From: Rhizobium terricola | GTDB taxonomy: Bacteria; Pseudomonadota; Alphaproteobacteria; Rhizobiales; Rhizobiaceae | Reading direction: 5' to 3' | NCBI RefSeq assembly: GCF_012927355.1 | Contig: NZ_JABBGK010000001.1 | Coordinates: 124,001 to 188,000, forward strand | DNA length: 64,000 nucleotides | Shown: piece after piece, positions 1 to 64,000 of the stretch | How positions within the stretch are numbered: the first letter of the stretch is position 1 | Layout of the letters: each line of letters opens with the position of its first letter | Position numbers and translations under genes: made by a program | The notes under the pieces: generated by a model | Databases searched by the model: none | Seen by the model: only the letters and a program-made list of their open reading frames with translations | What the model was told of the DNA's origin: nothing

Positions 1-363
1 GAGCGACAGATCCGCACGCGCGATTGCGGCGGGCTCGACAACGCGATCCTTTTCTCCACTTCGCCGCATCTCTTCAAGGGCCCCGAGGTTGCCAGGTTCC
101 AGGCCGTGCAGGACCGGGTGAAGCTCTTCCGCTATGGCATCGACTGCTACGCCTATGCGCTGCTTGCGGCCGGCCATGTCGACCTGGTCATCGAGACTGT
201 GCTGAAGCCCTATGACGTCGGCGCGCTGATCCCGCTGATCGAGCAGGCCGGCGGCGTCGTCACCACCTGGGACGGCGGGCGTCCGGAGGGCGGCGGTTCG
301 ATCATCGCGGCCGGCAGTGCAGCGCTTCATGCCGAAGCGCTGGCGATGCTCAACAGCAATTGA
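1..363 (+). CDS. hisN: Histidinol-phosphatase / inositol monophosphatase family, 3' part
   Basis: The frame is open from base 1, so the gene starts upstream of the window; 120 C-terminal residues are visible. These match the end of the magnesium-dependent inositol monophosphatase fold: the segment YDVGALIPLIEQAGG (about residues 72-86 of the visible part) stands where the family has WDxAAGxLLxxEAGG, with the metal-binding Asp kept. The Rhizobiaceae proteins of this type are usually called histidinol-phosphatase HisN, dephosphorylating L-histidinol phosphate in histidine biosynthesis. The N-terminal metal site cannot be seen, so the substrate is assigned by family resemblance only. It converges with the hydrolase gene at 370, six bases away. 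Confidence 0.78.
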   Translation, partial: ERQIRTRDCGGLDNAILFSTSPHLFKGPEVARFQAVQDRVKLFRYGIDCYAYALLAAGHVDLVIETVLKPYDVGALIPLIEQAGGVVTTWDGGRPEGGGSIIAAGSAALHAEALAMLNSN

Positions 364-369
364 GGGCGA

Positions 370-1383
370 TCAGTCCTCGGTGAGAGCCGGCGCGGCGTCT
401 GTCGCGCCGTTTTCGTTTTCGGGTTCGCCGCCGGGAATGAAGGCGTCGAAGGCCGCAAGCGCCTGGGCGCGGAAACGGTCCCGCTCTTGCAGGATCTCGT
501 GCCGGCTGCCCGGCACCGGCACCAGCTGGCCGGCGCGGAAATATTGCGACAGCTTTTCCTGATAGGCATAGGGCACGATCGGGTCTTTGCCGGGCGCGAC
601 GATCACCGTCGGCACGGTGATCGAGGCGAGGTGGCGCGCCGACGAGACGCGCTTCATCGTCTTCTGCGCCTCATAGAGCCAGCGCGCCGTCGGCGGCCCG
701 AGCGCCAGATGCGGGAAGCGGCGGATGATCTCGTTGTTGCGCTCGAAGCGCAGCTGGTCGGAGGTCAGCGGATTGTCGTCGAAGGGTTTCAGAGGTTCAT
801 CTGAGGTCAGGCAGATGCGTCCGAAGCCGGTGAAGGTCGCGAGCGTCGAGATCCGGTGAATGTTCGTCGGCGAGAGCTTCTGGCCGCCGAGCCCGACAAA
901 GGGCGCCATCAGCACCATCCGGTCGATGCGGTTGGCGAGGCGGGGCGCCGCCGACAGGGCGATCAGCCCGCCGGTCGAGTGGGCGAGCAGGAAGAAGGGC
1001 AGGCGGGTGTCCGGCAGGACGATCTGCTCGAGAAAGATCTCGAGGTCGCGCACATAGTCGGAAAAGCGGTAGACGTGGCCCTTGCGGACATTCTTCAGCA
1101 GTCGCTCGGAACCGCCCTGACCCCGGAAGTCATAGGTGGCGACCCAGAGGCCCCGCGCATTCAGGTCGCGGATCGTCTCGAAATACTTCTCGATGGATTC
1201 GTTGCGGCCATGCAGGAGGACGACGGTGCCCTTGGAGACGGGCCGGTCCGACTTGAAGACCGCATAGCGCAGCCTGACGCCCCGATGCCCCTTGAAGAAG
1301 CCGGTGATCGGGTTGCCAGGGATGGGATTGCCCGGGGTCGGGTGAAGGATGGTGTCCATGCTCGCATTCGCCGAATCGTACAT
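370..1383 (-). CDS. Alpha/beta hydrolase, PldB/monoacylglycerol-lipase-like
   Basis: 337 residues. The alpha/beta-hydrolase core is clear: oxyanion HG at residues 58-59 (VVLLHGRNES), the nucleophile elbow HSTGG at 135-139 with Ser136, a late acid in APGKDPIVP and the catalytic His in GSRHE near the C-terminus. This order and spacing fit serine aminopeptidase-like or lysophospholipase (PldB-type) hydrolases, but the substrate cannot be read from sequence. No signal peptide is evident. The start at 1383 has a purine-rich GAGGGGG about 12 bases upstream; a second Met at 1359 is possible. A terminator of an independent minus-strand transcript lies just upstream, so this gene needs its own promoter between about 1384 and 1440. 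Confidence 0.8.
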   Translation of the reverse strand: MYDSANASMDTILHPTPGNPIPGNPITGFFKGHRGVRLRYAVFKSDRPVSKGTVVLLHGRNESIEKYFETIRDLNARGLWVATYDFRGQGGSERLLKNVRKGHVYRFSDYVRDLEIFLEQIVLPDTRLPFFLLAHSTGGLIALSAAPRLANRIDRMVLMAPFVGLGGQKLSPTNIHRISTLATFTGFGRICLTSDEPLKPFDDNPLTSDQLRFERNNEIIRRFPHLALGPPTARWLYEAQKTMKRVSSARHLASITVPTVIVAPGKDPIVPYAYQEKLSQYFRAGQLVPVPGSRHEILQERDRFRAQALAAFDAFIPGGEPENENGATDAAPALTED

Positions 1384-1439
1384 GGGCGCAATTGCCCCCT
1401 CTTCAGACTCGGATAGGACGAAGGTCCGGCAAGGTCAAA

Positions 1440-1560
1440 GAAAAAAGCCGGAACCGCTAGTTCGGGGACACGGGCGCGGTTCCGGCGAAAGCTGACCGGA
1501 AGAGGAAGGGACGATATCTTCCGGTCATCGGGTTTGAGACATCCGATAGATGCGGTTCTA
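1440..1560 (-). ncRNA. Candidate small RNA ending at a strong terminator
   Basis: Read on the minus strand, two strong hairpins follow each other. The first pairs GACCGGAAGA with TCTTCCGGTC (plus 1494-1527, 10 bp) and has a pyrimidine-rich loop containing CCCTTCC. The second pairs GCCGGAACCGC (1447-1457) with GCGGTTCCGGC (1476-1486), 11 perfect bp, and is followed on the minus strand by six T (plus 1441-1446), a textbook Rho-independent terminator. No minus-strand coding gene lies upstream that it could serve: the next gene is hsp20 on the plus strand. A free-standing small RNA is the simplest reading. The 5' end is not defined; I see no convincing promoter hexamers. Confidence 0.45.
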
Positions 1561-1650
1561 CAAGGAGCGCACTGAACTCGGACTGAACCGCCTGTTCATT
1601 TGAAATTCATCGCTTGAGGCGCCTGCCGTGCCGAGCCTTCCTGCCGGGTT

Positions 1651-1679
1651 CTTGAATTCGCGATCGGGCGTTCCCATCT
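1651..1679 (+). promoter_or_regulatory. Sigma-32 (RpoH) heat-shock promoter of hsp20
   Basis: CTTGAAT at 1651-1657, then 14 bases, then TCCCATCT at 1672-1679. The RpoH consensus is CTTGAAA, 11-16 bases, CCCCATnT, so only one base differs in each element and the spacing fits. The predicted start near 1687 gives a leader of about 95 bases before the hsp20 ATG, the usual size of a ROSE-type leader. Confidence 0.7.
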
Positions 1680-1687
1680 CATTTTCG

Positions 1688-1784
1688 TGGTTGCCAGAAC
1701 GGGACCGCTTTCCATTCCGTCGCCGCCTGAACAGGGGTGCCGGACGCGAAAACCGCTAACAGTCGCTTCAAGGAGGACCTTATG
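1688..1784 (+). promoter_or_regulatory. ROSE-like RNA thermometer in the hsp20 leader
   Basis: The leader ends with TCGCT (1763-1767), three bases, AGGAGGA (1771-1777) and the ATG at 1782. ROSE elements, known from rhizobial small heat-shock genes, share a U(U/C)GCU motif that pairs imperfectly with the ribosome binding site just before the start codon and opens on warming. Motif, position and gene type all fit. Upstream hairpins of the element were not folded in detail. Confidence 0.6.
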
Positions 1785-2249
1785 CGTCACGTCGATTTTT
1801 CCCCCCTCTACCGTTCCACCGTCGGCTTCGACCGCCTGTTCACCATGCTGGACAGCCTCGGGCAGCCCGACCAGGCCCAGACCTATCCGCCCTACAACAT
1901 CGAGCGCACCGGCGAGACGACCTACCGCATCACCATGGCGGTCGCCGGTTTCGATGAAACTGAGCTCAGCATCGAGGCGCATGCCCATGTGCTGACCGTC
2001 AAGGGCGAGAAGGCCGAAGAAGAAAAGGCCGAGCAGAGCGAATTCCTCTATCGCGGCATTGCCAAGCGCGCCTTCGAGCGCCGCTTCCAGCTTGCCGACC
2101 ACGTCGAAGTGACCAGCGCCTCGCTGAAGAATGGCCTGCTGCACATCGACCTTCTTCGTAATATTCCGGAGGCAATGAAGCCGCGCAAGATTTCGATCAG
2201 CGCCGAGGCCATCAACGCACCGAAGGCGATCGAAGCTCGCGTCGCCTGA
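1782..2249 (+). CDS. hsp20: Small heat-shock protein, Hsp20/IbpA family
   Basis: 155 residues with an alpha-crystallin domain: the conserved start PPYNIERTGETTYRITMAVAGF and the later GIAKRAFERRFQLADHVEV and LKNGLLHIDL segments are typical of IbpA-like holdases, which bind unfolding proteins in the cytoplasm. The frame is open further upstream, but the ATG at 1782 is preceded by AGGAGGA at the right distance and gives the conserved N-terminus MRHVDFSPLYRSTVGFDRLF, so the longer version is rejected. Expression is predicted to be doubly heat-controlled, by an RpoH promoter and by a ROSE-like leader. A strong terminator follows. Confidence 0.93.
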   Translation: MRHVDFSPLYRSTVGFDRLFTMLDSLGQPDQAQTYPPYNIERTGETTYRITMAVAGFDETELSIEAHAHVLTVKGEKAEEEKAEQSEFLYRGIAKRAFERRFQLADHVEVTSASLKNGLLHIDLLRNIPEAMKPRKISISAEAINAPKAIEARVA

Positions 2250-2282
2250 TCGGGCTATCCGTCAGTTCGGTGAAATGAGAAA

Positions 2283-2308
2283 GGGCGGTCCCGCGGGGCC
2301 GCCCTTTT
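2283..2308 (+). terminator. Rho-independent terminator of hsp20
   Basis: GGGCGG (2283-2288) pairs with CCGCCC (2299-2304), with further C-G pairs inside, followed by TTTTCC. It lies 34 bases after the hsp20 stop and before the converging ltaE gene. Confidence 0.8.
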
Positions 2309-2336
2309 CCTTTGTCCGGCACAGTTCCGGATGCAA

Positions 2337-3386
2337 TCAGGCCAGGACCTCGAGGAAGCGGTCGACCTCGTCGGCGGTTGTCGAGAAGCTGGTGACCAGC
2401 CGGATCAGGACTTCGTTCTCGCCGAGCAGGTCCGGCGTTTCGGCCGGCACCGGCCAGTCGTAGAACTTCGCGCCCCTGTCCTCGGCGAGTGTGGCCGCAT
2501 CCTTGGCGAGTACGGCGAAGATCTCGTTGGTCGTGGTGTTCCAGGCGAGCCGGCTTTTCGACGAGGCGGCAATTCCGGCACGCAGCCGGTCGGCCATGCC
2601 GTTGGCGTTTCGCGCGAGATCGAGCCACAGGCCTCCGTCGAGATAGGCTTCGAACTGGGCCGAGATGAAGCGGGTCTTGGAGAACAGCTGGGCCGAGCGC
2701 TTGCGGATGAAGGGCATTTCGGTCGCCAGTTCCGGCTTCAGGAAGATGATCGCCTCGGCGCACCAGCAACCATTCTTTGTGGCGCCGAAGGAGAGGATGT
2801 CGACGCCGCGCTTCCAGGTCATGTCGGCCGGGGTGGCGCCGAGGGCGACCAGCGCGTTGGCAAAGCGGGCACCGTCCATGTGCAGCGGCAGGCCGTGGCT
2901 ACGGGCGACGGCGCCGATCGCCTCGATCTCGTCCAGGGAATAGACCGTGCCCATCTCGGTTGCCTGGGTCAGCGTCACCGCCATCGGGCGTCCCTGGTGG
3001 ACGGCGCCCGGCGGAAAGCGGCCGATCGCCGCCGACAGGGCCTGGGCATCCATCTTGCCGTTCGGGCCCGGTACCGGGAAGAGCCGGCAAGCGCCGGTCA
3101 GGAATTCCGGGGCGCCGCACTCGTCGGCCGTGACATGGGCTTCGGAATGGCAGAAGGTAACGCCGCCCGGCTTGGCTACGGCCGCAAGCGACAGCGAATT
3201 GGCCGCCGTGCCGGTGCCGACGAAGAAGACCGCGACCTCGCGCTGGAAGAGGTCGTTGAAGCGCTCTTCCATGCGCCGGTCGAGATCGCTGGTGCCGTAG
3301 GCCGCGGCGTAGCCCGCCGCTTCGCGGGCGAGGCTCTCGGCGATCCTTGGGTGGGCACCGGCCCAATTGTCTGAGGCGAAAAACAT
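2337..3386 (-). CDS. ltaE: Low-specificity L-threonine aldolase
   Basis: 349 residues, a PLP-dependent fold type I enzyme cleaving L-threonine or L-allo-threonine to glycine and acetaldehyde. Visible landmarks are the N-terminal FASDNWAGAHP, the phosphate-binding FFVGTGTAAN (residues 54-63), the cofactor Asp in MDGARFANA (Asp171) and the Schiff-base lysine in SFGATKNG (Lys204). Length is normal. It is transcribed away from gltB; the 419-base shared region carries operator-like palindromes, so the two amino-acid genes may share a regulator. Confidence 0.88.
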   Translation of the reverse strand: MFFASDNWAGAHPRIAESLAREAAGYAAAYGTSDLDRRMEERFNDLFQREVAVFFVGTGTAANSLSLAAVAKPGGVTFCHSEAHVTADECGAPEFLTGACRLFPVPGPNGKMDAQALSAAIGRFPPGAVHQGRPMAVTLTQATEMGTVYSLDEIEAIGAVARSHGLPLHMDGARFANALVALGATPADMTWKRGVDILSFGATKNGCWCAEAIIFLKPELATEMPFIRKRSAQLFSKTRFISAQFEAYLDGGLWLDLARNANGMADRLRAGIAASSKSRLAWNTTTNEIFAVLAKDAATLAEDRGAKFYDWPVPAETPDLLGENEVLIRLVTSFSTTADEVDRFLEVLA

Positions 3387-3490
3387 GACAATAATTCCGT
3401 TTGAAAGAGGTGGGTTCGGCTAGAGGCAGATTAGGGATTTCCCCGTGCCGATCAATCCAATCCGCGGCGGACCGATGTCGCTTTATACGC

Positions 3491-3532
3491 TTGCGCAATA
3501 AGCGGTGGGTATCGCGCTGGGTTGCGCAATAA
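3491..3532. promoter_or_regulatory. Two identical TTGCGCAATAA palindrome sites, 31 bp apart
   Basis: TTGCGCAATAA occurs at 3491-3501 and again at 3522-3532. The core TTGCGCAA is itself a perfect 8-bp palindrome. The start-to-start distance of 31 bp is three helical turns, so both copies face the same side of the DNA. They lie in the divergent ltaE/gltB promoter region. A dimeric regulator, for example Lrp/AsnC-like, is an inference. Confidence 0.45.
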
Positions 3533-3640
3533 AATTACGCGAATGCCTTTCATCTCGTAATAAAGCGGCTTTTCGGTCGTTAATTTTTTGTCGGAGCGCC
3601 TTGCGTCTCCATTCGGTTTCTGTCATAGAAAGCTAGAAAA

Positions 3641-3661
3641 TAGGTCAGAACAATTGACCTA
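3641..3661. promoter_or_regulatory. Perfect 7-bp inverted repeat upstream of gltB
   Basis: TAGGTCA (3641-3647), seven bases, TGACCTA (3655-3661). This is a perfect 21-bp dyad in an AT-rich stretch about 145 bases before the gltB start, a typical layout for a homodimeric transcription factor. The regulator cannot be named from sequence. Confidence 0.45.
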
Positions 3662-3805
3662 ATTCGAGAATTTTGAGCCGGTTCGGTTCGTCTGTCATGA
3701 TGGTGAGAGCGTTTCTCGCCAGAATGGGACGGCTGCGCCGGCATCGGCGCCAGCGGTTCTGGCGGGTATGGCCCGGGTTTACGGGCGCAATTTGGAGGGA
3801 AGGCA

Positions 3806-8527
<4,722 letters not shown>

Positions 8528-8545
8528 CCGCCTTTCGAAGCCGTT

Positions 8546-8590
8546 CCGCCGGTCGATCGGCGGGGCACCCTTCGGGCACGGGAGCGTGCC
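8546..8590 (+). repeat. Two tandem hairpins between gltB and gltD
   Basis: CCGCCG (8546-8551) pairs with CGGCGG (8558-8563), and GGCACG (8575-8580) pairs with CGTGCC (8585-8590) around a GGAG loop. Both sit in the 93-base gap between the two glutamate synthase genes and neither has a T-run, so they are unlikely to be terminators. They could stabilise the gltB end of the mRNA or set the gltB:gltD ratio. Confidence 0.4.
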
Positions 8591-8620
8591 GTCCACGAGA
8601 TATTGAGCAGGATCAGAACT

Positions 8621-10075
8621 ATGGGCAAGGTTACAGGTTTCATGGAAATCGACCGGAGCGTGGCCAAGTATCAGCCGGCGTCCGACCGCATCCGCCATTT
8701 CCGCGAATTCACCATCCCGATGTCGGATGCCGAGGTCACCAAACAGGCCGCGCGCTGCATGGATTGCGGCATTCCCTATTGCCACGGTCCGACGGGCTGC
8801 CCGGTTCACAACCAGATCCCGGACTGGAACGACCTCGTCTACAACAACAAGTGGGAAGAGGCGATCCGCAACCTCCACTCGACGAACAACTTCCCGGAAT
8901 TCACCGGCCGCGTCTGTCCGGCACCGTGCGAGGAAGCCTGCACGCTGAACCTCGAGGACACCCCGGTTGCGATCAAGACGGTCGAGCAGGCGCTCGCCGA
9001 CAAGGCCTATGAGTTGGGCTTCATCGTGCCGCAGCCGGCGACCGTGCATACCGGCAAGAAGGTCGCCATCATCGGCTCGGGCCCGTCCGGTCTGGCCGCT
9101 GCCCAGCAGCTCGGCCGTGCCGGCCACGAGGTGCATGTCTACGAGCGTGAATCCAAGCCCGGCGGCCTGCTGCGCTACGGCATTCCGGACTTCAAGATGG
9201 AGAAGAACTTCATCGACCGCCGCGTCGAGCAGCTTAAGGGCGAAAACGTCACCTTCCACTGCGGCGTCAATGTCGGCGTTGACGTGAAGATCGAAACCTT
9301 GCTCGCCGATTATGACGCAGTGCTCTATTGCGGTGGTTCGGAAACCCCGCGCGAGGCCGGCATCCCCGGCGTCGAGTTGCATGGCGTGCATGACGCCATG
9401 CCCTATCTCGTCCAACAGAACCGCCGCGTCGGCCGCGAGAACATCGACAGCGCCGGCTGGCCGTCGGATCCGATCCTTGCCGGGGGCAAGCATATCGTGG
9501 TCGTCGGCGGCGGGGACACGGCGTCGGACTGCGTCGGCACGGCGTTCCGCCAGGGCGCGGTGAAGGTCACCCAGCTCGACATCCGCCCGCGTCCGCCGGA
9601 AACCGAGGACAAGCTCGCGGTGTGGCCGTTCTGGGCCACCAAGATGCGCACCTCCTCGTCGCAGGCCGAAGGCGCGATCCGTGAATTCCAGGTCGGCACC
9701 CTCGAATTCGTCGGGGAAGATGGTGTCCTGACCGGCGTGAAGTGCTGCCAGGTCGACGAGAAGCGCAAGCCGATCGCCGGTTCGGAGTTCATCATCAAGG
9801 CTGATCTCGCCTTCATCGCCATCGGCTTCCGCGGTCCCTTCACGGACAGCGTGCTGAAGGAACTCGACGGCAAGCTGACCCTCAACACCGACCGCCGCGG
9901 CTCGACGAACGTTGTCGCCAACGATCGCGACTACAAGACCTCGGTGGACAAGCTGTGGACGGCCGGCGACGTGCGCCGCGGCCAGTCGCTGGTCGTCTGG
10001 GCCATCCGCGAAGGCCGCCAGGCTGCGCGCGCGATCGACGAAGCCCTCATGGGGGCGAGCGTCCTGCCGCGCTGA
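8621..10075 (+). CDS. gltD: Glutamate synthase (NADPH), small beta subunit
   Basis: 484 residues. The N-terminal iron-sulfur region has CMDCGIPYCHGPTGCP and VCPAPCEEAC, which bind the two 4Fe-4S clusters of the GltBD dimer. The FAD site is GSGPSGLAAAQ and the NADPH site VVGGGDTASDC. It delivers electrons from NADPH to GltB. The ATG at 8621 is chosen because AGGA lies 8 bases upstream and MGKVTGFMEIDR is the family N-terminus; an in-frame TTG at 8603 is rejected. It is in one operon with gltB. Confidence 0.96.
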   Translation: MGKVTGFMEIDRSVAKYQPASDRIRHFREFTIPMSDAEVTKQAARCMDCGIPYCHGPTGCPVHNQIPDWNDLVYNNKWEEAIRNLHSTNNFPEFTGRVCPAPCEEACTLNLEDTPVAIKTVEQALADKAYELGFIVPQPATVHTGKKVAIIGSGPSGLAAAQQLGRAGHEVHVYERESKPGGLLRYGIPDFKMEKNFIDRRVEQLKGENVTFHCGVNVGVDVKIETLLADYDAVLYCGGSETPREAGIPGVELHGVHDAMPYLVQQNRRVGRENIDSAGWPSDPILAGGKHIVVVGGGDTASDCVGTAFRQGAVKVTQLDIRPRPPETEDKLAVWPFWATKMRTSSSQAEGAIREFQVGTLEFVGEDGVLTGVKCCQVDEKRKPIAGSEFIIKADLAFIAIGFRGPFTDSVLKELDGKLTLNTDRRGSTNVVANDRDYKTSVDKLWTAGDVRRGQSLVVWAIREGRQAARAIDEALMGASVLPR

Positions 10076-10101
10076 TCGCGGGCATCGGATAAAACTGGAT
10101 C

Positions 10102-10125
10102 GGGCCGCTCTCTAGCGGCCCTTTT
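10102..10125 (+). terminator. Terminator of gltBD
   Basis: GGGCCGCT (10102-10109), loop CTCT, AGCGGCCC (10114-10121), then TTTT. It touches the stop codon of the converging gene at 10125. Confidence 0.8.
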
Positions 10126-11309
10126 CATTTCTGGGTGGAGCCGGTGTTGAGCAGACGCACGTCGTCGACACGGCCGGTGGGGGGCGGCGGAAGCGCACCG
10201 TTCTTGACGAGCTGGTCGCGGGGCGAGGGGAGCGTCGAAACCGGCAGCGGCTTGGCGCCGAGCAATTCGGTCGCTCCGTCCAGGTCCGGATCGAAGAGGT
10301 CGATCGGCTGGGTGGTCACGACGTTCTTCATCTCGGACGGCGGCAGGCTCAGCAGTTCCGGCAGGTTGCTCGCGTCAAGGCGCACGAGATCCGGGCTGGT
10401 CATGTCGCCGAGCAGACGGCGTGCGGATTTCTCGACGTAGAAGGCGAGCTTGCGCTTGCCGGCGGCGGTGAGGTTGATACCGTCGGTGCCGCGCAGGCGG
10501 ACCTGCTGGCCATTGATGTCGGAGCCGGTGACGATGAAGCGACCATCCTGATCGACGAAGCCGTCCCAGACGTCGATGAACTCGCCGCCGACCCGTTCCA
10601 CGGAGCGGCGATAGACGGCGTTCAGCGTCAGCGCGTCGGCGGTCATGTTTTGCGGACGGAAGGCGGGCAGGCCAACCCAGAGAAGGGGCACCTTGGCATC
10701 TGTGGCGACCTTGGCGAGGGCCGTGACGCGGCGCTCATATTCCTGGAACCACGCATCGGTGCGGAATTCGAGCTTGCCGCCGGCCGTTACCATCTGCTGG
10801 CGATCGTTGGCGCCGATGTCGATGATGACGACCGCCGGCTTGGCCTCGACGATCATCTTCGGCAATTCGGTTTGCCAGTCGAAATAGTCCGCGCGCACAA
10901 GGCCGGACGAACCGTTGCTCTTCTCCTCGACGACCACACCCGGAGACGCGGCGAAGGCCTCCTCGAGACCGTCTGCAAGGCCGCTTGCGACGAAGTCGCC
11001 GATGACGAGCACCTTGCGGGCGTTTTCGATCTTCGGGGCCGGCTCCGGCGGCTTCGGGGCGGTGGTAATGCTGGTGATGCTGGTCGTGGTCTTCTTCACC
11101 GAGCGCGGCGTCTTGACCTTGCGCGGCGGTGGGGCCGGCTCTGGAGCACGCCGTTCCCGCGGTCCGAACAGCAGCTCCAGAAGGTTCCGGGGCTTGCGAA
11201 CCTCCTGGGCGATTGCCGGAGATTCGAGCACGGTCACGCCGGTGAAGGCGAGCGTGAAAAGGCAAGCCAGCCAACCTCGAACGCCGATCTTCCGCCTTGT
11301 CACGCGCAT
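10125..11309 (-). CDS. Periplasmic SGNH-hydrolase-like protein (DUF459)
   Basis: 394 residues with a hydrophobic signal segment near residues 10-35, a proline/lysine-rich low-complexity stretch, then an SGNH-type domain: VLVIGDFVASGLADG as block I (Gly-Asp with the usual Ser displaced), NGSSGLVRADYFDW, and VVIIDIGANDRQQM as the block III GxND. DUF459 proteins of Rhizobiales have this layout; an acyl-esterase role in the envelope is inferred, not shown. Block I reads GDFVAS rather than GDS, so the nucleophile position is uncertain. The ATG at 11309 has GGGAGG upstream; a TTG six codons earlier is rejected. The next gene upstream on this strand ends 76 bases away and may be co-transcribed. Confidence 0.7.
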   Translation of the reverse strand: MRVTRRKIGVRGWLACLFTLAFTGVTVLESPAIAQEVRKPRNLLELLFGPRERRAPEPAPPPRKVKTPRSVKKTTTSITSITTAPKPPEPAPKIENARKVLVIGDFVASGLADGLEEAFAASPGVVVEEKSNGSSGLVRADYFDWQTELPKMIVEAKPAVVIIDIGANDRQQMVTAGGKLEFRTDAWFQEYERRVTALAKVATDAKVPLLWVGLPAFRPQNMTADALTLNAVYRRSVERVGGEFIDVWDGFVDQDGRFIVTGSDINGQQVRLRGTDGINLTAAGKRKLAFYVEKSARRLLGDMTSPDLVRLDASNLPELLSLPPSEMKNVVTTQPIDLFDPDLDGATELLGAKPLPVSTLPSPRDQLVKNGALPPPPTGRVDDVRLLNTGSTQK

Positions 11310-11384
11310 GCGCCTGCTGCCTCCCAAGCGCCCCGCATCAGGAACGGAGCGTTACCGGATATGTGCGGCGGGTGCCGACGATTG

Positions 11385-12596
11385 TCAATTGCGCAGCTTG
11401 TCGAGCAGGATGCGCGAAGGCTGGCCGTCCACCGACATGCCGAGCCGGCTCTGGATGGCGGAAATCGCCGCCTTGGAACCGGAGCCGAAATTGCCGTCGA
11501 TCTCGCCTTCATAGTAGCCGAGCGCCTGCATCCGGCTCTGCAGCTCGAACTTTTCCTTGATGTCGAGTGCGTTCTCCGGGCGCGGCCAGCGTTGCTGCAT
11601 GCCGTTGTAGCCGGCGATCTCGTCGGCGAGCAAGCCGACGGCGAGCGCATAGCTGTCGGCCGCGTTGTAGTTCTTGATGGTGAAGAAGTTCTTCGTCATC
11701 AGGAAGCCCGGACCGTTGGCGCCGCCCATCATCTTCAGCTGGGCGCGCTCGGCGCCGTTCTTGAAGCCCTTGCCGCTCGGGCGCACGAAGCCGAGGGCCG
11801 CCCACTGGGCGAGCGTCTTGGTCTTGCCGGCATGCGCGCTGCCACCGGCCGGAACGACGATCTCGTAGCCCCAGGTCCTGCCTGTCTGCCAGCCGTTCTT
11901 GGCGAGCAGGTTGGCCGAGGTTGCGAGCGCATCCGGAATGGAGTGCCAGATGTCCTTCTTGCCGTTGCCGTCGGCATCGATCGAATAGAGCAGATAGCTC
12001 GACGGGATAAACTGGGTGTGGCCCATCGCGCCCGCCCAGGACCCCATCAGGTTCTTGGAGGCGACGTCGCCGTTCTGCAGCATCTTGAGGGCTGCGATCA
12101 GCTGGGTCCGCGCATATTTCGAGCGCTTGGCGTCGGCATAGGCGAGCGTCGCCAGAGCGCGCGGCACGTGGTGCAGCCGGTCCGGCCTTTCGAGCGCTGC
12201 GCCATAGTTCGATTCCATCGACCAGATGGCCAGCAGGATGTTCTTGTCCACGCCGAAATGGCGTTCCAGGGCATTGAGCGTGGAGCCGTATTGTGCCGCC
12301 ATCTCCCTGCCGATCTTGACGGTGTAGGGATTGACGCGCGAATCGAGATAATCCCAGATCTGGGACTTGAATTCGGGCTGGTAGGCGGCCTTTTCCAGGA
12401 CGAAGGGATCGGGCTCGCTGACGCCTGCGAAGGCCTGATTATAGGTCCGTTCGCTGATCCCTGCCTTGGCGGCGGTGGCATAGAAGCCGTTGATCCATTT
12501 CTTGAAGCCAGCGTCTGCCGATGCCGTGCCGGGTAGCAGGCTGGCGGCGAGGGAAATGGCAAGGGCTCCGAGAAGCTTGCGATTTTGTCTGGTCAT
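11385..12596 (-). CDS. Lytic murein transglycosylase, MltB-like
   Basis: 403 residues. Residues 1-27 form a signal peptide ending TASA. The SLT_2 catalytic domain follows, with the general acid Glu128 in LLAIWSMESNYGA and the conserved GAMGHTQFIPSSY motif. A C-terminal peptidoglycan-binding type 1 domain covers about residues 345-400. The enzyme cleaves glycan strands of murein to 1,6-anhydro ends in the periplasm. No lipobox is seen, so it is probably soluble, unlike E. coli MltB. The start at 12596 has GGGGAAG upstream. Confidence 0.88.
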   Translation of the reverse strand: MTRQNRKLLGALAISLAASLLPGTASADAGFKKWINGFYATAAKAGISERTYNQAFAGVSEPDPFVLEKAAYQPEFKSQIWDYLDSRVNPYTVKIGREMAAQYGSTLNALERHFGVDKNILLAIWSMESNYGAALERPDRLHHVPRALATLAYADAKRSKYARTQLIAALKMLQNGDVASKNLMGSWAGAMGHTQFIPSSYLLYSIDADGNGKKDIWHSIPDALATSANLLAKNGWQTGRTWGYEIVVPAGGSAHAGKTKTLAQWAALGFVRPSGKGFKNGAERAQLKMMGGANGPGFLMTKNFFTIKNYNAADSYALAVGLLADEIAGYNGMQQRWPRPENALDIKEKFELQSRMQALGYYEGEIDGNFGSGSKAAISAIQSRLGMSVDGQPSRILLDKLRN

Positions 12597-12724
12597 GGGA
12601 ACTTCCCCGTTGTCCTACGGTTCTTTTCCAGCCGATCTGGAGGCTGTTCAGCCTACGTTAAGGCAGCAGCCGTCAACAAAGTCTTTACCATGGCGCGGCG
12701 GCCTTCGAAACCTTTGCGAAATGG

Positions 12725-12740
12725 TAGTAAATATATACTA
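12725..12740. promoter_or_regulatory. AT-rich dyad in the galU promoter region
   Basis: TAGTA (12725-12729), AATATA, TACTA (12736-12740). It lies 52 bases before the galU start in an AT-rich island unlike its surroundings and includes TATACT, a possible -10 element. Core promoter or operator; a matching -35 is not obvious. Confidence 0.3.
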
Positions 12741-12792
12741 GAGGGCAAGCGCGTAATGAAGACGCCTTGGCAGAATCCTCGAGGAGGAATGT

Positions 12793-13680
12793 GTGGTCCA
12801 ACGTAATAAACTCCGTAAAGCCGTATTTCCTGTCGCCGGTCTCGGCACCCGTTTTCTTCCGGCCACGAAGGCCGTTCCGAAGGAGATGCTGACCGTCGTC
12901 GACAAGCCCGTCATCCAGTACGTGGTGGATGAAGCGGCCGAGGCGGGCATTGAGCATTTCGTCTTCGTGACGGGCCGCGGAAAAGGCGTCATCGAAGACT
13001 ATTTCGATATCCAGTTCGAACTCGAGCAGACTCTCAAGGCCCGCAACAAGAATGCGGAGCTGACGCTCCTGGAGGACCTGCTGCCGACCGCCGGTTCCGC
13101 GAGCTTCACTCGCCAGCAGGAGCCGCTCGGCCTCGGTCACGCGGTCTGGTGCGCCCGCGACATCGTCGGCAACGAGCCCTTCGCGCTTCTTCTGCCCGAC
13201 ATGATCATGCGCGGCGAAAAGGGCTGCCTGAAGGGCATGGTCGAGCTTTACGAGAAGGCCGGCGGAAACGTCATCGCTGTCGAGGAATGCGATCCGTCGC
13301 AGGCCCATAAATACGGCATCGTCGGTGTCGGTGAGGCGCTTGAAGGCGGCTTCCGCATCACGGAAATGGTCGAGAAGCCTGCCAAGGGCACCGCACCTTC
13401 AAACTTCTTCATCAATGGCCGCTACATCCTGCAGCCGGAAATCTTCTCGATCCTGGAAACCCAGGAGCGTGGCGCGGGCAACGAGATCCAGCTGACCGAC
13501 GGCATGCTCAAGCTTGCCAAGCAGCAGGCCTTCGCCGGCTATCACTTCAAGGGCCAGACCTTCGACTGCGGCGCCAAGGATGGCTTCATCCTCGCCAACG
13601 TCGCCTTCGCCATCGAGCGCGCCGATATCCGGCCGTCGATCGAAGAGCCCCTGAAGGCGCTTCTGGCGGCTCTCAAATAA
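12793..13680 (+). CDS. galU: UTP-glucose-1-phosphate uridylyltransferase
   Basis: 295 residues, complete. The nucleotidyltransferase signature [18 protein letters not shown] lies at about residues 15-32, and the segment [11 protein letters not shown] and the C-terminal [17 protein letters not shown] are characteristic of GalU/ExoN proteins. It makes UDP-glucose for exopolysaccharide, lipopolysaccharide and cyclic glucan. The start is a GTG at 12793, set by GAGGAGGA at 12781-12788. An ATG at 12789 opens a five-codon overlapping frame that stops at once and is probably fortuitous. Confidence 0.93.
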
Positions 13681-13699
13681 GCCGACTGTCCCGACAAAT

Positions 13700-13744
13700 A
13701 CGACAAAGGCCGCGTCCGGTTCGGGCGCGGCCTTTGTCGTTTTC
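13700..13744. terminator. Strong bidirectional terminator after galU
   Basis: An 18-bp stem pairs 13700-13717 with 13723-13740; the only imperfection is one T-G pair. It is followed by TTTT on the plus strand, and A-rich sequence precedes it, so it can end both galU and the converging outer-membrane protein gene. Confidence 0.88.
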
Positions 13745-13761
13745 TCCATTCTCGTCCGGCT

Positions 13762-15294
13762 TCAGCGTTTCGCGGTCAGGCCGATCGAGGTGCGCAGCGC
13801 GTTGCTGTCGGCCGCGGCGTCGTAAAGTGTGCGCTCGTATTCGACGTCGGCAGTCAGGTCGAGATAGCGGTTGATGCTCCAGGTGAGGCCGGCGCCCGTG
13901 GTGTAGGACGTCGCGTCGCTCGCGCCGGCACCGCCGGGATAGTTGGTCCATTCGACCGAGTTCGACAATCGGGCGACAAGATTGCTGCGGAGCTGATGGG
14001 TGACTTCGCTGTTGAGCGCATAGATCACCGAACCGCTGAGCCCTGGCGTGGTGGAGGGGTCGATCGTCGTTGAAAGGCCGAGGTCGACATCGGTGCCCTG
14101 CTGCGGCGACCAGGTGACATTGCCGTCGACCGTCAAGGCCGAGAGATCACCGAGCCGGTCGTCCTCGAAGCGCTGACGTTCATAGCCGAGGCCCAGCTCA
14201 CCCTTCAGCTTGTCGCCGAAATCGGCGGCAATGCCGCCGCGTGCCGAATAGGTGTCGGCGGAGCGGGCATAGCCATCCGAGTCGGTCGTCTCGTCGTAGC
14301 GAATCCTGCCGATGGCCACCTCGACGAAGGGGGTGAGGGCGGGGGAGATCTCATAGCCGATGCGGCCGCGCAATTCGCCGCCCAGTCGGTTGCGGTCCGT
14401 CAGGCCGAGGCTCGTGCCGTCCGCGAGTTCCGCGTCCGAATACTGCCAGCGGTTCAGGTCTGCAGCGATCGTGCCGCGCAGCCTGCCGAAATCATGTTCG
14501 ACGGAAACGCCGCCCGAATACTGGTGGACGCCCGACTGCACGGTTGCCCCGGAAATGGCGTTCGGGTCGTCGTTGTCCTCGCGGCTGAAATTGTAGCCGC
14601 CCTTCACATGGGCGATCGTGTCGTCGGCGAGATCGAGGCGGAGATCGGCGTTGATGCCGGCGCGCGGGTTTTCCGCGCCTTCGCCCGCCAGGTTCTTCTG
14701 CCAGTAGCCTTCACCGCCGATCGTCAGCTCGTGGCGCGACCAGTCGGACGTCAGCGTGCCCTTCAGCCCCGTTTCCGAAAAGGTCCGGCTCTCTTCCGTG
14801 CCGCCGCTGGTGGTTCTCTCGTGCCCGATCTTTTCGCTCAGCGAAGGGCGCAGCACCATCGTGCCGAGACGAATGCCGTCGGGCTCGTTCCCCGCGTCGC
14901 GGCGGGTGCGGAAGGCCGTCGGATCGTCGAGGGTCGTCTCGCGCAGGTTCTGCCGTCCGAAATCTTCGGGCTGCGCGTCCAGATCCGCTTCTGGATCCGA
15001 GAGCGCGCCGGTCTGGGCGGTGCCGGTCGACTGGGTCGTGAGATTGTCGGCGGGCGCGGTGGCCCCCGCAGTTGTCGTGCCGGTGGCGGCGGTTGTCGTC
15101 GCGCCGTTGGTCGCGGTGCTGCCAGTGGTTCCGGTCTGCGTAGCTGACGGCGGCGTCCAGGTGGTGGAGGTCGAAGTGCTCTGGGCGACGGCCGGATCGG
15201 CAAGGCCGAACAGGCCGCAGGCCAGGAGACCGGCCGATGCCGCGGACAGGCGGCGGCGCGCGCCCTCCGCTTCGGTCTTTTCTGTCTGAACCAT
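13762..15294 (-). CDS. Outer-membrane beta-barrel protein, BBP2-type porin-like
   Basis: 510 residues from the ATG at 15294; a TTG at 15312 would add six residues. After a signal peptide ending near DPAVAQ comes a Thr/Ala/Gly-rich linker of about 60 residues, an acidic region, and then alternating strands with aromatic and Asn/Asp-rich turns up to the C-terminus, as in the putative beta-barrel porin 2 family found in exopolysaccharide-producing alphaproteobacteria. A pore or polysaccharide-related outer-membrane role is inferred. It diverges from kdsD and shares a region with a palindrome. Confidence 0.7.
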   Translation of the reverse strand: MVQTEKTEAEGARRRLSAASAGLLACGLFGLADPAVAQSTSTSTTWTPPSATQTGTTGSTATNGATTTAATGTTTAGATAPADNLTTQSTGTAQTGALSDPEADLDAQPEDFGRQNLRETTLDDPTAFRTRRDAGNEPDGIRLGTMVLRPSLSEKIGHERTTSGGTEESRTFSETGLKGTLTSDWSRHELTIGGEGYWQKNLAGEGAENPRAGINADLRLDLADDTIAHVKGGYNFSREDNDDPNAISGATVQSGVHQYSGGVSVEHDFGRLRGTIAADLNRWQYSDAELADGTSLGLTDRNRLGGELRGRIGYEISPALTPFVEVAIGRIRYDETTDSDGYARSADTYSARGGIAADFGDKLKGELGLGYERQRFEDDRLGDLSALTVDGNVTWSPQQGTDVDLGLSTTIDPSTTPGLSGSVIYALNSEVTHQLRSNLVARLSNSVEWTNYPGGAGASDATSYTTGAGLTWSINRYLDLTADVEYERTLYDAAADSNALRTSIGLTAKR

Positions 15295-15327
15295 TTGGAT
15301 TTTGCCCGGCAATTCTTAAATGCTTAC

Positions 15328-15358
15328 CCAAACGTAAAGCCATGTGGTTAACGTTTGG
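15328..15358. promoter_or_regulatory. Inverted repeat between kdsD and the barrel gene
   Basis: CCAAACGT (15328-15335) and ACGTTTGG (15351-15358) form a perfect 8-bp dyad with a 15-base spacer in the divergent promoter region, 34 bases from the barrel-protein ATG. Centre-to-centre spacing is 23 bp, about two turns. Confidence 0.4.
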
Positions 15359-15516
15359 TTTCGATCGCCGGGTTGGAACGTGCGTCTTCGTCGGGCGACC
15401 GGGGATGCGGCGGAATGCCTGCTTTTCCCCACGCGTCCGATGGGAAAGAGTGCGGTTCCGGCGGGGATCTCGGTCTTCGAGTGGACAGCCATGGGCAAAA
15501 GCAGTAAGGGTCCGCC

Positions 15517-16512
15517 ATGATCAAGCGCGCTGTAAATCTCGTCGAAGCCGGTGCCATCGAATCGGCTCTGAGGGTCGTCACGACCGAACGCAACGGCCTT
15601 GTGGCCCTCGAAGAGGCCCTGACCAACGGACTGGCCGGCCCCTTCTGCAACGCCGTCAATATCATCGGCGGGATTTCGGGCCGGTTGATCGTCACGGGCG
15701 TCGGCAAGAGCGGTCACATCGGCACCAAGCTCGCCGCGACCTTTGCCTCGACCGGGACCCCGGCCTTCTTCGTCCATCCGGCGGAAGCCAATCACGGCGA
15801 TCTGGGCATGATCGGCCGCGACGACGCGATCCTCGCGATGTCATGGAGCGGCGAAAGCCAGGAACTGCAGGGTATCCTTTCCTATTCGCGGCGCTTCTCG
15901 ATCCCGCTGATCGCCATGACGGCCGGCGAGAACTCGACACTGGCGCGCGAGGCCGACGTGGTGCTGCTTCTGCCGAAGGTGCAGGAAGCCTGCCCGCACG
16001 GCCTGGCGCCGACCACCTCGACCGTGCTGCAGCTTGCCATGGGCGATGCGATCGCGATCTCGCTGCTCGAGGCGCGCGGCTTCACCCCCAACGATTTCCG
16101 CGTCTTCCATCCGGGCGGCAAGCTGGGTGCGAGCCTGACCCATGTGCGCGACATCATGCACACCGGCGACCGCCTGCCGCTCGTCAGGCAGGGAACCCCG
16201 ATGCCGGAGGCGATCGTCACCCTGTCGCACAAGCATTTCGGCTGCGTCGCCGTTCTCGACGATGACGGCAAGCTGGCCGGGATCGTCACCGAGGGCGACA
16301 TGGCGCGCAACCTGTCGCGCAATCTCGCGGAACTCTCGGTCGACGACGTGATGACCCGGACGCCGAAGACGATCAAGCCGAGCACGCTCGCGACCGCGGC
16401 ACTGGCGATCCTCAACCAGCACAGCATCGGCGCGCTCCTCGTCGTCGACGAGGACAACCGGCCGATCGGGCTGGTGCACTTCCACGATCTCTTGCGGATC
16501 GGCGTGGCCTGA
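15517..16512 (+). CDS. kdsD: Arabinose-5-phosphate isomerase (KdsD/KpsF)
   Basis: 331 residues. The N-terminal SIS sugar-isomerase domain contains VTGVGKSGHIGTKLAATFAS and the HPAEANHGDLGMI motif; two CBS domains follow (about residues 205-325). This is the KdsD/KpsF layout: ribulose-5-phosphate to arabinose-5-phosphate, the first step to KDO for lipopolysaccharide or capsule. Length is standard. The N-terminus is about ten residues longer than enterobacterial KdsD. Confidence 0.92.
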   Translation: MIKRAVNLVEAGAIESALRVVTTERNGLVALEEALTNGLAGPFCNAVNIIGGISGRLIVTGVGKSGHIGTKLAATFASTGTPAFFVHPAEANHGDLGMIGRDDAILAMSWSGESQELQGILSYSRRFSIPLIAMTAGENSTLAREADVVLLLPKVQEACPHGLAPTTSTVLQLAMGDAIAISLLEARGFTPNDFRVFHPGGKLGASLTHVRDIMHTGDRLPLVRQGTPMPEAIVTLSHKHFGCVAVLDDDGKLAGIVTEGDMARNLSRNLAELSVDDVMTRTPKTIKPSTLATAALAILNQHSIGALLVVDEDNRPIGLVHFHDLLRIGVA

Positions 16513-16971
16513 TCAGGCCGGCTCGACCGTCAGATCGCGGCCGTTGGACGAGATTATCTTCACCTTTGTGCCGACCGGCAGGTCAGGTCCCATGACGGGC
16601 CAGTAGGTATCATCGAGGCGAACCCGGCCGCGACCTTCGGCGATCGGTTCGGCAAGCGTCGCGGTCCGTCCGACGAGGCTCGCGCCGCGCTGGTTGAGCA
16701 GGGGTTCGTCGGTGACGAGATCGGGCTTCGACAGGAACCGCCGCCCGAGCAGGGTGGCGACGACGGCGAGTGCCGCGAAGACCAGAAGCTGGACCTGCCA
16801 GCCCCAGGCGGCACTTTCCCAGAAAAGCAGCGACAGGATCCCGGTCGCCAGCGCCCCGATGCCGATCCAGACCAGGAAGACGCCGGGCATCAGGAGTTCG
16901 GCGGCAAGCAGCAGGAGGCCGAGCAGCCACCAGCTCCATGGTCCGAGTTCTGCGATGACGCGGGCGAACAT
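16513..16971 (-). CDS. NfeD-family membrane protein
   Basis: 152 residues with three hydrophobic helices in the first about 80 residues (WWLLGLLLLAAELLMPGVFL and following) and a C-terminal OB-fold-like NfeD domain ending VKIISSNGRDLTVEPA. NfeD proteins pair with stomatins in membrane microdomains, and the stomatin gene is directly upstream with only 3 bases between, its final GGAGAA serving as this gene's ribosome binding site. It converges with kdsD with adjacent stop codons. Confidence 0.88.
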   Translation of the reverse strand: MFARVIAELGPWSWWLLGLLLLAAELLMPGVFLVWIGIGALATGILSLLFWESAAWGWQVQLLVFAALAVVATLLGRRFLSKPDLVTDEPLLNQRGASLVGRTATLAEPIAEGRGRVRLDDTYWPVMGPDLPVGTKVKIISSNGRDLTVEPA

Positions 16972-16974
16972 GCC

Positions 16975-17997
16975 TCAGTTCTCCTGGTTCGGCGCGAAGG
17001 GATTGACGGTCGGCGTGGTGCGAGTCGGTGCAGCAGCGGGCGCGGGTGGAGCGACGGGGCGTGGCTTTGCGGCGGGCTGGTCGCCGAAGACTTCGCGTGC
17101 AATCGCGCCGATGCCGCCGAGCGAGCCGATCAGGCTGGAGGCTTCCATTGGCATCAGCACGATTTTTGAATTCGGCGCGGACCCGATCGCGGCCATCGCT
17201 TCGGTGTATTTCTGGGCAACAAAGTAGTTGATCGCATTGACGTCGCCGGCGGCGATCGCGTCTGAGACGAAGCGCGTGGCTTTGGCCTCGGCCTCTGCCA
17301 GGCGTTCGCGGGCTTCGGCTTCGCGGTAGGCGGCCTCACGCTGACCCTCGGCCTGCAGGATTGCCGATTGCTTGGCGCCCTCGGCGCGCAGGATCTGGGC
17401 GTTGCGGAAGCCTTCGGCCTCGAGCACCTGGGCGCGTTTCTCGCGCTCGGCCTTCATCTGCCGGGCCATGGCGTCGACTAGGTCCTTCGGCGGCTGAATG
17501 TCCTTGATCTCGACGCGCGTCACCTTGATGCCCCAGGGGCCGACCGCTTCATCGACCACCTTCAGCAGACGGTCATTGATCGCCTCGCGGTTGGAGAGCA
17601 GTTCATCGAGGTCCATCGAGCCCATGACCGAACGGATGTTGGTCATGGTGAGGTTGAGGATCGCGTTTTCGAGATTGGCAACCTGATAGGCGGCCTGGGC
17701 GGCGTTGAGGATCTGGTAGAAGGCGACCGCGTCAGCCGAGACGCTGGCATTGTCCTTGGTGATGACTTCCTGGGTCGGGACGTCAAGCACCTGTTCCATC
17801 ACGTTGAGCTTGGAGCCGATCCGCTCGATGAAGGGGATAATCAGGTTGAGGCCTGGTTCCAGCGTGCGGGTATAACGTCCGAAAAGCTCGATCGTATAGC
17901 GATAGCCCTGCGGCACTGTCTTGATGCCGGCGAAGAGAGCAAGAATGACCAGCGCAACGAGCGCGATGACGACAATATCGGGACCGGCAAAAGGCAT
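16975..17997 (-). CDS. SPFH/band 7 stomatin-like protein (QmcA type)
   Basis: 340 residues. An N-terminal transmembrane helix ([18 protein letters not shown]) is followed by the SPFH domain with [15 protein letters not shown] and [21 protein letters not shown], then a long Ala/Glu-rich coiled coil (about residues 185-255) and a Pro/Ala-rich tail. It probably forms a large oligomeric cage in the inner membrane with the NfeD partner and affects membrane protease or microdomain function. No catalytic residues are expected. Confidence 0.9.
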
Positions 17998-18170
17998 GAA
18001 ACACTCCCCTCAAAAATAGCGCGAAAGGCTTCGCTAGACTTACAAGTGGGCGATGTCTCTTTCCTTGGCAAGATGAGCGAGCGGCAAAAGAGAAGAAGTG
18101 GAGGTGGGGGCGCCGTGCCGCGAGCCGCCTCTCGGCCTGGAGGTCGGGCGAGGGTGTCGCACCGGACGTG

Positions 18171-18201
18171 AAAAAGGCCGCGCAACATGGCTGCGCGGCC
18201 T
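18171..18201 (-). terminator. Terminator of the chemoreceptor operon
   Basis: AGGCCGCGC (18175-18183) pairs with GCGCGGCCT (18193-18201); on the minus strand it is followed by TTTTT (A-run at 18171-18175). Confidence 0.82.
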
Positions 18202-18237
18202 CCTTCTATTCTGTCCTTGAGTGCCTTTGTGAAAGGC

Positions 18238-20190
18238 TCAGAACTCTTCCCAGTTATCTGCCGCGACCGCCGCATTGCCATGGCTTCGCATGGCCGGGGC
18301 GCTCATGCGGGCCGGCTGGACGGGGCGGGAGACCGTTGCAGGCTGGCTCGGCCGGGCCATGGTGCGGGCCGTCTGGCGAAGCGCTGCGGCCTGGGTCGAG
18401 GCAACGCCGTTGATAGTAAACTGCGAGATGAGTTCGCGGAGCTTTGCGGCCTCGGAGGCGAGTGCGGCGGAGGCGGCGTTCGACTCCTCGACCATCGCGG
18501 CGTTCTGCTGCGTGGTCTGGTCCATCGCGTTGACGGCCTGGTTGACTTCAGAAAGGCCGGTCGACTGTTCCTTCGCCGAGATGGCGATCGCATCCATGTG
18601 GGTGTTCATGTCGGAGATGAAGACGCCGATGGTGCGGAGAGCTTCGCTTGCCTGGCGGACCAGATCCACGCCGCTCGAGACTTCGGTCGTCGAGTTGTGG
18701 ATGAGAGACTTGATTTCCTTTGCCGCGTTTGCCGAACGCTGGGCAAGCTCACGTACCTCCTGGGCGACAACGGCAAAACCCTTGCCGGCTTCACCGGCGC
18801 GGGCAGCTTCGACGCCGGCATTGAGCGCCAGCAGGTTGGTCTGGAAGGCAATCTCGTCGATTACGCCGATGATGTTGGAGATCTGACGCGAGCTCTCCTC
18901 GATCTTGCGCATGGCCTCTTCGGCCCGTGCCACGACCTCGGACGACTGGTTGGCCGAGGAATTGGCCTGGGAGGCGACAGAGCGGGCCTCTTCCGTCCGC
19001 TTCGTCGAATTCTGGACGTTGGCCGTGATCTCCTCGACGGCAGCGGCGGTCTCCTCAAGGGCGGCTGCCTGCTGTTCCGTGCGCTTCGACAGGTGATCGG
19101 TGCCGGAGGCGATTTCCTGGGTGCCGGTCTCGATCGTCGCGACGCTGTTGGTGATCGCGGAGAGGGTCTGGTTGAGCTGGCTGATCGACTGGTTGAAGTC
19201 GTGGCGGAGCGCCTCGAAATCCGGGGCGAAGGCTTCTTCGAGCTGGAAGGAGAGCTCGCCCTTCGCCAGTCGCTTCAAGCCGGCAGCAAGGCCGGAGGTC
19301 GCAATGCGCAGGCGTTCGGCAGCTTCGGCCTCGGCCCGTTCCTGGGCGGCCAGGCGGTCGGCTTCGGCATGGCCGCGCGCCTCTTCTGCTTCCGCCTGCA
19401 GGCGCTGGTTGGCGATGGCCGCTTCGCGGAAGACCTGCATGGATTCGGCCATCTGGCCGATCTCATCCTTGCCGCCCTTGTCGATCGAGACGTCCAGGTC
19501 GCCGTTGGCGAGACGCGACGTCACGTCGGCAAGGCGGGCAAGCGGCCGGGATACGAGCTGGAAGTTCAGGAGGCCCATCAGCGCCGCGACGAGCCCGACG
19601 ATCACGGATGCGGCAAGGCTGATCAGTTCCACCGTAGCCAGAGCCGATTTCTGATCGGCCGAGGCGACATCGGCGCGCTGTTGAAGGTCGCTGGTGACGG
19701 TCTTGAGCTTCTCGTTGAAGGCCGAGACCAGTCTGGAGCCGTCGCCGGTCAGTTCGATCGCACGGGCGAGTTCGACCGTCATCGGGTCGCGCATCAGACT
19801 GATCTGCCGCTCCACGACGGTCGAACGCCATTCCCCGATCTTGCCGATGGCCTCGCGCAGGGCGGGAAGCTCGCTCTGGGCTTCAGCCTCGAACAGTTTT
19901 TCCAGTGCGGGCACTTCGCCGTCGATCTTCTTGGTCGACTGCTCCAGGGTTGCCACGAAGTCGCGGTTACCGGTGAGGAGGAAATTCTTCAGCGCCAGAT
20001 CGGCCTGCACCATGTCGTCGGTGAGCTCCGCGGTTTTGGTCAACAGCTGGTCGATGACCTGCTTGTTTTCGACCAGCGTCCCGGCAGTGTCGACACGGGT
20101 GTAGATGAACCCGGATGCTCCGATGGCGATGACCGCCAGGATGCCGAATGCTGCGAAGCCCTTGGCGCTGACGGATATGTTCTTGATCAT
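18238..20190 (-). CDS. Methyl-accepting chemotaxis protein with CheR-tether
   Basis: 650 residues. A first transmembrane helix at about 11-29, a helical periplasmic domain, a second helix near 180-205, a HAMP domain, then the cytoplasmic signalling domain with the conserved hairpin tip containing [22 protein letters not shown]. The protein ends in NWEEF, matching the pentapeptide (consensus NWETF) that docks the CheR methyltransferase and CheB in high-abundance receptors, so this receptor can probably recruit its own adaptation enzymes. The gene follows a secreted sensor-like protein by 89 bases in the same direction. Confidence 0.95.
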
Positions 20191-20279
20191 GGTCTTACCT
20201 ATCTGGTTTCGCTGATGGCGCCGGTCCCACGGGAACGTTTCAAGTTCCTGGCCGCCACTGGCCGCTGTTTCGCTGGGGT

Positions 20280-20891
20280 TCAGAGGCCGACTGCAGCGCG
20301 CCGCTCGAGTTCGGTGAGATTGAGTTCGACGGTAACGGCACCGATCGGCTTCTCTTCCGCACCTTTCGTGACGGTGAAGCTGACCTGGCCGCGCCAGATC
20401 TTGGCTTCGTCATCCCATTCGGGGGCATCGATGAAGACGGCATCGCCTGCGACATTGAAGGTCTTCTGGAACTTGTCCTCGTCGCCCTGCCAGAAGTCGC
20501 TCGTCACCGAACTTTGGCCGACGTTCAGGCCGTTCTGGTCCATCACGAAGATTTCGGCATAAAGGCCGAGGGAGCGTCCCTGGATGCGGGCGAGATACAC
20601 CGAAAGCGGATTGGACAGCGTTGCTGCGATCAGGGGCTTGTCCTCCTTTTCGCGCTCGGCGCGCCACTGGGCGTCCAGCGTGTCGATCTCCGCCTGGGTG
20701 AGCTTCTGCTGCTTCTCGTTCTGCGCGTCGATCGAAATCTGGACGATTTCGGAATCGATGAACTTTCGCATGTCTTCGAGGACCGCGGGGGTGACCAGAG
20801 CCTTGGCGTTCGGCTCTGCCGTCTGTGCCAGGGCATGGGACATTGACAGCGCAAACATGGTTGCTGCCAGAACTGCCTTACGTGTTGCCAT
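20280..20891 (-). CDS. Secreted single-domain sensor-like protein (Cache/PDC-like)
   Basis: 203 residues. Residues 1-22 are a signal peptide ending ALA. The rest is soluble: long helices (about 33-90), then [31 protein letters not shown], a hydrophobic strand with MDQNG turn that resembles the core of periplasmic Cache/PDC sensor domains, and later [23 protein letters not shown]. There is no second membrane helix and no output domain. Lying directly upstream of the chemoreceptor, it may be a periplasmic ligand-binding partner; this is inference. The domain call rests on visual resemblance. Confidence 0.6.
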
Positions 20892-20930
20892 TTGTCTCTC
20901 CTTCGTGAGGTCAAATCTAGGATTGACGAT

Positions 20931-20945
20931 TTAAATTAGCGTTAA
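20931..20945. promoter_or_regulatory. CtrA box upstream of the chemoreceptor operon
   Basis: TTAA (20931-20934), seven bases, TTAA (20942-20945): an exact match to the CtrA binding consensus TTAA-N7-TTAA of alphaproteobacteria. It lies 40-54 bases upstream of the first gene of the operon. Motility and chemotaxis genes are known CtrA targets. Confidence 0.5.
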
Positions 20946-21209
20946 TACAAGATTTTACCTGTTATATTTGGCAATGAAAATCAATGACTTAGGCCAATTG
21001 AAGAGAGAGCTTCATGAGTAAATGTGCAACTAAAGGCTGATGGCGTTTGGGCCTGTAATCTTTCGAATGTTGCTTAAGTTTATGAAATTTGGCTATTTTT
21101 TGAGCAGGTCAGCTTTCCAGAGAGCTCAGGGAAAGGCGCGGCGCAGGCGTGGCGATTCTTCCTGGTTGTATTTCTTGAACCGTATTGGTTGAGGGGCTGG
21201 GGCTGTTTC
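20946..21209. other. AT-rich intergenic region
   Basis: The stretch between the CtrA box and the YdeI-like gene is richer in A and T than the surroundings. I see no credible reading frame longer than a few codons, no RNA gene and no strong hairpin. It probably holds the promoter of the sensor/chemoreceptor operon and the 3' end of the YdeI-like transcript. Confidence 0.5.
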
Positions 21210-21833
21210 TCAGCGCTCCAGCGCTCCCTTGCCGGCGAGGATCTTGTCGCGGTTCTTCAGGATGCGGGCGCGGCGCGTGTCGGTCTGTTTGGCTCCGTTG
21301 AGGAGTATGACGTAGCTCTTCTGCCGTCCGGGTGTGAGACGATGAAACGCCTCTGCGAGCACCGGATCGTCATCCATCGCGGTAACCAGTTCTTCCGGCA
21401 GATCGAGCGGTACGTCTTCCTTCTCTCCCTTGAGACCCGATTCCGCATAGTTCATCGCTTCCCTGAGATAGGCCTGGATCACTGGCGTCATCCGGGCGAC
21501 GTCCTCGTTCTTCACGAAGCGGATCATATCCGGGTGGCGCGAGTTCGGCCCCTGGCGTTCGAGTACGCCATCTGGATCCTTCATCAGCGATGCATTGAAG
21601 AACGTGATCCGGTAGTCGTTGCGGAAGGCACCGATGATCACGATATTCCGGCCGGCGTGCATGTAGCACGGATGGCCCCATTTCACCGTTTCGGTAAGGC
21701 CACAATCGAGGCAGATGCGACGGAGTTGCTCAAGTCCTGCTATCCACGACCGCGTCGAGCAATCGGGTGTGGCAAAACGCTCGCAGCGCCCGCATCCCTT
21801 GGCGAAATAGTCATCGATCGCGGTAATCATCAT
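21210..21833 (-). CDS. YdeI/OmdA-like protein (DUF1801 family)
   Basis: 207 residues. The N-terminal half has the DUF1801 pattern KWGHPCYMHAGRNIVIIGAFRNDYRITFF; the C-terminal half has the bacteriocin-protection YdeI/OmdA domain, PLDLPEELVTAMDDDPVLAEAFHRLTPGRQKSYV with a basic tail. Such proteins are widespread, cytoplasmic and of unclear biochemical function. The N-terminus carries three Cys in CGRCERFATPDCSTR, plus a fourth in CLDCG, not usual for the domain. Two adjacent Met codons at 21833 and 21830 can both start it. Confidence 0.8.
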   Translation of the reverse strand: MMITAIDDYFAKGCGRCERFATPDCSTRSWIAGLEQLRRICLDCGLTETVKWGHPCYMHAGRNIVIIGAFRNDYRITFFNASLMKDPDGVLERQGPNSRHPDMIRFVKNEDVARMTPVIQAYLREAMNYAESGLKGEKEDVPLDLPEELVTAMDDDPVLAEAFHRLTPGRQKSYVILLNGAKQTDTRRARILKNRDKILAGKGALER

Positions 21834-22141
21834 CGGCTGTTACCTCCAGATCGATCCTGCTTGCCTTCGCAACCGCCTTCGCCCGCGGGCGGCGCTGTCG
21901 GCCAACGCTCGGTCTACGGATGCCCGGACCGGACAGCTCAAAGCTGCACGGTCAGCCCGAAGCTCGCGCGTTTTCAATCAGCGAGACTATACACCTAGCC
22001 CGGGTCCCCGTCTCGCATCCAACTCGGGTCAAACCGCATTTCCGCGGCGGTTGTTTCGCGGGGACCGTTGACGTCGGAGTTCCTGCCGATCCCGCGCGAC
22101 GCTTACTCGCTGCTTAGCTCCGGTTGGTGCCGCGCAAGACC
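21834..22141. other. Intergenic region with a nested inverted repeat
   Basis: No gene is supported here. At 22003-22066 an outer stem GGTCCCCG (22003-22010) / CGGGGACC (22059-22066) encloses an inner hairpin AACCGC (22032-22037) / GCGGTT (22047-22052). It lies downstream of hemH but has no T-run in either direction, so it is not a standard terminator. Confidence 0.4.
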
Positions 22142-23176
22142 CTAAATCCAGCCCTGCAGTTCGCGACGCACGACCGTCTCAAGCACGTTCATGCCTTCCG
22201 GGCTGTCGTTCAGGCAGGGGATGTGAACGAACTTCTCGCCACCGTTATGATGGAAGATCTCGCCAGCCTCTCCGGCGATTTCCTCCAGTGTCTCCAGGCA
22301 ATCCGAAACGAAGCCGGGGTTCATGATGGCGATGCGCTTCACGCCATCCTTTCCAAGCTTCTCCATCGTCTTGTCGGTGTAGGGCTGCAGCCATTCCTCA
22401 GGCCCGAAGCGGGACTGGAAGGTCACCATGAACTTTTCCTTCGGCAGGCCAAGGCGTTCGCGCAGGAGGCGTCCGGTCTTCATGCAGTGGCAGTGATAGG
22501 GGTCGCCCTGCTTGAAGTAGGATTGCGGAATGCCGTGGAACGAGGTGATGAGCAGTTCGGGTTCCCAGTCGAGCGTGGCGAGCTTCTTCTCCACGGAGAC
22601 GGCCAGCGCGTCGATATAGGCCGGGTCGTCGTGATAGGGCGGAACCGTGCGGACAGCCGGCTGCCAGCGCAACTTCATCAGGTGCTCGAATGCCTTGTCG
22701 TTGACGGTGGCCGTGGTCGAGGCGGCATATTGCGGGTAGAGCGGGAAGAGCAGGATCTTCTCGCAGCCGGCGGCCTGGAGCGCGTCGATCTTCGAGGCGA
22801 TCGACGGCTGGCCGTAGCGCATCGCCCAGTCGGCCACGACGTTCGGGTGGCCCTTGAGGGCCTCGGCCATCAGTTCCGCCTGGCTGCGGGTATAGGTCCG
22901 CAGATAGCTCTCGTCCTTTTCCTTGTTCCAGATCTCCTCATAGGCCTTGCCGACCTTCTGGGGGCGCGTGTTCAGAACGATGCCGAACAGGATCGGGTAC
23001 CACTTCCAGGGCGACCACTCGATGACGCGCTTGTCCATCAGGAATTCCTTCAGGTAGCGCCGCATCGACTTGTAGTCCGTGCCATCCGGCGTGCCGAGAT
23101 TGACGAGAAGCACGCCGACCTTGCCGAAACGAACGGACGGGTGGCCGGGGGGAAGGTGAGACTGGTCTGCGGTCAT
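22142..23176 (-). CDS. hemH: Ferrochelatase
   Basis: 344 residues, inserting ferrous iron into protoporphyrin IX, the last step of heme synthesis. The family landmarks are visible: VGVLLVNLGTPDG at the N-terminus, the metal-site His in LITSFHGIPQSY, DPYHCHCMKT, and the Glu region NPGFVSDCLETLEEI. The frame extends 53 codons upstream, but MTADQSHLPPGHPSVRFGKVGVLLVN from 23176 is the expected N-terminus. No Irr or RirA box was recognised upstream. Confidence 0.95.
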   Translation of the reverse strand: MTADQSHLPPGHPSVRFGKVGVLLVNLGTPDGTDYKSMRRYLKEFLMDKRVIEWSPWKWYPILFGIVLNTRPQKVGKAYEEIWNKEKDESYLRTYTRSQAELMAEALKGHPNVVADWAMRYGQPSIASKIDALQAAGCEKILLFPLYPQYAASTTATVNDKAFEHLMKLRWQPAVRTVPPYHDDPAYIDALAVSVEKKLATLDWEPELLITSFHGIPQSYFKQGDPYHCHCMKTGRLLRERLGLPKEKFMVTFQSRFGPEEWLQPYTDKTMEKLGKDGVKRIAIMNPGFVSDCLETLEEIAGEAGEIFHHNGGEKFVHIPCLNDSPEGMNVLETVVRRELQGWI

Positions 23177-23245
23177 TTCGAAATCCTGATTGCGTCGCTC
23201 GGACCCACTACGAAGGAGAGCGTCTTCGGGATCATCTCTTAAAAG

Positions 23246-23276
23246 CAAAAACCGGTCCGGGAAAGCCCGGACCGGT
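23246..23276 (-). terminator. Terminator of the 5'-nucleotidase gene
   Basis: ACCGGTCCGGG (23251-23261), loop AAAG, CCCGGACCGGT (23266-23276): an 11-bp perfect stem followed on the minus strand by TTTTTG. It separates the nucleotidase transcript from hemH. Confidence 0.85.
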
Positions 23277-23300
23277 CTTGAGCCTTCGGCAAACCGCGCC

Positions 23301-25154
23301 TTACTTGGCCGGCAGTTCGAGTTCCTTGCCGACACCGATCAGGTCCGGGTTCTTCAGCTTGTTGGCCTCGGCGATCTTCTTCCAGGCCAGGCCATCGCCG
23401 TAGGTCGCGACGGCGATCTTCCAGAGGCTGTCACCGAGCGCGACCGTGTATTTCGTGGCCGCCGTAGCCACGGCTTCGGCTGCCGCCGGGGCTGCAGGGG
23501 CCGCCGCCGGGGCTTCGGTCGTCGCCGCAGGTGCAGCGGGCGCCGCCCCGACAACTTCGGTGATACGGCCGTCAGTATAGGGCTTGTAGGGGCTGTTCTT
23601 GGCAATGTAGTCGGCCAGAACGGTCTCGAGGCCAGGGCCGAAGTCATAGGCGTTCTGGCCGGCCGAGGTGAAGATCTTGTAGCCGTCGCCGCCGGCGCGC
23701 ATGTAGTTGTTGGTCGCGACGCCGTAGAGCTTGGCCGGGTCGAGGGCCACGAACGCGTCCCCTTCCTTCACTTCCACCGAGACGACGCGGCTACCGGCCG
23801 GCTTCGACTTGTCGAAGGTGTATTTCATCCCGGAGACCTGCGGGAAGCGGCCGGCGCCATCCTCGATCTGGCTCAGGCCATTCTCCAGTGCCGCGACGAT
23901 ATCGGAGCCCTTCAGCTTGAAGGTGGCCAGCGTGTTCTGGAAGGGCAGGACGGTCAGGGCTTCGCCCATCGTCACCGTTCCGGCATCGATCGAGGCACGC
24001 AGGCCGCCACCGTTCTGGATGGCAATCGTTACACCCTGATCCTTGACCCGATCGACCATGGCATCGGCGACGAGGTTGCCCATCGTGCATTCGGCGGCGC
24101 GGCAGACTTCGCGCGAGCCGTCGATAACCGCTGCCGTCTCGCCGATTTCCTTCTTCTTCAGTTCCTCGATCGGAGCGCCGAGTTCTGCGACCCTGGCGGC
24201 GTAGGCGGTATCTTCAGCCACCGAAGCGTCGAGGAGTTTCGGCGCGCCCTCGGCGGACTTCACGGCGCCGGCGTCATCGAAGACGACCTTCAAGTCACCC
24301 AGATATTTCGAATAAGCGTAGGCCGTGACGATCGGCACGTCCTTGCCCGACGGGTTCTTGACCAGCGTCGGGTAGGGGCCGGCCGCCTTCTCGTCGGTGG
24401 AGGAGAGCAGCGTGTGGCTGTGGCCGCCGACGATCACGTCGATGCCGTCGACCGCCGCGGCGATCCGCTGGTCCACCGTGTAGCCGACATGCGAGAGCAG
24501 GACGATCTTGTTGACGCCGGCGGCCTCGATTTCCTTCACGGCATCCTTGAGATAGGAAATCTCGTCGATGAACAGCACGTCGTCACCGGGCGAAGAGGTT
24601 TCGTCCGTATCGGTCGCGAGGACCGAAACGACCGCAACCTTGTCGGCTCCGAACTCCTTGATGATGTAGGGCTTGTACTTGTCGGCGATCGGGGTGTTGA
24701 GGCCGGCCAGAACGTTGCCGGAGATCATCGGGAATTTCAGCGCATCGATGAAGCGGGCGAGTTCCTCGGGGCCGTCGTCGAATTCGTGGTTGCCGATCGC
24801 CATGGCGTCAAAGCCGATGCCGTTCATGAATTCAGCGATCGGGGCGCTCTTGTAGGTGGTGTAGAAAAGCGAGCCCTGGAACTGGTCGCCGGCATCGAGC
24901 ACGAGCAGGTTGGTGTCCTTCAGTTCGCCCCTGCGGGCGTCGATCGCGGTCTTCATGCGGGCAACGCCGCCAAAGCACTCGTTCTTGCCTGCTTCCTCCG
25001 GCGAGCATGTCGAGTCAAACTTGTTGATCGCCTCGATGCGCGAATGAAAATCGTTGATATGCAGGATGTTCAGCTCGAAATCGGCCAGGGCGGCAGAGGT
25101 GGACAGGGCGAGCACAGACGCGCTCAGAAGGCCAAATCGCAGGTGTCTCAACAT
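23301..25154 (-). CDS. UshA-like 5'-nucleotidase/metallophosphatase with C-terminal LysM
   Basis: 617 residues. Signal peptide 1-24 (ending ALA). The metallophosphatase domain has LNILHINDFHSRIE, LVLDAGDQFQGS, AIGNHEFDDG and GGHSHTLL, all the dinuclear-metal motifs. The 5'-nucleotidase C-terminal domain follows, with NGGGLRASIDAG and YMRAGGDGY. After an Ala/Pro linker of about 40 residues comes a single LysM domain (YTVALGDSLWKIA ... LIGVGKELELPAK), which should hold the enzyme on peptidoglycan. It probably salvages extracellular nucleotides in the periplasm. The ATG at 25154 follows AGGAG; the frame extends 14 codons further without support. Confidence 0.92.
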   Translation of the reverse strand: MLRHLRFGLLSASVLALSTSAALADFELNILHINDFHSRIEAINKFDSTCSPEEAGKNECFGGVARMKTAIDARRGELKDTNLLVLDAGDQFQGSLFYTTYKSAPIAEFMNGIGFDAMAIGNHEFDDGPEELARFIDALKFPMISGNVLAGLNTPIADKYKPYIIKEFGADKVAVVSVLATDTDETSSPGDDVLFIDEISYLKDAVKEIEAAGVNKIVLLSHVGYTVDQRIAAAVDGIDVIVGGHSHTLLSSTDEKAAGPYPTLVKNPSGKDVPIVTAYAYSKYLGDLKVVFDDAGAVKSAEGAPKLLDASVAEDTAYAARVAELGAPIEELKKKEIGETAAVIDGSREVCRAAECTMGNLVADAMVDRVKDQGVTIAIQNGGGLRASIDAGTVTMGEALTVLPFQNTLATFKLKGSDIVAALENGLSQIEDGAGRFPQVSGMKYTFDKSKPAGSRVVSVEVKEGDAFVALDPAKLYGVATNNYMRAGGDGYKIFTSAGQNAYDFGPGLETVLADYIAKNSPYKPYTDGRITEVVGAAPAAPAATTEAPAAAPAAPAAAEAVATAATKYTVALGDSLWKIAVATYGDGLAWKKIAEANKLKNPDLIGVGKELELPAK

Positions 25155-25311
25155 AGCTTTTCTCCTGTTATCAAAGGCAGCCGCGAGACGCCGCAAGGCG
25201 CGCCCGGGGCGTTCAAAAGGGCTTTGCCGGGCGGGATGTTTTCATCAAGCGGGCGAGACTGCAAGCGAAATTGCGCAGTGCACGGCGGGTCGGAAGGCGG
25301 GCCAGAATACC

Positions 25312-25337
25312 AAAACGGCCGACGTTTCCGCCGGCCG
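25312..25337 (-). terminator. Probable terminator of omp10
   Basis: CGGCCGACG (25316-25324), loop TTTC, CGCCGGCCG (25329-25337) with one mismatch, followed on the minus strand by TTTTGG. Confidence 0.6.
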
Positions 25338-25366
25338 CTCTGATCAATGAAGGCTTGAAGATCGGC

Positions 25367-25732
25367 TCAGCCGCGGCGGGCGAGCGAGAACTGCGCACCG
25401 CTCTCGGAGGTGCAGTTCAGCTGGTTCGGCGTAACCATGGCGCAGTTCGCTTGCGTCGTAGTTTGCTTGATGTTCGAGAACAGGGTGATGGAAACTAGGT
25501 TGTTCGCCTGTTGAGTATAGGTGCCTGTCGCCATCACCTTATTGCTTCCATCGGAAGTGCGGGTTTCGAGACGTCCGCCCCCAAAAGTAGATACCAAACC
25601 GTTTGCGTCAACCCAGGCACCATCTACGGTCGGGCCTTGGCTGATCGGCGGCAGCGGGCGAGGGCCGCTTGACGTGCAGGCGGAAAGGGCCGCCGCGCAT
25701 GCCACAAGAGTAAAAATGGACCTGATCTTCAT
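25367..25732 (-). CDS. omp10: Outer-membrane lipoprotein Omp10
   Basis: 121 residues. A lipoprotein signal peptide ends in the lipobox LSAC, so Cys20 would be acylated. The mature part, with DGAWVDANGLVSTFGGGRLETRT, ANCAMVTPNQLNCTS and a final FSLARR, closely resembles the Omp10 lipoprotein described in Brucella and conserved in Rhizobiales; it has the beta-rich fold of bacterial protease-inhibitor-like lipoproteins. The longer frame starting at 25885 is rejected because the lipobox only works from the Met at 25732. Confidence 0.85.
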   Translation of the reverse strand: MKIRSIFTLVACAAALSACTSSGPRPLPPISQGPTVDGAWVDANGLVSTFGGGRLETRTSDGSNKVMATGTYTQQANNLVSITLFSNIKQTTTQANCAMVTPNQLNCTSESGAQFSLARRG

Positions 25733-25886
25733 CACCGTCTCCGCAGGGTCGTTCTTGTCCGGGTGACCTCGGACCACCCGATCGATTTTTCCGAACCATG
25801 ACGCGAAGGCATGGTGAAAGCAAGGCCAGAGCCTCAGGGAGAGGCCGTTATCCCGGTTTCGACGTATCCTATTGATATTTGGCAAC

Positions 25887-25915
25887 AGAAAGCCCGCCGC
25901 TTGATGCGGCGGGCT
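25887..25915 (-). terminator. Terminator of hss
   Basis: AGCCCGCCGC (25891-25900), loop TTGAT, GCGGCGGGCT (25906-25915), a 10-bp perfect stem. On the minus strand it is followed by TTCTG, a short T-run. Confidence 0.7.
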
Positions 25916-25941
25916 CCTTCAATTCACGGTGTCCAGGCGAA

Positions 25942-27387
25942 TCAGCGAACGAGGATGTTCTTGAACTGCCAAGGGTCCTTGGTGTCGATGTCTTCCGGGA
26001 AGAGGCCCGGGCGGCCATCGAGCGGGGTCCAGTCGGTGTAGTGACCTTCGACCGGGCCGAGATACTGCGACTGCACTTCGAGGCAGCGCTTGTAGTCGAC
26101 TTCGTCGGCTTCGACGATGCCGGCCTTCGGGTTCTCGATGGCCCAGACCATGCCTGCGAGTACGGCCGAGCTGACCTGCAGGCCGGTGGCGTTCTGGTAG
26201 GGCGCGATGCGGCGGGTTTCTTCCAGCGACAGGCGCGAGCCGTACCAGTAGGCATTCTTCTCGTGGCCGTAGAGCAGCACGCCGAGTTCGTCGACGCCGT
26301 CGACCAGCTCGTTCTCGTCGAGGACATGCAGCACCGGCTGGGCCGTGCCACCATTGCCGAACATCTCGTGCAGCGAGAGCACGGCGTCATTGGCCGGATG
26401 ATAGGCATAGTGGCAAGTCGGGCGATAGGTCACTTCGCCGTCCTTGTCGCGGACCGTGTAGTAATCGGCGATCGAGATCGACTCGTTGTGGGTGACGAGG
26501 AAGCCGTATTGCGGGCCCGGCGTCGGGCACCAGGTGCGAACGCGGGTGTTGGCGCCCGGCTGCTCCAGATAGATCGCGGCCTTGCAGCCCTTCTTGTGCT
26601 TCTTGGCGTTCTTCGGCATCCAGTTCTCGTGGGTGCCCCAGCCGAGTTCGGCGGGCTGAAGGCCTTCCGAGATGAAGCCTTCGACCGACCAGGTGTTCCA
26701 GAAGACGTTGAGCGGCTTCGGGTTCTTGGTGAGCTGGGTATCGCGCTCGGCGATGTGCACGCCCTTGACGCCCAGCTTCTTCATCAGCTTGGCCCAGCCT
26801 TCGCGATCTTCGGCGGTCGGTTCTTCGAACTTCAGGCCGGTTTCATGGGCGAGGTTGACGAGCGCCTGCTTGACGAACCAGGAGACCATGCCCGGGTTTG
26901 CGCCGCAGGTGGACACGGCGGTGGTGCCGCCCGGGTTCTTCTTCTTTTCGGCGCGAAGCGTTTCGCGGAGCGCATAGTTGGTGCGCTCGGAATTCTTCAT
27001 GTTCTTGTCGAAATAGAAGCCGAGCCACGGTTCGACCACGGTGTCGATGTAGAGGACGTCGAGCTTGCGGCAGAATTTCATCAGGTCGACCGAGCCGGTA
27101 TCGACCGACAGGTTGACCAGGAAGCCCTGGCCGGCGCCTTCGGTCAGGAGCGGCTTCAGCAGTTCCTTGTAGTTTTCCTTGGTGACGTGCGCCTGGACGT
27201 GCTTGACGCCATGCTTGGCGAGCAGTTCGGCTTCGTCATTGCGCGGATCGATGACCACCATCCGGCTCTTGTCGAACTTGAAGTGACGTTCGATCAGGGG
27301 CAGGGTTCCGCGACCGATCGAACCGAAGCCGATCATGACGATCGGGCCGGTGATCTCGCCGTAAACCGGATAGGTTTGCTTGGTCAT
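25942..27387 (-). CDS. hss: Homospermidine synthase
   Basis: 481 residues, a bacterial homospermidine synthase of the saccharopine-dehydrogenase fold. The NAD site is IVMIGFGSIGRGTLPLIERH at the N-terminus; VSTCGANPGMVSWFVKQAL and YLEQPGANTRVRTWCP are conserved blocks of the family. It condenses putrescine units to sym-homospermidine, the characteristic polyamine of rhizobia. The ATG at 27387 has AAGGAG at the right distance; 19 further upstream codons are rejected. Own terminator downstream. Confidence 0.94.
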   Translation of the reverse strand: MTKQTYPVYGEITGPIVMIGFGSIGRGTLPLIERHFKFDKSRMVVIDPRNDEAELLAKHGVKHVQAHVTKENYKELLKPLLTEGAGQGFLVNLSVDTGSVDLMKFCRKLDVLYIDTVVEPWLGFYFDKNMKNSERTNYALRETLRAEKKKNPGGTTAVSTCGANPGMVSWFVKQALVNLAHETGLKFEEPTAEDREGWAKLMKKLGVKGVHIAERDTQLTKNPKPLNVFWNTWSVEGFISEGLQPAELGWGTHENWMPKNAKKHKKGCKAAIYLEQPGANTRVRTWCPTPGPQYGFLVTHNESISIADYYTVRDKDGEVTYRPTCHYAYHPANDAVLSLHEMFGNGGTAQPVLHVLDENELVDGVDELGVLLYGHEKNAYWYGSRLSLEETRRIAPYQNATGLQVSSAVLAGMVWAIENPKAGIVEADEVDYKRCLEVQSQYLGPVEGHYTDWTPLDGRPGLFPEDIDTKDPWQFKNILVR

Positions 27388-27500
27388 TTCTTTCTCCTTG
27401 AAATGCGGGCGGGGCTCGCTGGTATCAGCGGCTCTAGACCACAAATCCCTGACATAATAAAGGGCGCTTTTCGCCGCCGGGCGGCCGGCGGAGTGGAATT

Positions 27501-28397
27501 TCAGGCAAAAACGGTGGCCCGCAGCGCGCGCACCAGTTCATCGCGCTTGTCGGCCAGCCCCTTGTATTCGATCTGCTCCTTGGTCATCGCCTCGAGCTGG
27601 CTTGCCATCCCTTCTGCCATCCGGGCGCCGTCGGGGTGCCTGGCGAAGACGGCGACGGGATCGAGATAGATGCGGATCGTAAAGGCGAGATCGCCGGTCT
27701 TCGGCATCTTGCGCAACGTCTGGCGCTCGACGCGGACGAAGGCGCCGGCTGCATCCACGCCGCGGGACGAGGGTTCGATCGCCGTCTTCTGCGGGCGCGG
27801 ATGGTAAAGCGCGTAGGTCCAGTTGACCGACCAGTTGAAGCGCTCCGCCGGCTGCTCCGGCAGCAGATTGTCGAAGACGCGGTTGACGATCGCCGCGTTT
27901 CGGGTGCCGGCCTGGAAACCCGGGACATCGGCGTGGACCTGGTCCATCGGTTTCATGAACTTTTCAGCCAGCGACCACGACGAGGGGAAGGCGAGATGGG
28001 CGGCGACGATCGTCCAGCCGTCGGGCATCTTGCGCAGGATGACGAGGTCGTCCTCGATCATCGATCCGGCCCTCAGCAGCGGCGGAATATTATCGTCTGC
28101 CAGGTCAACCGCATGCCCGGCCATCCGCATCACCGAGCCCTCCCGCTGATAGACCTCTCCGTGACAGTCGACGAGATGGGCGGCGAGCATGTCGAGACAT
28201 TCCTGCTGGGCGTCCAGGCTTTCCGGTGCCGCGCGGAAGATGTCCTCGTAGTGCTCCTTGGCAAGCCGGCGTTTCTCGTCGAGATAGCGGCCGAGATCGG
28301 CATCCGGCTCGATCCAGCGCGCCGGGTCAAGGGCAGAAAGGCCGATGGTGAAGGGTTTGCTCGGGCCAGTATAGGGCGTGTAGGTGAGGGAGGTCAT
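27501..28397 (-). CDS. DUF3445 heme-dependent oxidative N-demethylase-like protein
   Basis: 298 residues. The DUF3445 pattern is visible: KPFTIGLSALDPARWIEPD at the N-terminus, AAHLAFPSSWSLAEKFMKPMDQVHADVPGF in the middle and FNWSVNWTYALYHP. Members of the family are known as heme-dependent oxidative N-demethylases acting on dimethylamine-type or related substrates; which substrate applies here is unknown. Start at 28397 chosen because the family N-terminus begins there. A near-perfect 27-bp dyad lies 21-47 bases upstream and probably controls it. It precedes hss by 113 bases in the same direction. Confidence 0.8.
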   Translation of the reverse strand: MTSLTYTPYTGPSKPFTIGLSALDPARWIEPDADLGRYLDEKRRLAKEHYEDIFRAAPESLDAQQECLDMLAAHLVDCHGEVYQREGSVMRMAGHAVDLADDNIPPLLRAGSMIEDDLVILRKMPDGWTIVAAHLAFPSSWSLAEKFMKPMDQVHADVPGFQAGTRNAAIVNRVFDNLLPEQPAERFNWSVNWTYALYHPRPQKTAIEPSSRGVDAAGAFVRVERQTLRKMPKTGDLAFTIRIYLDPVAVFARHPDGARMAEGMASQLEAMTKEQIEYKGLADKRDELVRALRATVFA

Positions 28398-28417
28398 TGA
28401 AGTGCAAGGGTTCCCGC

Positions 28418-28444
28418 TTGTCGTGTTTGCCACAAACGTGACAA
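28418..28444. promoter_or_regulatory. 27-bp near-perfect dyad upstream of the DUF3445 gene
   Basis: TTGTC (28418-28422), two bases, GTTTG (28425-28429), three bases, CAAAC (28433-28437), two bases, GACAA (28440-28444). Ten of twelve base pairs per arm match around the centre. Placed 21-47 bases before the start codon it fits an operator overlapping promoter or leader. Confidence 0.5.
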
Positions 28445-28487
28445 CTCGATCGCGTTTTTGCAACAGGGAGCTTGGGGCGGCGCCAAG

Positions 28488-28592
28488 ATGGGACGCCTTG
28501 CCTATTTGAGGCGGGATGAAGCGGGTATCGAGATCCTCGAGATCTTTGACGGCAGGCAGGATGCGCCGCGCAGCTTGAAAGACGACGTCTAG
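28488..28592 (+). pseudogene. Possible remnant of a ParE/RelE-type toxin C-terminus
   Basis: A 34-codon open frame encodes LAYLRRDEAGIEILEIFDGRQD, which resembles the C-terminal end of ParE/RelE toxins (pattern YLIFYR..dgIEIlRvlHGrrD). It lacks the N-terminal two thirds of such a toxin and no antitoxin gene is nearby. If real it is a relic of a former toxin-antitoxin pair, the only trace of mobile accessory DNA in the window. Chance resemblance is possible. Confidence 0.3.
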
Positions 28593-28610
28593 GAACGCGG
28601 ATTAGATTCG

Positions 28611-28895
28611 TCAGCCCTTCAATCCGTCCAGCCCTTCAGCGGTCCTCGTGAGCGCGAGTTCCACGATCTCGTAGTCGGCGACGCCATGGATGGTGAACGG
28701 GTCGGCGGCAACGAAGCTTTCGATCGCCGTCCGGTCGCCTTTCGCGAGAATGACGCCGCCGGTGCGCGGCACCTTGCGGCCGGAGGCGAGGAACATGCCG
28801 CTGTCATAGCCTTCGTTCACCCAGGCCATGTGCGGTTCCATGTGCCGGTCCGCCTCTTCGTTGCTCTTGCGGTAGGTGAGGGAGAGAATGAACAT
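28611..28895 (-). CDS. YciI-family protein
   Basis: 94 residues, the standard size of YciI-like ferredoxin-fold proteins. The early His in ADRHMEPHMAWV and the Asp in AADPFTIHGVADYEIVEL are the conserved pair of the family's putative active site. The biochemical role is unknown. Its ATG overlaps the stop codon of the upstream aminotransferase by one base (TGATG), so it is translationally coupled to the pab operon. Confidence 0.85.
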   Translation of the reverse strand: MFILSLTYRKSNEEADRHMEPHMAWVNEGYDSGMFLASGRKVPRTGGVILAKGDRTAIESFVAADPFTIHGVADYEIVELALTRTAEGLDGLKG

Positions 28896-29524
28896 CAGGC
28901 GTCTCCATCGACGAGTTCGGCGCGGATTAGTCCCCGCAGCGAATTGCCGACGAAGAGCTTGCGAAACTTCAGGTCTTCGGGCCGGAGGACTTCGCTCCTC
29001 GCTTTGCGTTCGCGGATCATTTCGGAGCGAAAGATGCCGGGCAGCAGGCCGCTCGAAAGGGCCGGCGTGACATACTGGCCGTCCTCGGCCTCGGCGAAGA
29101 GATTGGTGATGGTACCCTCGCAGACTTCGCCTCGCTCGTTGAGCAGCAGGACCTCGTCTGCTTCTTCCTTGGCGAACTCGGCACGCGCTGCTTCGTAAGG
29201 CTCGCGTCGCGAGGTCTTGTGGCGGTAGAGCGGATCGTCCGATTTCAGCCGGGTCTTGCCGATGCGCAGCCGCCAGACCGTGTCCTCGGGCTGCGGTTCG
29301 AAGGGCGTGGTGGTTACCTCGATCTTGCCGCGGAAGCTCATGACCAGGCGGACGCGAAGCGGCGTGTCGCCCTTCACCTCGGCGTCGAGCTTTGCGACCG
29401 CATCCTGCGGCTGGCGGAAGCCCAGCGCATCGGCGGAGCGGCTCAGGCGCCGCATATGCTGGTCGAGCCGGAGGAAGCCTTCCCCTGGTTGCCAGCGCAT
29501 GGTTTCGATCAGCGAGAAATCCAT
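28895..29524 (-). CDS. pabC: Aminodeoxychorismate lyase-like, class IV aminotransferase fold
   Basis: 209 residues of the PLP-dependent class IV fold: MDFSLIETMRWQPGEGFLRLDQHMRRL at the N-terminus, the lysine in YRHKTSRREPYE and EVLLLNERGEVCEGTITNLFAE. It should cleave 4-amino-4-deoxychorismate to p-aminobenzoate and pyruvate, for folate. The ATG at 29524 lies inside the end of pabB (16-base overlap), supporting coupled synthesis. It is shorter than E. coli PabC (269 residues), usual for this alphaproteobacterial subtype. Confidence 0.83.
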   Translation of the reverse strand: MDFSLIETMRWQPGEGFLRLDQHMRRLSRSADALGFRQPQDAVAKLDAEVKGDTPLRVRLVMSFRGKIEVTTTPFEPQPEDTVWRLRIGKTRLKSDDPLYRHKTSRREPYEAARAEFAKEEADEVLLLNERGEVCEGTITNLFAEAEDGQYVTPALSSGLLPGIFRSEMIRERKARSEVLRPEDLKFRKLFVGNSLRGLIRAELVDGDA

Positions 29525-30666
29525 TGATCCCCTACCGCAAAGCGCGCCTTCAAAAGGCATTCGTCATATTCCGCTTGCGGCTTCGAATCGAAGACGATGC
29601 CGCCGCCGACATTGAAGACCGCGCGTTCGTCTTTGAAAAGTGTCAGTGTGCGGATCGCTACGGAAAAACGCATGGGGCCGGAGGGGTCGCAATATCCGAT
29701 CGCGCCACAATAGACATCGCGTGGGCCGGCCTCGAGTTCGGCAAGGATGCGCATCGCCCACATCTTCGGGGCGCCGGTGACCGAGCCGCAGGGAAAGAGC
29801 GCCTGAAAGATCTCCGGCAGGCCGATATCCGGGCTGAGCCTCGCCCGGACATGGCTGACCATCTGGTGCACGGTCGGGTAGGTCTCGATTTCGAAGAGCT
29901 TGGGCACCGAGAGGGTTCCGACCTCGGAGATCACCGAGATGTCGTTGCGCAGCAGGTCGACGATCATGCGATTTTCGGCCTGCGTCTTCTCGTCGGCCAG
30001 CATGGCGGTGATGATCGCCCTGTCCTCGTCGGGTGTCGCACCGCGTGGCGCTGTTCCCTTCATCGGGTGGGTTTCGATCCAGCCCTTGCGATCGACCTTG
30101 AAGAACAGTTCGGGGGAGCGTGACAGGACGACCGGACCACCGAGGTTGATCAGGGCGCCGTAGCGAACCGGCTGGCGGGCAACCAGCGACCAGAACACCT
30201 CGCGCGGATCGCCGTGCCAGCGCGCCTCGATCGGCATGGTGAGATTGGCCTGGTAGCAGTCGCCCTTGCGCAAGTGCTCGTGCAGCCGTTCGAAGCGGTC
30301 GCGATAGGTGTCGAAATCCCAGCCTGCGCTTGGTTCTGTAACGAAGGGGACGTTTTCGGGCTCCAGCCTCGCGGCCAGTGGATGGCTGCCGGGCGCTGGT
30401 TGATCGAAAATGCCCATGGCGACCAGCGGGGTCTCCCGACTTTCGGCAATCAGAGGCTTGAGCTTTTCCTCGAAGACATAGCCTGCCTCGTAGGAGACGT
30501 AACCCGCGAGCCACCGGCCGTTGCGGCGAGCCTCCTCCAGCCGCTCGAAGGCCGGCAGCACTTCGCCGGCCGTGCGCGCGACGACGATCTCGCTCGGCTC
30601 GGCAAAAAGCAGGCTCTTCCCGCGACGATCGTCGCGGAACAGGGCATAAGGGGAAAGGTCAGCCAT
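29509..30666 (-). CDS. pabB: Aminodeoxychorismate synthase component I
   Basis: 385 residues of the chorismate-utilising family. Late conserved blocks are KGTAPRGATPDEDRA, VDLLRNDISVISEVGTLSVPKLFEIETYPTVHQMVS, FPCGSVTGAPK and YCGAIGYCDPSGPMRFSVAIRTL. The KGT motif (rather than the anthranilate synthase PIAGT) supports the PabB call. It aminates chorismate with a glutamine amidotransferase partner (PabA), which is not in this window. Located between pepF and pabC in one operon. Confidence 0.92.
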   Translation of the reverse strand: MADLSPYALFRDDRRGKSLLFAEPSEIVVARTAGEVLPAFERLEEARRNGRWLAGYVSYEAGYVFEEKLKPLIAESRETPLVAMGIFDQPAPGSHPLAARLEPENVPFVTEPSAGWDFDTYRDRFERLHEHLRKGDCYQANLTMPIEARWHGDPREVFWSLVARQPVRYGALINLGGPVVLSRSPELFFKVDRKGWIETHPMKGTAPRGATPDEDRAIITAMLADEKTQAENRMIVDLLRNDISVISEVGTLSVPKLFEIETYPTVHQMVSHVRARLSPDIGLPEIFQALFPCGSVTGAPKMWAMRILAELEAGPRDVYCGAIGYCDPSGPMRFSVAIRTLTLFKDERAVFNVGGGIVFDSKPQAEYDECLLKARFAVGDQWISR

Positions 30667-30686
30667 GGGGCCGAGCGGTCTCCGGT

Positions 30687-32543
30687 TCAGGACGCGCTAT
30701 CAAGCGCCTCAAGCTCGTCGATCAGCCCTTCTATCATCGACAGGCCCTTGGCCCAAAACGACGGATCGGTGGCATCAAGGCCGAAGGGGGCGAGAAGCTC
30801 CGAATGGTGCTTCGTGCCGCCAGCCTTCAGCAGTTCGAAATACTTCTGCTGGAAGCCCTGGTCAGCCTGTTGGTAGACCGCATAGAGCGAGTTCACCAGA
30901 CAGTCGCCGAAGGCATAGGCATAGACGTAGAAGGGCGAATGGATGAAGTGGGGGATATAGGCCCACCACGTCTCGTAGCCTTCCGAGATCTTGATTGCCG
31001 GCCCGAGGCTATCGGTCTGGACCGACAGCCAGAGTTCGCCGATCTTCTCCGCCGTCAGTTCGCCTTCCTTGCGGGCAGTGTGCACCTTGCGCTCGAACTC
31101 GTAGAAGGCGATCTGGCGCACGACCGTGTTGATCATGTCCTCGACCTTCTGGGCGAGCATGGCCTTGCGTTCACGCCTGTCGGTCGTGCGGTCGAGAAGG
31201 GTCCGGAAGGTCAGCATTTCGCCGAAGACGGATGCCGTTTCGGCAAGCGTGAGCGGCGTCTGGCACATCAACGGCCCTTGCGCGCCGGCCAACACCTGGT
31301 GGACGCCGTGGCCGAGTTCATGGGCGAGCGTCATCACATCGCGCGGCTTGCCGAGATAGTTGAGCAGTACATAGGGGTGTGCCGAGGGAACCGTCGGGTG
31401 CGCGAAGGCGCCGGGCGCCTTGCCGGGCCGGGCGGGCGCATCGATCCAGCCGCCGTCGAAGAAGCGGCCGGCGATTTCGGCCATTTCGGGTGCGAAGGCG
31501 CCGTAGGCGGAGAGCACGGTATCCTTGGCCTCGTTCCAGGGAATGAGGCGGTCGGAGGTTTCGGGCAGCGGCGCGTTGCGGTCCCAGGAGTTCATCTGCT
31601 CCATGCCGAGCCACTTCGCCTTCATCGCGTAATAGCGGTGCGAAAGGCGGGGATAGGCTTCGCGCACGGCGGCGGCCAGCGCGTCCACCACGTCGCGCTC
31701 CACGCGATTGGCGAGGTGACGGCTGTCGGCGATGTCTTCGAAACCGCGCCAGCGGTCGGAGATTTCCTTGTCCTTGGCCAGCGTGTTGGTGACGAGGACG
31801 AAGATGCGGATATTGTCCTTGAACGTCTGCGACAGCGCCTTTGCCGCCCCTTCACGGACGGTCGGGTCGGAATCCTGCAGCATGTTGAGGGTGGCTTCGA
31901 GCGGCAGCTCCTGTTCGCCGACCTTGAAGCGCAGCGAGGCAAGCGTCTCGTCGAACAGGCGGTTGAGCGCGGCGGCGCCCGTCATCGACTTTTCGAGGAA
32001 CAGCTGCTCGATTTTGTCTTCGAGCTGGAAGGGCTTGTCCTTCCTGAGGTCGACCAGCCAGGGGCGGTAGTGGGCAAGCGCTGCATCCTTGTCCATGGCG
32101 GCGTCGATCAGCGCATCATCGATGCGGTTGAGTTCGAGCGAGAAGAACAGGAGATGCGCCGACAGGTCGGTGAGCTTGGCCTGCACATCGCCGAAGAACT
32201 TGCCGTTCGCCGGATCGGTCATGTCCGAGTAATAAGTCAGGCCGGCATAGGAGGCGATGCGGCCGAGCAGGTCTTCCAGCGCCTCGAATTCCGCAAGGGC
32301 CGCCGCCAGTCCCTGTGTGCCCGATACGGCAGTCGATGCTTCCAGCTTGCCCTTCCATCGCGTCTCGAAGGCAAGCGCGTCGGCGGCAGCCTTTTCAAGG
32401 TCGCCGAGGAACGCGGCCGAGGTCGGGGAGGGGTACAGATCCTCCAGTTTCCACAGCGGAAGATCACCAAGCTCCGGCGACGGCGCGGACGCGGCGGGAG
32501 ACGCTGCGGCGAGGGCGCGGGCGGGCTGCAAATCTCTGAGCAT
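30687..32543 (-). CDS. pepF: M3-family oligoendopeptidase F
   Basis: 618 residues, a zinc peptidase of the PepF/M3 group. The HExxH site is His408-Glu409-Leu-Gly-His412 in MTLAHELGHGVHQ, with the third zinc ligand Glu in the following LAETASVFGEML. It degrades oligopeptides in the cytoplasm. The ATG at 32543 gives the usual short N-terminus; thirty upstream codons are unsupported. First gene of the operon pepF-pabB-pabC-yciI; only 20 bases separate it from pabB. Confidence 0.93.
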   Translation of the reverse strand: MLRDLQPARALAAASPAASAPSPELGDLPLWKLEDLYPSPTSAAFLGDLEKAAADALAFETRWKGKLEASTAVSGTQGLAAALAEFEALEDLLGRIASYAGLTYYSDMTDPANGKFFGDVQAKLTDLSAHLLFFSLELNRIDDALIDAAMDKDAALAHYRPWLVDLRKDKPFQLEDKIEQLFLEKSMTGAAALNRLFDETLASLRFKVGEQELPLEATLNMLQDSDPTVREGAAKALSQTFKDNIRIFVLVTNTLAKDKEISDRWRGFEDIADSRHLANRVERDVVDALAAAVREAYPRLSHRYYAMKAKWLGMEQMNSWDRNAPLPETSDRLIPWNEAKDTVLSAYGAFAPEMAEIAGRFFDGGWIDAPARPGKAPGAFAHPTVPSAHPYVLLNYLGKPRDVMTLAHELGHGVHQVLAGAQGPLMCQTPLTLAETASVFGEMLTFRTLLDRTTDRRERKAMLAQKVEDMINTVVRQIAFYEFERKVHTARKEGELTAEKIGELWLSVQTDSLGPAIKISEGYETWWAYIPHFIHSPFYVYAYAFGDCLVNSLYAVYQQADQGFQQKYFELLKAGGTKHHSELLAPFGLDATDPSFWAKGLSMIEGLIDELEALDSAS

Positions 32544-32777
32544 GACGATCTTTCCTTTTCCGAAACAACGAGAGGGAGATGTAGTCAGTCGCGCCGGACT
32601 GGGCAAGCGCCGGACGAAAAGGGGACCGCGCAAGCATTGCTCGCAACTCCTTATGCGATTGATAAAATGCGACCTTTTCTCAAAAGAGGATGTTCAGTCC
32701 TTTCTGGCAGGCTCGCCGGACTTTGAATTGCAAGTCCGCACTCCGCATGACGCGCAGTGAATCCGGGAGCTCGAATT

Positions 32778-34325
32778 TTGACCGCTCATATCCTCGTTAT
32801 CGATGAAGATCCGGCCCAGCGCCGTGCCCTCAAGGCAGCGATCGAAGCTCAAGGCCATGTCGTTCATGTCGCAGACAGCGATCAGGCCGGTCTGGAAATC
32901 TTCCGCAGGCATCGCTCGGCCATCGGCGCCGTGCTTGTCGATCTTTCCGCGCCGGAGCGGGCAGGCAGCGCATTCCTCAATGCCATCGGCGATCTCCATG
33001 CCAGCGCCCCGGTGATCGTCCAGACGGTCGAGGGCGCAACCCAGCACGCGGTCGAGGCCATGCGTGCCGGAGCCTTCGACTTCCTGGTGAAACCCTGCTC
33101 GGCCGAGCGTATCGCTGCCGCGATCGAAAGCGCGCTGAAGTTCAACCGCAGCGGCTCGCAGGGCAAGCCCGTGCGCCGCTCGCGCAGCGGTGCCGTCGGA
33201 TTCGGCGACATTGTCGCCGCCAGTGCCGCGATGTCGCGCGCGGTCGAGCTCGGCCGCCGCGCTGCCCAGTCGACGATCCCCGTGATGCTCGAAGGCGAGG
33301 CGGGGGTTGGCAAGGAACTGATCGCGCGTGCCATCCACGCGACCAGCGAGCGGTCTGCCCGTCCCTTCGTCAGTGTCAATTGTTCCGCCGTTCCGCACAG
33401 TCTGATCGAGGGGGTGCTTTTCGGCCAGGAAGCCGGCGCGCCAAGCGAACCCGGTGCTGCCCCGGGCAAGTTTGCCGAGGCCGAGGCCGGTACGCTGTTC
33501 ATCGAGGAGATCAGCGAACTCCCCGCGAACGTCCAGGTCCGGTTGCTTTCGGTCGTGCAGTCCGGAGAGATTGAGACCACGCCGGGCCGCCGTCCGCGCA
33601 AGGTCAATGTCCGGCTCATTCTCGCCACCAACAAGGACCTGATCGAAGAGGTCAAGGCCGGGCGGTTCCGCGAGGATCTCTATTATCGCCTCAATGTCTT
33701 CCCGATCACGATCGCGGCGCTTCGGCGGCGGAAGGAAGACATCCCGCATCTCGCCCGGTCTTTTGCAGAGCGCTTCTCCGTGGAACAACGGCTTGCCAAG
33801 CCGCTCGGGATCGATGCGGGGGCGCTGGCCCTGCTCACCGGCTTCGATTGGCCCGGCAATACGAGGCAGCTTGAGAATGCGGTGTTCAGGGCGGTCGTGC
33901 TCGCCGATGGGCCGGTGCTGACGGAAGCCGACTTCCCGCAGATCAGCGTGCAGATGACGGATCGCATGCCGTCCCTTTTTCCGGCGCCCCGTGGCGAGAC
34001 AGAGGTGTCGCGCGGCAGTGTCTCTCATCATCCCGAGCTTGGCGGTACGCCCCGCGCTGCTGCCCCGAGTGGCGAATCGGTCGTCGCACCGCGGTCGGCC
34101 TCGGGTGGTGACGTCGGCGGAAATGTGATCATCAGCACCGACGAGGCGGGCAATGTCCGCAAGCTCGCCGAGATCGAAGAGGAATTGATCCGCTTCGCCC
34201 TGAAGTTCTACAGGGGGCAGATGAGCCAGGTGGCGCGCAAGCTCGGCATCGGCCGTTCGACGCTCTATCGCAAGCTCAAGGACTATGGAATCGACCCCGA
34301 CGACCCGCAAAAGCATGCGGCATAA
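32778..34325 (+). CDS. NtrC-like response regulator lacking the GAFTGA motif
   Basis: 515 residues from a TTG at 32778 preceded by GGGAG; a GTG at 32757 has no ribosome binding site. Receiver domain (1-115): acidic ILVIDEDP, phospho-acceptor Asp55 in VLVDLSAP, Lys105 in FLVKPC. The AAA+ domain has Walker A GEAGVGKE (173-180), a Walker B altered to FIEEIS (Glu243-Glu244 instead of Asp-Glu) and the arginine-finger segment REDLYYRLNVFPI. Where sigma-54 activators have GAFTGA, this protein has GAPSEP (220-225). A Fis-type helix-turn-helix ends it (QVARKLGIGRSTLYRKLKDYGI). It therefore probably does not activate sigma-54 and may act as a DNA-binding repressor or sigma-70 regulator. The segment between AAA+ and the helix-turn-helix is about 85 residues of low complexity. 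Confidence 0.85.
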   Translation: MTAHILVIDEDPAQRRALKAAIEAQGHVVHVADSDQAGLEIFRRHRSAIGAVLVDLSAPERAGSAFLNAIGDLHASAPVIVQTVEGATQHAVEAMRAGAFDFLVKPCSAERIAAAIESALKFNRSGSQGKPVRRSRSGAVGFGDIVAASAAMSRAVELGRRAAQSTIPVMLEGEAGVGKELIARAIHATSERSARPFVSVNCSAVPHSLIEGVLFGQEAGAPSEPGAAPGKFAEAEAGTLFIEEISELPANVQVRLLSVVQSGEIETTPGRRPRKVNVRLILATNKDLIEEVKAGRFREDLYYRLNVFPITIAALRRRKEDIPHLARSFAERFSVEQRLAKPLGIDAGALALLTGFDWPGNTRQLENAVFRAVVLADGPVLTEADFPQISVQMTDRMPSLFPAPRGETEVSRGSVSHHPELGGTPRAAAPSGESVVAPRSASGGDVGGNVIISTDEAGNVRKLAEIEEELIRFALKFYRGQMSQVARKLGIGRSTLYRKLKDYGIDPDDPQKHAA

Positions 34326-34426
34326 GGCCCCTGCAAGGTCCCATTGTTAACTGTTGGGTAAAGTTGTTATCTTACCAACGGCTAATCACTTGTTAGACAA
34401 ACGTTCACTATATATGGAATGCTTGT

Positions 34427-36364
34427 GTGCGTGTGGCAGATTTGCCATGGTGTTACCGCATTTGGCAGTCATTTGAGTTGACGTGGGACGTAGTCTTTCG
34501 GACGGGGATTGAATTGCTGGTTACGCATGATCTAAGAGCGCCTCTCGGCAGACTCGGGCGCAGTCCTTGGGCTGTGCATGTTCTGCCCGTTGTCAGGCTG
34601 GTTCTGTCGGTCGTCGCCGTCGTCCTCGTCAGCTGCTTCGTCCTGTTCAGCACCGCCGCCAAGGCCTCTGCCGAAACCCGCACCCTCAAGATCCATTTCG
34701 TCCATACCGGCGAGAAAGCCGCAATCGTCTTCAAGCGCAACGGTCGCTATGACGCCAAGGGCCTCAAGCAACTCAGCTACATCGTGCGCGACTGGCGCCG
34801 CAACGAGCCGACGAAGATGAACCCGCGTCTCTTCGACCTCGTCTGGGAAGTCTATCAACGCTCCGGCGCCACGGGCTACATCAACGTCGTGTCCGGCTAT
34901 CGCTCGCCCCAGACCAATGCGATGCTGCGTTCGCGCTCCAAGGGTGTCGCGAAGGAAAGCCAGCACATGCGCGGCACCGCCATGGACTTCTACATTCCGG
35001 GCGTGCCGCTCAAGAAGCTACGAGAACTCGGCATGAAGGCCCAGGCCGGCGGCGTCGGCTACTATCCCAATTCCGGTTCGCCCTTCGTCCACATGGACGT
35101 CGCAGGCGTTCGCGCATGGCCGCGCATGTCGCGCCAGGAACTTGTCCGTCTCTTCCCCGACGGCAAGACGGTCCACATTCCGTCGGACGGCAAGCCGTTG
35201 CCGGGTTACCAGCAGGCGCTCGCCGAATACAAGAAGCGGCTCGGCTCCAACGAGATCATGATCGCCGAGGAGAAGTCCGGCGGCAAGCGCAAGAACCTGC
35301 TCGCCTTCCTGTTCGGGGGCGGCGACGAGGACGAGGAAGAGGATGTCGGCGTACCGGCCGAGCGTCCGTCCGCTCCGGCTGAAACGATCGTGACGGCCAC
35401 AGAGCCGGTGATGGTCGCATCTGCCGCGCCGCAGCCGTCGACTTTGCCGGGTGTCAACGGTGCCGCACAGGCCGATCCTGACGCCGCACCGGCCGCTGTC
35501 GCAGTCAATGCGCCGGTTCCGCAGGCAAGGCCGTCGCTGGCGCCTGCCGACACCAGCCTTGCTGTCGCCCTTTACTCGCCGGCGCGTAATGCTGCCGAAG
35601 ACGCCCTGACACAAGTCGCCGCCGGCCAGCCGGCCGAAGGCGAAGCCTATGCCGACCTTCAGTCGATGAAGATCCCGGTTCCGACCCTGCTCGGTCCGCG
35701 CGGCATGAAGGGTGATGCCGAAGCTCAGAACATCATGACCGCGTCGGTCGCTCCCGGCATGACCGGTGAAGATCCAGAACTTGCAGCCGTTCCGGTGCCT
35801 GTCGCCCGTCCGGCCGTTGCCGAGGCGTTGCTGGCTAGCGCTCAGAGCGAACCGGAAGCCGAAATGGACGAAGTTGAGCAGGCGATCCTGTCGCCCGAGG
35901 CTGCCGCCGCGCTCGAACAGGGCAGCATGCCGACGCCGTCCGAACGTCCCGCTTCTCAGGCGGAACTGACTGCTGCACCGTCCGAGGAGCCCGCGCCTGC
36001 GGTGGAGGTTGCCTCCGTTGCGCCGCAACCGAAGCCCAAAGCTGTTTCATCCGAATTCGGCGACGGCTTCGATGTTCCTAAGGTCGAGGGCAATACCGGC
36101 ATCGAGGCCGGTTTGCCGACCAAGGGCAAGCGTCCGAGCCAGGCCGAGGCAGAAGCTGCGCGCGTCGCCATGAGCGGCGGCACGCTCACCAAGGACATGA
36201 TTTCGTACTGGGCGCTGAACCAGGGCGGTCTGGAGAAGGCGGAAAAGCCGAACAAGGCGCCGCGCATCGTCAGCCGTTCGCTGAGCGCACCGGCCGCCGT
36301 ACTTCCCGTCGGCTTCCAGCAGGGCACCGTTCCGATCGACCCGAGCCGCTTCGGCGCTCCGTGA
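34427..36364 (+). CDS. DUF882 (YcbK/MepK-like, M15 peptidase fold) secreted protein
   Basis: Up to 645 residues. A hydrophobic segment VVRLVLSVVAVVLVSCFVLF (near residues 57-76) is the signal or anchor, followed by the DUF882 domain with VVSGYRSPQTNAML, SQHMRGTAMDFYIPG and SPFVHMDVAGVRAW, which hold the His/Asp/His zinc ligands of M15-like murein peptidases. The last about 370 residues are a low-complexity Ala/Pro/Glu tail with repeated PVPVARP and VPQARP motifs. The start is unclear: the GTG at 34427 puts about 56 residues before the hydrophobic segment; a TTG at 34514 is an alternative. A peptidoglycan hydrolase role is inferred. The preceding 100 bases are AT-rich and probably hold the promoter. 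Confidence 0.78.
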   Translation: MRVADLPWCYRIWQSFELTWDVVFRTGIELLVTHDLRAPLGRLGRSPWAVHVLPVVRLVLSVVAVVLVSCFVLFSTAAKASAETRTLKIHFVHTGEKAAIVFKRNGRYDAKGLKQLSYIVRDWRRNEPTKMNPRLFDLVWEVYQRSGATGYINVVSGYRSPQTNAMLRSRSKGVAKESQHMRGTAMDFYIPGVPLKKLRELGMKAQAGGVGYYPNSGSPFVHMDVAGVRAWPRMSRQELVRLFPDGKTVHIPSDGKPLPGYQQALAEYKKRLGSNEIMIAEEKSGGKRKNLLAFLFGGGDEDEEEDVGVPAERPSAPAETIVTATEPVMVASAAPQPSTLPGVNGAAQADPDAAPAAVAVNAPVPQARPSLAPADTSLAVALYSPARNAAEDALTQVAAGQPAEGEAYADLQSMKIPVPTLLGPRGMKGDAEAQNIMTASVAPGMTGEDPELAAVPVPVARPAVAEALLASAQSEPEAEMDEVEQAILSPEAAAALEQGSMPTPSERPASQAELTAAPSEEPAPAVEVASVAPQPKPKAVSSEFGDGFDVPKVEGNTGIEAGLPTKGKRPSQAEAEAARVAMSGGTLTKDMISYWALNQGGLEKAEKPNKAPRIVSRSLSAPAAVLPVGFQQGTVPIDPSRFGAP

Positions 36365-36398
36365 CCCAAGACGTTCCAGATATGTCGTTCCAATGAAA

Positions 36399-36428
36399 AA
36401 CCCGCCGGATCGCTCCGGCGGGTTTTTT
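36399..36428. terminator. Bidirectional terminator between DUF882 gene and gapR
   Basis: CCCGCCGGA (36401-36409), loop TCGC, TCCGGCGGG (36414-36422), flanked by A-run and T6, so it can end transcripts from both sides. Confidence 0.87.
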
Positions 36429-36451
36429 CATTCATCAGGCCGAAGGACGAT

Positions 36452-36715
36452 TTATTCTTCCGGCGGGTTCTCGATCATGCCGAGGGCGTGCAGGTAGGTG
36501 TCGAGGATCAGGTCTTCTTCCATGCGTTCCTGATCGTCCTTCTTGCGCAGCGCGATCACCTTCTTGAGGATCTTGGTGTCGAAGCCCATGGCTTTGGCTT
36601 CGCCGTAGACGTCCTTGATATCGTCGGCGATCGTCTTCTTTTCTTCCTCGAGGCGTTCGATACGCTCGACAAATGCGCGGAGCTGGTCGCGGGCGACGCC
36701 GTGGGCATCAGACAT
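36452..36715 (-). CDS. gapR: GapR nucleoid-associated protein (DUF2312)
   Basis: 87 residues, almost all helical: [40 protein letters not shown] followed by [12 protein letters not shown], the DUF2312 signature. In Caulobacter GapR clamps overtwisted DNA ahead of forks and polymerases and is needed for chromosome replication. The start is the second of two Met codons: AGGAG lies only one base before the first ATG (36721) but 7 bases before the one at 36715. Confidence 0.93.
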
Positions 36716-36806
36716 GGGCATTCTCCTTGGATAGGGGCAAATTCATCGGTGGGGCTGACCTGCCGCGAAGCGGCGTCCGCGTCAAGACCTAACCTTCGGG
36801 ATCGCG

Positions 36807-37112
36807 CTACTCGCGTGGCCGGTTGACGTCGAAAGCGGCCTTCTGGGTCTCGGTCGCTTCGGTCTGGTGGAGGGCTTTCCATTCTTCGTAGGGCATGCCG
36901 TAGACGATCTCGCGGGATTCTTCACGGGTCAGCTCGACACCGGCCTCGCGGGCGGCGTCGAGATACCAATTGGACAGGCAATTGCGGCAAAATCCCGCCA
37001 GGTTCATCAGGTCTATGTTCTGGACGTCCGCCCGTTTCCTCAGATGCGAGAGAAGCCGGCGAAAGGCCGCCGCCTCGAATTCGGTCTGCTGTTCGCTGGT
37101 CGGCATGCTCAT
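36807..37112 (-). CDS. DUF1244 family protein
   Basis: 101 residues. The DUF1244 pattern is clear: AFRRLLSHLRKRADVQNIDLMNLAGFCRNCLSNWY and YGMPYEEWKALHQ. The two Cys in FCRNCLSNWY are invariant in the family. Function unknown; small cytoplasmic protein. It lies 18 bases after the N-formylglutamate amidohydrolase gene and is probably co-transcribed with it. Confidence 0.88.
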   Translation of the reverse strand: MSMPTSEQQTEFEAAAFRRLLSHLRKRADVQNIDLMNLAGFCRNCLSNWYLDAAREAGVELTREESREIVYGMPYEEWKALHQTEATETQKAAFDVNRPRE

Positions 37113-37130
37113 GGCGAATTCCTCCGGCTA

Positions 37131-37925
37131 TCAGGCGGGATAGGGACCGGTACGCGACGGGTGCCGCTCGTAGCGATGGAGCGCCGGATCGGCATTGAGG
37201 CTTTCGAAGATCGGCTCCAGCCGGTCGGCCCAGGCGGCAATGCCGGCAGTGTCGCCGATCAGGTCCTGGCGAACTTCCAGCAGGGCATGCGGTATCCCCG
37301 TCATCATGCAGTGACGGTACATGGTATCGCCCTTCAACGCACCGTCATAGGGCTCGTTGTCGCCGACGACGATGTCGCCCGGTGCTCGCAGGGCGCCAAG
37401 CAGCGGGGCCACCGCCCGGTAATCGCTGTCCCAGAGGACGGCCGCGTGCCAGGGGCGCGGAACACCCTTCCAGGCAGGGGTGTAGGAATGGAGCGAGAGG
37501 ACCAGCGGCGCCTTGCCCGACGCTTCCGCGACCGCCTCGATCGTCCGGCTGACGGCCTGGTGATAGGGGCGGTGATAGGCCTCGACGCGGTGGTTCCATT
37601 CCTCGGCGGTGATCGGGTGGTTGCCCGGCACGATCGCGCCGTCGGAGATCTTCATGACGAGCGTGGGATCGTCCTCACCGCGGTTCGGGTCGATCAGCAG
37701 TCGCGAGAAGCAGCTCAGCACGGCAGGCACGCCGAGACGGGCGGAGAGAGCCCGGGTCAGCGGCTCGATACCGATATCGTAGGCGATGTGCCGGCCAAAG
37801 GCGGTCTCCGGCAGGCCGAGCCGGGCATAGCGGTTCGGCAGGCGGTTGGTGGCATGGTCGGCGAGCAGCACCAAGCCCCTGTCATAGTGGCCGGATAGGA
37901 TCTCGAAGGGGGTGAAGTCTTGCAT
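37131..37925 (-). CDS. N-formylglutamate amidohydrolase family protein
   Basis: 264 residues. Conserved blocks are GLVLLADHATNRLP near the N-terminus, RLLIDPNRGEDDPTL (Asp-Pro-Asn-Arg) and VLSLHSYTP with the metal-binding His. The family hydrolyses N-formyl-L-glutamate in histidine breakdown, but many alphaproteobacterial members lie outside hut operons, as here, so the substrate is open. Start at 37925 chosen because the conserved sequence begins there; 25 upstream codons are unsupported. Confidence 0.85.
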   Translation of the reverse strand: MQDFTPFEILSGHYDRGLVLLADHATNRLPNRYARLGLPETAFGRHIAYDIGIEPLTRALSARLGVPAVLSCFSRLLIDPNRGEDDPTLVMKISDGAIVPGNHPITAEEWNHRVEAYHRPYHQAVSRTIEAVAEASGKAPLVLSLHSYTPAWKGVPRPWHAAVLWDSDYRAVAPLLGALRAPGDIVVGDNEPYDGALKGDTMYRHCMMTGIPHALLEVRQDLIGDTAGIAAWADRLEPIFESLNADPALHRYERHPSRTGPYPA

Positions 37926-38126
37926 GGATTTTCGCCGGAAATAACGTCGCGGGCTTGATGACATGGGGGAAAGACCAGCGCAAGCTTTCGCCGTGGTCAC
38001 GATTGTGCCAAGATCGCTGACGATGGTTCACGATAAAAATATAATCGATTAGAGTTGCGTTGACTTTCTTGATCCATCATCGCAAGAAGGCAGTCGACGC
38101 ACAAACATGGAGTTCCGGCGGAAACC

Positions 38127-38603
38127 GTGCTTAAGCAAATCAGAATTCCTGGCGCCCGACGCGGCGCGCGTCACCTCAGACATTTTCTCATTGCCGGCGC
38201 GCTGCTTGCGCCGTTCTTCGCGGCGGCTTCCGCCCATGCCGAATTCCGGGTGTGCAACGGCACACCGAACCTCGTCGGCGTGGCGATCGGCTACCGGGCG
38301 TCGGAAGGCTGGATCACCGAGGGCTGGTGGCAGGTTCCTGCCTCGACCTGCGCGACCCTGATCGAGGGCGAGCTCCAGTCACGCTACTACTACCTCTATG
38401 CCGAGGACGCCGCGCGCGGCGGCCGCTGGACGGGCGACATCAACATGTGCGTCGCCGAGAACGAGTTCAAGATCGTCGGTGTCCAGGACTGTTTCGCGCG
38501 CGGTTACCAGCAGATGGGTTTCAAGGAATATGACACGGGACGTCAGGGCAGCTGGATGGTCCAGCTTTCCGACACGCCCGGTACGCAGGAAAGCCAGAAC
38601 TGA
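38127..38603 (+). CDS. DUF1036 secreted protein
   Basis: 158 residues from a GTG start. A signal peptide ends in ASAHA (near residue 38). The mature protein has the DUF1036 pattern FRVCNGTPNLVGVAIGYR, WITEGWWQVPASTCATLIEG and YYYLYAEDA, with four or more Cys (RVCNG, STCAT, NMCVA, QDCFA) that could form disulfides in the periplasm. Function unknown. Its stop codon overlaps the pyk start (TGATG), so the two are translationally coupled, an odd pairing of a secreted protein with a glycolytic enzyme that is nevertheless common in rhizobia. Confidence 0.88.
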   Translation: MLKQIRIPGARRGARHLRHFLIAGALLAPFFAAASAHAEFRVCNGTPNLVGVAIGYRASEGWITEGWWQVPASTCATLIEGELQSRYYYLYAEDAARGGRWTGDINMCVAENEFKIVGVQDCFARGYQQMGFKEYDTGRQGSWMVQLSDTPGTQESQN

Positions 38604-40042
38604 TGAAACGCAATCGCAAAGTGAAGATCCTCGCAACGCTGGGCCCGGCCTCGTCCGACGAAGCGATGATCCGCAAGCTCCATGAGGCGGGCGCAGACCT
38701 GTTCCGCATCAACATGAGCCATGCGAGTCACGATGTGATGCGCGACCTGATTGCCAAGATCCGCTCGGTCGAGGCCGCCTGCGGGCGCCCGATCGGCATC
38801 CTGGCCGACCTGCAGGGGCCGAAGCTGCGCGTCGGCAAGTTCGCCGCAACGACGGTCGAACTGAAGCCGGGCCAGACGTTCACCCTCGACAACAAGGACG
38901 AGCCGGGCGACAACACCCGCGTTTTCCTGCCCCATCCTGAAATCCTTCAATCCGTAAAGCCGGGTCACCGCCTGCTGATCGATGACGGCAAGCTGCACCT
39001 GCGCGCCGAGAAGTGCGACGGCAAGTCGATCGTCACGACCGTCGTTTCGGGCACGAAGATCTCCGACCGCAAGGGCGTCAGCCTTCCCGACACGCTGCTC
39101 GCGACCGGCGTGCTGACCGACAAGGACCGCGCCGACCTCGATGCAGTGCTGGCCACCAATGACGTCGACTGGGTGGCGCTCTCCTTCATCCAGCGTCCGG
39201 AAGATCTGGCGGAAGTCCGCAAGGTCGCCCGCGGCCGCGTCGGGCTGATGTCGAAGATCGAGAAGCCGCAGGCGATCGAGCGTATCGACGAGATCATCGA
39301 GCTGTCCGACGCGCTGATGGTGGCGCGTGGCGACCTCGGCGTCGAAATGCCGCTCGAGGCCGTTCCCGGGTTGCAGAAGCAGTTGATCCGCGCCTGCCGC
39401 CGCGCCGGCAAGCCGGTCGTCGTTGCCACCCAGATGCTGGAATCGATGATTTCGGCTCCGGTCCCGACCCGCGCCGAGGTGTCCGACGTGGCGACCGCCG
39501 TCTTCGAGGGCGCCGATGCGGTGATGCTGTCGGCCGAATCCGCCTCCGGCCAGTATCCGGTCGAGGCGGTCGCGACGATGGCGTCGATCGCCCGCACCGT
39601 CGAGCGCGAGCCGCATTATCCGGGCATCATCTACGCCCAGCGCGCCCAGCCGGAAGCGACCGGCGCCGACGCGATCTCGCTGGCCGCCCGCCAGATTGCC
39701 GAGACGCTGAAGCTGACGGCGATCGTGTGCTACACCTCTTCCGGCAATACGGGCCTGCGCGCGTCGCGCGAGCGTCCGGAGGTGCCGATCCTTGCGCTTT
39801 CTCCGGTCATCCAGACGGCGCGCCGCCTGTCGGTGGTCTGGGGCCTGCATTGCGTGGTGTCCGAAGAGCCGACCGATCTCGACGACATGGTGAACCGCGC
39901 CTGCCGGATCGTTGTCGAGGAAGAGTTCGGCAAGCCCGGCGACCGGGTGATCATTTCCGCCGGCGTGCCGCTCGGTACGCCCGGCTCCACCAACATGCTG
40001 CGCATCGCCTATATCGGCTCCGACGGCCTGTCCGGTATCTGA
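38603..40042 (+). CDS. pyk: Pyruvate kinase
   Basis: 479 residues, full length. RKVKILATLGPASSDEAMIRKL opens the barrel; MSKIEKPQAIERIDEII carries the catalytic Lys and Glu, and VARGDLGVEMPLEAVPGLQKQLI and MLESMISAPVPTRAEVSDVA are the standard active-site blocks. It makes pyruvate and ATP from phosphoenolpyruvate. Coupled to the DUF1036 gene by a one-base overlap. Confidence 0.97.
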   Translation: MKRNRKVKILATLGPASSDEAMIRKLHEAGADLFRINMSHASHDVMRDLIAKIRSVEAACGRPIGILADLQGPKLRVGKFAATTVELKPGQTFTLDNKDEPGDNTRVFLPHPEILQSVKPGHRLLIDDGKLHLRAEKCDGKSIVTTVVSGTKISDRKGVSLPDTLLATGVLTDKDRADLDAVLATNDVDWVALSFIQRPEDLAEVRKVARGRVGLMSKIEKPQAIERIDEIIELSDALMVARGDLGVEMPLEAVPGLQKQLIRACRRAGKPVVVATQMLESMISAPVPTRAEVSDVATAVFEGADAVMLSAESASGQYPVEAVATMASIARTVEREPHYPGIIYAQRAQPEATGADAISLAARQIAETLKLTAIVCYTSSGNTGLRASRERPEVPILALSPVIQTARRLSVVWGLHCVVSEEPTDLDDMVNRACRIVVEEEFGKPGDRVIISAGVPLGTPGSTNMLRIAYIGSDGLSGI

Positions 40043-40071
40043 CGTTTCCCCGTTGAAACACGACGCGAACC

Positions 40072-40095
40072 AAGCCGCCTCCGGGCGGCTTTTTC
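40072..40095 (+). terminator. Terminator of pyk
   Basis: AAGCCGCC (40072-40079), loop TCCG, GGCGGCTT (40084-40091), followed by TTT. Confidence 0.8.
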
Positions 40096-40123
40096 GTGGG
40101 CTTTCGCTCGCCTGTCGGAAGGC

Positions 40124-41179
40124 TCAGTTGCCGCCCTGGAGGCCGACATGGGTTTTGGGACCGGAGACCCGGCTGGCGGTGAGTTGCGGCTCCAGCGCGC
40201 GCGCCATGGCCTGCAGGTCACGTGGTTTTCCGGCAATCTTTTCCAGCGCCGCGACGGCCAGGGCATTTGCCAGGTAATCCGGCTTGTGACCGAGCCCGGC
40301 GATCCAGACGAGTTCCGAATCCTGAATGTCGCGCGCCAGGCCGCGGGAATGGATCTCTTCCAGCACGACGTCATCGCTGTCGCCGGTGACGATCACGGTT
40401 GGCGCCGCGATCTCCCGGTAGCGTGAGGCGAAACGCTCGACATAGCCGTGCAGGTTGGCGACGTCGATGGCGTTGGCCCGGAAGGTCGCCGGACGCAGGA
40501 CGAGTGCCGGGGCGGTCTCCTCGACATAGCTCTGCGGGCGGGGATTGGGGGCGAAGACGCTTTGTGTCGCCGCGTCCAGCCGGGCGAGGCCGGCATGCAG
40601 GGCAACGGTGTTGCAGAAGAGCGGACCTAGGAGGGGCGTCGCGGCGAGCGTGTAATACCAGTCGACGCCGCCGGGCCAGGGATGGCTCGCCGGCGCGAGG
40701 AAGAGCAGGCCGGCGGTCTTGTCCGGATGGAGTACGGCAAAGCTTGCGGCGATCGCGCCGCCGAAGGAGTGGCCGACGATGATCGCACGGGAGATGCCAC
40801 GCTTCTCCATCAGGCGGGCGATCGCGTCGGCCTGACCGTCGGGCGTGTCGTTCTCCGGTCCGCCCCGTTCCGAATAGCCATGGCCGGGTCGGTCGACGAA
40901 GAGCAGTTCGGCTCGTCCTTCCAGGGGGGCGCGGAAGGCAGTTGCCTGGTCGCGGAGATTGCCGCTGGCGCCATGGATGAAGACGATAGGCGGCAGATCG
41001 GCCGCGGGACCGGCCGGCAGGTGCAGCGCGTTCATCGCGTAGCCGCCGACGTCGTTCAGCGTGCCGAGATTGGGTGCTGCCGCCTCGATGGCGCGCGAGC
41101 GGACCGCCGTGGCGATCACGGAGGTCGACAATAAGGCGGCGGCGAGAGAGGTCAGCAGCATGGCGTGGCGGCGGCGCAT
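40124..41179 (-). CDS. Alpha/beta hydrolase with N-terminal signal or anchor
   Basis: 351 residues. A hydrophobic N-terminus (MLLTSLAAALLSTSVIATAV) suggests export or membrane anchoring. The fold is visible in PPIVFIHGASGNLRD (oxyanion His-Gly at 69-70), VDRPGHGYSERG, the nucleophile elbow GHSFGG with Ser138, VTGDSDDVV with the acid and GLGHKPDYL with the catalytic His. The substrate cannot be predicted; it resembles epoxide hydrolase or peroxidase-like members. A TPR gene lies 48 bases upstream in the same direction. Confidence 0.83.
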   Translation of the reverse strand: MRRRHAMLLTSLAAALLSTSVIATAVRSRAIEAAAPNLGTLNDVGGYAMNALHLPAGPAADLPPIVFIHGASGNLRDQATAFRAPLEGRAELLFVDRPGHGYSERGGPENDTPDGQADAIARLMEKRGISRAIIVGHSFGGAIAASFAVLHPDKTAGLLFLAPASHPWPGGVDWYYTLAATPLLGPLFCNTVALHAGLARLDAATQSVFAPNPRPQSYVEETAPALVLRPATFRANAIDVANLHGYVERFASRYREIAAPTVIVTGDSDDVVLEEIHSRGLARDIQDSELVWIAGLGHKPDYLANALAVAALEKIAGKPRDLQAMARALEPQLTASRVSGPKTHVGLQGGN

Positions 41180-41227
41180 TTCGAGGGGGCTATGGGCGGA
41201 GCGCCGGCATGCGGCCGCGGGGTGTGG

Positions 41228-41845
41228 TCACGTGCGGCTGCCCGCGAGCTTTTCGGAAAGCTTGTCCACGATGCCCTGTGCTTCCCGATCGGCGGGGTAG
41301 ATGTCGAGATAGCCTTCCCACGCCTTCAGCGCCATCTCTTCGCGGCCCCGTTCTCCGAGGATGGCGGCAAGACCCGCGAGCGCGCCGAAATGGCGAGGCT
41401 CGAGTTCCAGGACATGATTGATGTCGGCGACGGCTTTGCGGTACTGGCCCATTGTGAAGTGCAGCGTCGCGCGCTGGTTCCAGGCGCCGACGAATTCAGG
41501 CTTCAGGACGATCGCCTGGTCGAGGAAATCGAGCGCAGCCGCATTGCGTTTCTCGGCGATCGCGTTGTTGGCCCATTCCATCAGCAGGTCGACCGTCGGG
41601 CTGTCGGAGCGGTTCCAGTTTGCCATGATCTCGTCGGCAATCTTGTCGGCCGCTTCCGGATCGCGCTCGCGCTTCAGTTCGGTGATGAGGGCCTCGACCG
41701 TCTTCGGCGATTCGGCTGTCGTCGCATTATTGTCGAGTGCAGCCTTTTCCGCGGCCGGGGCTTCTTCGGCCCGAGCAGGCCCCTCGACCGAAGTCGCGAT
41801 CAGCAGGACGGCAATCGCTGGGGCGTAAACGAAAAAACGGCGCAT
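41228..41845 (-). CDS. Secreted tetratricopeptide-repeat protein
   Basis: 205 residues. Signal peptide to about residue 26 (ARA). Two to three TPR-like helix pairs follow: AIAEKRNAAALDFLDQAIVLKPEFVGAW, RATLHFTMGQYRKAVADINHVLELEPRHFGA and GREEMALKAWEGYLDIYPADREA. Such proteins act as scaffolds in the periplasm. It probably forms a two-gene operon with the hydrolase. No enzymatic residues. Confidence 0.82.
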   Translation of the reverse strand: MRRFFVYAPAIAVLLIATSVEGPARAEEAPAAEKAALDNNATTAESPKTVEALITELKRERDPEAADKIADEIMANWNRSDSPTVDLLMEWANNAIAEKRNAAALDFLDQAIVLKPEFVGAWNQRATLHFTMGQYRKAVADINHVLELEPRHFGALAGLAAILGERGREEMALKAWEGYLDIYPADREAQGIVDKLSEKLAGSRT

Positions 41846-41964
41846 GTGGATAAGGTAATCCCCTTGCGCCGTCTTTCAAACTCAAATTTTCGCCATCGAC
41901 TGTTTGGGCCCTTGAGCCTCAACGCCGGTGGCAAGCCACGCCGCGCGAACGCGGCGCCGTCGCA

Positions 41965-42090
41965 TCAGCCCTGACGAGCCTTGAAGCGCGGGTTCTGCTT
42001 GTTGATGATGTAAACGCGGCCCTTGCGGCGAACCAGACGGTTGTCGCGATGACGGGCCTTGAGCGCTTTCAGCGAGTTCTTGATCTTCAT
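41965..42090 (-). CDS. rpmJ: 50S ribosomal protein L36, cysteine-free type
   Basis: 41 residues; starts [17 protein letters not shown] and ends NPRFKARQG. Size, basic composition and the [31 protein letters not shown] pattern identify L36. It is the longer form without the zinc-ligating Cys/His. A GC-rich hairpin lies 60-84 bases upstream and a TTGACA hexamer further up. Confidence 0.95.
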
Positions 42091-42149
42091 TTTACTGGTC
42101 CGCAAAGGTTGTCGGCGAACGATGAAATCCGCCACTTGTCTCTATCAAT

Positions 42150-42173
42150 CAAAAGCGCGCTACGGGGCGCGCT
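42150..42173 (-). terminator. Terminator of purEK, or attenuator-like hairpin before rpmJ
   Basis: AGCGCGC (42154-42160), loop TACGGG, GCGCGCT (42167-42173); minus-strand TTTT follows. It lies 96 bases downstream of purK and 60 bases upstream of rpmJ. Confidence 0.65.
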
Positions 42174-42189
42174 CCTAAAGGGTTGGTGG

Positions 42190-42219
42190 CAATTACTCCG
42201 TCCGGACCCTTCGTGTCAA
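42190..42219 (-). promoter_or_regulatory. Candidate sigma-70-type promoter upstream of rpmJ
   Basis: On the minus strand a perfect TTGACA (plus 42214-42219) is followed after 18 bases by TAATTG (plus 42190-42195). If used, its transcript would pass through the hairpin at 42150-42173 before reaching rpmJ. Confidence 0.35.
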
Positions 42220-42268
42220 CCGGTCCGGCCGGGATTCCGTGCCGAAGCGCCGGATTTTTCCCGCGTTT

Positions 42269-43336
42269 TCAGCCTTCGCGGCGCTTCAGTTCGGTGACGT
42301 GGCCCATCTTGCGGCCTGCCCGGGCCTCGGTCTTGCCGTAGAGATGGACAAGCGCGTCCGGGCGGGCAAGCCAGGCCGGCACGTCGTTGATGTCGTCGCC
42401 GATAAGGTTGGTCATCACGCAATCGGAATGGCGGGCCGGCGAGCCGAGCGGCAGGCCGGCAATCGCGCGGATATGCTGTTCGAACTGCGATACGACGCAG
42501 GCGGCTTCCGTCCAGTGCCCGGAATTGTGGACGCGCGGGGCGATTTCGTTGGCGATCAGCGCGCCATCCGGCAGGACGAAGAACTCTATCCCGACGACGC
42601 CGACATAGTCGAGCGCGGCAAGCAGCTTCTCGGCCGATTCGCAGGCTGCCTTCGCGGTTGCGTCACCGATTCGCGCCGGAAGCGTCGAGGTGTCGAGGAT
42701 GCCGTTGCGGTGAACGTTCTCCGCGGGGTCGTAGGTCTCCACGGTTCCGTCGATTGCACGGGCGGCGATGATCGAGATCTCGCGCTCGAAGGGAACGAAG
42801 CTTTCGAGGATCAGGGGAACGCTGCCGAGAGCGGCATAGGCGCCATCTGTGCTGTCGGCTACAGAGGCGAAGACCCGCTGGCCCTTGCCGTCGTAACCGA
42901 GCCTGCGGGTTTTGAGCACGCCCTTGCCGCCGAAATCGGCAAGCGCCGCTTCGAGGTCTGCCTGGCTGTCGACGGCATGGAAGCGGGCGGTCGGGATGCC
43001 GCAGTCGTTGAGGAAGCGTTTTTCGGTCAGGCGGTCCTGGGCTACTTCCAGTGCGCGCGGCGGCGGATAGACCGGTACGTTGCGGGCAAGGATCGCGGCT
43101 GCCTCGACGGGGACGTTCTCGAATTCATAGGTCACGAGTTCGCAGGCGGCGGCAAGTTCCGCCAGGGCCACCGGATCACCATAGGGCGCGGTGATCTGGC
43201 TGTTGGCCACCTGTGCTGCCGGGCAATCGGCCTGCGGTTCGAGGATCACGGTGCGGAAGTTCAGTCGTGCCGCGGCCATGGCCAGCATGCGGCCGAGCTG
43301 GCCGCCGCCGATGATGCCGATCGTGCGTGCGCTCAT
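42269..43336 (-). CDS. purK: N5-carboxyaminoimidazole ribonucleotide synthase
   Basis: 355 residues, an ATP-grasp enzyme. [22 protein letters not shown] opens the protein; [18 protein letters not shown] is the ATP-binding lid and [14 protein letters not shown] the metal site. With bicarbonate and ATP it carboxylates AIR to N5-CAIR in purine synthesis. Its ATG overlaps the purE stop by four bases (ATGA), so the start at 43336 rather than the longer frame is certain. Confidence 0.96.
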
Positions 43337-43833
43337 ATCTGGTCGTCCATGGGGTATTCGGCAACTGCCGCGGTCTGGCGCGCGCGCCATTCGTCGAGCC
43401 GGTCGGCGAGGTCCTCGTCGTGAAGGGCGAGCACGGCTGCGGCGAGCAGCGCCGCATTGACGGCACCCGCCTTGCCGATGGCAAGCGTGCCGACGGGAAT
43501 GCCGGCCGGCATCTGGACGATTGAGAGCAGGCTGTCCTGACCGGACAGGGCCTTGGACTGCACCGGCACGCCGAAGACCGGAAGCGGTGTCATGGCGGCG
43601 GCCATGCCCGGCAGGTGGGCAGCACCGCCGGCTCCGGCAATGATCACCTGGAAACCTTCGTCGCGGGCACCCTTGGCAAAGGAGACAAGCCTGTCGGGCG
43701 TACGGTGGGCGGAGACGATCCGCGCTTCATAGCCGACGCCCAGTATGTCCAGCGTATCGGCGGCGTTCTTCATGGTCTCCCAGTCGGACTGGCTTCCCAT
43801 GATGATGGCGACAGGCGGGCGTTCATCGGTCAT
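43333..43833 (-). CDS. purE: N5-carboxyaminoimidazole ribonucleotide mutase
   Basis: 166 residues, the size of class I Pur[25 protein letters not shown] (catalytic His) and [28 protein letters not shown] are the diagnostic motifs. It converts N5-CAIR to CAIR. First gene of purEK. Confidence 0.97.
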
Positions 43834-43852
43834 TGTCGGCGCTCCTTGCCTC

Positions 43853-44056
43853 TCAAGCGATGATATCAGGGACGATCTGGTCCTCGATCGAGCTCATCTT
43901 GTCCTTGATGGCCAGCTTCTTCTTCTTCATTCGCTGGATTCTCAAAGCGTCGCAGCCAGTCGTGATCATGGCATTGATGGCGGCGTCGTAATCTTCATGT
44001 TCCTGACGAAGTCTCGCCAGCGCGAGCCGGATGTCCGCCTGTTCCTGATCGGCCAT
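43853..44056 (-). CDS. YdcH-family (DUF465) small coiled-coil protein
   Basis: 67 residues, highly charged and helical: [20 protein letters not shown] then [24 protein letters not shown], the DUF465 layout of two antiparallel helices with a central Lys run. Function unknown. It lies 19 bases after purE in the same direction as purEK and may head that transcript. A second DUF465 protein is encoded divergently at 44295. Confidence 0.88.
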
Positions 44057-44294
44057 ATTCCTGTCCCCATTCTCGCATTTCCTACCCGTCCGTTTGTCGG
44101 ACGCGGCGAAGATTCGCGCAAGCTCCTATCACCAAATACTGGTAACGGGAAGTTATCCTTCTCAGCGAATTTGCCGCGCCAAAACCCTCATTTCGCCTTC
44201 GACAAAACGCATTCTTCGTGTCACATTACTTTCGTAAAGCCTGAAACTCCAGCGTTCTGAGGGCTGGAGGTAGGCGAAAGGAAGGACGTGTCAA

Positions 44295-44471
44295 ATGACC
44301 ATGCAGGCTCATCTTGAATCGCTCGAAAAGAAGCACGGCGCTCTTGAGGAAAAGCTCCACACTGCTCTTACGTCTCCCTCCATCGACGACCAGAAAATCG
44401 CCGAGCTGAAGAGGCTCAAGCTGCGTCTCAAGGATGAAATGGAACGCCTGAGGGCATCGACCCGGCACTGA
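44295..44471 (+). CDS. Second YdcH-family (DUF465) small protein
   Basis: 58 residues starting MTMQAHLESLEKKHGALEEKL and containing IDDQKIAELKRLKLRLKDEMERLR: again two charged helices with a Lys/Arg-rich second helix, as in DUF465. The ATG at 44295 follows AGGAAGGAC at a suitable distance. It is divergent from the paralogue at 43853; the 238 bases between hold both promoters. Terminator follows at 44551. Confidence 0.85.
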   Translation: MTMQAHLESLEKKHGALEEKLHTALTSPSIDDQKIAELKRLKLRLKDEMERLRASTRH

Positions 44472-44550
44472 TTTATCTGACAAGGCCACCGGCCGGGGAT
44501 CGCCTCAAGCGCAGATCCGGGCCGGGCGGCCAGCAAATCAAGGACAACAT

Positions 44551-44590
44551 GCCCCGGAAGCCAACGCGGTTTTCGGGGCTTTTATTTTTT
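44551..44590 (+). terminator. Terminator after the DUF465 gene
   Basis: GCCCCG (44551-44556) pairs with CGGGGC (44574-44579) and the stem extends inward imperfectly; then TTTTATTTTTT. It lies between the small gene and the converging ArsR gene. Confidence 0.7.
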
Positions 44591-44609
44591 CCGAATGCCA
44601 AGGGCGAGA

Positions 44610-44870
44610 CTAGGACCAGAACTGATCGAGCCAGAGGTTCAGGCGGTCGAAACCGAGGCGGTTGACGGAGTAGATCCGGCGCGTGCCCTCGGACGTGACG
44701 CTGACGAGGTTGCAGTCGAGCAGCGCCTTCAGATGCTGGGAGACGGCCGGGCGGCTGATCGGCAGGCCGCTTGCCAGATCGTTCACGGTCTTCGGCGCGC
44801 GCCGCAACTCCTCCAGCAGATGGCGGCGGTGCGGGTCTGCAATCGCGGTAAACGGGTCCGGGTTCGTCAT
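44610..44870 (-). CDS. ArsR-family transcriptional regulator
   Basis: 86 residues, a single winged helix: IADPHRRHLLEELRRAPKTVNDLASGLPISRPAVSQHLKALLDCNLVSV and the wing SEGTRRIYSVNRLGFDRL. It matches short ArsR proteins of the SdpR/YczG-like type, with no obvious metal-binding Cys set (one Cys, in LLDCNLV). The downstream context gives no target; the upstream TauE-like exporter reads the same way and ends 85 bases before it. Confidence 0.88.
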   Translation of the reverse strand: MTNPDPFTAIADPHRRHLLEELRRAPKTVNDLASGLPISRPAVSQHLKALLDCNLVSVTSEGTRRIYSVNRLGFDRLNLWLDQFWS

Positions 44871-44955
44871 CCCGCGGAGGTTACGTCAATCGCTGAGACC
44901 CGGCAAGCGTGCAACTGCGCCGCAGCATGGCGTTTCCGGCTGGAAATGCTGACTT

Positions 44956-45723
44956 TTAAAGGCCACTGACGCCGTCGTAGAGCAGTTTCGCGCCGGCGAT
45001 CAGGACCATTCCGTACATCAGTGGGTAAAAGACGCTCGGCTTCAGGTAACGCACGAGCCTTGCACCGATCAGGGTCGAGACCAGCGCGACCGGCAGGAGG
45101 GTTGCCGACAGCCCGAGATTGGTGGTGCCGAGTTCGCCGAGCGCGAAATAGGGCAGGACCTTGATCGCGTTCATGATGGCAAAGAAGCGCGTGCTGGTGC
45201 CGGTATAGGATAAGGGGTCGAGCCTGAGCGGCAGGGTGTAGATCTGGAAGGGTGGTCCGCCGGCATGAGCGACGAAGCTGCCATAGCCGGAAAGTGTGCC
45301 CCAGACGGTTGCGGCGACCGGGCGTTCAGGGGTTGCCGTGGGCTCGACAGAGGACGACTGGCGGGCGGCCTCGATGAAATAGCGCAGCGCGAAGATCACA
45401 GAGATGGAGCCCAGCACGAGGCGCATGGCGCTGACCGAGACATAGGTCGACGTCGCCCAGCCCAAGGCGATGCCCATAATGCCGCCGGGCAGCAGCGCCA
45501 GCAGCGTCGAGCGGCTGTTGTGCTTGCGCCAGGCGACGAGCGCGACGATGTCCATGACGATGAGGATCGGAAGGAAGATCGCGGCGGCCTGCATCGGTGG
45601 AACGACCATGGCCAGCAGCGGTACGCCGATCAGCGCGAAGGCGCCACCGAGCCCGCCCTTGGAAAGGCCGACAAGTGCCACAGCGGGAATGGCCGCCGCA
45701 TAGAACAGGGGATCCGGTGACAT
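44956..45723 (-). CDS. Sulfite exporter TauE/SafE-family permease
   Basis: 255 residues with about eight hydrophobic helices and two related halves. LVGLSKGGLGGAFALIGVPLLAMV and FVAHAGGPPFQIYTLPLRL are the duplicated signature of the TauE/SafE family. These transport sulfonates, sulfite or similar anions; the substrate here is not known. The frame is open for 179 codons upstream but only the ATG at 45723 gives the family's N-terminus; the longer one crosses the divergent ThiE-like gene. Confidence 0.87.
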   Translation of the reverse strand: MSPDPLFYAAAIPAVALVGLSKGGLGGAFALIGVPLLAMVVPPMQAAAIFLPILIVMDIVALVAWRKHNSRSTLLALLPGGIMGIALGWATSTYVSVSAMRLVLGSISVIFALRYFIEAARQSSSVEPTATPERPVAATVWGTLSGYGSFVAHAGGPPFQIYTLPLRLDPLSYTGTSTRFFAIMNAIKVLPYFALGELGTTNLGLSATLLPVALVSTLIGARLVRYLKPSVFYPLMYGMVLIAGAKLLYDGVSGL

Positions 45724-45828
45724 TTGTTTCTGTTGATCCTTTCGAAGGACCGGTCTATCGGATTTGGGATGACAAAACGAGGGAGGGTCGCGCAGATTTC
45801 GGCGCCCTTCAAGAACATGGATACAATC

Positions 45829-46482
45829 ATGACCGCTCCCGAAGACCGCTGCCGCCTCGTCCTGATCGTGCCCGACATCGCCGATGCCACAGAGAAGGCG
45901 CGGGTCGTCGGCGATGCGCTGAAGGGCGGCGATGTCGCATCGGTTATCCTGCCGCAATACGGGCTCGACGACTCGGTGTTCCAGAAGCATGCGGAACTGG
46001 TGGTTCCGGTGATCCAGGACGCCGGGGCGGCCGCCCTCGTCGCCGATAACAGCCGGATCGCCGGCCGCGCCAAGGCCGATGGTCTGCATGTCAGCGGCAA
46101 TGCGGCCACACTTGCCGAGGCGATCGAGAAGCATGTTCCGAAGATGATCGTCGGCGGCGGCAATGCGATGGATCGCCACCATGCGCTGGAGATCGGCGAG
46201 CTGCAGCCGGACTACATCTTCTTCGGCAAGCTCGACGGCGACATCAAGCCGGAAGCCCACAACAAGAACCTCGCACTCGGCGAATGGTGGTCGGCGATGA
46301 TCGACATTCCCTGCATCGTCATGGGTGGTCAGGATCCGGCCTCCGCACTTGTCGTCGCGGCGACCGGCGTCGAATTCGTGGCACTGCGCGAGGCCGTCTT
46401 TGCCGACCCGGCAATGGCCGCCACGATCGTGGCGCGGATCAATGCCGAACTTGACGAAAAAGCGCCACGGTTTGAAGATTGA
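45829..46482 (+). CDS. Thiamine-phosphate synthase family protein (ThiE-like)
   Basis: 217 residues, a TIM barrel. CRLVLIVPDIADATEK at the N-terminus, GDVASVILPQYGLDD, ALVADNSRIAGRAKADGLHVSG, and PDYIFFGKLDGDIKPEAHNKNLALGEWWSAMIDIPCIVMGG correspond to the ThiE strands. The usual ThiE diphosphate-binding Asp in DR-DVDLA and the GPxFxT motif are modified (FGKLDGD), so it may not be a true thiamine-phosphate synthase. Starts at 45817 and 45829 are both possible; the latter has GGA upstream. The next gene begins nine bases later. Confidence 0.75.
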   Translation: MTAPEDRCRLVLIVPDIADATEKARVVGDALKGGDVASVILPQYGLDDSVFQKHAELVVPVIQDAGAAALVADNSRIAGRAKADGLHVSGNAATLAEAIEKHVPKMIVGGGNAMDRHHALEIGELQPDYIFFGKLDGDIKPEAHNKNLALGEWWSAMIDIPCIVMGGQDPASALVVAATGVEFVALREAVFADPAMAATIVARINAELDEKAPRFED

Positions 46483-46490
46483 TACGCATC

Positions 46491-47636
46491 ATGCGCTCAA
46501 GTCCTTTCAACCGGTCACTCCTGTCAGCCCTGCTTGCCACCGTTGCGGCCGGCGGCCTCCCGTTCGCGGTCTTCGCCCAGCAGGGGCTCGAACAGCCGAC
46601 GATGCGGCCGCTCGCTCCGTCCGACGTACGGGTGCTCCAGCGTGCAGCCCCTGCGGAGGCCGATGCCGGCAAGCTTGATCGCAGCGACCGGCCGACCGCC
46701 AAGGACAGCGTGGCCGGCCAGGCCGACCCGGACCAGGGCATCAACATCTTTGCCCGCATGGGCGCACCGTTGCCGGATCTTCCTCCGGAACCCGAATACA
46801 AAGGCAAGGTCGACGAGGCCTACGGCGCCTTCCAGCGCGGTTTCTTCCTGACTGCCGTCGACAAGGCATTGCCACGCGCCCAGCTTGGCGATCCGGCCGC
46901 GCAGACCCTGCTTGCCGAACTGATGGATCGTGGCCTTGGCATCAAGAAGGACGCCAAGGGGGCGGCCTTCTGGTACGGGCAGGCGGCTGCGGCCGGCGAT
47001 CCCGCGGCGATGTTCAAGTACGCCATGCTGCTGATGGAAGGAAAGCTCGTCGCGCAGGACAAGGCCAAGGCCGACGAATACATGCGCAAGGCGGCGGATG
47101 CCGGCAACAGTTCGGCCCAGTTCAACTGGGCGCAGATCCTCGTTTCGGACAATCCGGGGCAGAAGGGCCTCCATCTCGCGCTTCCCTATTATGAGAAGGC
47201 GGCCGAGCAGGGTATTGCCGACGCACAGTATTCCGTGGCGCAGATCTATGACGCGTTGAAGGACTTGCCCGAGGAAAAGCGGAAACAGGCACGCTCCTGG
47301 CTGGCACGCGCTGCAAAGGCGGGCTTCGATACAGCGCAGCTCGACATGGGCATCTGGCTGATCAACGGCATCGGTGGCGATAAAAACCTCGAAGAAGGCT
47401 TTCGATGGCTGAAGATTGCCGCGATGCGCGGCAACGTCGTGGCCCAGAACCGGCTCTCGCATCTCTATATCAACGCGCTGGGCACTCGCCCGGATCCGGT
47501 CGAGGCGGCTAAGTGGTATGTGCTGTCGCGGCGTGCCGGTCTTAAAGATCCGGCGCTTGAGGATTTCTATCTCGGGCTGAACGACGACGAGCAGAAGAAG
47601 GCTATCGACGCGGCGAACAAGTTCCGCCGCATCTGA
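46491..47636 (+). CDS. Secreted Sel1-repeat protein
   Basis: 381 residues. Signal peptide ending VFAQ near residue 29, a disordered linker, then at least five Sel1-like repeats from about residue 120: AQLGDPAAQTLLAELMDRGLGIKKDAKGAAFWYGQAAAAGDP and later GNSSAQFNWAQIL, GIADAQYSVAQIY, GFDTAQLDMGIWL, GNVVAQNRLSHLY. Sel1 proteins such as ExoR and PodJ-type proteins act as periplasmic adapters in rhizobia. The TTG at 46479 overlaps the previous stop codon; the ATG at 46491 is preferred. Substrate or partner unknown. Confidence 0.85.
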   Translation: MRSSPFNRSLLSALLATVAAGGLPFAVFAQQGLEQPTMRPLAPSDVRVLQRAAPAEADAGKLDRSDRPTAKDSVAGQADPDQGINIFARMGAPLPDLPPEPEYKGKVDEAYGAFQRGFFLTAVDKALPRAQLGDPAAQTLLAELMDRGLGIKKDAKGAAFWYGQAAAAGDPAAMFKYAMLLMEGKLVAQDKAKADEYMRKAADAGNSSAQFNWAQILVSDNPGQKGLHLALPYYEKAAEQGIADAQYSVAQIYDALKDLPEEKRKQARSWLARAAKAGFDTAQLDMGIWLINGIGGDKNLEEGFRWLKIAAMRGNVVAQNRLSHLYINALGTRPDPVEAAKWYVLSRRAGLKDPALEDFYLGLNDDEQKKAIDAANKFRRI

Positions 47637-47671
47637 TCGCGGCCCGGGGGCGGGCTGCAAGGGGGCAGGGC

Positions 47672-48940
47672 GTGGACAGTTTCGAACTCTTTCAGCGGCT
47701 GGGCCTGGCGATCGCCATCGGTGCGGCCGTCGGCGTCGAGCGTCACTGGCGCGAGCGCGACGAGCCGGAAGGCGCGCGCACTGCCGGGATCCGCACCTTC
47801 ACCATGATCGGCATGGTCGGGGGCGTGGCCGGCCTGATCGAGCGGAGCTTCGGCCTCGCCTCCGGCTATCCGGGGATCGCATTGGCCGGCTTCCTGATCG
47901 CCGTCGCCACCGTCATGGCCGTCTTCGAGATGCGCGAGGCTATCGCCCAGCAGTCCTACAGCGTGACCTCGGTGATCGCCGCGATTCTCACCTTCGGTCT
48001 CGGGGCGCTTGCCGCACTCGGCGACATGACCATCGCCTCGGCCGGTGGAGCGGCACTGATCGCCATTCTTGCCAGCCGCGAATTCCTGCACGAGGGCATT
48101 CGCCGGCTGAAATGGATCGAGCTTCGCTCGGCGGTGATCCTGCTTGCGATGACCTTCGTGCTCCTGCCGATCATCCCCGAGGCGCCGGTCGGGCCGTTCG
48201 GCGGGGTCTCGCCGAAGAGCATCGTGCTTCTCGCCATCACGCTGGCGTCCATCTCCTTTGCCGGTTATGTCGCGGTGCGTCTCTTCGGCGCCACGCGCGG
48301 TGACGTGCTTGCCGGCGCGATCGGCGGCCTGGTTTCGTCCACCGGCACAACCGTCGCCTTCGCACGGCGCAGTGCGGCGGGCGAAGGCGAACTAACGCTC
48401 GCCGCCGGCGCGATCGGCGCCGGTGCCGTCTCGCTGCTGCGCACCGCCTTTCTCGTCGGCACACTCGCCGCGGCCCTGCTGCCCTCACTTCTCGCCCCGC
48501 TTGCTGCGGGAACCGTGGTCCTCGTATTCTATGCCCTGTTGCTGGCGCGGCACGGCCACCCCTCAGGCGACCGGCAGCTGCCGGGCAATCCGTTCGAGCT
48601 GATGGCCGTCGCGAAGATGGCGCTCCTGCTTGCGGTCGTTGCCTTTCTCGCCCGCGCGGCAACCGTGACCTTCGGCGACGCAGGGCTCATTCTCGCCTCG
48701 GCGCTTTCGGCGCTCGCCGATGTCGATGCGGCGACCGTGACGGTCGCGGGCATGCTCAAGACCGTCGCGGTGCCGATGGCCGTCAAGGCGATCGGCGTCG
48801 CGGTGCTGAGCAACATGCTCGCCAAGGCGGTCTATGCGACGATCTTCGGCAACGGGCGCTTTGCGCTTCACCTCTGGGGCGCGACACTGCTTTCGGTCGC
48901 CGCGGGTATCGCCGGATGGGTGGTCGCCGGGCCAACCTGA
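47672..48940 (+). CDS. MgtC/SapB and DUF4010 fusion membrane protein
   Basis: 422 residues with about eleven hydrophobic helices, from a GTG start preceded by AAGGGGG. The N-terminal part is MgtC/SapB-like (LGLAIAIGAAVGVERHWRERDEPEGARTAGIRTFTMIGMVGGVAGL); the rest is DUF4010, with GGLVSSTGTTVAFARR and GAGAVSLLRTAFLVGTLA. This architecture is common in proteobacteria; magnesium homeostasis or acid stress is guessed from MgtC only. It lies 35 bases after the Sel1 gene and may be co-transcribed. Confidence 0.85.
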   Translation: MDSFELFQRLGLAIAIGAAVGVERHWRERDEPEGARTAGIRTFTMIGMVGGVAGLIERSFGLASGYPGIALAGFLIAVATVMAVFEMREAIAQQSYSVTSVIAAILTFGLGALAALGDMTIASAGGAALIAILASREFLHEGIRRLKWIELRSAVILLAMTFVLLPIIPEAPVGPFGGVSPKSIVLLAITLASISFAGYVAVRLFGATRGDVLAGAIGGLVSSTGTTVAFARRSAAGEGELTLAAGAIGAGAVSLLRTAFLVGTLAAALLPSLLAPLAAGTVVLVFYALLLARHGHPSGDRQLPGNPFELMAVAKMALLLAVVAFLARAATVTFGDAGLILASALSALADVDAATVTVAGMLKTVAVPMAVKAIGVAVLSNMLAKAVYATIFGNGRFALHLWGATLLSVAAGIAGWVVAGPT

Positions 48941-48961
48941 AACCTTCATGGCCTGGCGGAA

Positions 48962-49086
48962 TGGTGGTTGCCCCTTGAAATCCGGCTGTTTTTGTGGTCT
49001 TGAACCGGCCCAACCGCCGCCGCGACACGTCGCGCCGCTTCTGCCGCCGTTCCCGGCGCCATGCTGCAATTTCAAGGAAACCACCA
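48962..49086 (+). promoter_or_regulatory. RBS-sequestering leader structure upstream of suhB
   Basis: TGGTGGTT (48962-48969) pairs with AACCACCA (49079-49086), and CCTTGAAAT (48973-48981) pairs with ATTTCAAGG (49069-49077): 17 pairs interrupted only by a 3-by-1 internal loop. The 3' strand contains the suhB ribosome binding site AAGGA (49075-49079) and ends at the base before the ATG. The 87-base interior has smaller stems such as GCGAC/GTCGC. Predicted to repress translation unless opened. Confidence 0.5.
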
Positions 49087-49887
49087 ATGGCTCGTTCAGC
49101 TCTCCTCAATGTCATGGTTCAGGCCGCCCTCAAGGCGGGCAAGTCCTTGTCGCGCGACTTCGGCGAGGTGCAGAACCTGCAGGTTTCCGTCAAGGGACCG
49201 AGCGACTTCGTTTCCCAGGCCGATCTCAAGGCCGAGAAGCTGGTGCGCGACGAGCTTCTGAAGGCGCGCCCGACCTATGGCTTCCTCGGAGAGGAAAGTG
49301 AAGAGATCAAGGGCACCGACGGCGCGCATCGCTGGATCGTCGATCCGCTCGACGGCACGACCAACTTCCTGCACGGCATTCCGCAGTTCGCGGTATCCAT
49401 CGCGCTCGAGCGCAATGGTGAGATCGTCGCCGGCGTCATCTTCAATCCGGCGACCGACGAGCTTTACACGGCGGAGAAGGGCGGCGGTGCCTTCCTCAAC
49501 GATCGCCGCATCCGTGTCGCCGCGCGCAAGGTTCTCTCCGATTGCGTCATCGGCTGCGGCGTGCCGCATCTCGGCCGCGGCGCGCACGGCAAGTTCCTCA
49601 TCGAACTGCGCCATGTCATGGGTGAAGTGGCCGGCATCCGCCGCATGGGCGCTGCGGCACTCGACCTCGCCTATGTCGCGGCCGGTCGCCTCGACGGTTT
49701 CTGGGAAGCCGAGCTCAATGCCTGGGACATGGCGGCAGGTCTCTTGCTGATCCGGGAAGCCGGTGGTTTCGTCAGTGACATGCATGGTGGCCAGGACATG
49801 TTCCACACCGGAGGCGTGGTCGCCGGCAACGAATATATCCGCAATGCGCTGACCGAGGTCATCGCGCGGCCGATCCCCAAGGCCTGA
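49087..49887 (+). CDS. suhB: Inositol-1-monophosphatase
   Basis: 266 residues. The metal motifs are all present: GEESEE (Glu pair), IVDPLDGTTNFLHGIP, and WDMAAGLLLIREAGG at the C-terminus. It hydrolyses inositol-1-phosphate and in many bacteria also acts in RNA polymerase antitermination. The ATG at 49087 follows AAGGAAA; a longer frame from 48994 is unsupported. The leader can fold over this site. Confidence 0.95.
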   Translation: MARSALLNVMVQAALKAGKSLSRDFGEVQNLQVSVKGPSDFVSQADLKAEKLVRDELLKARPTYGFLGEESEEIKGTDGAHRWIVDPLDGTTNFLHGIPQFAVSIALERNGEIVAGVIFNPATDELYTAEKGGGAFLNDRRIRVAARKVLSDCVIGCGVPHLGRGAHGKFLIELRHVMGEVAGIRRMGAAALDLAYVAAGRLDGFWEAELNAWDMAAGLLLIREAGGFVSDMHGGQDMFHTGGVVAGNEYIRNALTEVIARPIPKA

Positions 49888-49895
49888 GCCTTTTC

Positions 49896-49921
49896 AGCCG
49901 TCGCAACCGCCGGCGGCTTTT
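49896..49921 (+). terminator. Probable terminator of suhB
   Basis: AGCCGTCG (49896-49903) pairs with CGGCGGCT (49911-49918) with one G-T pair, followed by TTT. Confidence 0.65.
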
Positions 49922-49986
49922 AGCTTCAATTCGTCGCAATTTTCCACTAGCCTCCGGCACACAGATTCCCGGAGGCTGAGTACGAC

Positions 49987-51027
49987 ATGGCGAAAGTAAA
50001 GCTGGCGGATTTGGAGGCGGTCGATGCCGTCCCCGGAGAATACGGTCACAAGCTCTCGAGCCCGATGCCGTTCTTCAGCACCATGTTGATCTTCCTGATC
50101 ATCGTCGGCTTCATCGCTGCAATCCTCTACCGGCAGGCCCATGCGGCCTTCGTCACCAACCCGGGGCTGAATGGCCTGATTCTCGGGGTTCTGGCGGTCG
50201 GCATCGTGCTGGTCTTCAACCACGTGCTTGCGCTTCGCCCCGAGGTCCGCTGGTTCAATTCGTTCCGCGCGGCGGGCAATGCCGACAAGGTCGGGCGCGA
50301 GCCGCGGCTACTCGCGCCGATGCGGGCGCTGATCGGCGGTCGACGCTCGCCGGCGATCTCGACCACCGCGCTGCGCTCGATCCTCGATTCGATCGCCACC
50401 CGTCTCGACGAATCACGCGACACGTCACGCTACCTGATCGGCCTTCTCGTCTTCCTCGGCCTGCTCGGCACCTTCTGGGGCCTGCTGGGAACCATCGCCT
50501 CGATCAGCGAGGTCATCCAGTCGCTCGATCCTTCCTCCGGCGACAGCAGTGATGTGTTGCAGGCGCTGAAGACCGGGCTCACCGGTCCGCTCTCCGGCAT
50601 GGGTACGGCGTTTTCGTCCTCGCTGCTCGGCCTGTCCGGCTCGCTCATCCTGGGCTTCCTCGATCTGCAGGCCGGCCGTGCGCAGAACCGTTTCTATACC
50701 GAGCTGGAAAACTGGCTCTCGTCCGTGACCGACGTCGATTCGGAGATTGCTGCCGGCAATGGTCTGACCGGCATTCCGGCGGACGACATCAAGCGTCTCG
50801 TCGACCAGCTCGCCAGGATTGCCAGCAAGGAGAGCGCCGGCACCGGCGGCAGTGATCGCTCGGTCGCCGCCATCGCCGGGCTTGCCGAGGGCATACAGGG
50901 GCTCGTCAAGAACATGCGCAACGAACAGCAGATGCTGCGTGACTGGATCGAGGCGCAGCAGGAAGACGCTCGCGCCATGCGCAAGACGCTGGAAGGCCTG
51001 AACGAGAAGTTCGGCGGGGGCAAGTAG
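49987..51027 (+). CDS. MotA/TolQ/ExbB-like ion-channel protein
   Basis: 346 residues. Two hydrophobic helices at about 29-47 and 63-82, then a cytoplasmic region, then two more at about 149-170 and 203-225 carrying LLGTFWGLLGTIASI and GMGTAFSSSLLGLSGSL, the paired helices that line the proton channel in MotA/TolQ/ExbB. The C-terminal 100 residues are helical and cytoplasmic (EGLAEGIQGLVKNMRNEQQMLRDWIEAQQEDARAMRKTLEGL). It is too unlike flagellar MotA for that role, and lies next to a MotB-like gene two bases away, so the two probably form an ion-driven complex of unknown task. Confidence 0.82.
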   Translation: MAKVKLADLEAVDAVPGEYGHKLSSPMPFFSTMLIFLIIVGFIAAILYRQAHAAFVTNPGLNGLILGVLAVGIVLVFNHVLALRPEVRWFNSFRAAGNADKVGREPRLLAPMRALIGGRRSPAISTTALRSILDSIATRLDESRDTSRYLIGLLVFLGLLGTFWGLLGTIASISEVIQSLDPSSGDSSDVLQALKTGLTGPLSGMGTAFSSSLLGLSGSLILGFLDLQAGRAQNRFYTELENWLSSVTDVDSEIAAGNGLTGIPADDIKRLVDQLARIASKESAGTGGSDRSVAAIAGLAEGIQGLVKNMRNEQQMLRDWIEAQQEDARAMRKTLEGLNEKFGGGK

Positions 51028-51029
51028 CC

Positions 51030-52061
51030 ATGGCGCTTGGCCGCAACCGCCGCCGCGAACGGGGCGTGGACTACTGGCCGGGCTTCGTCGATGCCCTGTC
51101 GACGCTGCTACTCGCCATCATGTTCCTGCTCACCGTCTTCGTGCTCGCGCAATTCATCCTGAGCCGGGAAATCACCGGCAAGGACGAGGTGCTGACCAGG
51201 CTGAACAGCCAGATTGCCGAACTGACGCAGCTGCTCGCCCTGGAGAAGAGCGGAAAGCAGGATCTCGAAGACACGCTTGCAGCGCTTCAGTCGTCGCTCG
51301 CGTCTTCGGAAAGCGAGCGCAGCCGCCTGCAGCAGCTGCTCGATGCCGGAAGCGGCTCGACGGACGTGGCCAACGAAAAGGTCGGCCGGCTGACCGAACA
51401 ACTCGACGCGGAAAAGCAGGTGAGCGAACGGGCGATGAGCCAGATCGAACTGCTCAACCAGCAGATCGCTGCCTTGCGTGCCCAGATTGCCGCTGTCGAG
51501 GAGGCGCTTCAGGCATCCGAGGCGCGCGACCAGAACTCGCAGGCCAAGATCGCCGACCTCGGCCGCCGGCTGAACGTGGCGCTCGCCCAACGCGTCCAGG
51601 AACTTAACCGCTATCGGTCCGACTTCTTCGGACGGCTCAGGGAAATCCTGTCCGACCGGGAAAACATCCGCATCGTCGGCGACCGCTTCGTCTTTCAGTC
51701 CGAAGTGCTCTTCCCCTCCGGTGGAAACGAGTTGAACCCGGCCGGCGAGGCGGAAATGGCAAAGCTCGCGACCGCGCTTCTCGACCTTGCCAAGGAGATC
51801 CCGCCGGAGATCAACTGGGTTCTGCGCGTTGACGGCCACACCGACAATGTCCAGCTGACCGGTGCCGGTCGTTTTGCCGACAACTGGGAGCTTTCGGCTG
51901 CCCGCGCGATCTCGGTGGTCAAGTATCTGATTGCGAAGGGCGTGCCGTCCAACCGTCTGGTCGCTGCCGGCTTCGGCGAATACCAGCCGATCGCCGAGGG
52001 CGACAGCGTCGAGGCGAGAGCCCAGAATCGCCGAATCGAGCTCAAGCTCACCGAACGTTGA
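51030..52061 (+). CDS. MotB/OmpA-like peptidoglycan-binding stator protein
   Basis: 343 residues. One N-terminal transmembrane helix with Asp21 in GFVDALSTLLLAIMFLLTVF, at the position of the proton-carrying Asp of MotB. A long coiled coil follows (about 55-190), then an OmpA-like peptidoglycan-binding domain with VLRVDGHTDNVQL and NWELSAARAISVVKYLIAKG, ending in RRIELKLTER. The arrangement is that of MotB/ZorB stators. Immediately downstream of the MotA-like gene; the pair is not followed by Zorya zorC/D/E genes but by a flavin dehydrogenase. Confidence 0.87.
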   Translation: MALGRNRRRERGVDYWPGFVDALSTLLLAIMFLLTVFVLAQFILSREITGKDEVLTRLNSQIAELTQLLALEKSGKQDLEDTLAALQSSLASSESERSRLQQLLDAGSGSTDVANEKVGRLTEQLDAEKQVSERAMSQIELLNQQIAALRAQIAAVEEALQASEARDQNSQAKIADLGRRLNVALAQRVQELNRYRSDFFGRLREILSDRENIRIVGDRFVFQSEVLFPSGGNELNPAGEAEMAKLATALLDLAKEIPPEINWVLRVDGHTDNVQLTGAGRFADNWELSAARAISVVKYLIAKGVPSNRLVAAGFGEYQPIAEGDSVEARAQNRRIELKLTER

Positions 52062-52158
52062 CATTCCCGGAGACCTAGCAGAACTGCTGGGTTGTCTCAC
52101 AGCTTACGTGCCCGTAAAAGTAAGACGAGCATGTGGGAGTGCGAGGGGGAGGCTGCGG

Positions 52159-53802
52159 ATGAAATTCGATGTTCTGGTGATCGGCGGGGGACTTGCGGGA
52201 CTGGTGGCGGCGACAGAGGCCGCGGATCGCGGACTGAAGGTCTGCGTGCTCGACCAGGAAGGCATCCAGAATCTCGGCGGGCAGGCCTTCTGGTCTCTCG
52301 GCGGTCTCTTCTTCATCGACAGTCCGGAACAGCGCCGGCTCGGCATTCGCGACAGTTTCGAACTGGCGCGGCAGGACTGGTACGGTTCGGCAGGGTTCGA
52401 TCGGATCGAGGATTACTGGCCGCGCCATTGGGCTGACGCCTATCTCGAATTCGCCGCCGGCGAGAAGCGCGACTGGCTCCACCGGCAGGGTGTCCGCTGG
52501 TTTCCGGTGGTCGGCTGGGCCGAGCGCGGCGGGTCGCTCGCGAGCGGACACGGCAATTCGGTGCCGCGCTTCCATATTACCTGGGGAACCGGGCCGGCCG
52601 TCGTGGAGCCCTTCATCCGCCGTGCCAGGGCGGCCGAGGAAAATGGCCGGCTGACATTCCGCTTCCGCCATCAGGTCGATGATCTTGTCGTCACCAACGG
52701 CGCTGTCACAGGCGTGCGGGGAACCGTGCTGGCGAGCGATGCCGCACCGCGCGGGGCTGCTACGTCGCGCGAACCGATCGGGGAATTCGAGATCACCGCC
52801 GGCGCCGTCATCGTCGCCTCGGGCGGCATCGGCGGCAATCACGATCTGGTGCGCAAGAGCTGGCCGGTCGATCGGCTGGGACCGGCGCCGCGGTCGATGG
52901 TCGCCGGCGTTCCGCAATATGTGGACGGCCGGATGCTGGCGATTGCGCGTGCCGCCGGCGGGGAGGTCATCAATGGCGACCGCATGTGGCACTATACGGA
53001 GGGGCTGCGGAACTTCGACCCGATCTGGCCGAACCACGGCATCCGCATCCTGCCCGGTCCAAGCTCTTTCTGGTGTGACGCGGATGGCAACCGCTTCCAG
53101 GCGCCGGCCATGCCGGGTTTCGACACGCTGGCGACGCTGAAGGCGATCCGGGCACGGGGCGACGAATATAGCTGGTTCGTGCTCAACAAGGCGATCATCA
53201 AGAAGGAATTCGCCCTGTCCGGATCGGAGCAGAATCCCGATCTCACCGGCAAGAACATCCGCCTTCTCCTGAAGCGCCTCGGTAAGAACCCGCCCGGTCC
53301 CGTGCAGGCTTTCATGGACAAGGGCGAGGATTTCGTAGTGCGCGACACGCTGGAGGACCTGGTGCTGGCCATGAATACCCTGACCGGTGAGCACAGGATC
53401 GGCATTCATCACCTGAGAGCCCAGATCGAGGCGCGGGATCGCGAGATCGAAAACAGCTTCAGCAAGGATGCCCAGGTGACCGCCATCCGGGGCGCGCGGA
53501 ACTTCATCGGCGACAAGCTGATGCGCACGGCCCGGCCGCACCGCCTGCTCGACGCCAAGGCCGGTCCGCTGATCGCGGTCAGGCTGCACGTGCTGACGCG
53601 CAAGACGCTCGGCGGCCTGCATACGGATCTCTCGGCCCGCGTGCTCGACAGCACCAACAAGCCGGTGCCGGGTCTCTATGCGGCTGGAGAGGTGTCCGGC
53701 TTCGGCGGCGGCGGCGTGCATGGCTACAATGCGCTGGAAGGGACCTTCCTTGGCGGCTGCCTGTTCTCCGGACGCATCGCGGGCCGTTCGGTCGGAGCCT
53801 GA
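52159..53802 (+). CDS. FAD-binding dehydrogenase (KstD-like)
   Basis: 547 residues. MKFDVLVIGGGLAGLVAATEAADRG opens with the FAD dinucleotide motif (Gly9-Gly-Gly-Leu-Ala-Gly14), and GLYAAGEVSGFGGGGVHGYNALEGTFLGGC at the C-terminus is the second FAD segment of the fumarate reductase/3-ketosteroid dehydrogenase-like family. Members are annotated simply as FAD-binding dehydrogenases; substrate unknown. The frame runs 76 codons upstream into the stator gene; the ATG at 52159 follows GAGGGGGAGG. Confidence 0.87.
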   Translation: MKFDVLVIGGGLAGLVAATEAADRGLKVCVLDQEGIQNLGGQAFWSLGGLFFIDSPEQRRLGIRDSFELARQDWYGSAGFDRIEDYWPRHWADAYLEFAAGEKRDWLHRQGVRWFPVVGWAERGGSLASGHGNSVPRFHITWGTGPAVVEPFIRRARAAEENGRLTFRFRHQVDDLVVTNGAVTGVRGTVLASDAAPRGAATSREPIGEFEITAGAVIVASGGIGGNHDLVRKSWPVDRLGPAPRSMVAGVPQYVDGRMLAIARAAGGEVINGDRMWHYTEGLRNFDPIWPNHGIRILPGPSSFWCDADGNRFQAPAMPGFDTLATLKAIRARGDEYSWFVLNKAIIKKEFALSGSEQNPDLTGKNIRLLLKRLGKNPPGPVQAFMDKGEDFVVRDTLEDLVLAMNTLTGEHRIGIHHLRAQIEARDREIENSFSKDAQVTAIRGARNFIGDKLMRTARPHRLLDAKAGPLIAVRLHVLTRKTLGGLHTDLSARVLDSTNKPVPGLYAAGEVSGFGGGGVHGYNALEGTFLGGCLFSGRIAGRSVGA

Positions 53803-53826
53803 CGGCTCCGACTGCAATAGCCCCAG

Positions 53827-55632
53827 TTACTCGGCTGCCGGAGCGGTGAAGTCCCGCCCGCCGGTCTCGAACTGCAGCCGCGCCAGCTTGGCATAGAGGC
53901 CGCCCTGCTGGATCAGGCTGTGGTGGGTGCCTTCCTCGACGATGCGACCGTCATCCAGCACCAGGATGCGATCTGCCTTCAGAACCGTTGCGAGACGATG
54001 GGCGATGACGATCGTGGTGCGATCCTTCATCAGGCCGTCAAGCGCCTTCTGAACGAGCGTTTCGCTTTCCGCGTCGAGGGCGGAGGTCGCCTCGTCGAGC
54101 AGCAGCAGCGGAGCATTGCGCAGCAAGGCCCGGGCGATCGCGATACGCTGGCGCTGGCCGCCGGAAAGGGTGATGCCGCGTTCACCGACCTGCGTGTCGA
54201 AACCGTGTTCCAGACGCTGGATGAATTCTGTCGCCTGGGCGGCGTCGGCGGCGGCCTCGACCATCTGGCGGGTCGCGTTCGGCGAGCCGAAGGCGATGTT
54301 GTCGTGGATGGAGGCGGCGAAGACGGTTACGTCCTGCGGCACGATGGCGATGCGGGCGCGGACGCTTTCCGGATCGGCGTTGCGGATGTCGATGCCGTCG
54401 AGGGCGACTGCCCCCTTCAACGGGTCATAGAAACGCAGGATCAGCGAGAAGACGGTGCTCTTGCCGGCGCCGGAAGGCCCGACGATTGCTACGGTCTCTC
54501 CGGGTTGGACGGCGAAGGAAAGTCCCTTCAGCGCCGATTTTGCCGCGCTTGAGGGATAGGCGAAGTGCACGTCGGAGAAGGCGACGCCGCCCTGGGCCGG
54601 AACCGGCAGCGCCTTCGGATGGGGCGGCGCCGACACCTGGGAGACTTCCTGCAACAGCTCGGTCAGGCGTTCGGCGGCACCGGAGGCCTGGGCGAGTTCG
54701 CCCCAGACCTCGGACAGCGTGCCCATCGAGCCGGCGGCGATGACGGAGTAGAGCAGGAACTGGCCGAGCGTGCCTGCGGACAGCGTGCCGGCCAGTACGC
54801 CCTGCGCGCCGAACCAGAGCACCGCAACGATGCTGCCGAAGACGAGGGTGATGGCGACGCCGGTCAGCAGTGCACGCGACTTGATGGCGGCGCGGGCGGC
54901 CTCATAGGCGCCCTCGACGGCGTCCCCATAGCGCTGGTTGGCGATGCCTTCGGCGTTGAAGGCCTGGACGGTGCGGGCAGCGCCGATCGTTTCCCCCGCA
55001 AACGCCGATGCCTGAGCTAGCGTGTCCTGGGCGGCGCGGGAGCGGCGTCTCACGGAGCGGCCGAAGGCGACGAGGGGGAAAACGATGATCGGGATCGCGG
55101 CGAGCACCAGGACCGAAAGGCGCGGGCTCGTATAGATCATCATCGCCATCGCGCCGAGACAGAGGATCGAGTTGCGCAGGGCCAGCGAGGCGGTGGCCCC
55201 GACGGCCGACTTGATCTGAGTGGTGTCGGCGGTCAGGCGCGAGACGATCTCGCCTGACTGGTTCACGTCGAAGAAGGCAGGCGAAAGCCGCGTGACATGC
55301 GCAAACACATCGCGCCGGAGGTCGGAAACGACGCGTTCGCCGATCGTGATGACGTAGTAGTAGCGCATCGCGCTGGCGAGCGCGAGGACGATGGCCATGA
55401 CGATCATCATGCCGAAATAGTTGTTGATGAAACCGCTGTCGGCAGCGCTGAAGCCGTGGTCGACCATGCGGCGGACCGCAAGCGGCAGGGCCAGTGTCGT
55501 GGCGGCCGCAAGACCGAGGAAAAACAGGGCTCCGGCGACGAGTTTCCGGTAGCGCATCACGTAGGGCAACAAGCCCGCCAGGGGTTTCAGGGAACGGCGT
55601 TTCGGCTGGTCGACATCGGTGACTGCGGACAC
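53827..55632 (-). CDS. ABC transporter, fused permease/ATPase, MsbA-type exporter
   Basis: 601 residues from a GTG at 55632 preceded by GGAGAAG; a GTG at 55677 would add 15 residues. Six transmembrane helices occupy about 20-310, then one nucleotide-binding domain with Walker A GPSGAGKST, signature LSGGQRQRIAIARALL, Walker B LLLLDEATSALD and the switch His in VIAHRLATV. This is the half-transporter design of lipid or drug exporters, working as a homodimer. Substrate is not predictable. Confidence 0.92.
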   Translation of the reverse strand: MSAVTDVDQPKRRSLKPLAGLLPYVMRYRKLVAGALFFLGLAAATTLALPLAVRRMVDHGFSAADSGFINNYFGMMIVMAIVLALASAMRYYYVITIGERVVSDLRRDVFAHVTRLSPAFFDVNQSGEIVSRLTADTTQIKSAVGATASLALRNSILCLGAMAMMIYTSPRLSVLVLAAIPIIVFPLVAFGRSVRRRSRAAQDTLAQASAFAGETIGAARTVQAFNAEGIANQRYGDAVEGAYEAARAAIKSRALLTGVAITLVFGSIVAVLWFGAQGVLAGTLSAGTLGQFLLYSVIAAGSMGTLSEVWGELAQASGAAERLTELLQEVSQVSAPPHPKALPVPAQGGVAFSDVHFAYPSSAAKSALKGLSFAVQPGETVAIVGPSGAGKSTVFSLILRFYDPLKGAVALDGIDIRNADPESVRARIAIVPQDVTVFAASIHDNIAFGSPNATRQMVEAAADAAQATEFIQRLEHGFDTQVGERGITLSGGQRQRIAIARALLRNAPLLLLDEATSALDAESETLVQKALDGLMKDRTTIVIAHRLATVLKADRILVLDDGRIVEEGTHHSLIQQGGLYAKLARLQFETGGRDFTAPAAE

Positions 55633-55820
55633 TTTACTCTTCTCCGGCCCGGTTTGCGGGCTTTCGTGCCATGGCACTTGTTATCCTTGCGCCCTTCATG
55701 TATAGGCACCGCATCGAATTGGGAAGCCGTGGCCTGTTCGGACATCGGCTTGATTTATTGAATAGGTCTCCATGACGCAATTGCGGCATTTGGACCCTCC
55801 GGCACAGCAGGAAGATCGCA

Positions 55821-56042
55821 ATGAAGGCTGATATCCATCCCGACTACCACACCATCAAGGTGGTCATGACCGACGGCACCGAATACGAAACCCGTTCTAC
55901 CTGGGGTTCGGAAGGCGCCGTCATGAACCTCGAAATCGACCCCAAGTCCCATCCGGCTTGGACCGGCGGTAACCAGCAGCTGATGGACCGCGGCGGCCGC
56001 GTTTCGAAGTTCAACAAGCGTTTCGGTGGCCTCGGCCTCTGA
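55821..56042 (+). CDS. rpmE: 50S ribosomal protein L31, cysteine-free type
   Basis: 73 residues: [29 protein letters not shown], then [34 protein letters not shown]. The zinc CxxC motifs of the C+ form are absent. It is the standard L31 of Rhizobiales. AGGAAG precedes the ATG. A terminator with a TTCG tetraloop follows directly. Confidence 0.96.
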
Positions 56043-56070
56043 TCGATCGACGATCGACGTTTTTCGGAAA

Positions 56071-56096
56071 AGCCCGGTTTCGACCGGGCTTTTTTG
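56071..56096 (+). terminator. Terminator of rpmE with TTCG tetraloop
   Basis: AGCCCGGT (56071-56078), TTCG, ACCGGGCT (56083-56090), then TTTTTT: eight perfect pairs capped by a stable UUCG loop. Confidence 0.9.
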
Positions 56097-56134
56097 TTGC
56101 CTGCATTTCGGGAACTGGCGCCCGTTGCGCAATG

Positions 56135-56164
56135 AAAAGCCCGGCGCTGCGATGCAGGCCGGGC
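56135..56164 (-). terminator. Terminator of rcdA
   Basis: GCCCGGC (56139-56145) pairs with GCCGGGC (56158-56164), extended inside by CTGC/GCAG; on the minus strand TTTT follows. Confidence 0.75.
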
Positions 56165-56199
56165 GTTTTGTTTTGGCGATGCCTGGCGCAAGACGCCGA

Positions 56200-56715
56200 T
56201 CAGTTCGCGTTGAAGGCGGTCCGCAGCAGATCGAGCTGAGCCTGGACGCTGTTTTCGTTGTCCGGGACGATCGGCGCGTCGGAGGGGCGATAGATCTCGC
56301 GGTCGAGAAGGGCGATGCGGTTCTGGAGGCGCAGCGAACGCTCGACGAGGTCGCGGAAGGATTCCGGCAGATCGTTCCAGCCGGGGGCCTGACGGTCGAC
56401 GTTGAAGCCGTCGAGGCGGACCTTGCTCTTTTCCGAGATAACCTGGTCGCGGCTCATTTCGCCGTTGTTGACGGCGCGCTGCAGGAGCAGCCAGGAGGCC
56501 ATCTGCATAAGACGGGTGGTGAGGCGCATCGATTCCGCGGCGTAGAGGACAGATGCCATGCGGGGCAGAACCTTGGCGGCGGCGCGGCCCGGGCCATCGA
56601 GATAGGCGGCGGTTTCTTCGACCAGGCCCATGCCCTCGGCATAGGTCGCCTTGAACTGCGTCGATGCAGCGGCGCGTCCGGCAAAGCTCACAGTGTTCAA
56701 TCCGAGTTCAGACAT
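56200..56715 (-). CDS. rcdA: RcdA-like protein (DUF1465)
   Basis: 171 residues, helical, with the DUF1465 pattern: TYAEGMGLVEETAAYLDG, ESMRLTTRLMQMASWLLLQRAVNNGEMS and FRDLVERSLRLQNRIALLDREIYR. In Caulobacter the DUF1465 protein RcdA is the adaptor that brings the cell-cycle regulator CtrA and others to the ClpXP protease. It lies behind a perfect CtrA box (56835-56849), in line with the known feedback in which CtrA controls rcdA. Assignment rests on the family pattern; position of the acidic C-terminal tail fits too. Confidence 0.82.
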   Translation of the reverse strand: MSELGLNTVSFAGRAAASTQFKATYAEGMGLVEETAAYLDGPGRAAAKVLPRMASVLYAAESMRLTTRLMQMASWLLLQRAVNNGEMSRDQVISEKSKVRLDGFNVDRQAPGWNDLPESFRDLVERSLRLQNRIALLDREIYRPSDAPIVPDNENSVQAQLDLLRTAFNAN

Positions 56716-56834
56716 CGGTTCACCCCTGAATTACGCATCACTTTTACTGGGTAACGACATGGACGCTTGACTTGTTCCTGCCGCTTTTCATGGCCGTACG
56801 ATGCTACCAATACCCCAAATGCGCAAGCCGTTTA

Positions 56835-56849
56835 TTAAAGAAGGGTTAA
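56835..56849. promoter_or_regulatory. CtrA box upstream of rcdA
   Basis: TTAA (56835-56838), seven bases (AGAAGGG), TTAA (56846-56849): exact CtrA consensus, about 120-135 bases upstream of the rcdA start codon in an otherwise gene-free region. Confidence 0.62.
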
Positions 56850-56884
56850 TTCCCACAATTTTCAATATAGGGCCGACCCGAACG

Positions 56885-56981
56885 CAAAAAAAGAGCCGCA
56901 AAAGCGGCTCTCAAGGTAAAACAGGGAGAAAAATCAGACGATCGCCATAAGGAGAAACGAACTGAATCCAGCATGGCCGGA
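56885..56981 (-). ncRNA. Candidate trans-acting small RNA between rcdA and DUF1192
   Basis: On the minus strand: a stem ATCCGGC/GCTGGAT around CAT (plus 56968-56984), then an unpaired region with TCTCCTT and TCTCCCT, both complementary to Shine-Dalgarno sequences, then a perfect terminator AGAGCCGC-TTTT-GCGGCTCT (plus 56892-56911) followed by seven T. A -10-like AATATA (plus 56988-56993) sits 12 bases downstream of a CtrA-like TTTA-N7-TTAA box (57006-57020). About 97 bases long. The layout is that of an Hfq-type antisense RNA; the rhizobial cell-cycle RNA EcpR1 is worth comparing, but identity is not claimed. Confidence 0.55.
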
Positions 56982-57005
56982 TGAAGCTATATTCGCTCAA
57001 AAGGC

Positions 57006-57020
57006 TTAACGGATAGTAAA
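57006..57020. promoter_or_regulatory. CtrA-like box (7 of 8)
   Basis: Minus strand TTTA (plus 57017-57020), seven bases, TTAA (plus 57006-57009). One base differs from the consensus. Its position relative to the AATATA at 56988-56993 fits a CtrA-activated promoter for the small RNA. Confidence 0.35.
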
Positions 57021-57081
57021 TGCAAAGCCGAAAATTCTGATCTTCCGGGATATCAACCGCCGGATATGTACTCTTTCGAGA

Positions 57082-57276
57082 CTATACTTTGGGCTTGAAG
57101 AAGCTGTCGGCCGCGCGCTTGCCCGCTTCCTTGCGCTGACGCTCCTCAGTGAGTCGCGCAATCTCAGCCTCGAGGAGGCTGATCCGAGCGTTAAGTTCGT
57201 CGGCCGAGAGGAAGGAAAGGTCGCTGCCGATCTCGTGCGAAACGGGCTTCTTCGGCTTGTCCTCGTCGAAAATCAT
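57082..57276 (-). CDS. DUF1192 small protein
   Basis: 64 residues: MIFDEDKPKKPVSHEIGSDLSFLSADELNARISLLEAEIARL, then a charged helix. This is the DUF1192 pattern (LSVDELxxRIxxLxxEIxRL), found in alphaproteobacteria and of unknown function. A short coiled coil is likely. Its ATG overlaps the stop of the MFS gene upstream (ATGA), so the two are translationally coupled. Confidence 0.9.
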   Translation of the reverse strand: MIFDEDKPKKPVSHEIGSDLSFLSADELNARISLLEAEIARLTEERQRKEAGKRAADSFFKPKV

Positions 57277-58577
57277 GGTCTCGCCTCCCCTGATGCCCTC
57301 GGGTGATTCGCCTGCTGGTCGGCCTCATGCGGCGGCAAGGGTGCCGCGCGGGGGTCGAGGGTCAGGCTTTCCGGCGTGCTCATCGGCGAGGCGGTGACCG
57401 GAATGTTCGGTACATGCTCGCGATCACCGACCGGAACCGCGGCGCGCAGGCGGCTGCGGTAGATGGCATAACCGGTCAGCAACACGTGGGCGATGGCGGT
57501 CACGGCGAAGAGAGCATAGGGACCGAGCTCGGTCATGACCGGGCCGCCGATCGTCGGGCCGATGATGGTGCCGATGCCGAAGAGCAGCAGAAGGCCGCCG
57601 GACACCTTCACGAACTCGTCGGAGCTGGCGAAGTCGTTCGCGTGGGCGACGGCGATCGGGTAGAGCGAGTTGGCGGCTGCACCATAGAGCGTCACGAAGA
57701 CGATCATCACGACATGGTTGTGCGGCTGCAGCAGGACGAGCACGAGGGCGGCGACAGCGGCGATGGCCGAGAGGGCTGCAAGTACGTAGCGGCGGTCGGT
57801 CCGGTCAGACGCCTTGCCGGCGGGAAACTGCATCAGGGCGCCGACGAAGATGGTCACCGACAGCATGATGGCGATCATGTTGGGCGAAAGGCCGGCGCGG
57901 GCACCGAAGACAGCGCCGAGCGTGCCATAGGCGCCGTTGGCAATGCCGATCAACAGGATGCCGACGAAGGAGACCGGAGAGTTGCGGTAGAGGCTCGGGA
58001 GGTCGAGCTTGACCGATTTCAGCGGCTGCGGCGAGGCGGCCGTCGACATCGTGGTCGGCAGCATGGCGAGGCAATAGAGAATGCCGCAGATCATGAAGAG
58101 GATTGTGGTCGAGGGATCGACTACGCCGACCAGCATCTGTCCGCCGACCACGCCGATCAGGGTGATGGAGATATAGAAGGAGAAGATCGTGCCGCGGCTC
58201 TCGTTGGTGGCGCGCTCGTTCAGCCAGCTCTCGATGATCATCGAGGTTCCGGCGATGCAGAAGCCGGTCAACGCGCGCAGGCCGACCCACCAGTACTGGT
58301 CGACAAGAATGCCGGTCATCAGCGCGATGACCGCGATCAGCGAGATGAAGCTTGAGAAGGCCCGTACATGGCCGATGCGCATGACGAGTTTCGGCGCCAG
58401 GAAGCAGCCGAGAACGAAGCCGGTTGCCCAGGACGTCCCGAGAAGGCCGAGGATTTCGTTCGAATAGCCCTCTGCCGAACCTCGTACCGGCAGCAACAGG
58501 CCATGCAGGCCGTTCCCCAGGAAAAGGAAGAGGGTTCCAAGCAGGAGCGCCATGACTGGCAGAAGATTTCGTCGCAT
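57273..58577 (-). CDS. MFS transporter, YcaD-like
   Basis: 434 residues with twelve hydrophobic helices. LLGTSWATGFVLGCFLAPKLVMRIGHVRAFSSF contains the loop 2-3 motif of the family; FVGILLIGIANGAYGTLGAVFGARAGLS and the second-half loop with ASDRTDRRYVL follow. The closest pattern is the YcaD/FsR-like group of small-molecule efflux proteins, substrate unknown. The start at 58577 is preferred over 20 further codons. Co-transcribed with DUF1192. Confidence 0.87.
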   Translation of the reverse strand: MRRNLLPVMALLLGTLFLFLGNGLHGLLLPVRGSAEGYSNEILGLLGTSWATGFVLGCFLAPKLVMRIGHVRAFSSFISLIAVIALMTGILVDQYWWVGLRALTGFCIAGTSMIIESWLNERATNESRGTIFSFYISITLIGVVGGQMLVGVVDPSTTILFMICGILYCLAMLPTTMSTAASPQPLKSVKLDLPSLYRNSPVSFVGILLIGIANGAYGTLGAVFGARAGLSPNMIAIMLSVTIFVGALMQFPAGKASDRTDRRYVLAALSAIAAVAALVLVLLQPHNHVVMIVFVTLYGAAANSLYPIAVAHANDFASSDEFVKVSGGLLLLFGIGTIIGPTIGGPVMTELGPYALFAVTAIAHVLLTGYAIYRSRLRAAVPVGDREHVPNIPVTASPMSTPESLTLDPRAAPLPPHEADQQANHPRASGEARP

Positions 58578-58757
58578 GGCTTCGCTATCGAACGGGGTTG
58601 GCCGGAGGTGGAGACAAGCGGGGTACTGAAACGTCACAGATTAGGGCAAGGTTCCTACCGAGAGCTGAACACAGATCGGCGCTTGCGGGAAATTCTTCTG
58701 GCGGGCAAAAGTGTCGGCGTTGTGACATTGCCGGAATCGGCGCGCTGGGAAATTTCC

Positions 58758-58913
58758 ATGACCAAGGTGATCGGCCTTCTCCTCATCCTCGCCATGGCGA
58801 TCCAGGTCATCAAGCCGCTCGGCCTGCCGGGATTGCGCCGCCGCAGCGACTTCTGGAAGATTGCAATCGTCGCCTTCGTGATCTGGTCGATCACGCTTTT
58901 GATCCGCCCCTAG
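58758..58913 (+). CDS. Small two-helix membrane protein, 51 residues
   Basis: 51 residues from the ATG at 58758: MTKVIGLLLILAMAIQVIKPLG, a basic loop LRRRSDFWK, then IAIVAFVIWSITLLIRP. The two hydrophobic segments of about 16-18 residues and the positive loop predict a hairpin in the inner membrane with the loop inside. I do not recognise a named family, but the codon usage looks coding. It converges with the PhzF gene. Confidence 0.6.
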   Translation: MTKVIGLLLILAMAIQVIKPLGLPGLRRRSDFWKIAIVAFVIWSITLLIRP

Positions 58914-58936
58914 GGCATTCCTGCCGGCCCCGGTGA

Positions 58937-59845
58937 TTAGCGGCTTATCGTGCCGCGCATGACCTCGACGCAGCTGCCGGCCACGGAGACCTGTTCGAAA
59001 ATGCCGCCGCGGGTCGAGACATTCACCCGGATGACGCTCCGCCTGCCCATCTCCACCCCCTGTTCCACGACCAGGTGCCGGCTTGGCGTTGCCGTCTCCA
59101 GCGTGGTCAGGTAGGCGCCGAGGGCCGCCGATGCGCTACCGGTCGCGGGGTCTTCGGGAACGTTGTCGAACGGTGCGAACATGCGGGCGCGGACATGATC
59201 CTCGCCGACCCATGTGTAAAGGAAGATGGCGCAGTCGCTCTCTTCATGGGCATAGGCGTCGTGGAGCGTGCCGAGAGGCTCGATCCGCGGTGTTGCACGT
59301 CCGAGGGCTTCCAGGCCCGCCACCTCGGCGAAGATGAACTTCAGGCCCACCGAGGCGAAAACCGGCTCGTGACGGGTCGTCACGATATCCGCCTCTGCGA
59401 GCGAAACGCAGGGGGCAAGTTCTGCCGGCGGAACCCGGCTGCCGACGAACAGGGGGCCGGGCGCGCGGATGGAGGCGCCGGTGACAGTGCCGTCGGCTTC
59501 GACCAGTTCGACCTCGACCAGGCCGGCTTTCTCCTCGACGCGCATGAGGGGGTTCGTGGGGCGGTCGAAGACCTGACCGAGGCGGCCGAGCACGAAGCCT
59601 GTCCCGACATTCGGATGTCCGGCAAAGGGAACTTCCGTCACCGGCGTGAAGATGCGGACCTCCGCAGTATTGGCAGGATCGCGTGGCGGAAGCACGAAGG
59701 TGGTTTCGGAATAGCCGAATTCCGCGGCGATCTCCTGCATTTGGCCGTCCGTCAGGTCGCGCCCGTCGAGGATGACGGCCAGCGGGTTGCCGGCATAGCG
59801 GGTGTCGGTGAAGACGTCGACGGTAACGAACGGGATGTCGCGCAT
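58937..59845 (-). CDS. PhzF-family isomerase-like protein
   Basis: 302 residues, two similar diaminopimelate-epimerase-like halves. The N-terminal [23 protein letters not shown] and the catalytic Glu47 in [12 protein letters not shown] are typical of PhzF proteins, as are [16 protein letters not shown] and [11 protein letters not shown] and the C-terminal [15 protein letters not shown]. In Pseudomonas PhzF makes phenazines; no phenazine genes are here, so another small-acid isomerisation is likely. Confidence 0.88.
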
Positions 59846-59881
59846 GATTTCTCCGCTGGGTTCAGGCTGTTTCTTCCCGTG

Positions 59882-60322
59882 TCAGCCGGCCGCCTCATCC
59901 TGGGTCTGCCATTCCGGGATCGGGAAGACGCGATCATAGCTCCAGTTGAAGACGAAGGCGTAGACCAGATAGAAGAGCGAGAACGACACGTCCATCACCA
60001 CCGCGTGCCAGAGCCCGACCTGGAGATACCAGGCGATGAAGGGGGCGAGGACGAAGAGAAGGCCCCCTTCGAACAGGACTGCATGGGCGACGCGGATCGG
60101 CACCGTCTTGGCGGTGGTTCCGACGAGCCGCTGCATCGCATGGTCGAAGCCGATATTGTAGATGTAGTTCCAGAGCATTGCGATGGTGGCGCTGCCCACG
60201 CTGACGACGCCGATGTCCGTGAACGGCAGGTCGTAGACCCAGGCGCCGAGCGGCGTGACGAGCCCGAGGGCAATGACTTCGAAACTGATGGCGTGACGGA
60301 TCCGGTCGCCGGTTTTACGCAT
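59882..60322 (-). CDS. PACE-family efflux transporter
   Basis: 146 residues with four hydrophobic helices in two tandem BTP (bacterial transmembrane pair) domains: RIRHAISFEVIALGLVTPLGAWV and RVAHAVLFEGGLLFVLAPFIAWYL. Each half has the charged RxxHAxxFE motif of the PACE family (AceI of Acinetobacter), which exports chlorhexidine and polyamines such as cadaverine. Substrate here is unknown. The ATG at 60322 is chosen over 26 unsupported upstream codons. Confidence 0.87.
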   Translation of the reverse strand: MRKTGDRIRHAISFEVIALGLVTPLGAWVYDLPFTDIGVVSVGSATIAMLWNYIYNIGFDHAMQRLVGTTAKTVPIRVAHAVLFEGGLLFVLAPFIAWYLQVGLWHAVVMDVSFSLFYLVYAFVFNWSYDRVFPIPEWQTQDEAAG

Positions 60323-60463
60323 ATTCTGTCTCCCACACGAGGGTCGGGTCGTCCCGGTCAAATGCCCATTGTGGGGAGAGGTCGTCCTCAGCGGTCTCAA
60401 TTATAGTTTCGCCGGCCGGGAAGGCAAGCGGCGGCGAAGGGTGTCTCATCCCTGAAACGAAGA

Positions 60464-60484
60464 AGCCCCGCCGGTGGCGGGGCT
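60464..60484 (-). terminator. Probable terminator of the aldolase gene
   Basis: AGCCCCGCC (60464-60472), loop GGT, GGCGGGGCT (60476-60484); on the minus strand TCTTCGTTT follows, a weak T-run. Confidence 0.55.
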
Positions 60485-60567
60485 CTGTTGCTGTCTCTCA
60501 GGTTCTCTAGGATCTTGCCCACGGCGGCGTTTTCCGCTCTGCCGCAAGGCAAGCCTTCAGAACCGGA

Positions 60568-61464
60568 TCAAGCCTTGTTCACGCTCGCGGCGTAGATCGC
60601 ATCGATCGTCTTGGCCAGGCTGGCGTTGAATTCGGCGTCGCTCATCGAGACGCGCAGGTTTTCTGCCAGGGCGCGCGAGAAGCTGGCGATCATGCCGTGG
60701 TTATGGCTGAGCTTTTCGCAGGCATCCACGGTGCTGTAGCCGCCGGACAGGGCGACGACGCGCACAACCGACTTGTGAGCAACGAGAGGTGCATAGAAGT
60801 CGGCGACCGTCGGGATCGTCAGCTTGAGCATGACGGATTCGCCGGCGGGAAGCTTGTCGAGCTCATTGGCGATCTCGTCGCGCAGGATGGCTTCGGCTTC
60901 AACCTTGGTCGGGCTCTTGATGGAGACTTCCGGCTCGACGATCGGCATCAGGCCCTGGCCGATGATCTGACGGGCCACTTCGAACTGCTGCTTCACGACG
61001 GCGGCAATGCCGGCCTTGTCGGCATGGGCGATGACCGAGCGCATCTTGGTGCCGAACATGCCCTTTTCGCGACCGCGGATCAGGAGAGCGTCGAGATCGG
61101 GCATGGCCTTCATCAGCTGTACGCCGTTCTGTTCGGCTTCGAGGCCCTTGTCGACCTTCAGGAAGGGCACGACGCCGCGCTTTTCCCAGAGGTAGGTCGG
61201 AACGGCTTCACCATTGACGTCGCCGTCCATGGTCCGCTCGAACAGGATGGCGCCGATGACCTTGTCGCCGGAGAAAGCCGGAGCGCTCATGATGCGGACG
61301 CGCATGGCATGCACCAGGCGGAACATTTCCTCGTCGCCGTTGTAGTCGGACTCGGAAACGCCATAGAGACGCAATGCACCGGGGGTCGAACCGCCGCTCT
61401 GGTCCAGCGCGGCAATGAAACCGGGCGCCGAGCTGATCTTGTCCAACATCTTCGCGTCTACCAT
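60568..61464 (-). CDS. fbaB: Class I fructose-bisphosphate aldolase
   Basis: 298 residues. The class I (Schiff-base) type is shown by FIAALDQSGGSTPGALRLYG, the Lys-rich VVPFLKVDKGLE and the later PIVEPEVSIKSPTKVEAEAIL and VMLKLTIPT with the conserved Lys. It interconverts fructose-1,6-bisphosphate with triose phosphates. It lies downstream of pgk on the same strand; the 296 bases between contain an 11-bp dyad, so it is probably regulated separately. Gene names differ between strains (fda, fbaB). Confidence 0.93.
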   Translation of the reverse strand: MVDAKMLDKISSAPGFIAALDQSGGSTPGALRLYGVSESDYNGDEEMFRLVHAMRVRIMSAPAFSGDKVIGAILFERTMDGDVNGEAVPTYLWEKRGVVPFLKVDKGLEAEQNGVQLMKAMPDLDALLIRGREKGMFGTKMRSVIAHADKAGIAAVVKQQFEVARQIIGQGLMPIVEPEVSIKSPTKVEAEAILRDEIANELDKLPAGESVMLKLTIPTVADFYAPLVAHKSVVRVVALSGGYSTVDACEKLSHNHGMIASFSRALAENLRVSMSDAEFNASLAKTIDAIYAASVNKA

Positions 61465-61662
61465 AGCTCACTCCTATCCCTAAACATGGCGCGTCGCGCG
61501 CTCACGTGTGTTCTGTGTTTCTGCAACTAGGTGGCAAAGCCGATTTGACCAGTCTCGGGATCGATTTCCTCGAGACATTCCGTCATTTCAGCCTCGCAAG
61601 ACCAAGATGCCACCGCCGATAACAGAACTTCCATGGTAGGAAAATGGCAGCCTAACCTATTG

Positions 61663-61689
61663 AAACGATTGAAATCACTTCAATCGTTT
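61663..61689. promoter_or_regulatory. Perfect 11-bp inverted repeat upstream of the aldolase gene
   Basis: AAACGATTGAA (61663-61673), ATCAC, TTCAATCGTTT (61679-61689). It is low in GC, has no clean T-run and is embedded in an AT-rich stretch between pgk and the aldolase gene, so it looks like a LacI-like operator rather than a terminator. It is about 200 bases upstream of the aldolase ATG. Confidence 0.5.
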
Positions 61690-61760
61690 TAAAATTCAAT
61701 AAATAATGGCTAAAGTTAATGGCGGCAGATTCAAAAAATCCGCCGCCATCCAACATGCGC

Positions 61761-62963
61761 TTATTTGGAGGAAGAGAGAACCGCCACGCCGGGCAGTTCC
61801 TTGCCTTCCATCCATTCGAGGAAGGCGCCGCCGGCCGTGGAAACATAGCTGAAATCGTCCGCCACGCCGGCATGGTTGAGCGCCGATACCGTGTCTCCGC
61901 CACCGGCGACCGAGACGAGCTTGCCGGCCCGGGTTTCTTCCGCCGCGTGCTTGGCGGCCGAGACGGTGGCGGTGTCGAACGGGGTGATTTCGAAGGCGCC
62001 GAGCGGACCGTTCCAGACGAGGGTTGAAGCCTTGGAGATCCAGGCGTTGATCGCAGCGACTGACTTCGGTCCGACGTCGAGCACCATGGCATCGGACGGA
62101 ATGGCCTTGATGTCGACCGTCTCGTTGGCGGCGCCTGCCTTGAATTCGCGGGCGACGACGCCGTCTTCCGGAAGGACGATGGCGCAGCCGGCGGTCTTGG
62201 CCGTTGCGAGGATCTCTTTCGCGGTCTCGGCGAGGTCATGCTCGCAGAGCGACTTGCCGACATCGATCCCCTGGGCGGCGAGGAAGGTGTTGGCCATGCC
62301 GCCGCCGATCACCAGTGCGTCGACCTTCTTCACGAGGTTGGAGAGCAGGTCGATCTTGGTCGAAACCTTGGCGCCGCCGACGATCGCGACGACCGGACGG
62401 GCAGGCTGACCGAGACCCTTTTCGAGTGCCTCGAGCTCGGCCTGCATGGTGCGGCCGGCATAGGCGGGCATGTGGTGGGCGAGGCCCTCGGTGGAAGCGT
62501 GGGCGCGGTGGGCGGCCGAGAAGGCGTCGTTGACGAAGATGTCACCGTTCTTCGCGAGTTCCGCGACGAATTCAGGGGTGTTCTTTTCTTCGCCCTTGTG
62601 GAAGCGGGTGTTTTCCAGAAGCAGGATGTCGCCGTTCTGCATGGCGGCGATCGCGTCGGCTGCCGGAGCGCCGATGCAGTCGGAGGCGAAGGCGACCTTC
62701 TGGTCGAGAACTTCCTCGACGGCCGGCGCAATCAGCGACAGGGACTGGTCGGCGACCGGTTCGCCCTTGGGGCGGCCGAAATGGGCGAGCAGGATGACCT
62801 TGGCGCCTTTGGCCGACAATTCCTTGATCGTCGGAGCGACGCGTTCGATGCGGGTGGCGTCGCTGACCTTGCCGTCGGCGACCGGAACGTTGAGATCGAC
62901 GCGCACAAGCACGCGCTTGCCCGCAATGTCGGTGAGATCGTCAAGAGTCTTGAAAGCCGGCAT
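61761..62963 (-). CDS. pgk: Phosphoglycerate kinase
   Basis: 400 residues, full length. [20 protein letters not shown] opens the N-terminal substrate domain; [39 protein letters not shown]-like [13 protein letters not shown] and the C-terminal [13 protein letters not shown] (nucleotide loop) are standard. Glycolytic/gluconeogenic enzyme, 1,3-bisphosphoglycerate to 3-phosphoglycerate with ATP formation. Confidence 0.97.
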
Positions 62964-63052
62964 GGTGATACCCGTCGTTTAACTGTTGCAGGATGGGGGG
63001 CTGACGCGCCGGACCTTACACCGCCCGTCGAGCGGCGCAAGGCGACGGGATG

Positions 63053-64000
63053 TCATTTTTCACCAGCTGCGACTTTTGTACGCTCCGCGCGCTTGCGGCG
63101 GAGGTAGTCGCGGATCGCGTGGGCCAGCTCCCGGATGTTGAGGAAAATCGGCAAGTTGGTGGCGGGCGCCACGGGCTCGAGCGACACGCCGACCGAAGAG
63201 ACGTGTCCCGTCTCGTCGAGGTCACGGACGATCAGCACGATGGTGCCGAGGCGCACGCGGTCCGCATAGTCGGCCTGGCCGCCGAGGCGATGGGAGATGA
63301 GCTCGGCGATCGTCTTGGCGCGCTCGCTTTCGGTGACCGTCAACGGCCCGTAGGCCTGGTCGAGATCGTCGACGCGGGTGCCGGGTGAAATCGCGAACAT
63401 GCCGAAGAATTCGCTGTCGTCCTCTTCCACCGGCGCCTTGCTGGCGAACAGGCGGTCGAGCAGCTTCGAGTAGCCCGGCGCGATGAAGAGATAGACCTGA
63501 TCGTTCTCCCTCAGACGTCCGGCATACTGGTAGCGCATCGACTTGCCGTCGCGGATGACCAGCGAAGGCATGGCCCAGCGCGGGATGCGTTCGCCGCGAA
63601 GGACGGGGCTTTCGGCGACGACGCGGTAGGCGAGGAGTTCGTGATTGGCGGAACCGGGCAGGTCGAGTTCCAGCTTGTCGATCGCGCCGATGCGCGGCGG
63701 GATGATCAGGCCGAGCTTGCGGGCTACCGGCTTGATGGTCCAGCCCTGCAGCACGAGCGAGATCATCACGACGATGAAGGCGACGTTGAAGTAGGTCTGG
63801 CCGTCTTCGAGATTGCCGAGGATCGGCAGGATGGCGAGCAGGATGGAGACGGCACCACGCAGGCCGACCCAGGCGATGAAGCCGGTCTCGCGCTGCGTGA
63901 AGTCGAAGGGCAGAAGGCAGACCCAGACGGCGAGGGGACGCGCGACGAAGACCAGGAAGAAGCCGAGCAGCACGGCCGGCAACAGGATCGACGGAAACTG
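63053..64000 (-). CDS. Potassium/proton antiporter, NhaP2/CvrA-like, C-terminal part
   Basis: The frame is open to the window edge, so the N-terminal half of the gene lies outside. Visible: the last transmembrane helices, with GFIAWVGLRGAVSILLAILP typical of CPA1 NhaP-type antiporters, then a cytoplasmic region with a TrkA-C/RCK-like domain (about 150 residues: GERIPRWAMPSLVIRDGKSMRYQYAGRLRENDQVYLF) and a CorC/HlyC-like C-terminal domain. This is the layout of NhaP2 (CvrA). No start codon can be given. Confidence 0.87.
   Translation of the reverse strand, partial: QFPSILLPAVLLGFFLVFVARPLAVWVCLLPFDFTQRETGFIAWVGLRGAVSILLAILPILGNLEDGQTYFNVAFIVVMISLVLQGWTIKPVARKLGLIIPPRIGAIDKLELDLPGSANHELLAYRVVAESPVLRGERIPRWAMPSLVIRDGKSMRYQYAGRLRENDQVYLFIAPGYSKLLDRLFASKAPVEEDDSEFFGMFAISPGTRVDDLDQAYGPLTVTESERAKTIAELISHRLGGQADYADRVRLGTIVLIVRDLDETGHVSSVGVSLEPVAPATNLPIFLNIRELAHAIRDYLRRKRAERTKVAAGEK

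Follow-up and report, generated by a model that had tools for sequence, protein, structure and literature searches.

A small RNA with a conserved CtrA-type promoter box upstream of rcdA in Rhizobium terricola and related families

The window analyzed here, a stretch of 64,000 nucleotides of Rhizobium terricola DNA, contains on its minus strand a predicted small RNA (sRNA) gene that lies between a DUF1192 gene and rcdA (Table 1). We consider it probable that this sRNA is CtrA-activated and trans-acting, that it is made from its own promoter, and that it masks ribosome-binding sites via UCUCCCUGUUUUACC. It is an object of an ordinary kind, a conserved trans-acting sRNA that has already been detected in S. 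meliloti, and the part worth following is the deep conservation of its CtrA-type promoter together with its near-constant linkage to rcdA.

The locus had been pointed out in an earlier note, made from the letters of the sequence, as a transcript unit of about 97 bases that opens with a 7-bp stem and closes with a T-run terminator, and all of these elements are present: the window copy measures 97 nt (56982-56886), counted from the first base of hairpin 1 through the T-run, the initial stem includes one G-U pair, and a 9-bp stem precedes the T-run. The predicted RNA folds at -33.1 kcal/mol compared with -18.5 +/- 2.8 in shuffles (z = -5.2), and 0 of the 200 shuffles was as low. Within 2 kb, five terminator-like sites were counted versus 1.9 expected, the sRNA terminator being one of them. 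The two anti-Shine-Dalgarno stretches that had been described are both there, but only the second (TCTCCCT) is conserved, the first (TCTCCTT) being in a variable loop. By DNA search, the element was located in all 36 genomes of the genus, as well as in 1 of 24 genomes from outside it. Because of this match in the genus, and because the box, its spacing, hairpin 1, the CU segment, and the terminator are conserved, we take the sRNA to be real; conservation is what decides the matter.

Table 1. Features of the sRNA locus in the window
Feature	Positions	Strand	Basis or remark
CtrA-type box TTTA-CTATCCG-TTAA (TTTA-N7-TTAA, 7/8)	57006..57020	minus	conserved as TTWA-N7-TTAA, near-constant spacing
-10-like hexamer AATATA	56988..56993	minus	sequence
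sRNA gene, ~97-99 nt	56886..56984	minus	predicted; 5' end probably near 56982-56984
Hairpin 1, 5' end, 7 bp, ATCCGGC/GCTGGAT, one G-U pair, CAT loop	56966..56982	minus	folding
Hairpin 2 region, weaker; contains TCTCCTT (56955-56949)	56934..56965	minus	folding, alignment
CU-rich single-stranded segment UUUUUCUCCCUGUUUUACC, presumed pairing region	56915..56933	minus	TCTCCCT inside
Intrinsic terminator GAGAGCCGC-TTTT-GCGGCTCT, 9-bp stem and T-run	56886..56912	minus	folding
Second CtrA-type box, perfect TTAA-N7-TTAA, between sRNA terminator and rcdA	56835..56849	minus	presumed rcdA promoter element
DUF1192 gene (PF06698), upstream neighbor	57082..57276	minus	Pfam
rcdA (DUF1465, PF07323), downstream neighbor	56200..56715	minus	Pfam
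Ribosome-binding region of rcdA, GCGTAATTCAGGGGTGAACCGATG, with partial complementarity to the CU segment	56713..56736	minus	sequence

A CtrA-like box at the right distance upstream had been proposed for the window, and this held up, with the gap between box and hairpin 1 being nearly constant in relatives. We scored boxes by their match to TTAA-N7-TTAA upstream of the sRNA core, with stretches 100 nt further up as the control. A score of at least 7/8 was reached at 28 of the 29 genus loci versus 0 of 29 control stretches, and, among the matches listed, at 105 of the 116 loci of named Rhizobiaceae versus 0 of 116. Across the order, the initial search stretch gave 48/63 versus 1/63, and after it was widened, with the control widened equally, the box was found at 62 of the 63 loci and in 34 of 34 families, compared with 1 of 63 for the control, L092 being dropped from this count because its upstream sequence was too short. 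Shuffles of the same upstream stretches reached at least 7/8 in 5.4% of cases. Taking a conserved CtrA-type box at the promoter position as the criterion for the CtrA regulon, we found such a box. In the 64-kb window as a whole there are six box-like sites scoring 7 or 8 of 8, two of them within 186 nt at the sRNA locus, and the S. meliloti 4H41 copy has two perfect CtrA-type boxes at the locus. Separately, a perfect TTAA-N7-TTAA box at 20931-20945 of the window lies about 40 nt upstream of a 203-aa ORF (20280-20891, minus strand), which has a signal-peptide-like start and no Pfam match.

The gap from the box to hairpin 1 was 24 to 25 nt in 112 of 115 named loci (among the matches listed), in 23 of 27 genus loci, and in 34 of 49 order loci, a further 11 order loci having 29 to 31 nt; this count omits 20 loci (17 without a parsed hairpin and 3 without a box at the expected gap), and both spacing and column counts are favored by construction, as the box was placed by score and expected distance. 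The -10-like AATATA of the earlier note is present, but the -10 of the genus is variable. In named Rhizobiaceae the commonest -10 was TATTAC (54 of 115), and the -10 was located 11 nt after the box in 85 of 115, among the matches listed. That the window box matches at 7 of 8 positions and that its -10 is poor is a weak point of the CtrA-activated reading. Both loci found away from rcdA (L069 and L074) keep the sRNA and a 7/8 box, as would be expected for an independent CtrA-controlled gene. Conservation thus supports the proposed link to CtrA and the sRNA's own promoter, and the cell-cycle role that had been attached to them is something we infer.

The same evidence bears on whether the RNA is merely the processed 3' UTR of the DUF1192 mRNA, which the earlier note had named as the outcome that would speak against its proposal. 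The two share a strand, the predicted 5' end is 98 nt beyond the DUF1192 stop, and tblastn placed DUF1192 upstream and in the same orientation in 183 of 213 loci and elsewhere in 2 (the named part being among the matches listed). Such processing is disfavored by the conserved promoter and the near-constant gap between box and hairpin 1, as well as by a weak terminator-like hairpin (57048-57028) that intervenes; DUF1192 was also not found by tblastn in 28 of the 213 loci, many of which perhaps hold only a diverged or out-of-range copy. We regard this origin of the RNA as very unlikely.

Regarding the identity of the sRNA, the window gave no match to Rfam at gathering thresholds. In a permissive scan the full-length RF02356 (BjrC1505) model scored 27.8 bits, below its cut-off of 50, so the window copy is not a formal member, and RF00519 (suhB/MmgR) scored 24.4 bits against a cut-off of 41. 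The comparison with known sRNA families suggested earlier therefore ended below the cut-off in both cases, but judged by its sequence and position the window sRNA is a positional ortholog of BjrC1505. BjrC1505 is of Bradyrhizobium origin and was detected there; its source is reportedly Madhugiri et al. 2012. The two share a 5' hairpin, the CUCCCUGUU segment, the GAGCCGC terminator, the CtrA-type box, and the position directly upstream of rcdA. They differ in the second hairpin, where the arms GAGTGG...CCACTC of BjrC1505 correspond to UCAGAC...GUCUGA-like arms, and in the GACGCCUCCC of BjrC1505, which corresponds to UUUUUCUCCC, in the genus of the window as well as in the retrieved named Rhizobiaceae. 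Of 297 genomes from the order, 244 gave an RF02356 match, which exceeded the cut-off in 211, and none of the 14 control genomes gave one; by genus, RF02356 was present in 106 of the 123 searched; under the stricter filter of this order-wide search, the genome of the window gave no RF02356 match. The 5' end of the RF02356 model contains TTTA-N7-TTAA, and because the model spans this box, its first part is probably promoter and not RNA.

To this we added a model of our own (R1), made from an order-wide alignment without genus members (A2; 48 of 50 parsed order sequences, L057 and L058 being omitted). With R1 the window copy was the top match in the window (29.9 bits; E = 4.4e-5), and R1 recovered every locus supplied to it, 29 of 29 from the genus and 8 of 8 from the named set. 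The MmgR locus scored 22.2 bits, leaving the window copy a margin of 7.7 bits, and since this margin is modest, the orthology rests on synteny, i.e., the shared locus. A second R1 match in the window (40005-40097; 20.1 bits) resembles a plain terminator and is unrelated.

The RF00519 match runs through CUCCCU and the terminator part and would suit a paralog of MmgR. We consider such a paralogy extremely improbable, because 24.4 bits is below the cut-off, separate RF00519 copies of 65.2 and 50.7 bits exist elsewhere in the same genome, and the architecture and synteny fit BjrC1505. The best MmgR copy (G000:C1:123328-123398) is located 603 bases before the window start on the same strand as the sRNA, 57.5 kb from it, and 6S RNA is found 12.4 kb away on the opposite side.

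Within the alignments, TCCCTGTTTTACCTT is identical in all 29 genus rows, which were found by similarity and not by that string. In the Rhizobiaceae alignment (A1; 71 of 124 parsed sequences), 49 of the 71 rows were found with the CU segment as the search pattern, making constancy there uninformative, and the 22 genus rows are unaffected. Helix 1 stays paired despite changes in both of its arms (19 cells, a count that none of 500 shuffles attained), while two of five covariation measures were no better than shuffles (167/500 and 168/500), most pairs never varying. Parsing of the 213 loci left 19 without a hairpin or terminator and removed 20 repeats; L030, L056, L059, L100, L101, and L104 were dropped as the core regex was absent, L030 still having TCCCTGTTTTACCTT.

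The window sRNA is very probably orthologous to Sm84/SmelC671 of S. meliloti. A published table places Sm84 in the interval from SMc03988 to SMc03989, all three in forward orientation, and gives sizes of about 110 and 80 nt, which we take as predicted and observed; its authors predicted an ordinary sigma-70 promoter with a -35 (PMC2573895). It is the same as SmelC671, 100 nt at 2986421-2986520 of S. meliloti 1021 (PMC2873474). The strand order SMc03988>-sRNA>-SMc03989> is shared, and MmgR and 6S RNA are on matching sides and strands. Counted from hairpin 1 through the T-run, the copy in S. meliloti 4H41 is 100 nt long, equal to the reported SmelC671 length. The gap to 6S RNA is 12.4 kb in both 4H41 and the window genome and 14.2 kb in 1021 (published coordinates), and that to MmgR is 77 kb in 4H41, 57.5 kb in the window genome, and 60 kb in 1021. 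Length, strand order, and neighbors all agree in this comparison, in which 1021 entered with coordinates and not with sequence.

Relatives of SmelC671 have been listed from Rhizobiaceae to Bradyrhizobiaceae and Methylobacteriaceae, with ReC71 in R. etli (PMC3927594). Table 1 of a 2020 review gives SmelC671 without a promoter motif and with expression in nodule zone II, and the review names EcpR1 and GspR as the two cell-cycle-related sRNAs of S. meliloti (PMC7143759). Our literature search found no published function for SmelC671/Sm84 or the BjrC1505 group. The comparison with EcpR1 that had been suggested did not lead to kinship: the EcpR1 locus is divK-pleD/rpmG (PMC4414408), whereas that of the window sRNA is rcdA/DUF1192, and identity with EcpR1 or GspR is ruled out by locus. 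EcpR1 (SmelC291) resembles the present case in being an sRNA that is conserved among rhizobia and connected with the cell cycle, but it is described as ppGpp-induced and as targeting dnaA and gcrA via a GC-rich loop. CcnA of Caulobacter is different as well, being a 182-nt RNA at the replication origin for which its authors report no clear S. meliloti homolog.

The location beside rcdA, noted before as that of a CtrA-degradation gene, was confirmed in the window, where rpmE is located beyond rcdA, and is conserved far beyond this genome. All of the 30 top RF02356 loci are directly upstream of rcdA, compared with 0 of the 3 RF00519 loci of the window genome. A DNA-pattern scan of named genomes yielded at least 120 loci; in the 80 checked among the matches listed, rcdA was directly downstream in 71, and the other 9 end 5 to 249 bases past the core. 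Overall, 200 of the 213 loci with a parsed core have rcdA downstream in the same orientation (the named part among the matches listed). By set, the counts were 28/29 for the genus, 61/64 for the order, and, among the matches listed, 110/120 for the named genomes, before the addition of L075, in which rcdA was found in a longer sequence (199 to 200 of 213). There are two real exceptions, L069 (family f10) and L074 (f17), with no rcdA match in 1.8 to 2 kb downstream; from ORF reading and not a family search, their downstream genes appear phosphodiester-phosphodiesterase-like and response-regulator-like. The records of the remaining 11 of the 213 loci end 30 to 274 bases past the core. In the two exceptional families, the sRNA stands ahead of genes other than rcdA (records L321 in G044 and L322 in G051).

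CU-rich sRNA segments are known to cover ribosome-binding sites, and RcdA helps deliver CtrA to the ClpXP protease. We scored helices between the CU segment and gene leaders with a scheme of our own (G-C 3, A-U 2, G-U 0.5), the top class of at least 24 corresponding to 11 to 12 contiguous pairs. In the genus, 12 of 28 rcdA leaders fell in this class versus 0 of 28 for DUF1192 and 0 of 15 for rpmE, with 0 of 45 leaders of window ORFs (raw ORFs) and 1.2% of 840 shuffles as further controls. The named set gave, among the matches listed, 18/110 for rcdA versus 0/111 for DUF1192, 0/84 for rpmE, and 0/73 for MFS, these leader counts not being independent, as the sequences are related. Order-wide, the top class held 2 of 61 rcdA and 1 of 46 DUF1192 leaders, and a score of at least 20 was reached by 10 of 61 and 4 of 46, respectively, and by 7.5% of shuffles. 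In part of the genus, then, an uninterrupted helix of as many as 12 bases can form between the segment and the ribosome-binding site of rcdA, and the pairing is weak in most other families. The window helix has 6 pairs (one G-U), a two-base mismatch, and then 4 pairs; its RNAduplex energy of -16.8 was equalled by 3 of 45 window ORF leaders (raw ORFs, first ATG, uncurated). RNAduplex did not separate rcdA (-19.7) from DUF1192 (-19.2) in the named set, among the matches listed, and by itself is too permissive for ranking targets. In the search for targets overlapping Shine-Dalgarno sites that had been proposed, rcdA leaders stand out in Rhizobiaceae, but helices are weak in the window itself and in most other families. 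GTGATGCGT (56733-56741, minus strand), which immediately precedes the ribosome-binding site in the rcdA leader of the window, hardly varies within the genus.

One way of joining these observations is an incoherent feed-forward loop, in which CtrA would activate rcdA as well as the sRNA, which in turn would cover the rcdA ribosome-binding site, keeping RcdA low while CtrA is needed. Consistent with this are the second, perfect box before rcdA, the genus rcdA leaders in the top complementarity class with none among the leaders of the control genes, and the sequence GTAARACAGGG-N-ATG at rcdA in 6 of 7 genomes, which were chosen since most of their leaders were already known to fit; it was unique to rcdA in 4 of these. 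Pairing by a different stretch of the RNA is possible in family f35, between UUGACGCCUC and GAGGCGUUAA. However, the window rcdA pairing is weak, order-wide 2 of 61 rcdA leaders fall in the top class, and two families lack rcdA beside the sRNA, which slightly lowers the odds of the loop. We therefore judge it unlikely and put it forward as a testable proposal, not as the leading claim. Its order-wide form, by which CtrA would turn on rcdA together with an rcdA-silencing RNA and so delay its own destruction until the right moment, we likewise consider unlikely.

Alternatively, the sRNA may act in trans on targets other than rcdA, the box serving for timing only and the closeness to rcdA reflecting shared CtrA control; we would put the chances of this at about even. 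Within the genus the CU segment does not change, whereas rcdA leaders do; two families retain the sRNA at a site away from rcdA; and a leader of the form ACAGGGAG...ATG occurs in 18 of 22 genus genomes (up to 3 mismatches), belonging in the window genome to a CarD-like regulator gene. Matches of this kind are, however, ordinary ribosome-binding sites and hardly above controls: AACAGGGA ribosome sites numbered 147 versus 372 for three control letters in 6 genomes, or 1.19 times one third, which is hardly an enrichment, and were doubled only in the Shinella genome (28 versus 42). As a candidate target in the window genome, ctrA was unremarkable and was set aside (RNAduplex -16.3, equalled by 3 of 45 window ORF leaders). 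At G000:C13:354935-354957 we also observed a conserved CarD-like regulator leader, ACAGGGAGTTTTTGAAACGAATG, with about 8 bases complementary to the sRNA core.

For the preferred reading, a CtrA-activated sRNA that masks ribosome-binding sites, the course of events would be as follows. Sigma-70 RNA polymerase and CtrA~P would produce an sRNA of about 97 to 100 nt from its own promoter, CtrA~P probably activating from the conserved TTWA-N7-TTAA box at the -35 position. The transcript would end at the intrinsic terminator, and its U-tail would suit Hfq. Unpaired UCUCCCUGUUUUACC would then pair with purine-rich ribosome-binding sites and block translation, as its sequence and the mode of CU-rich sRNAs suggest. 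CtrA-dependence would give a cell-cycle-phased sRNA, for which the neighbor rcdA is one candidate target.

CtrA has been placed at rcdA before. Predictions put a CtrA site ahead of rcdA in S. meliloti (PMC3616915) and, in agrobacteria, ahead of atu3742, rcdA of these bacteria having more than one start site (PMC10469942); a comparative study also reports a CtrA site ahead of rcdA (PMC2877005). ChIP-seq in S. meliloti located CtrA binding at the rcdA promoter region, a signal not resolved to the sRNA promoter; rcdA is essential there and showed no significant response to CtrA depletion by qPCR and lacZ (PMC4433202). The passages of these reports that deal with CtrA at rcdA do not mention the sRNA. 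The words "ctra" and "rcda" are absent from the main text of PMC3927594, as are "srna" and "small rna" from PMC4433202, and in the literature searched we found no paper joining this sRNA with CtrA or rcdA. Within that literature, both the order-wide CtrA promoter and the hypothesis on rcdA appear to be new; the sRNA itself is already catalogued, and the conserved CtrA link and the possible action on the neighboring gene look new.

The CtrA ChIP signal at rcdA may accordingly stem in part from the sRNA promoter. If true, the feed-forward loop would help to explain why CtrA binds at S. meliloti rcdA without a net effect of CtrA depletion. On the reading proposed here, an sRNA present across much of an order would be connected with rcdA and with the circuit of CtrA.
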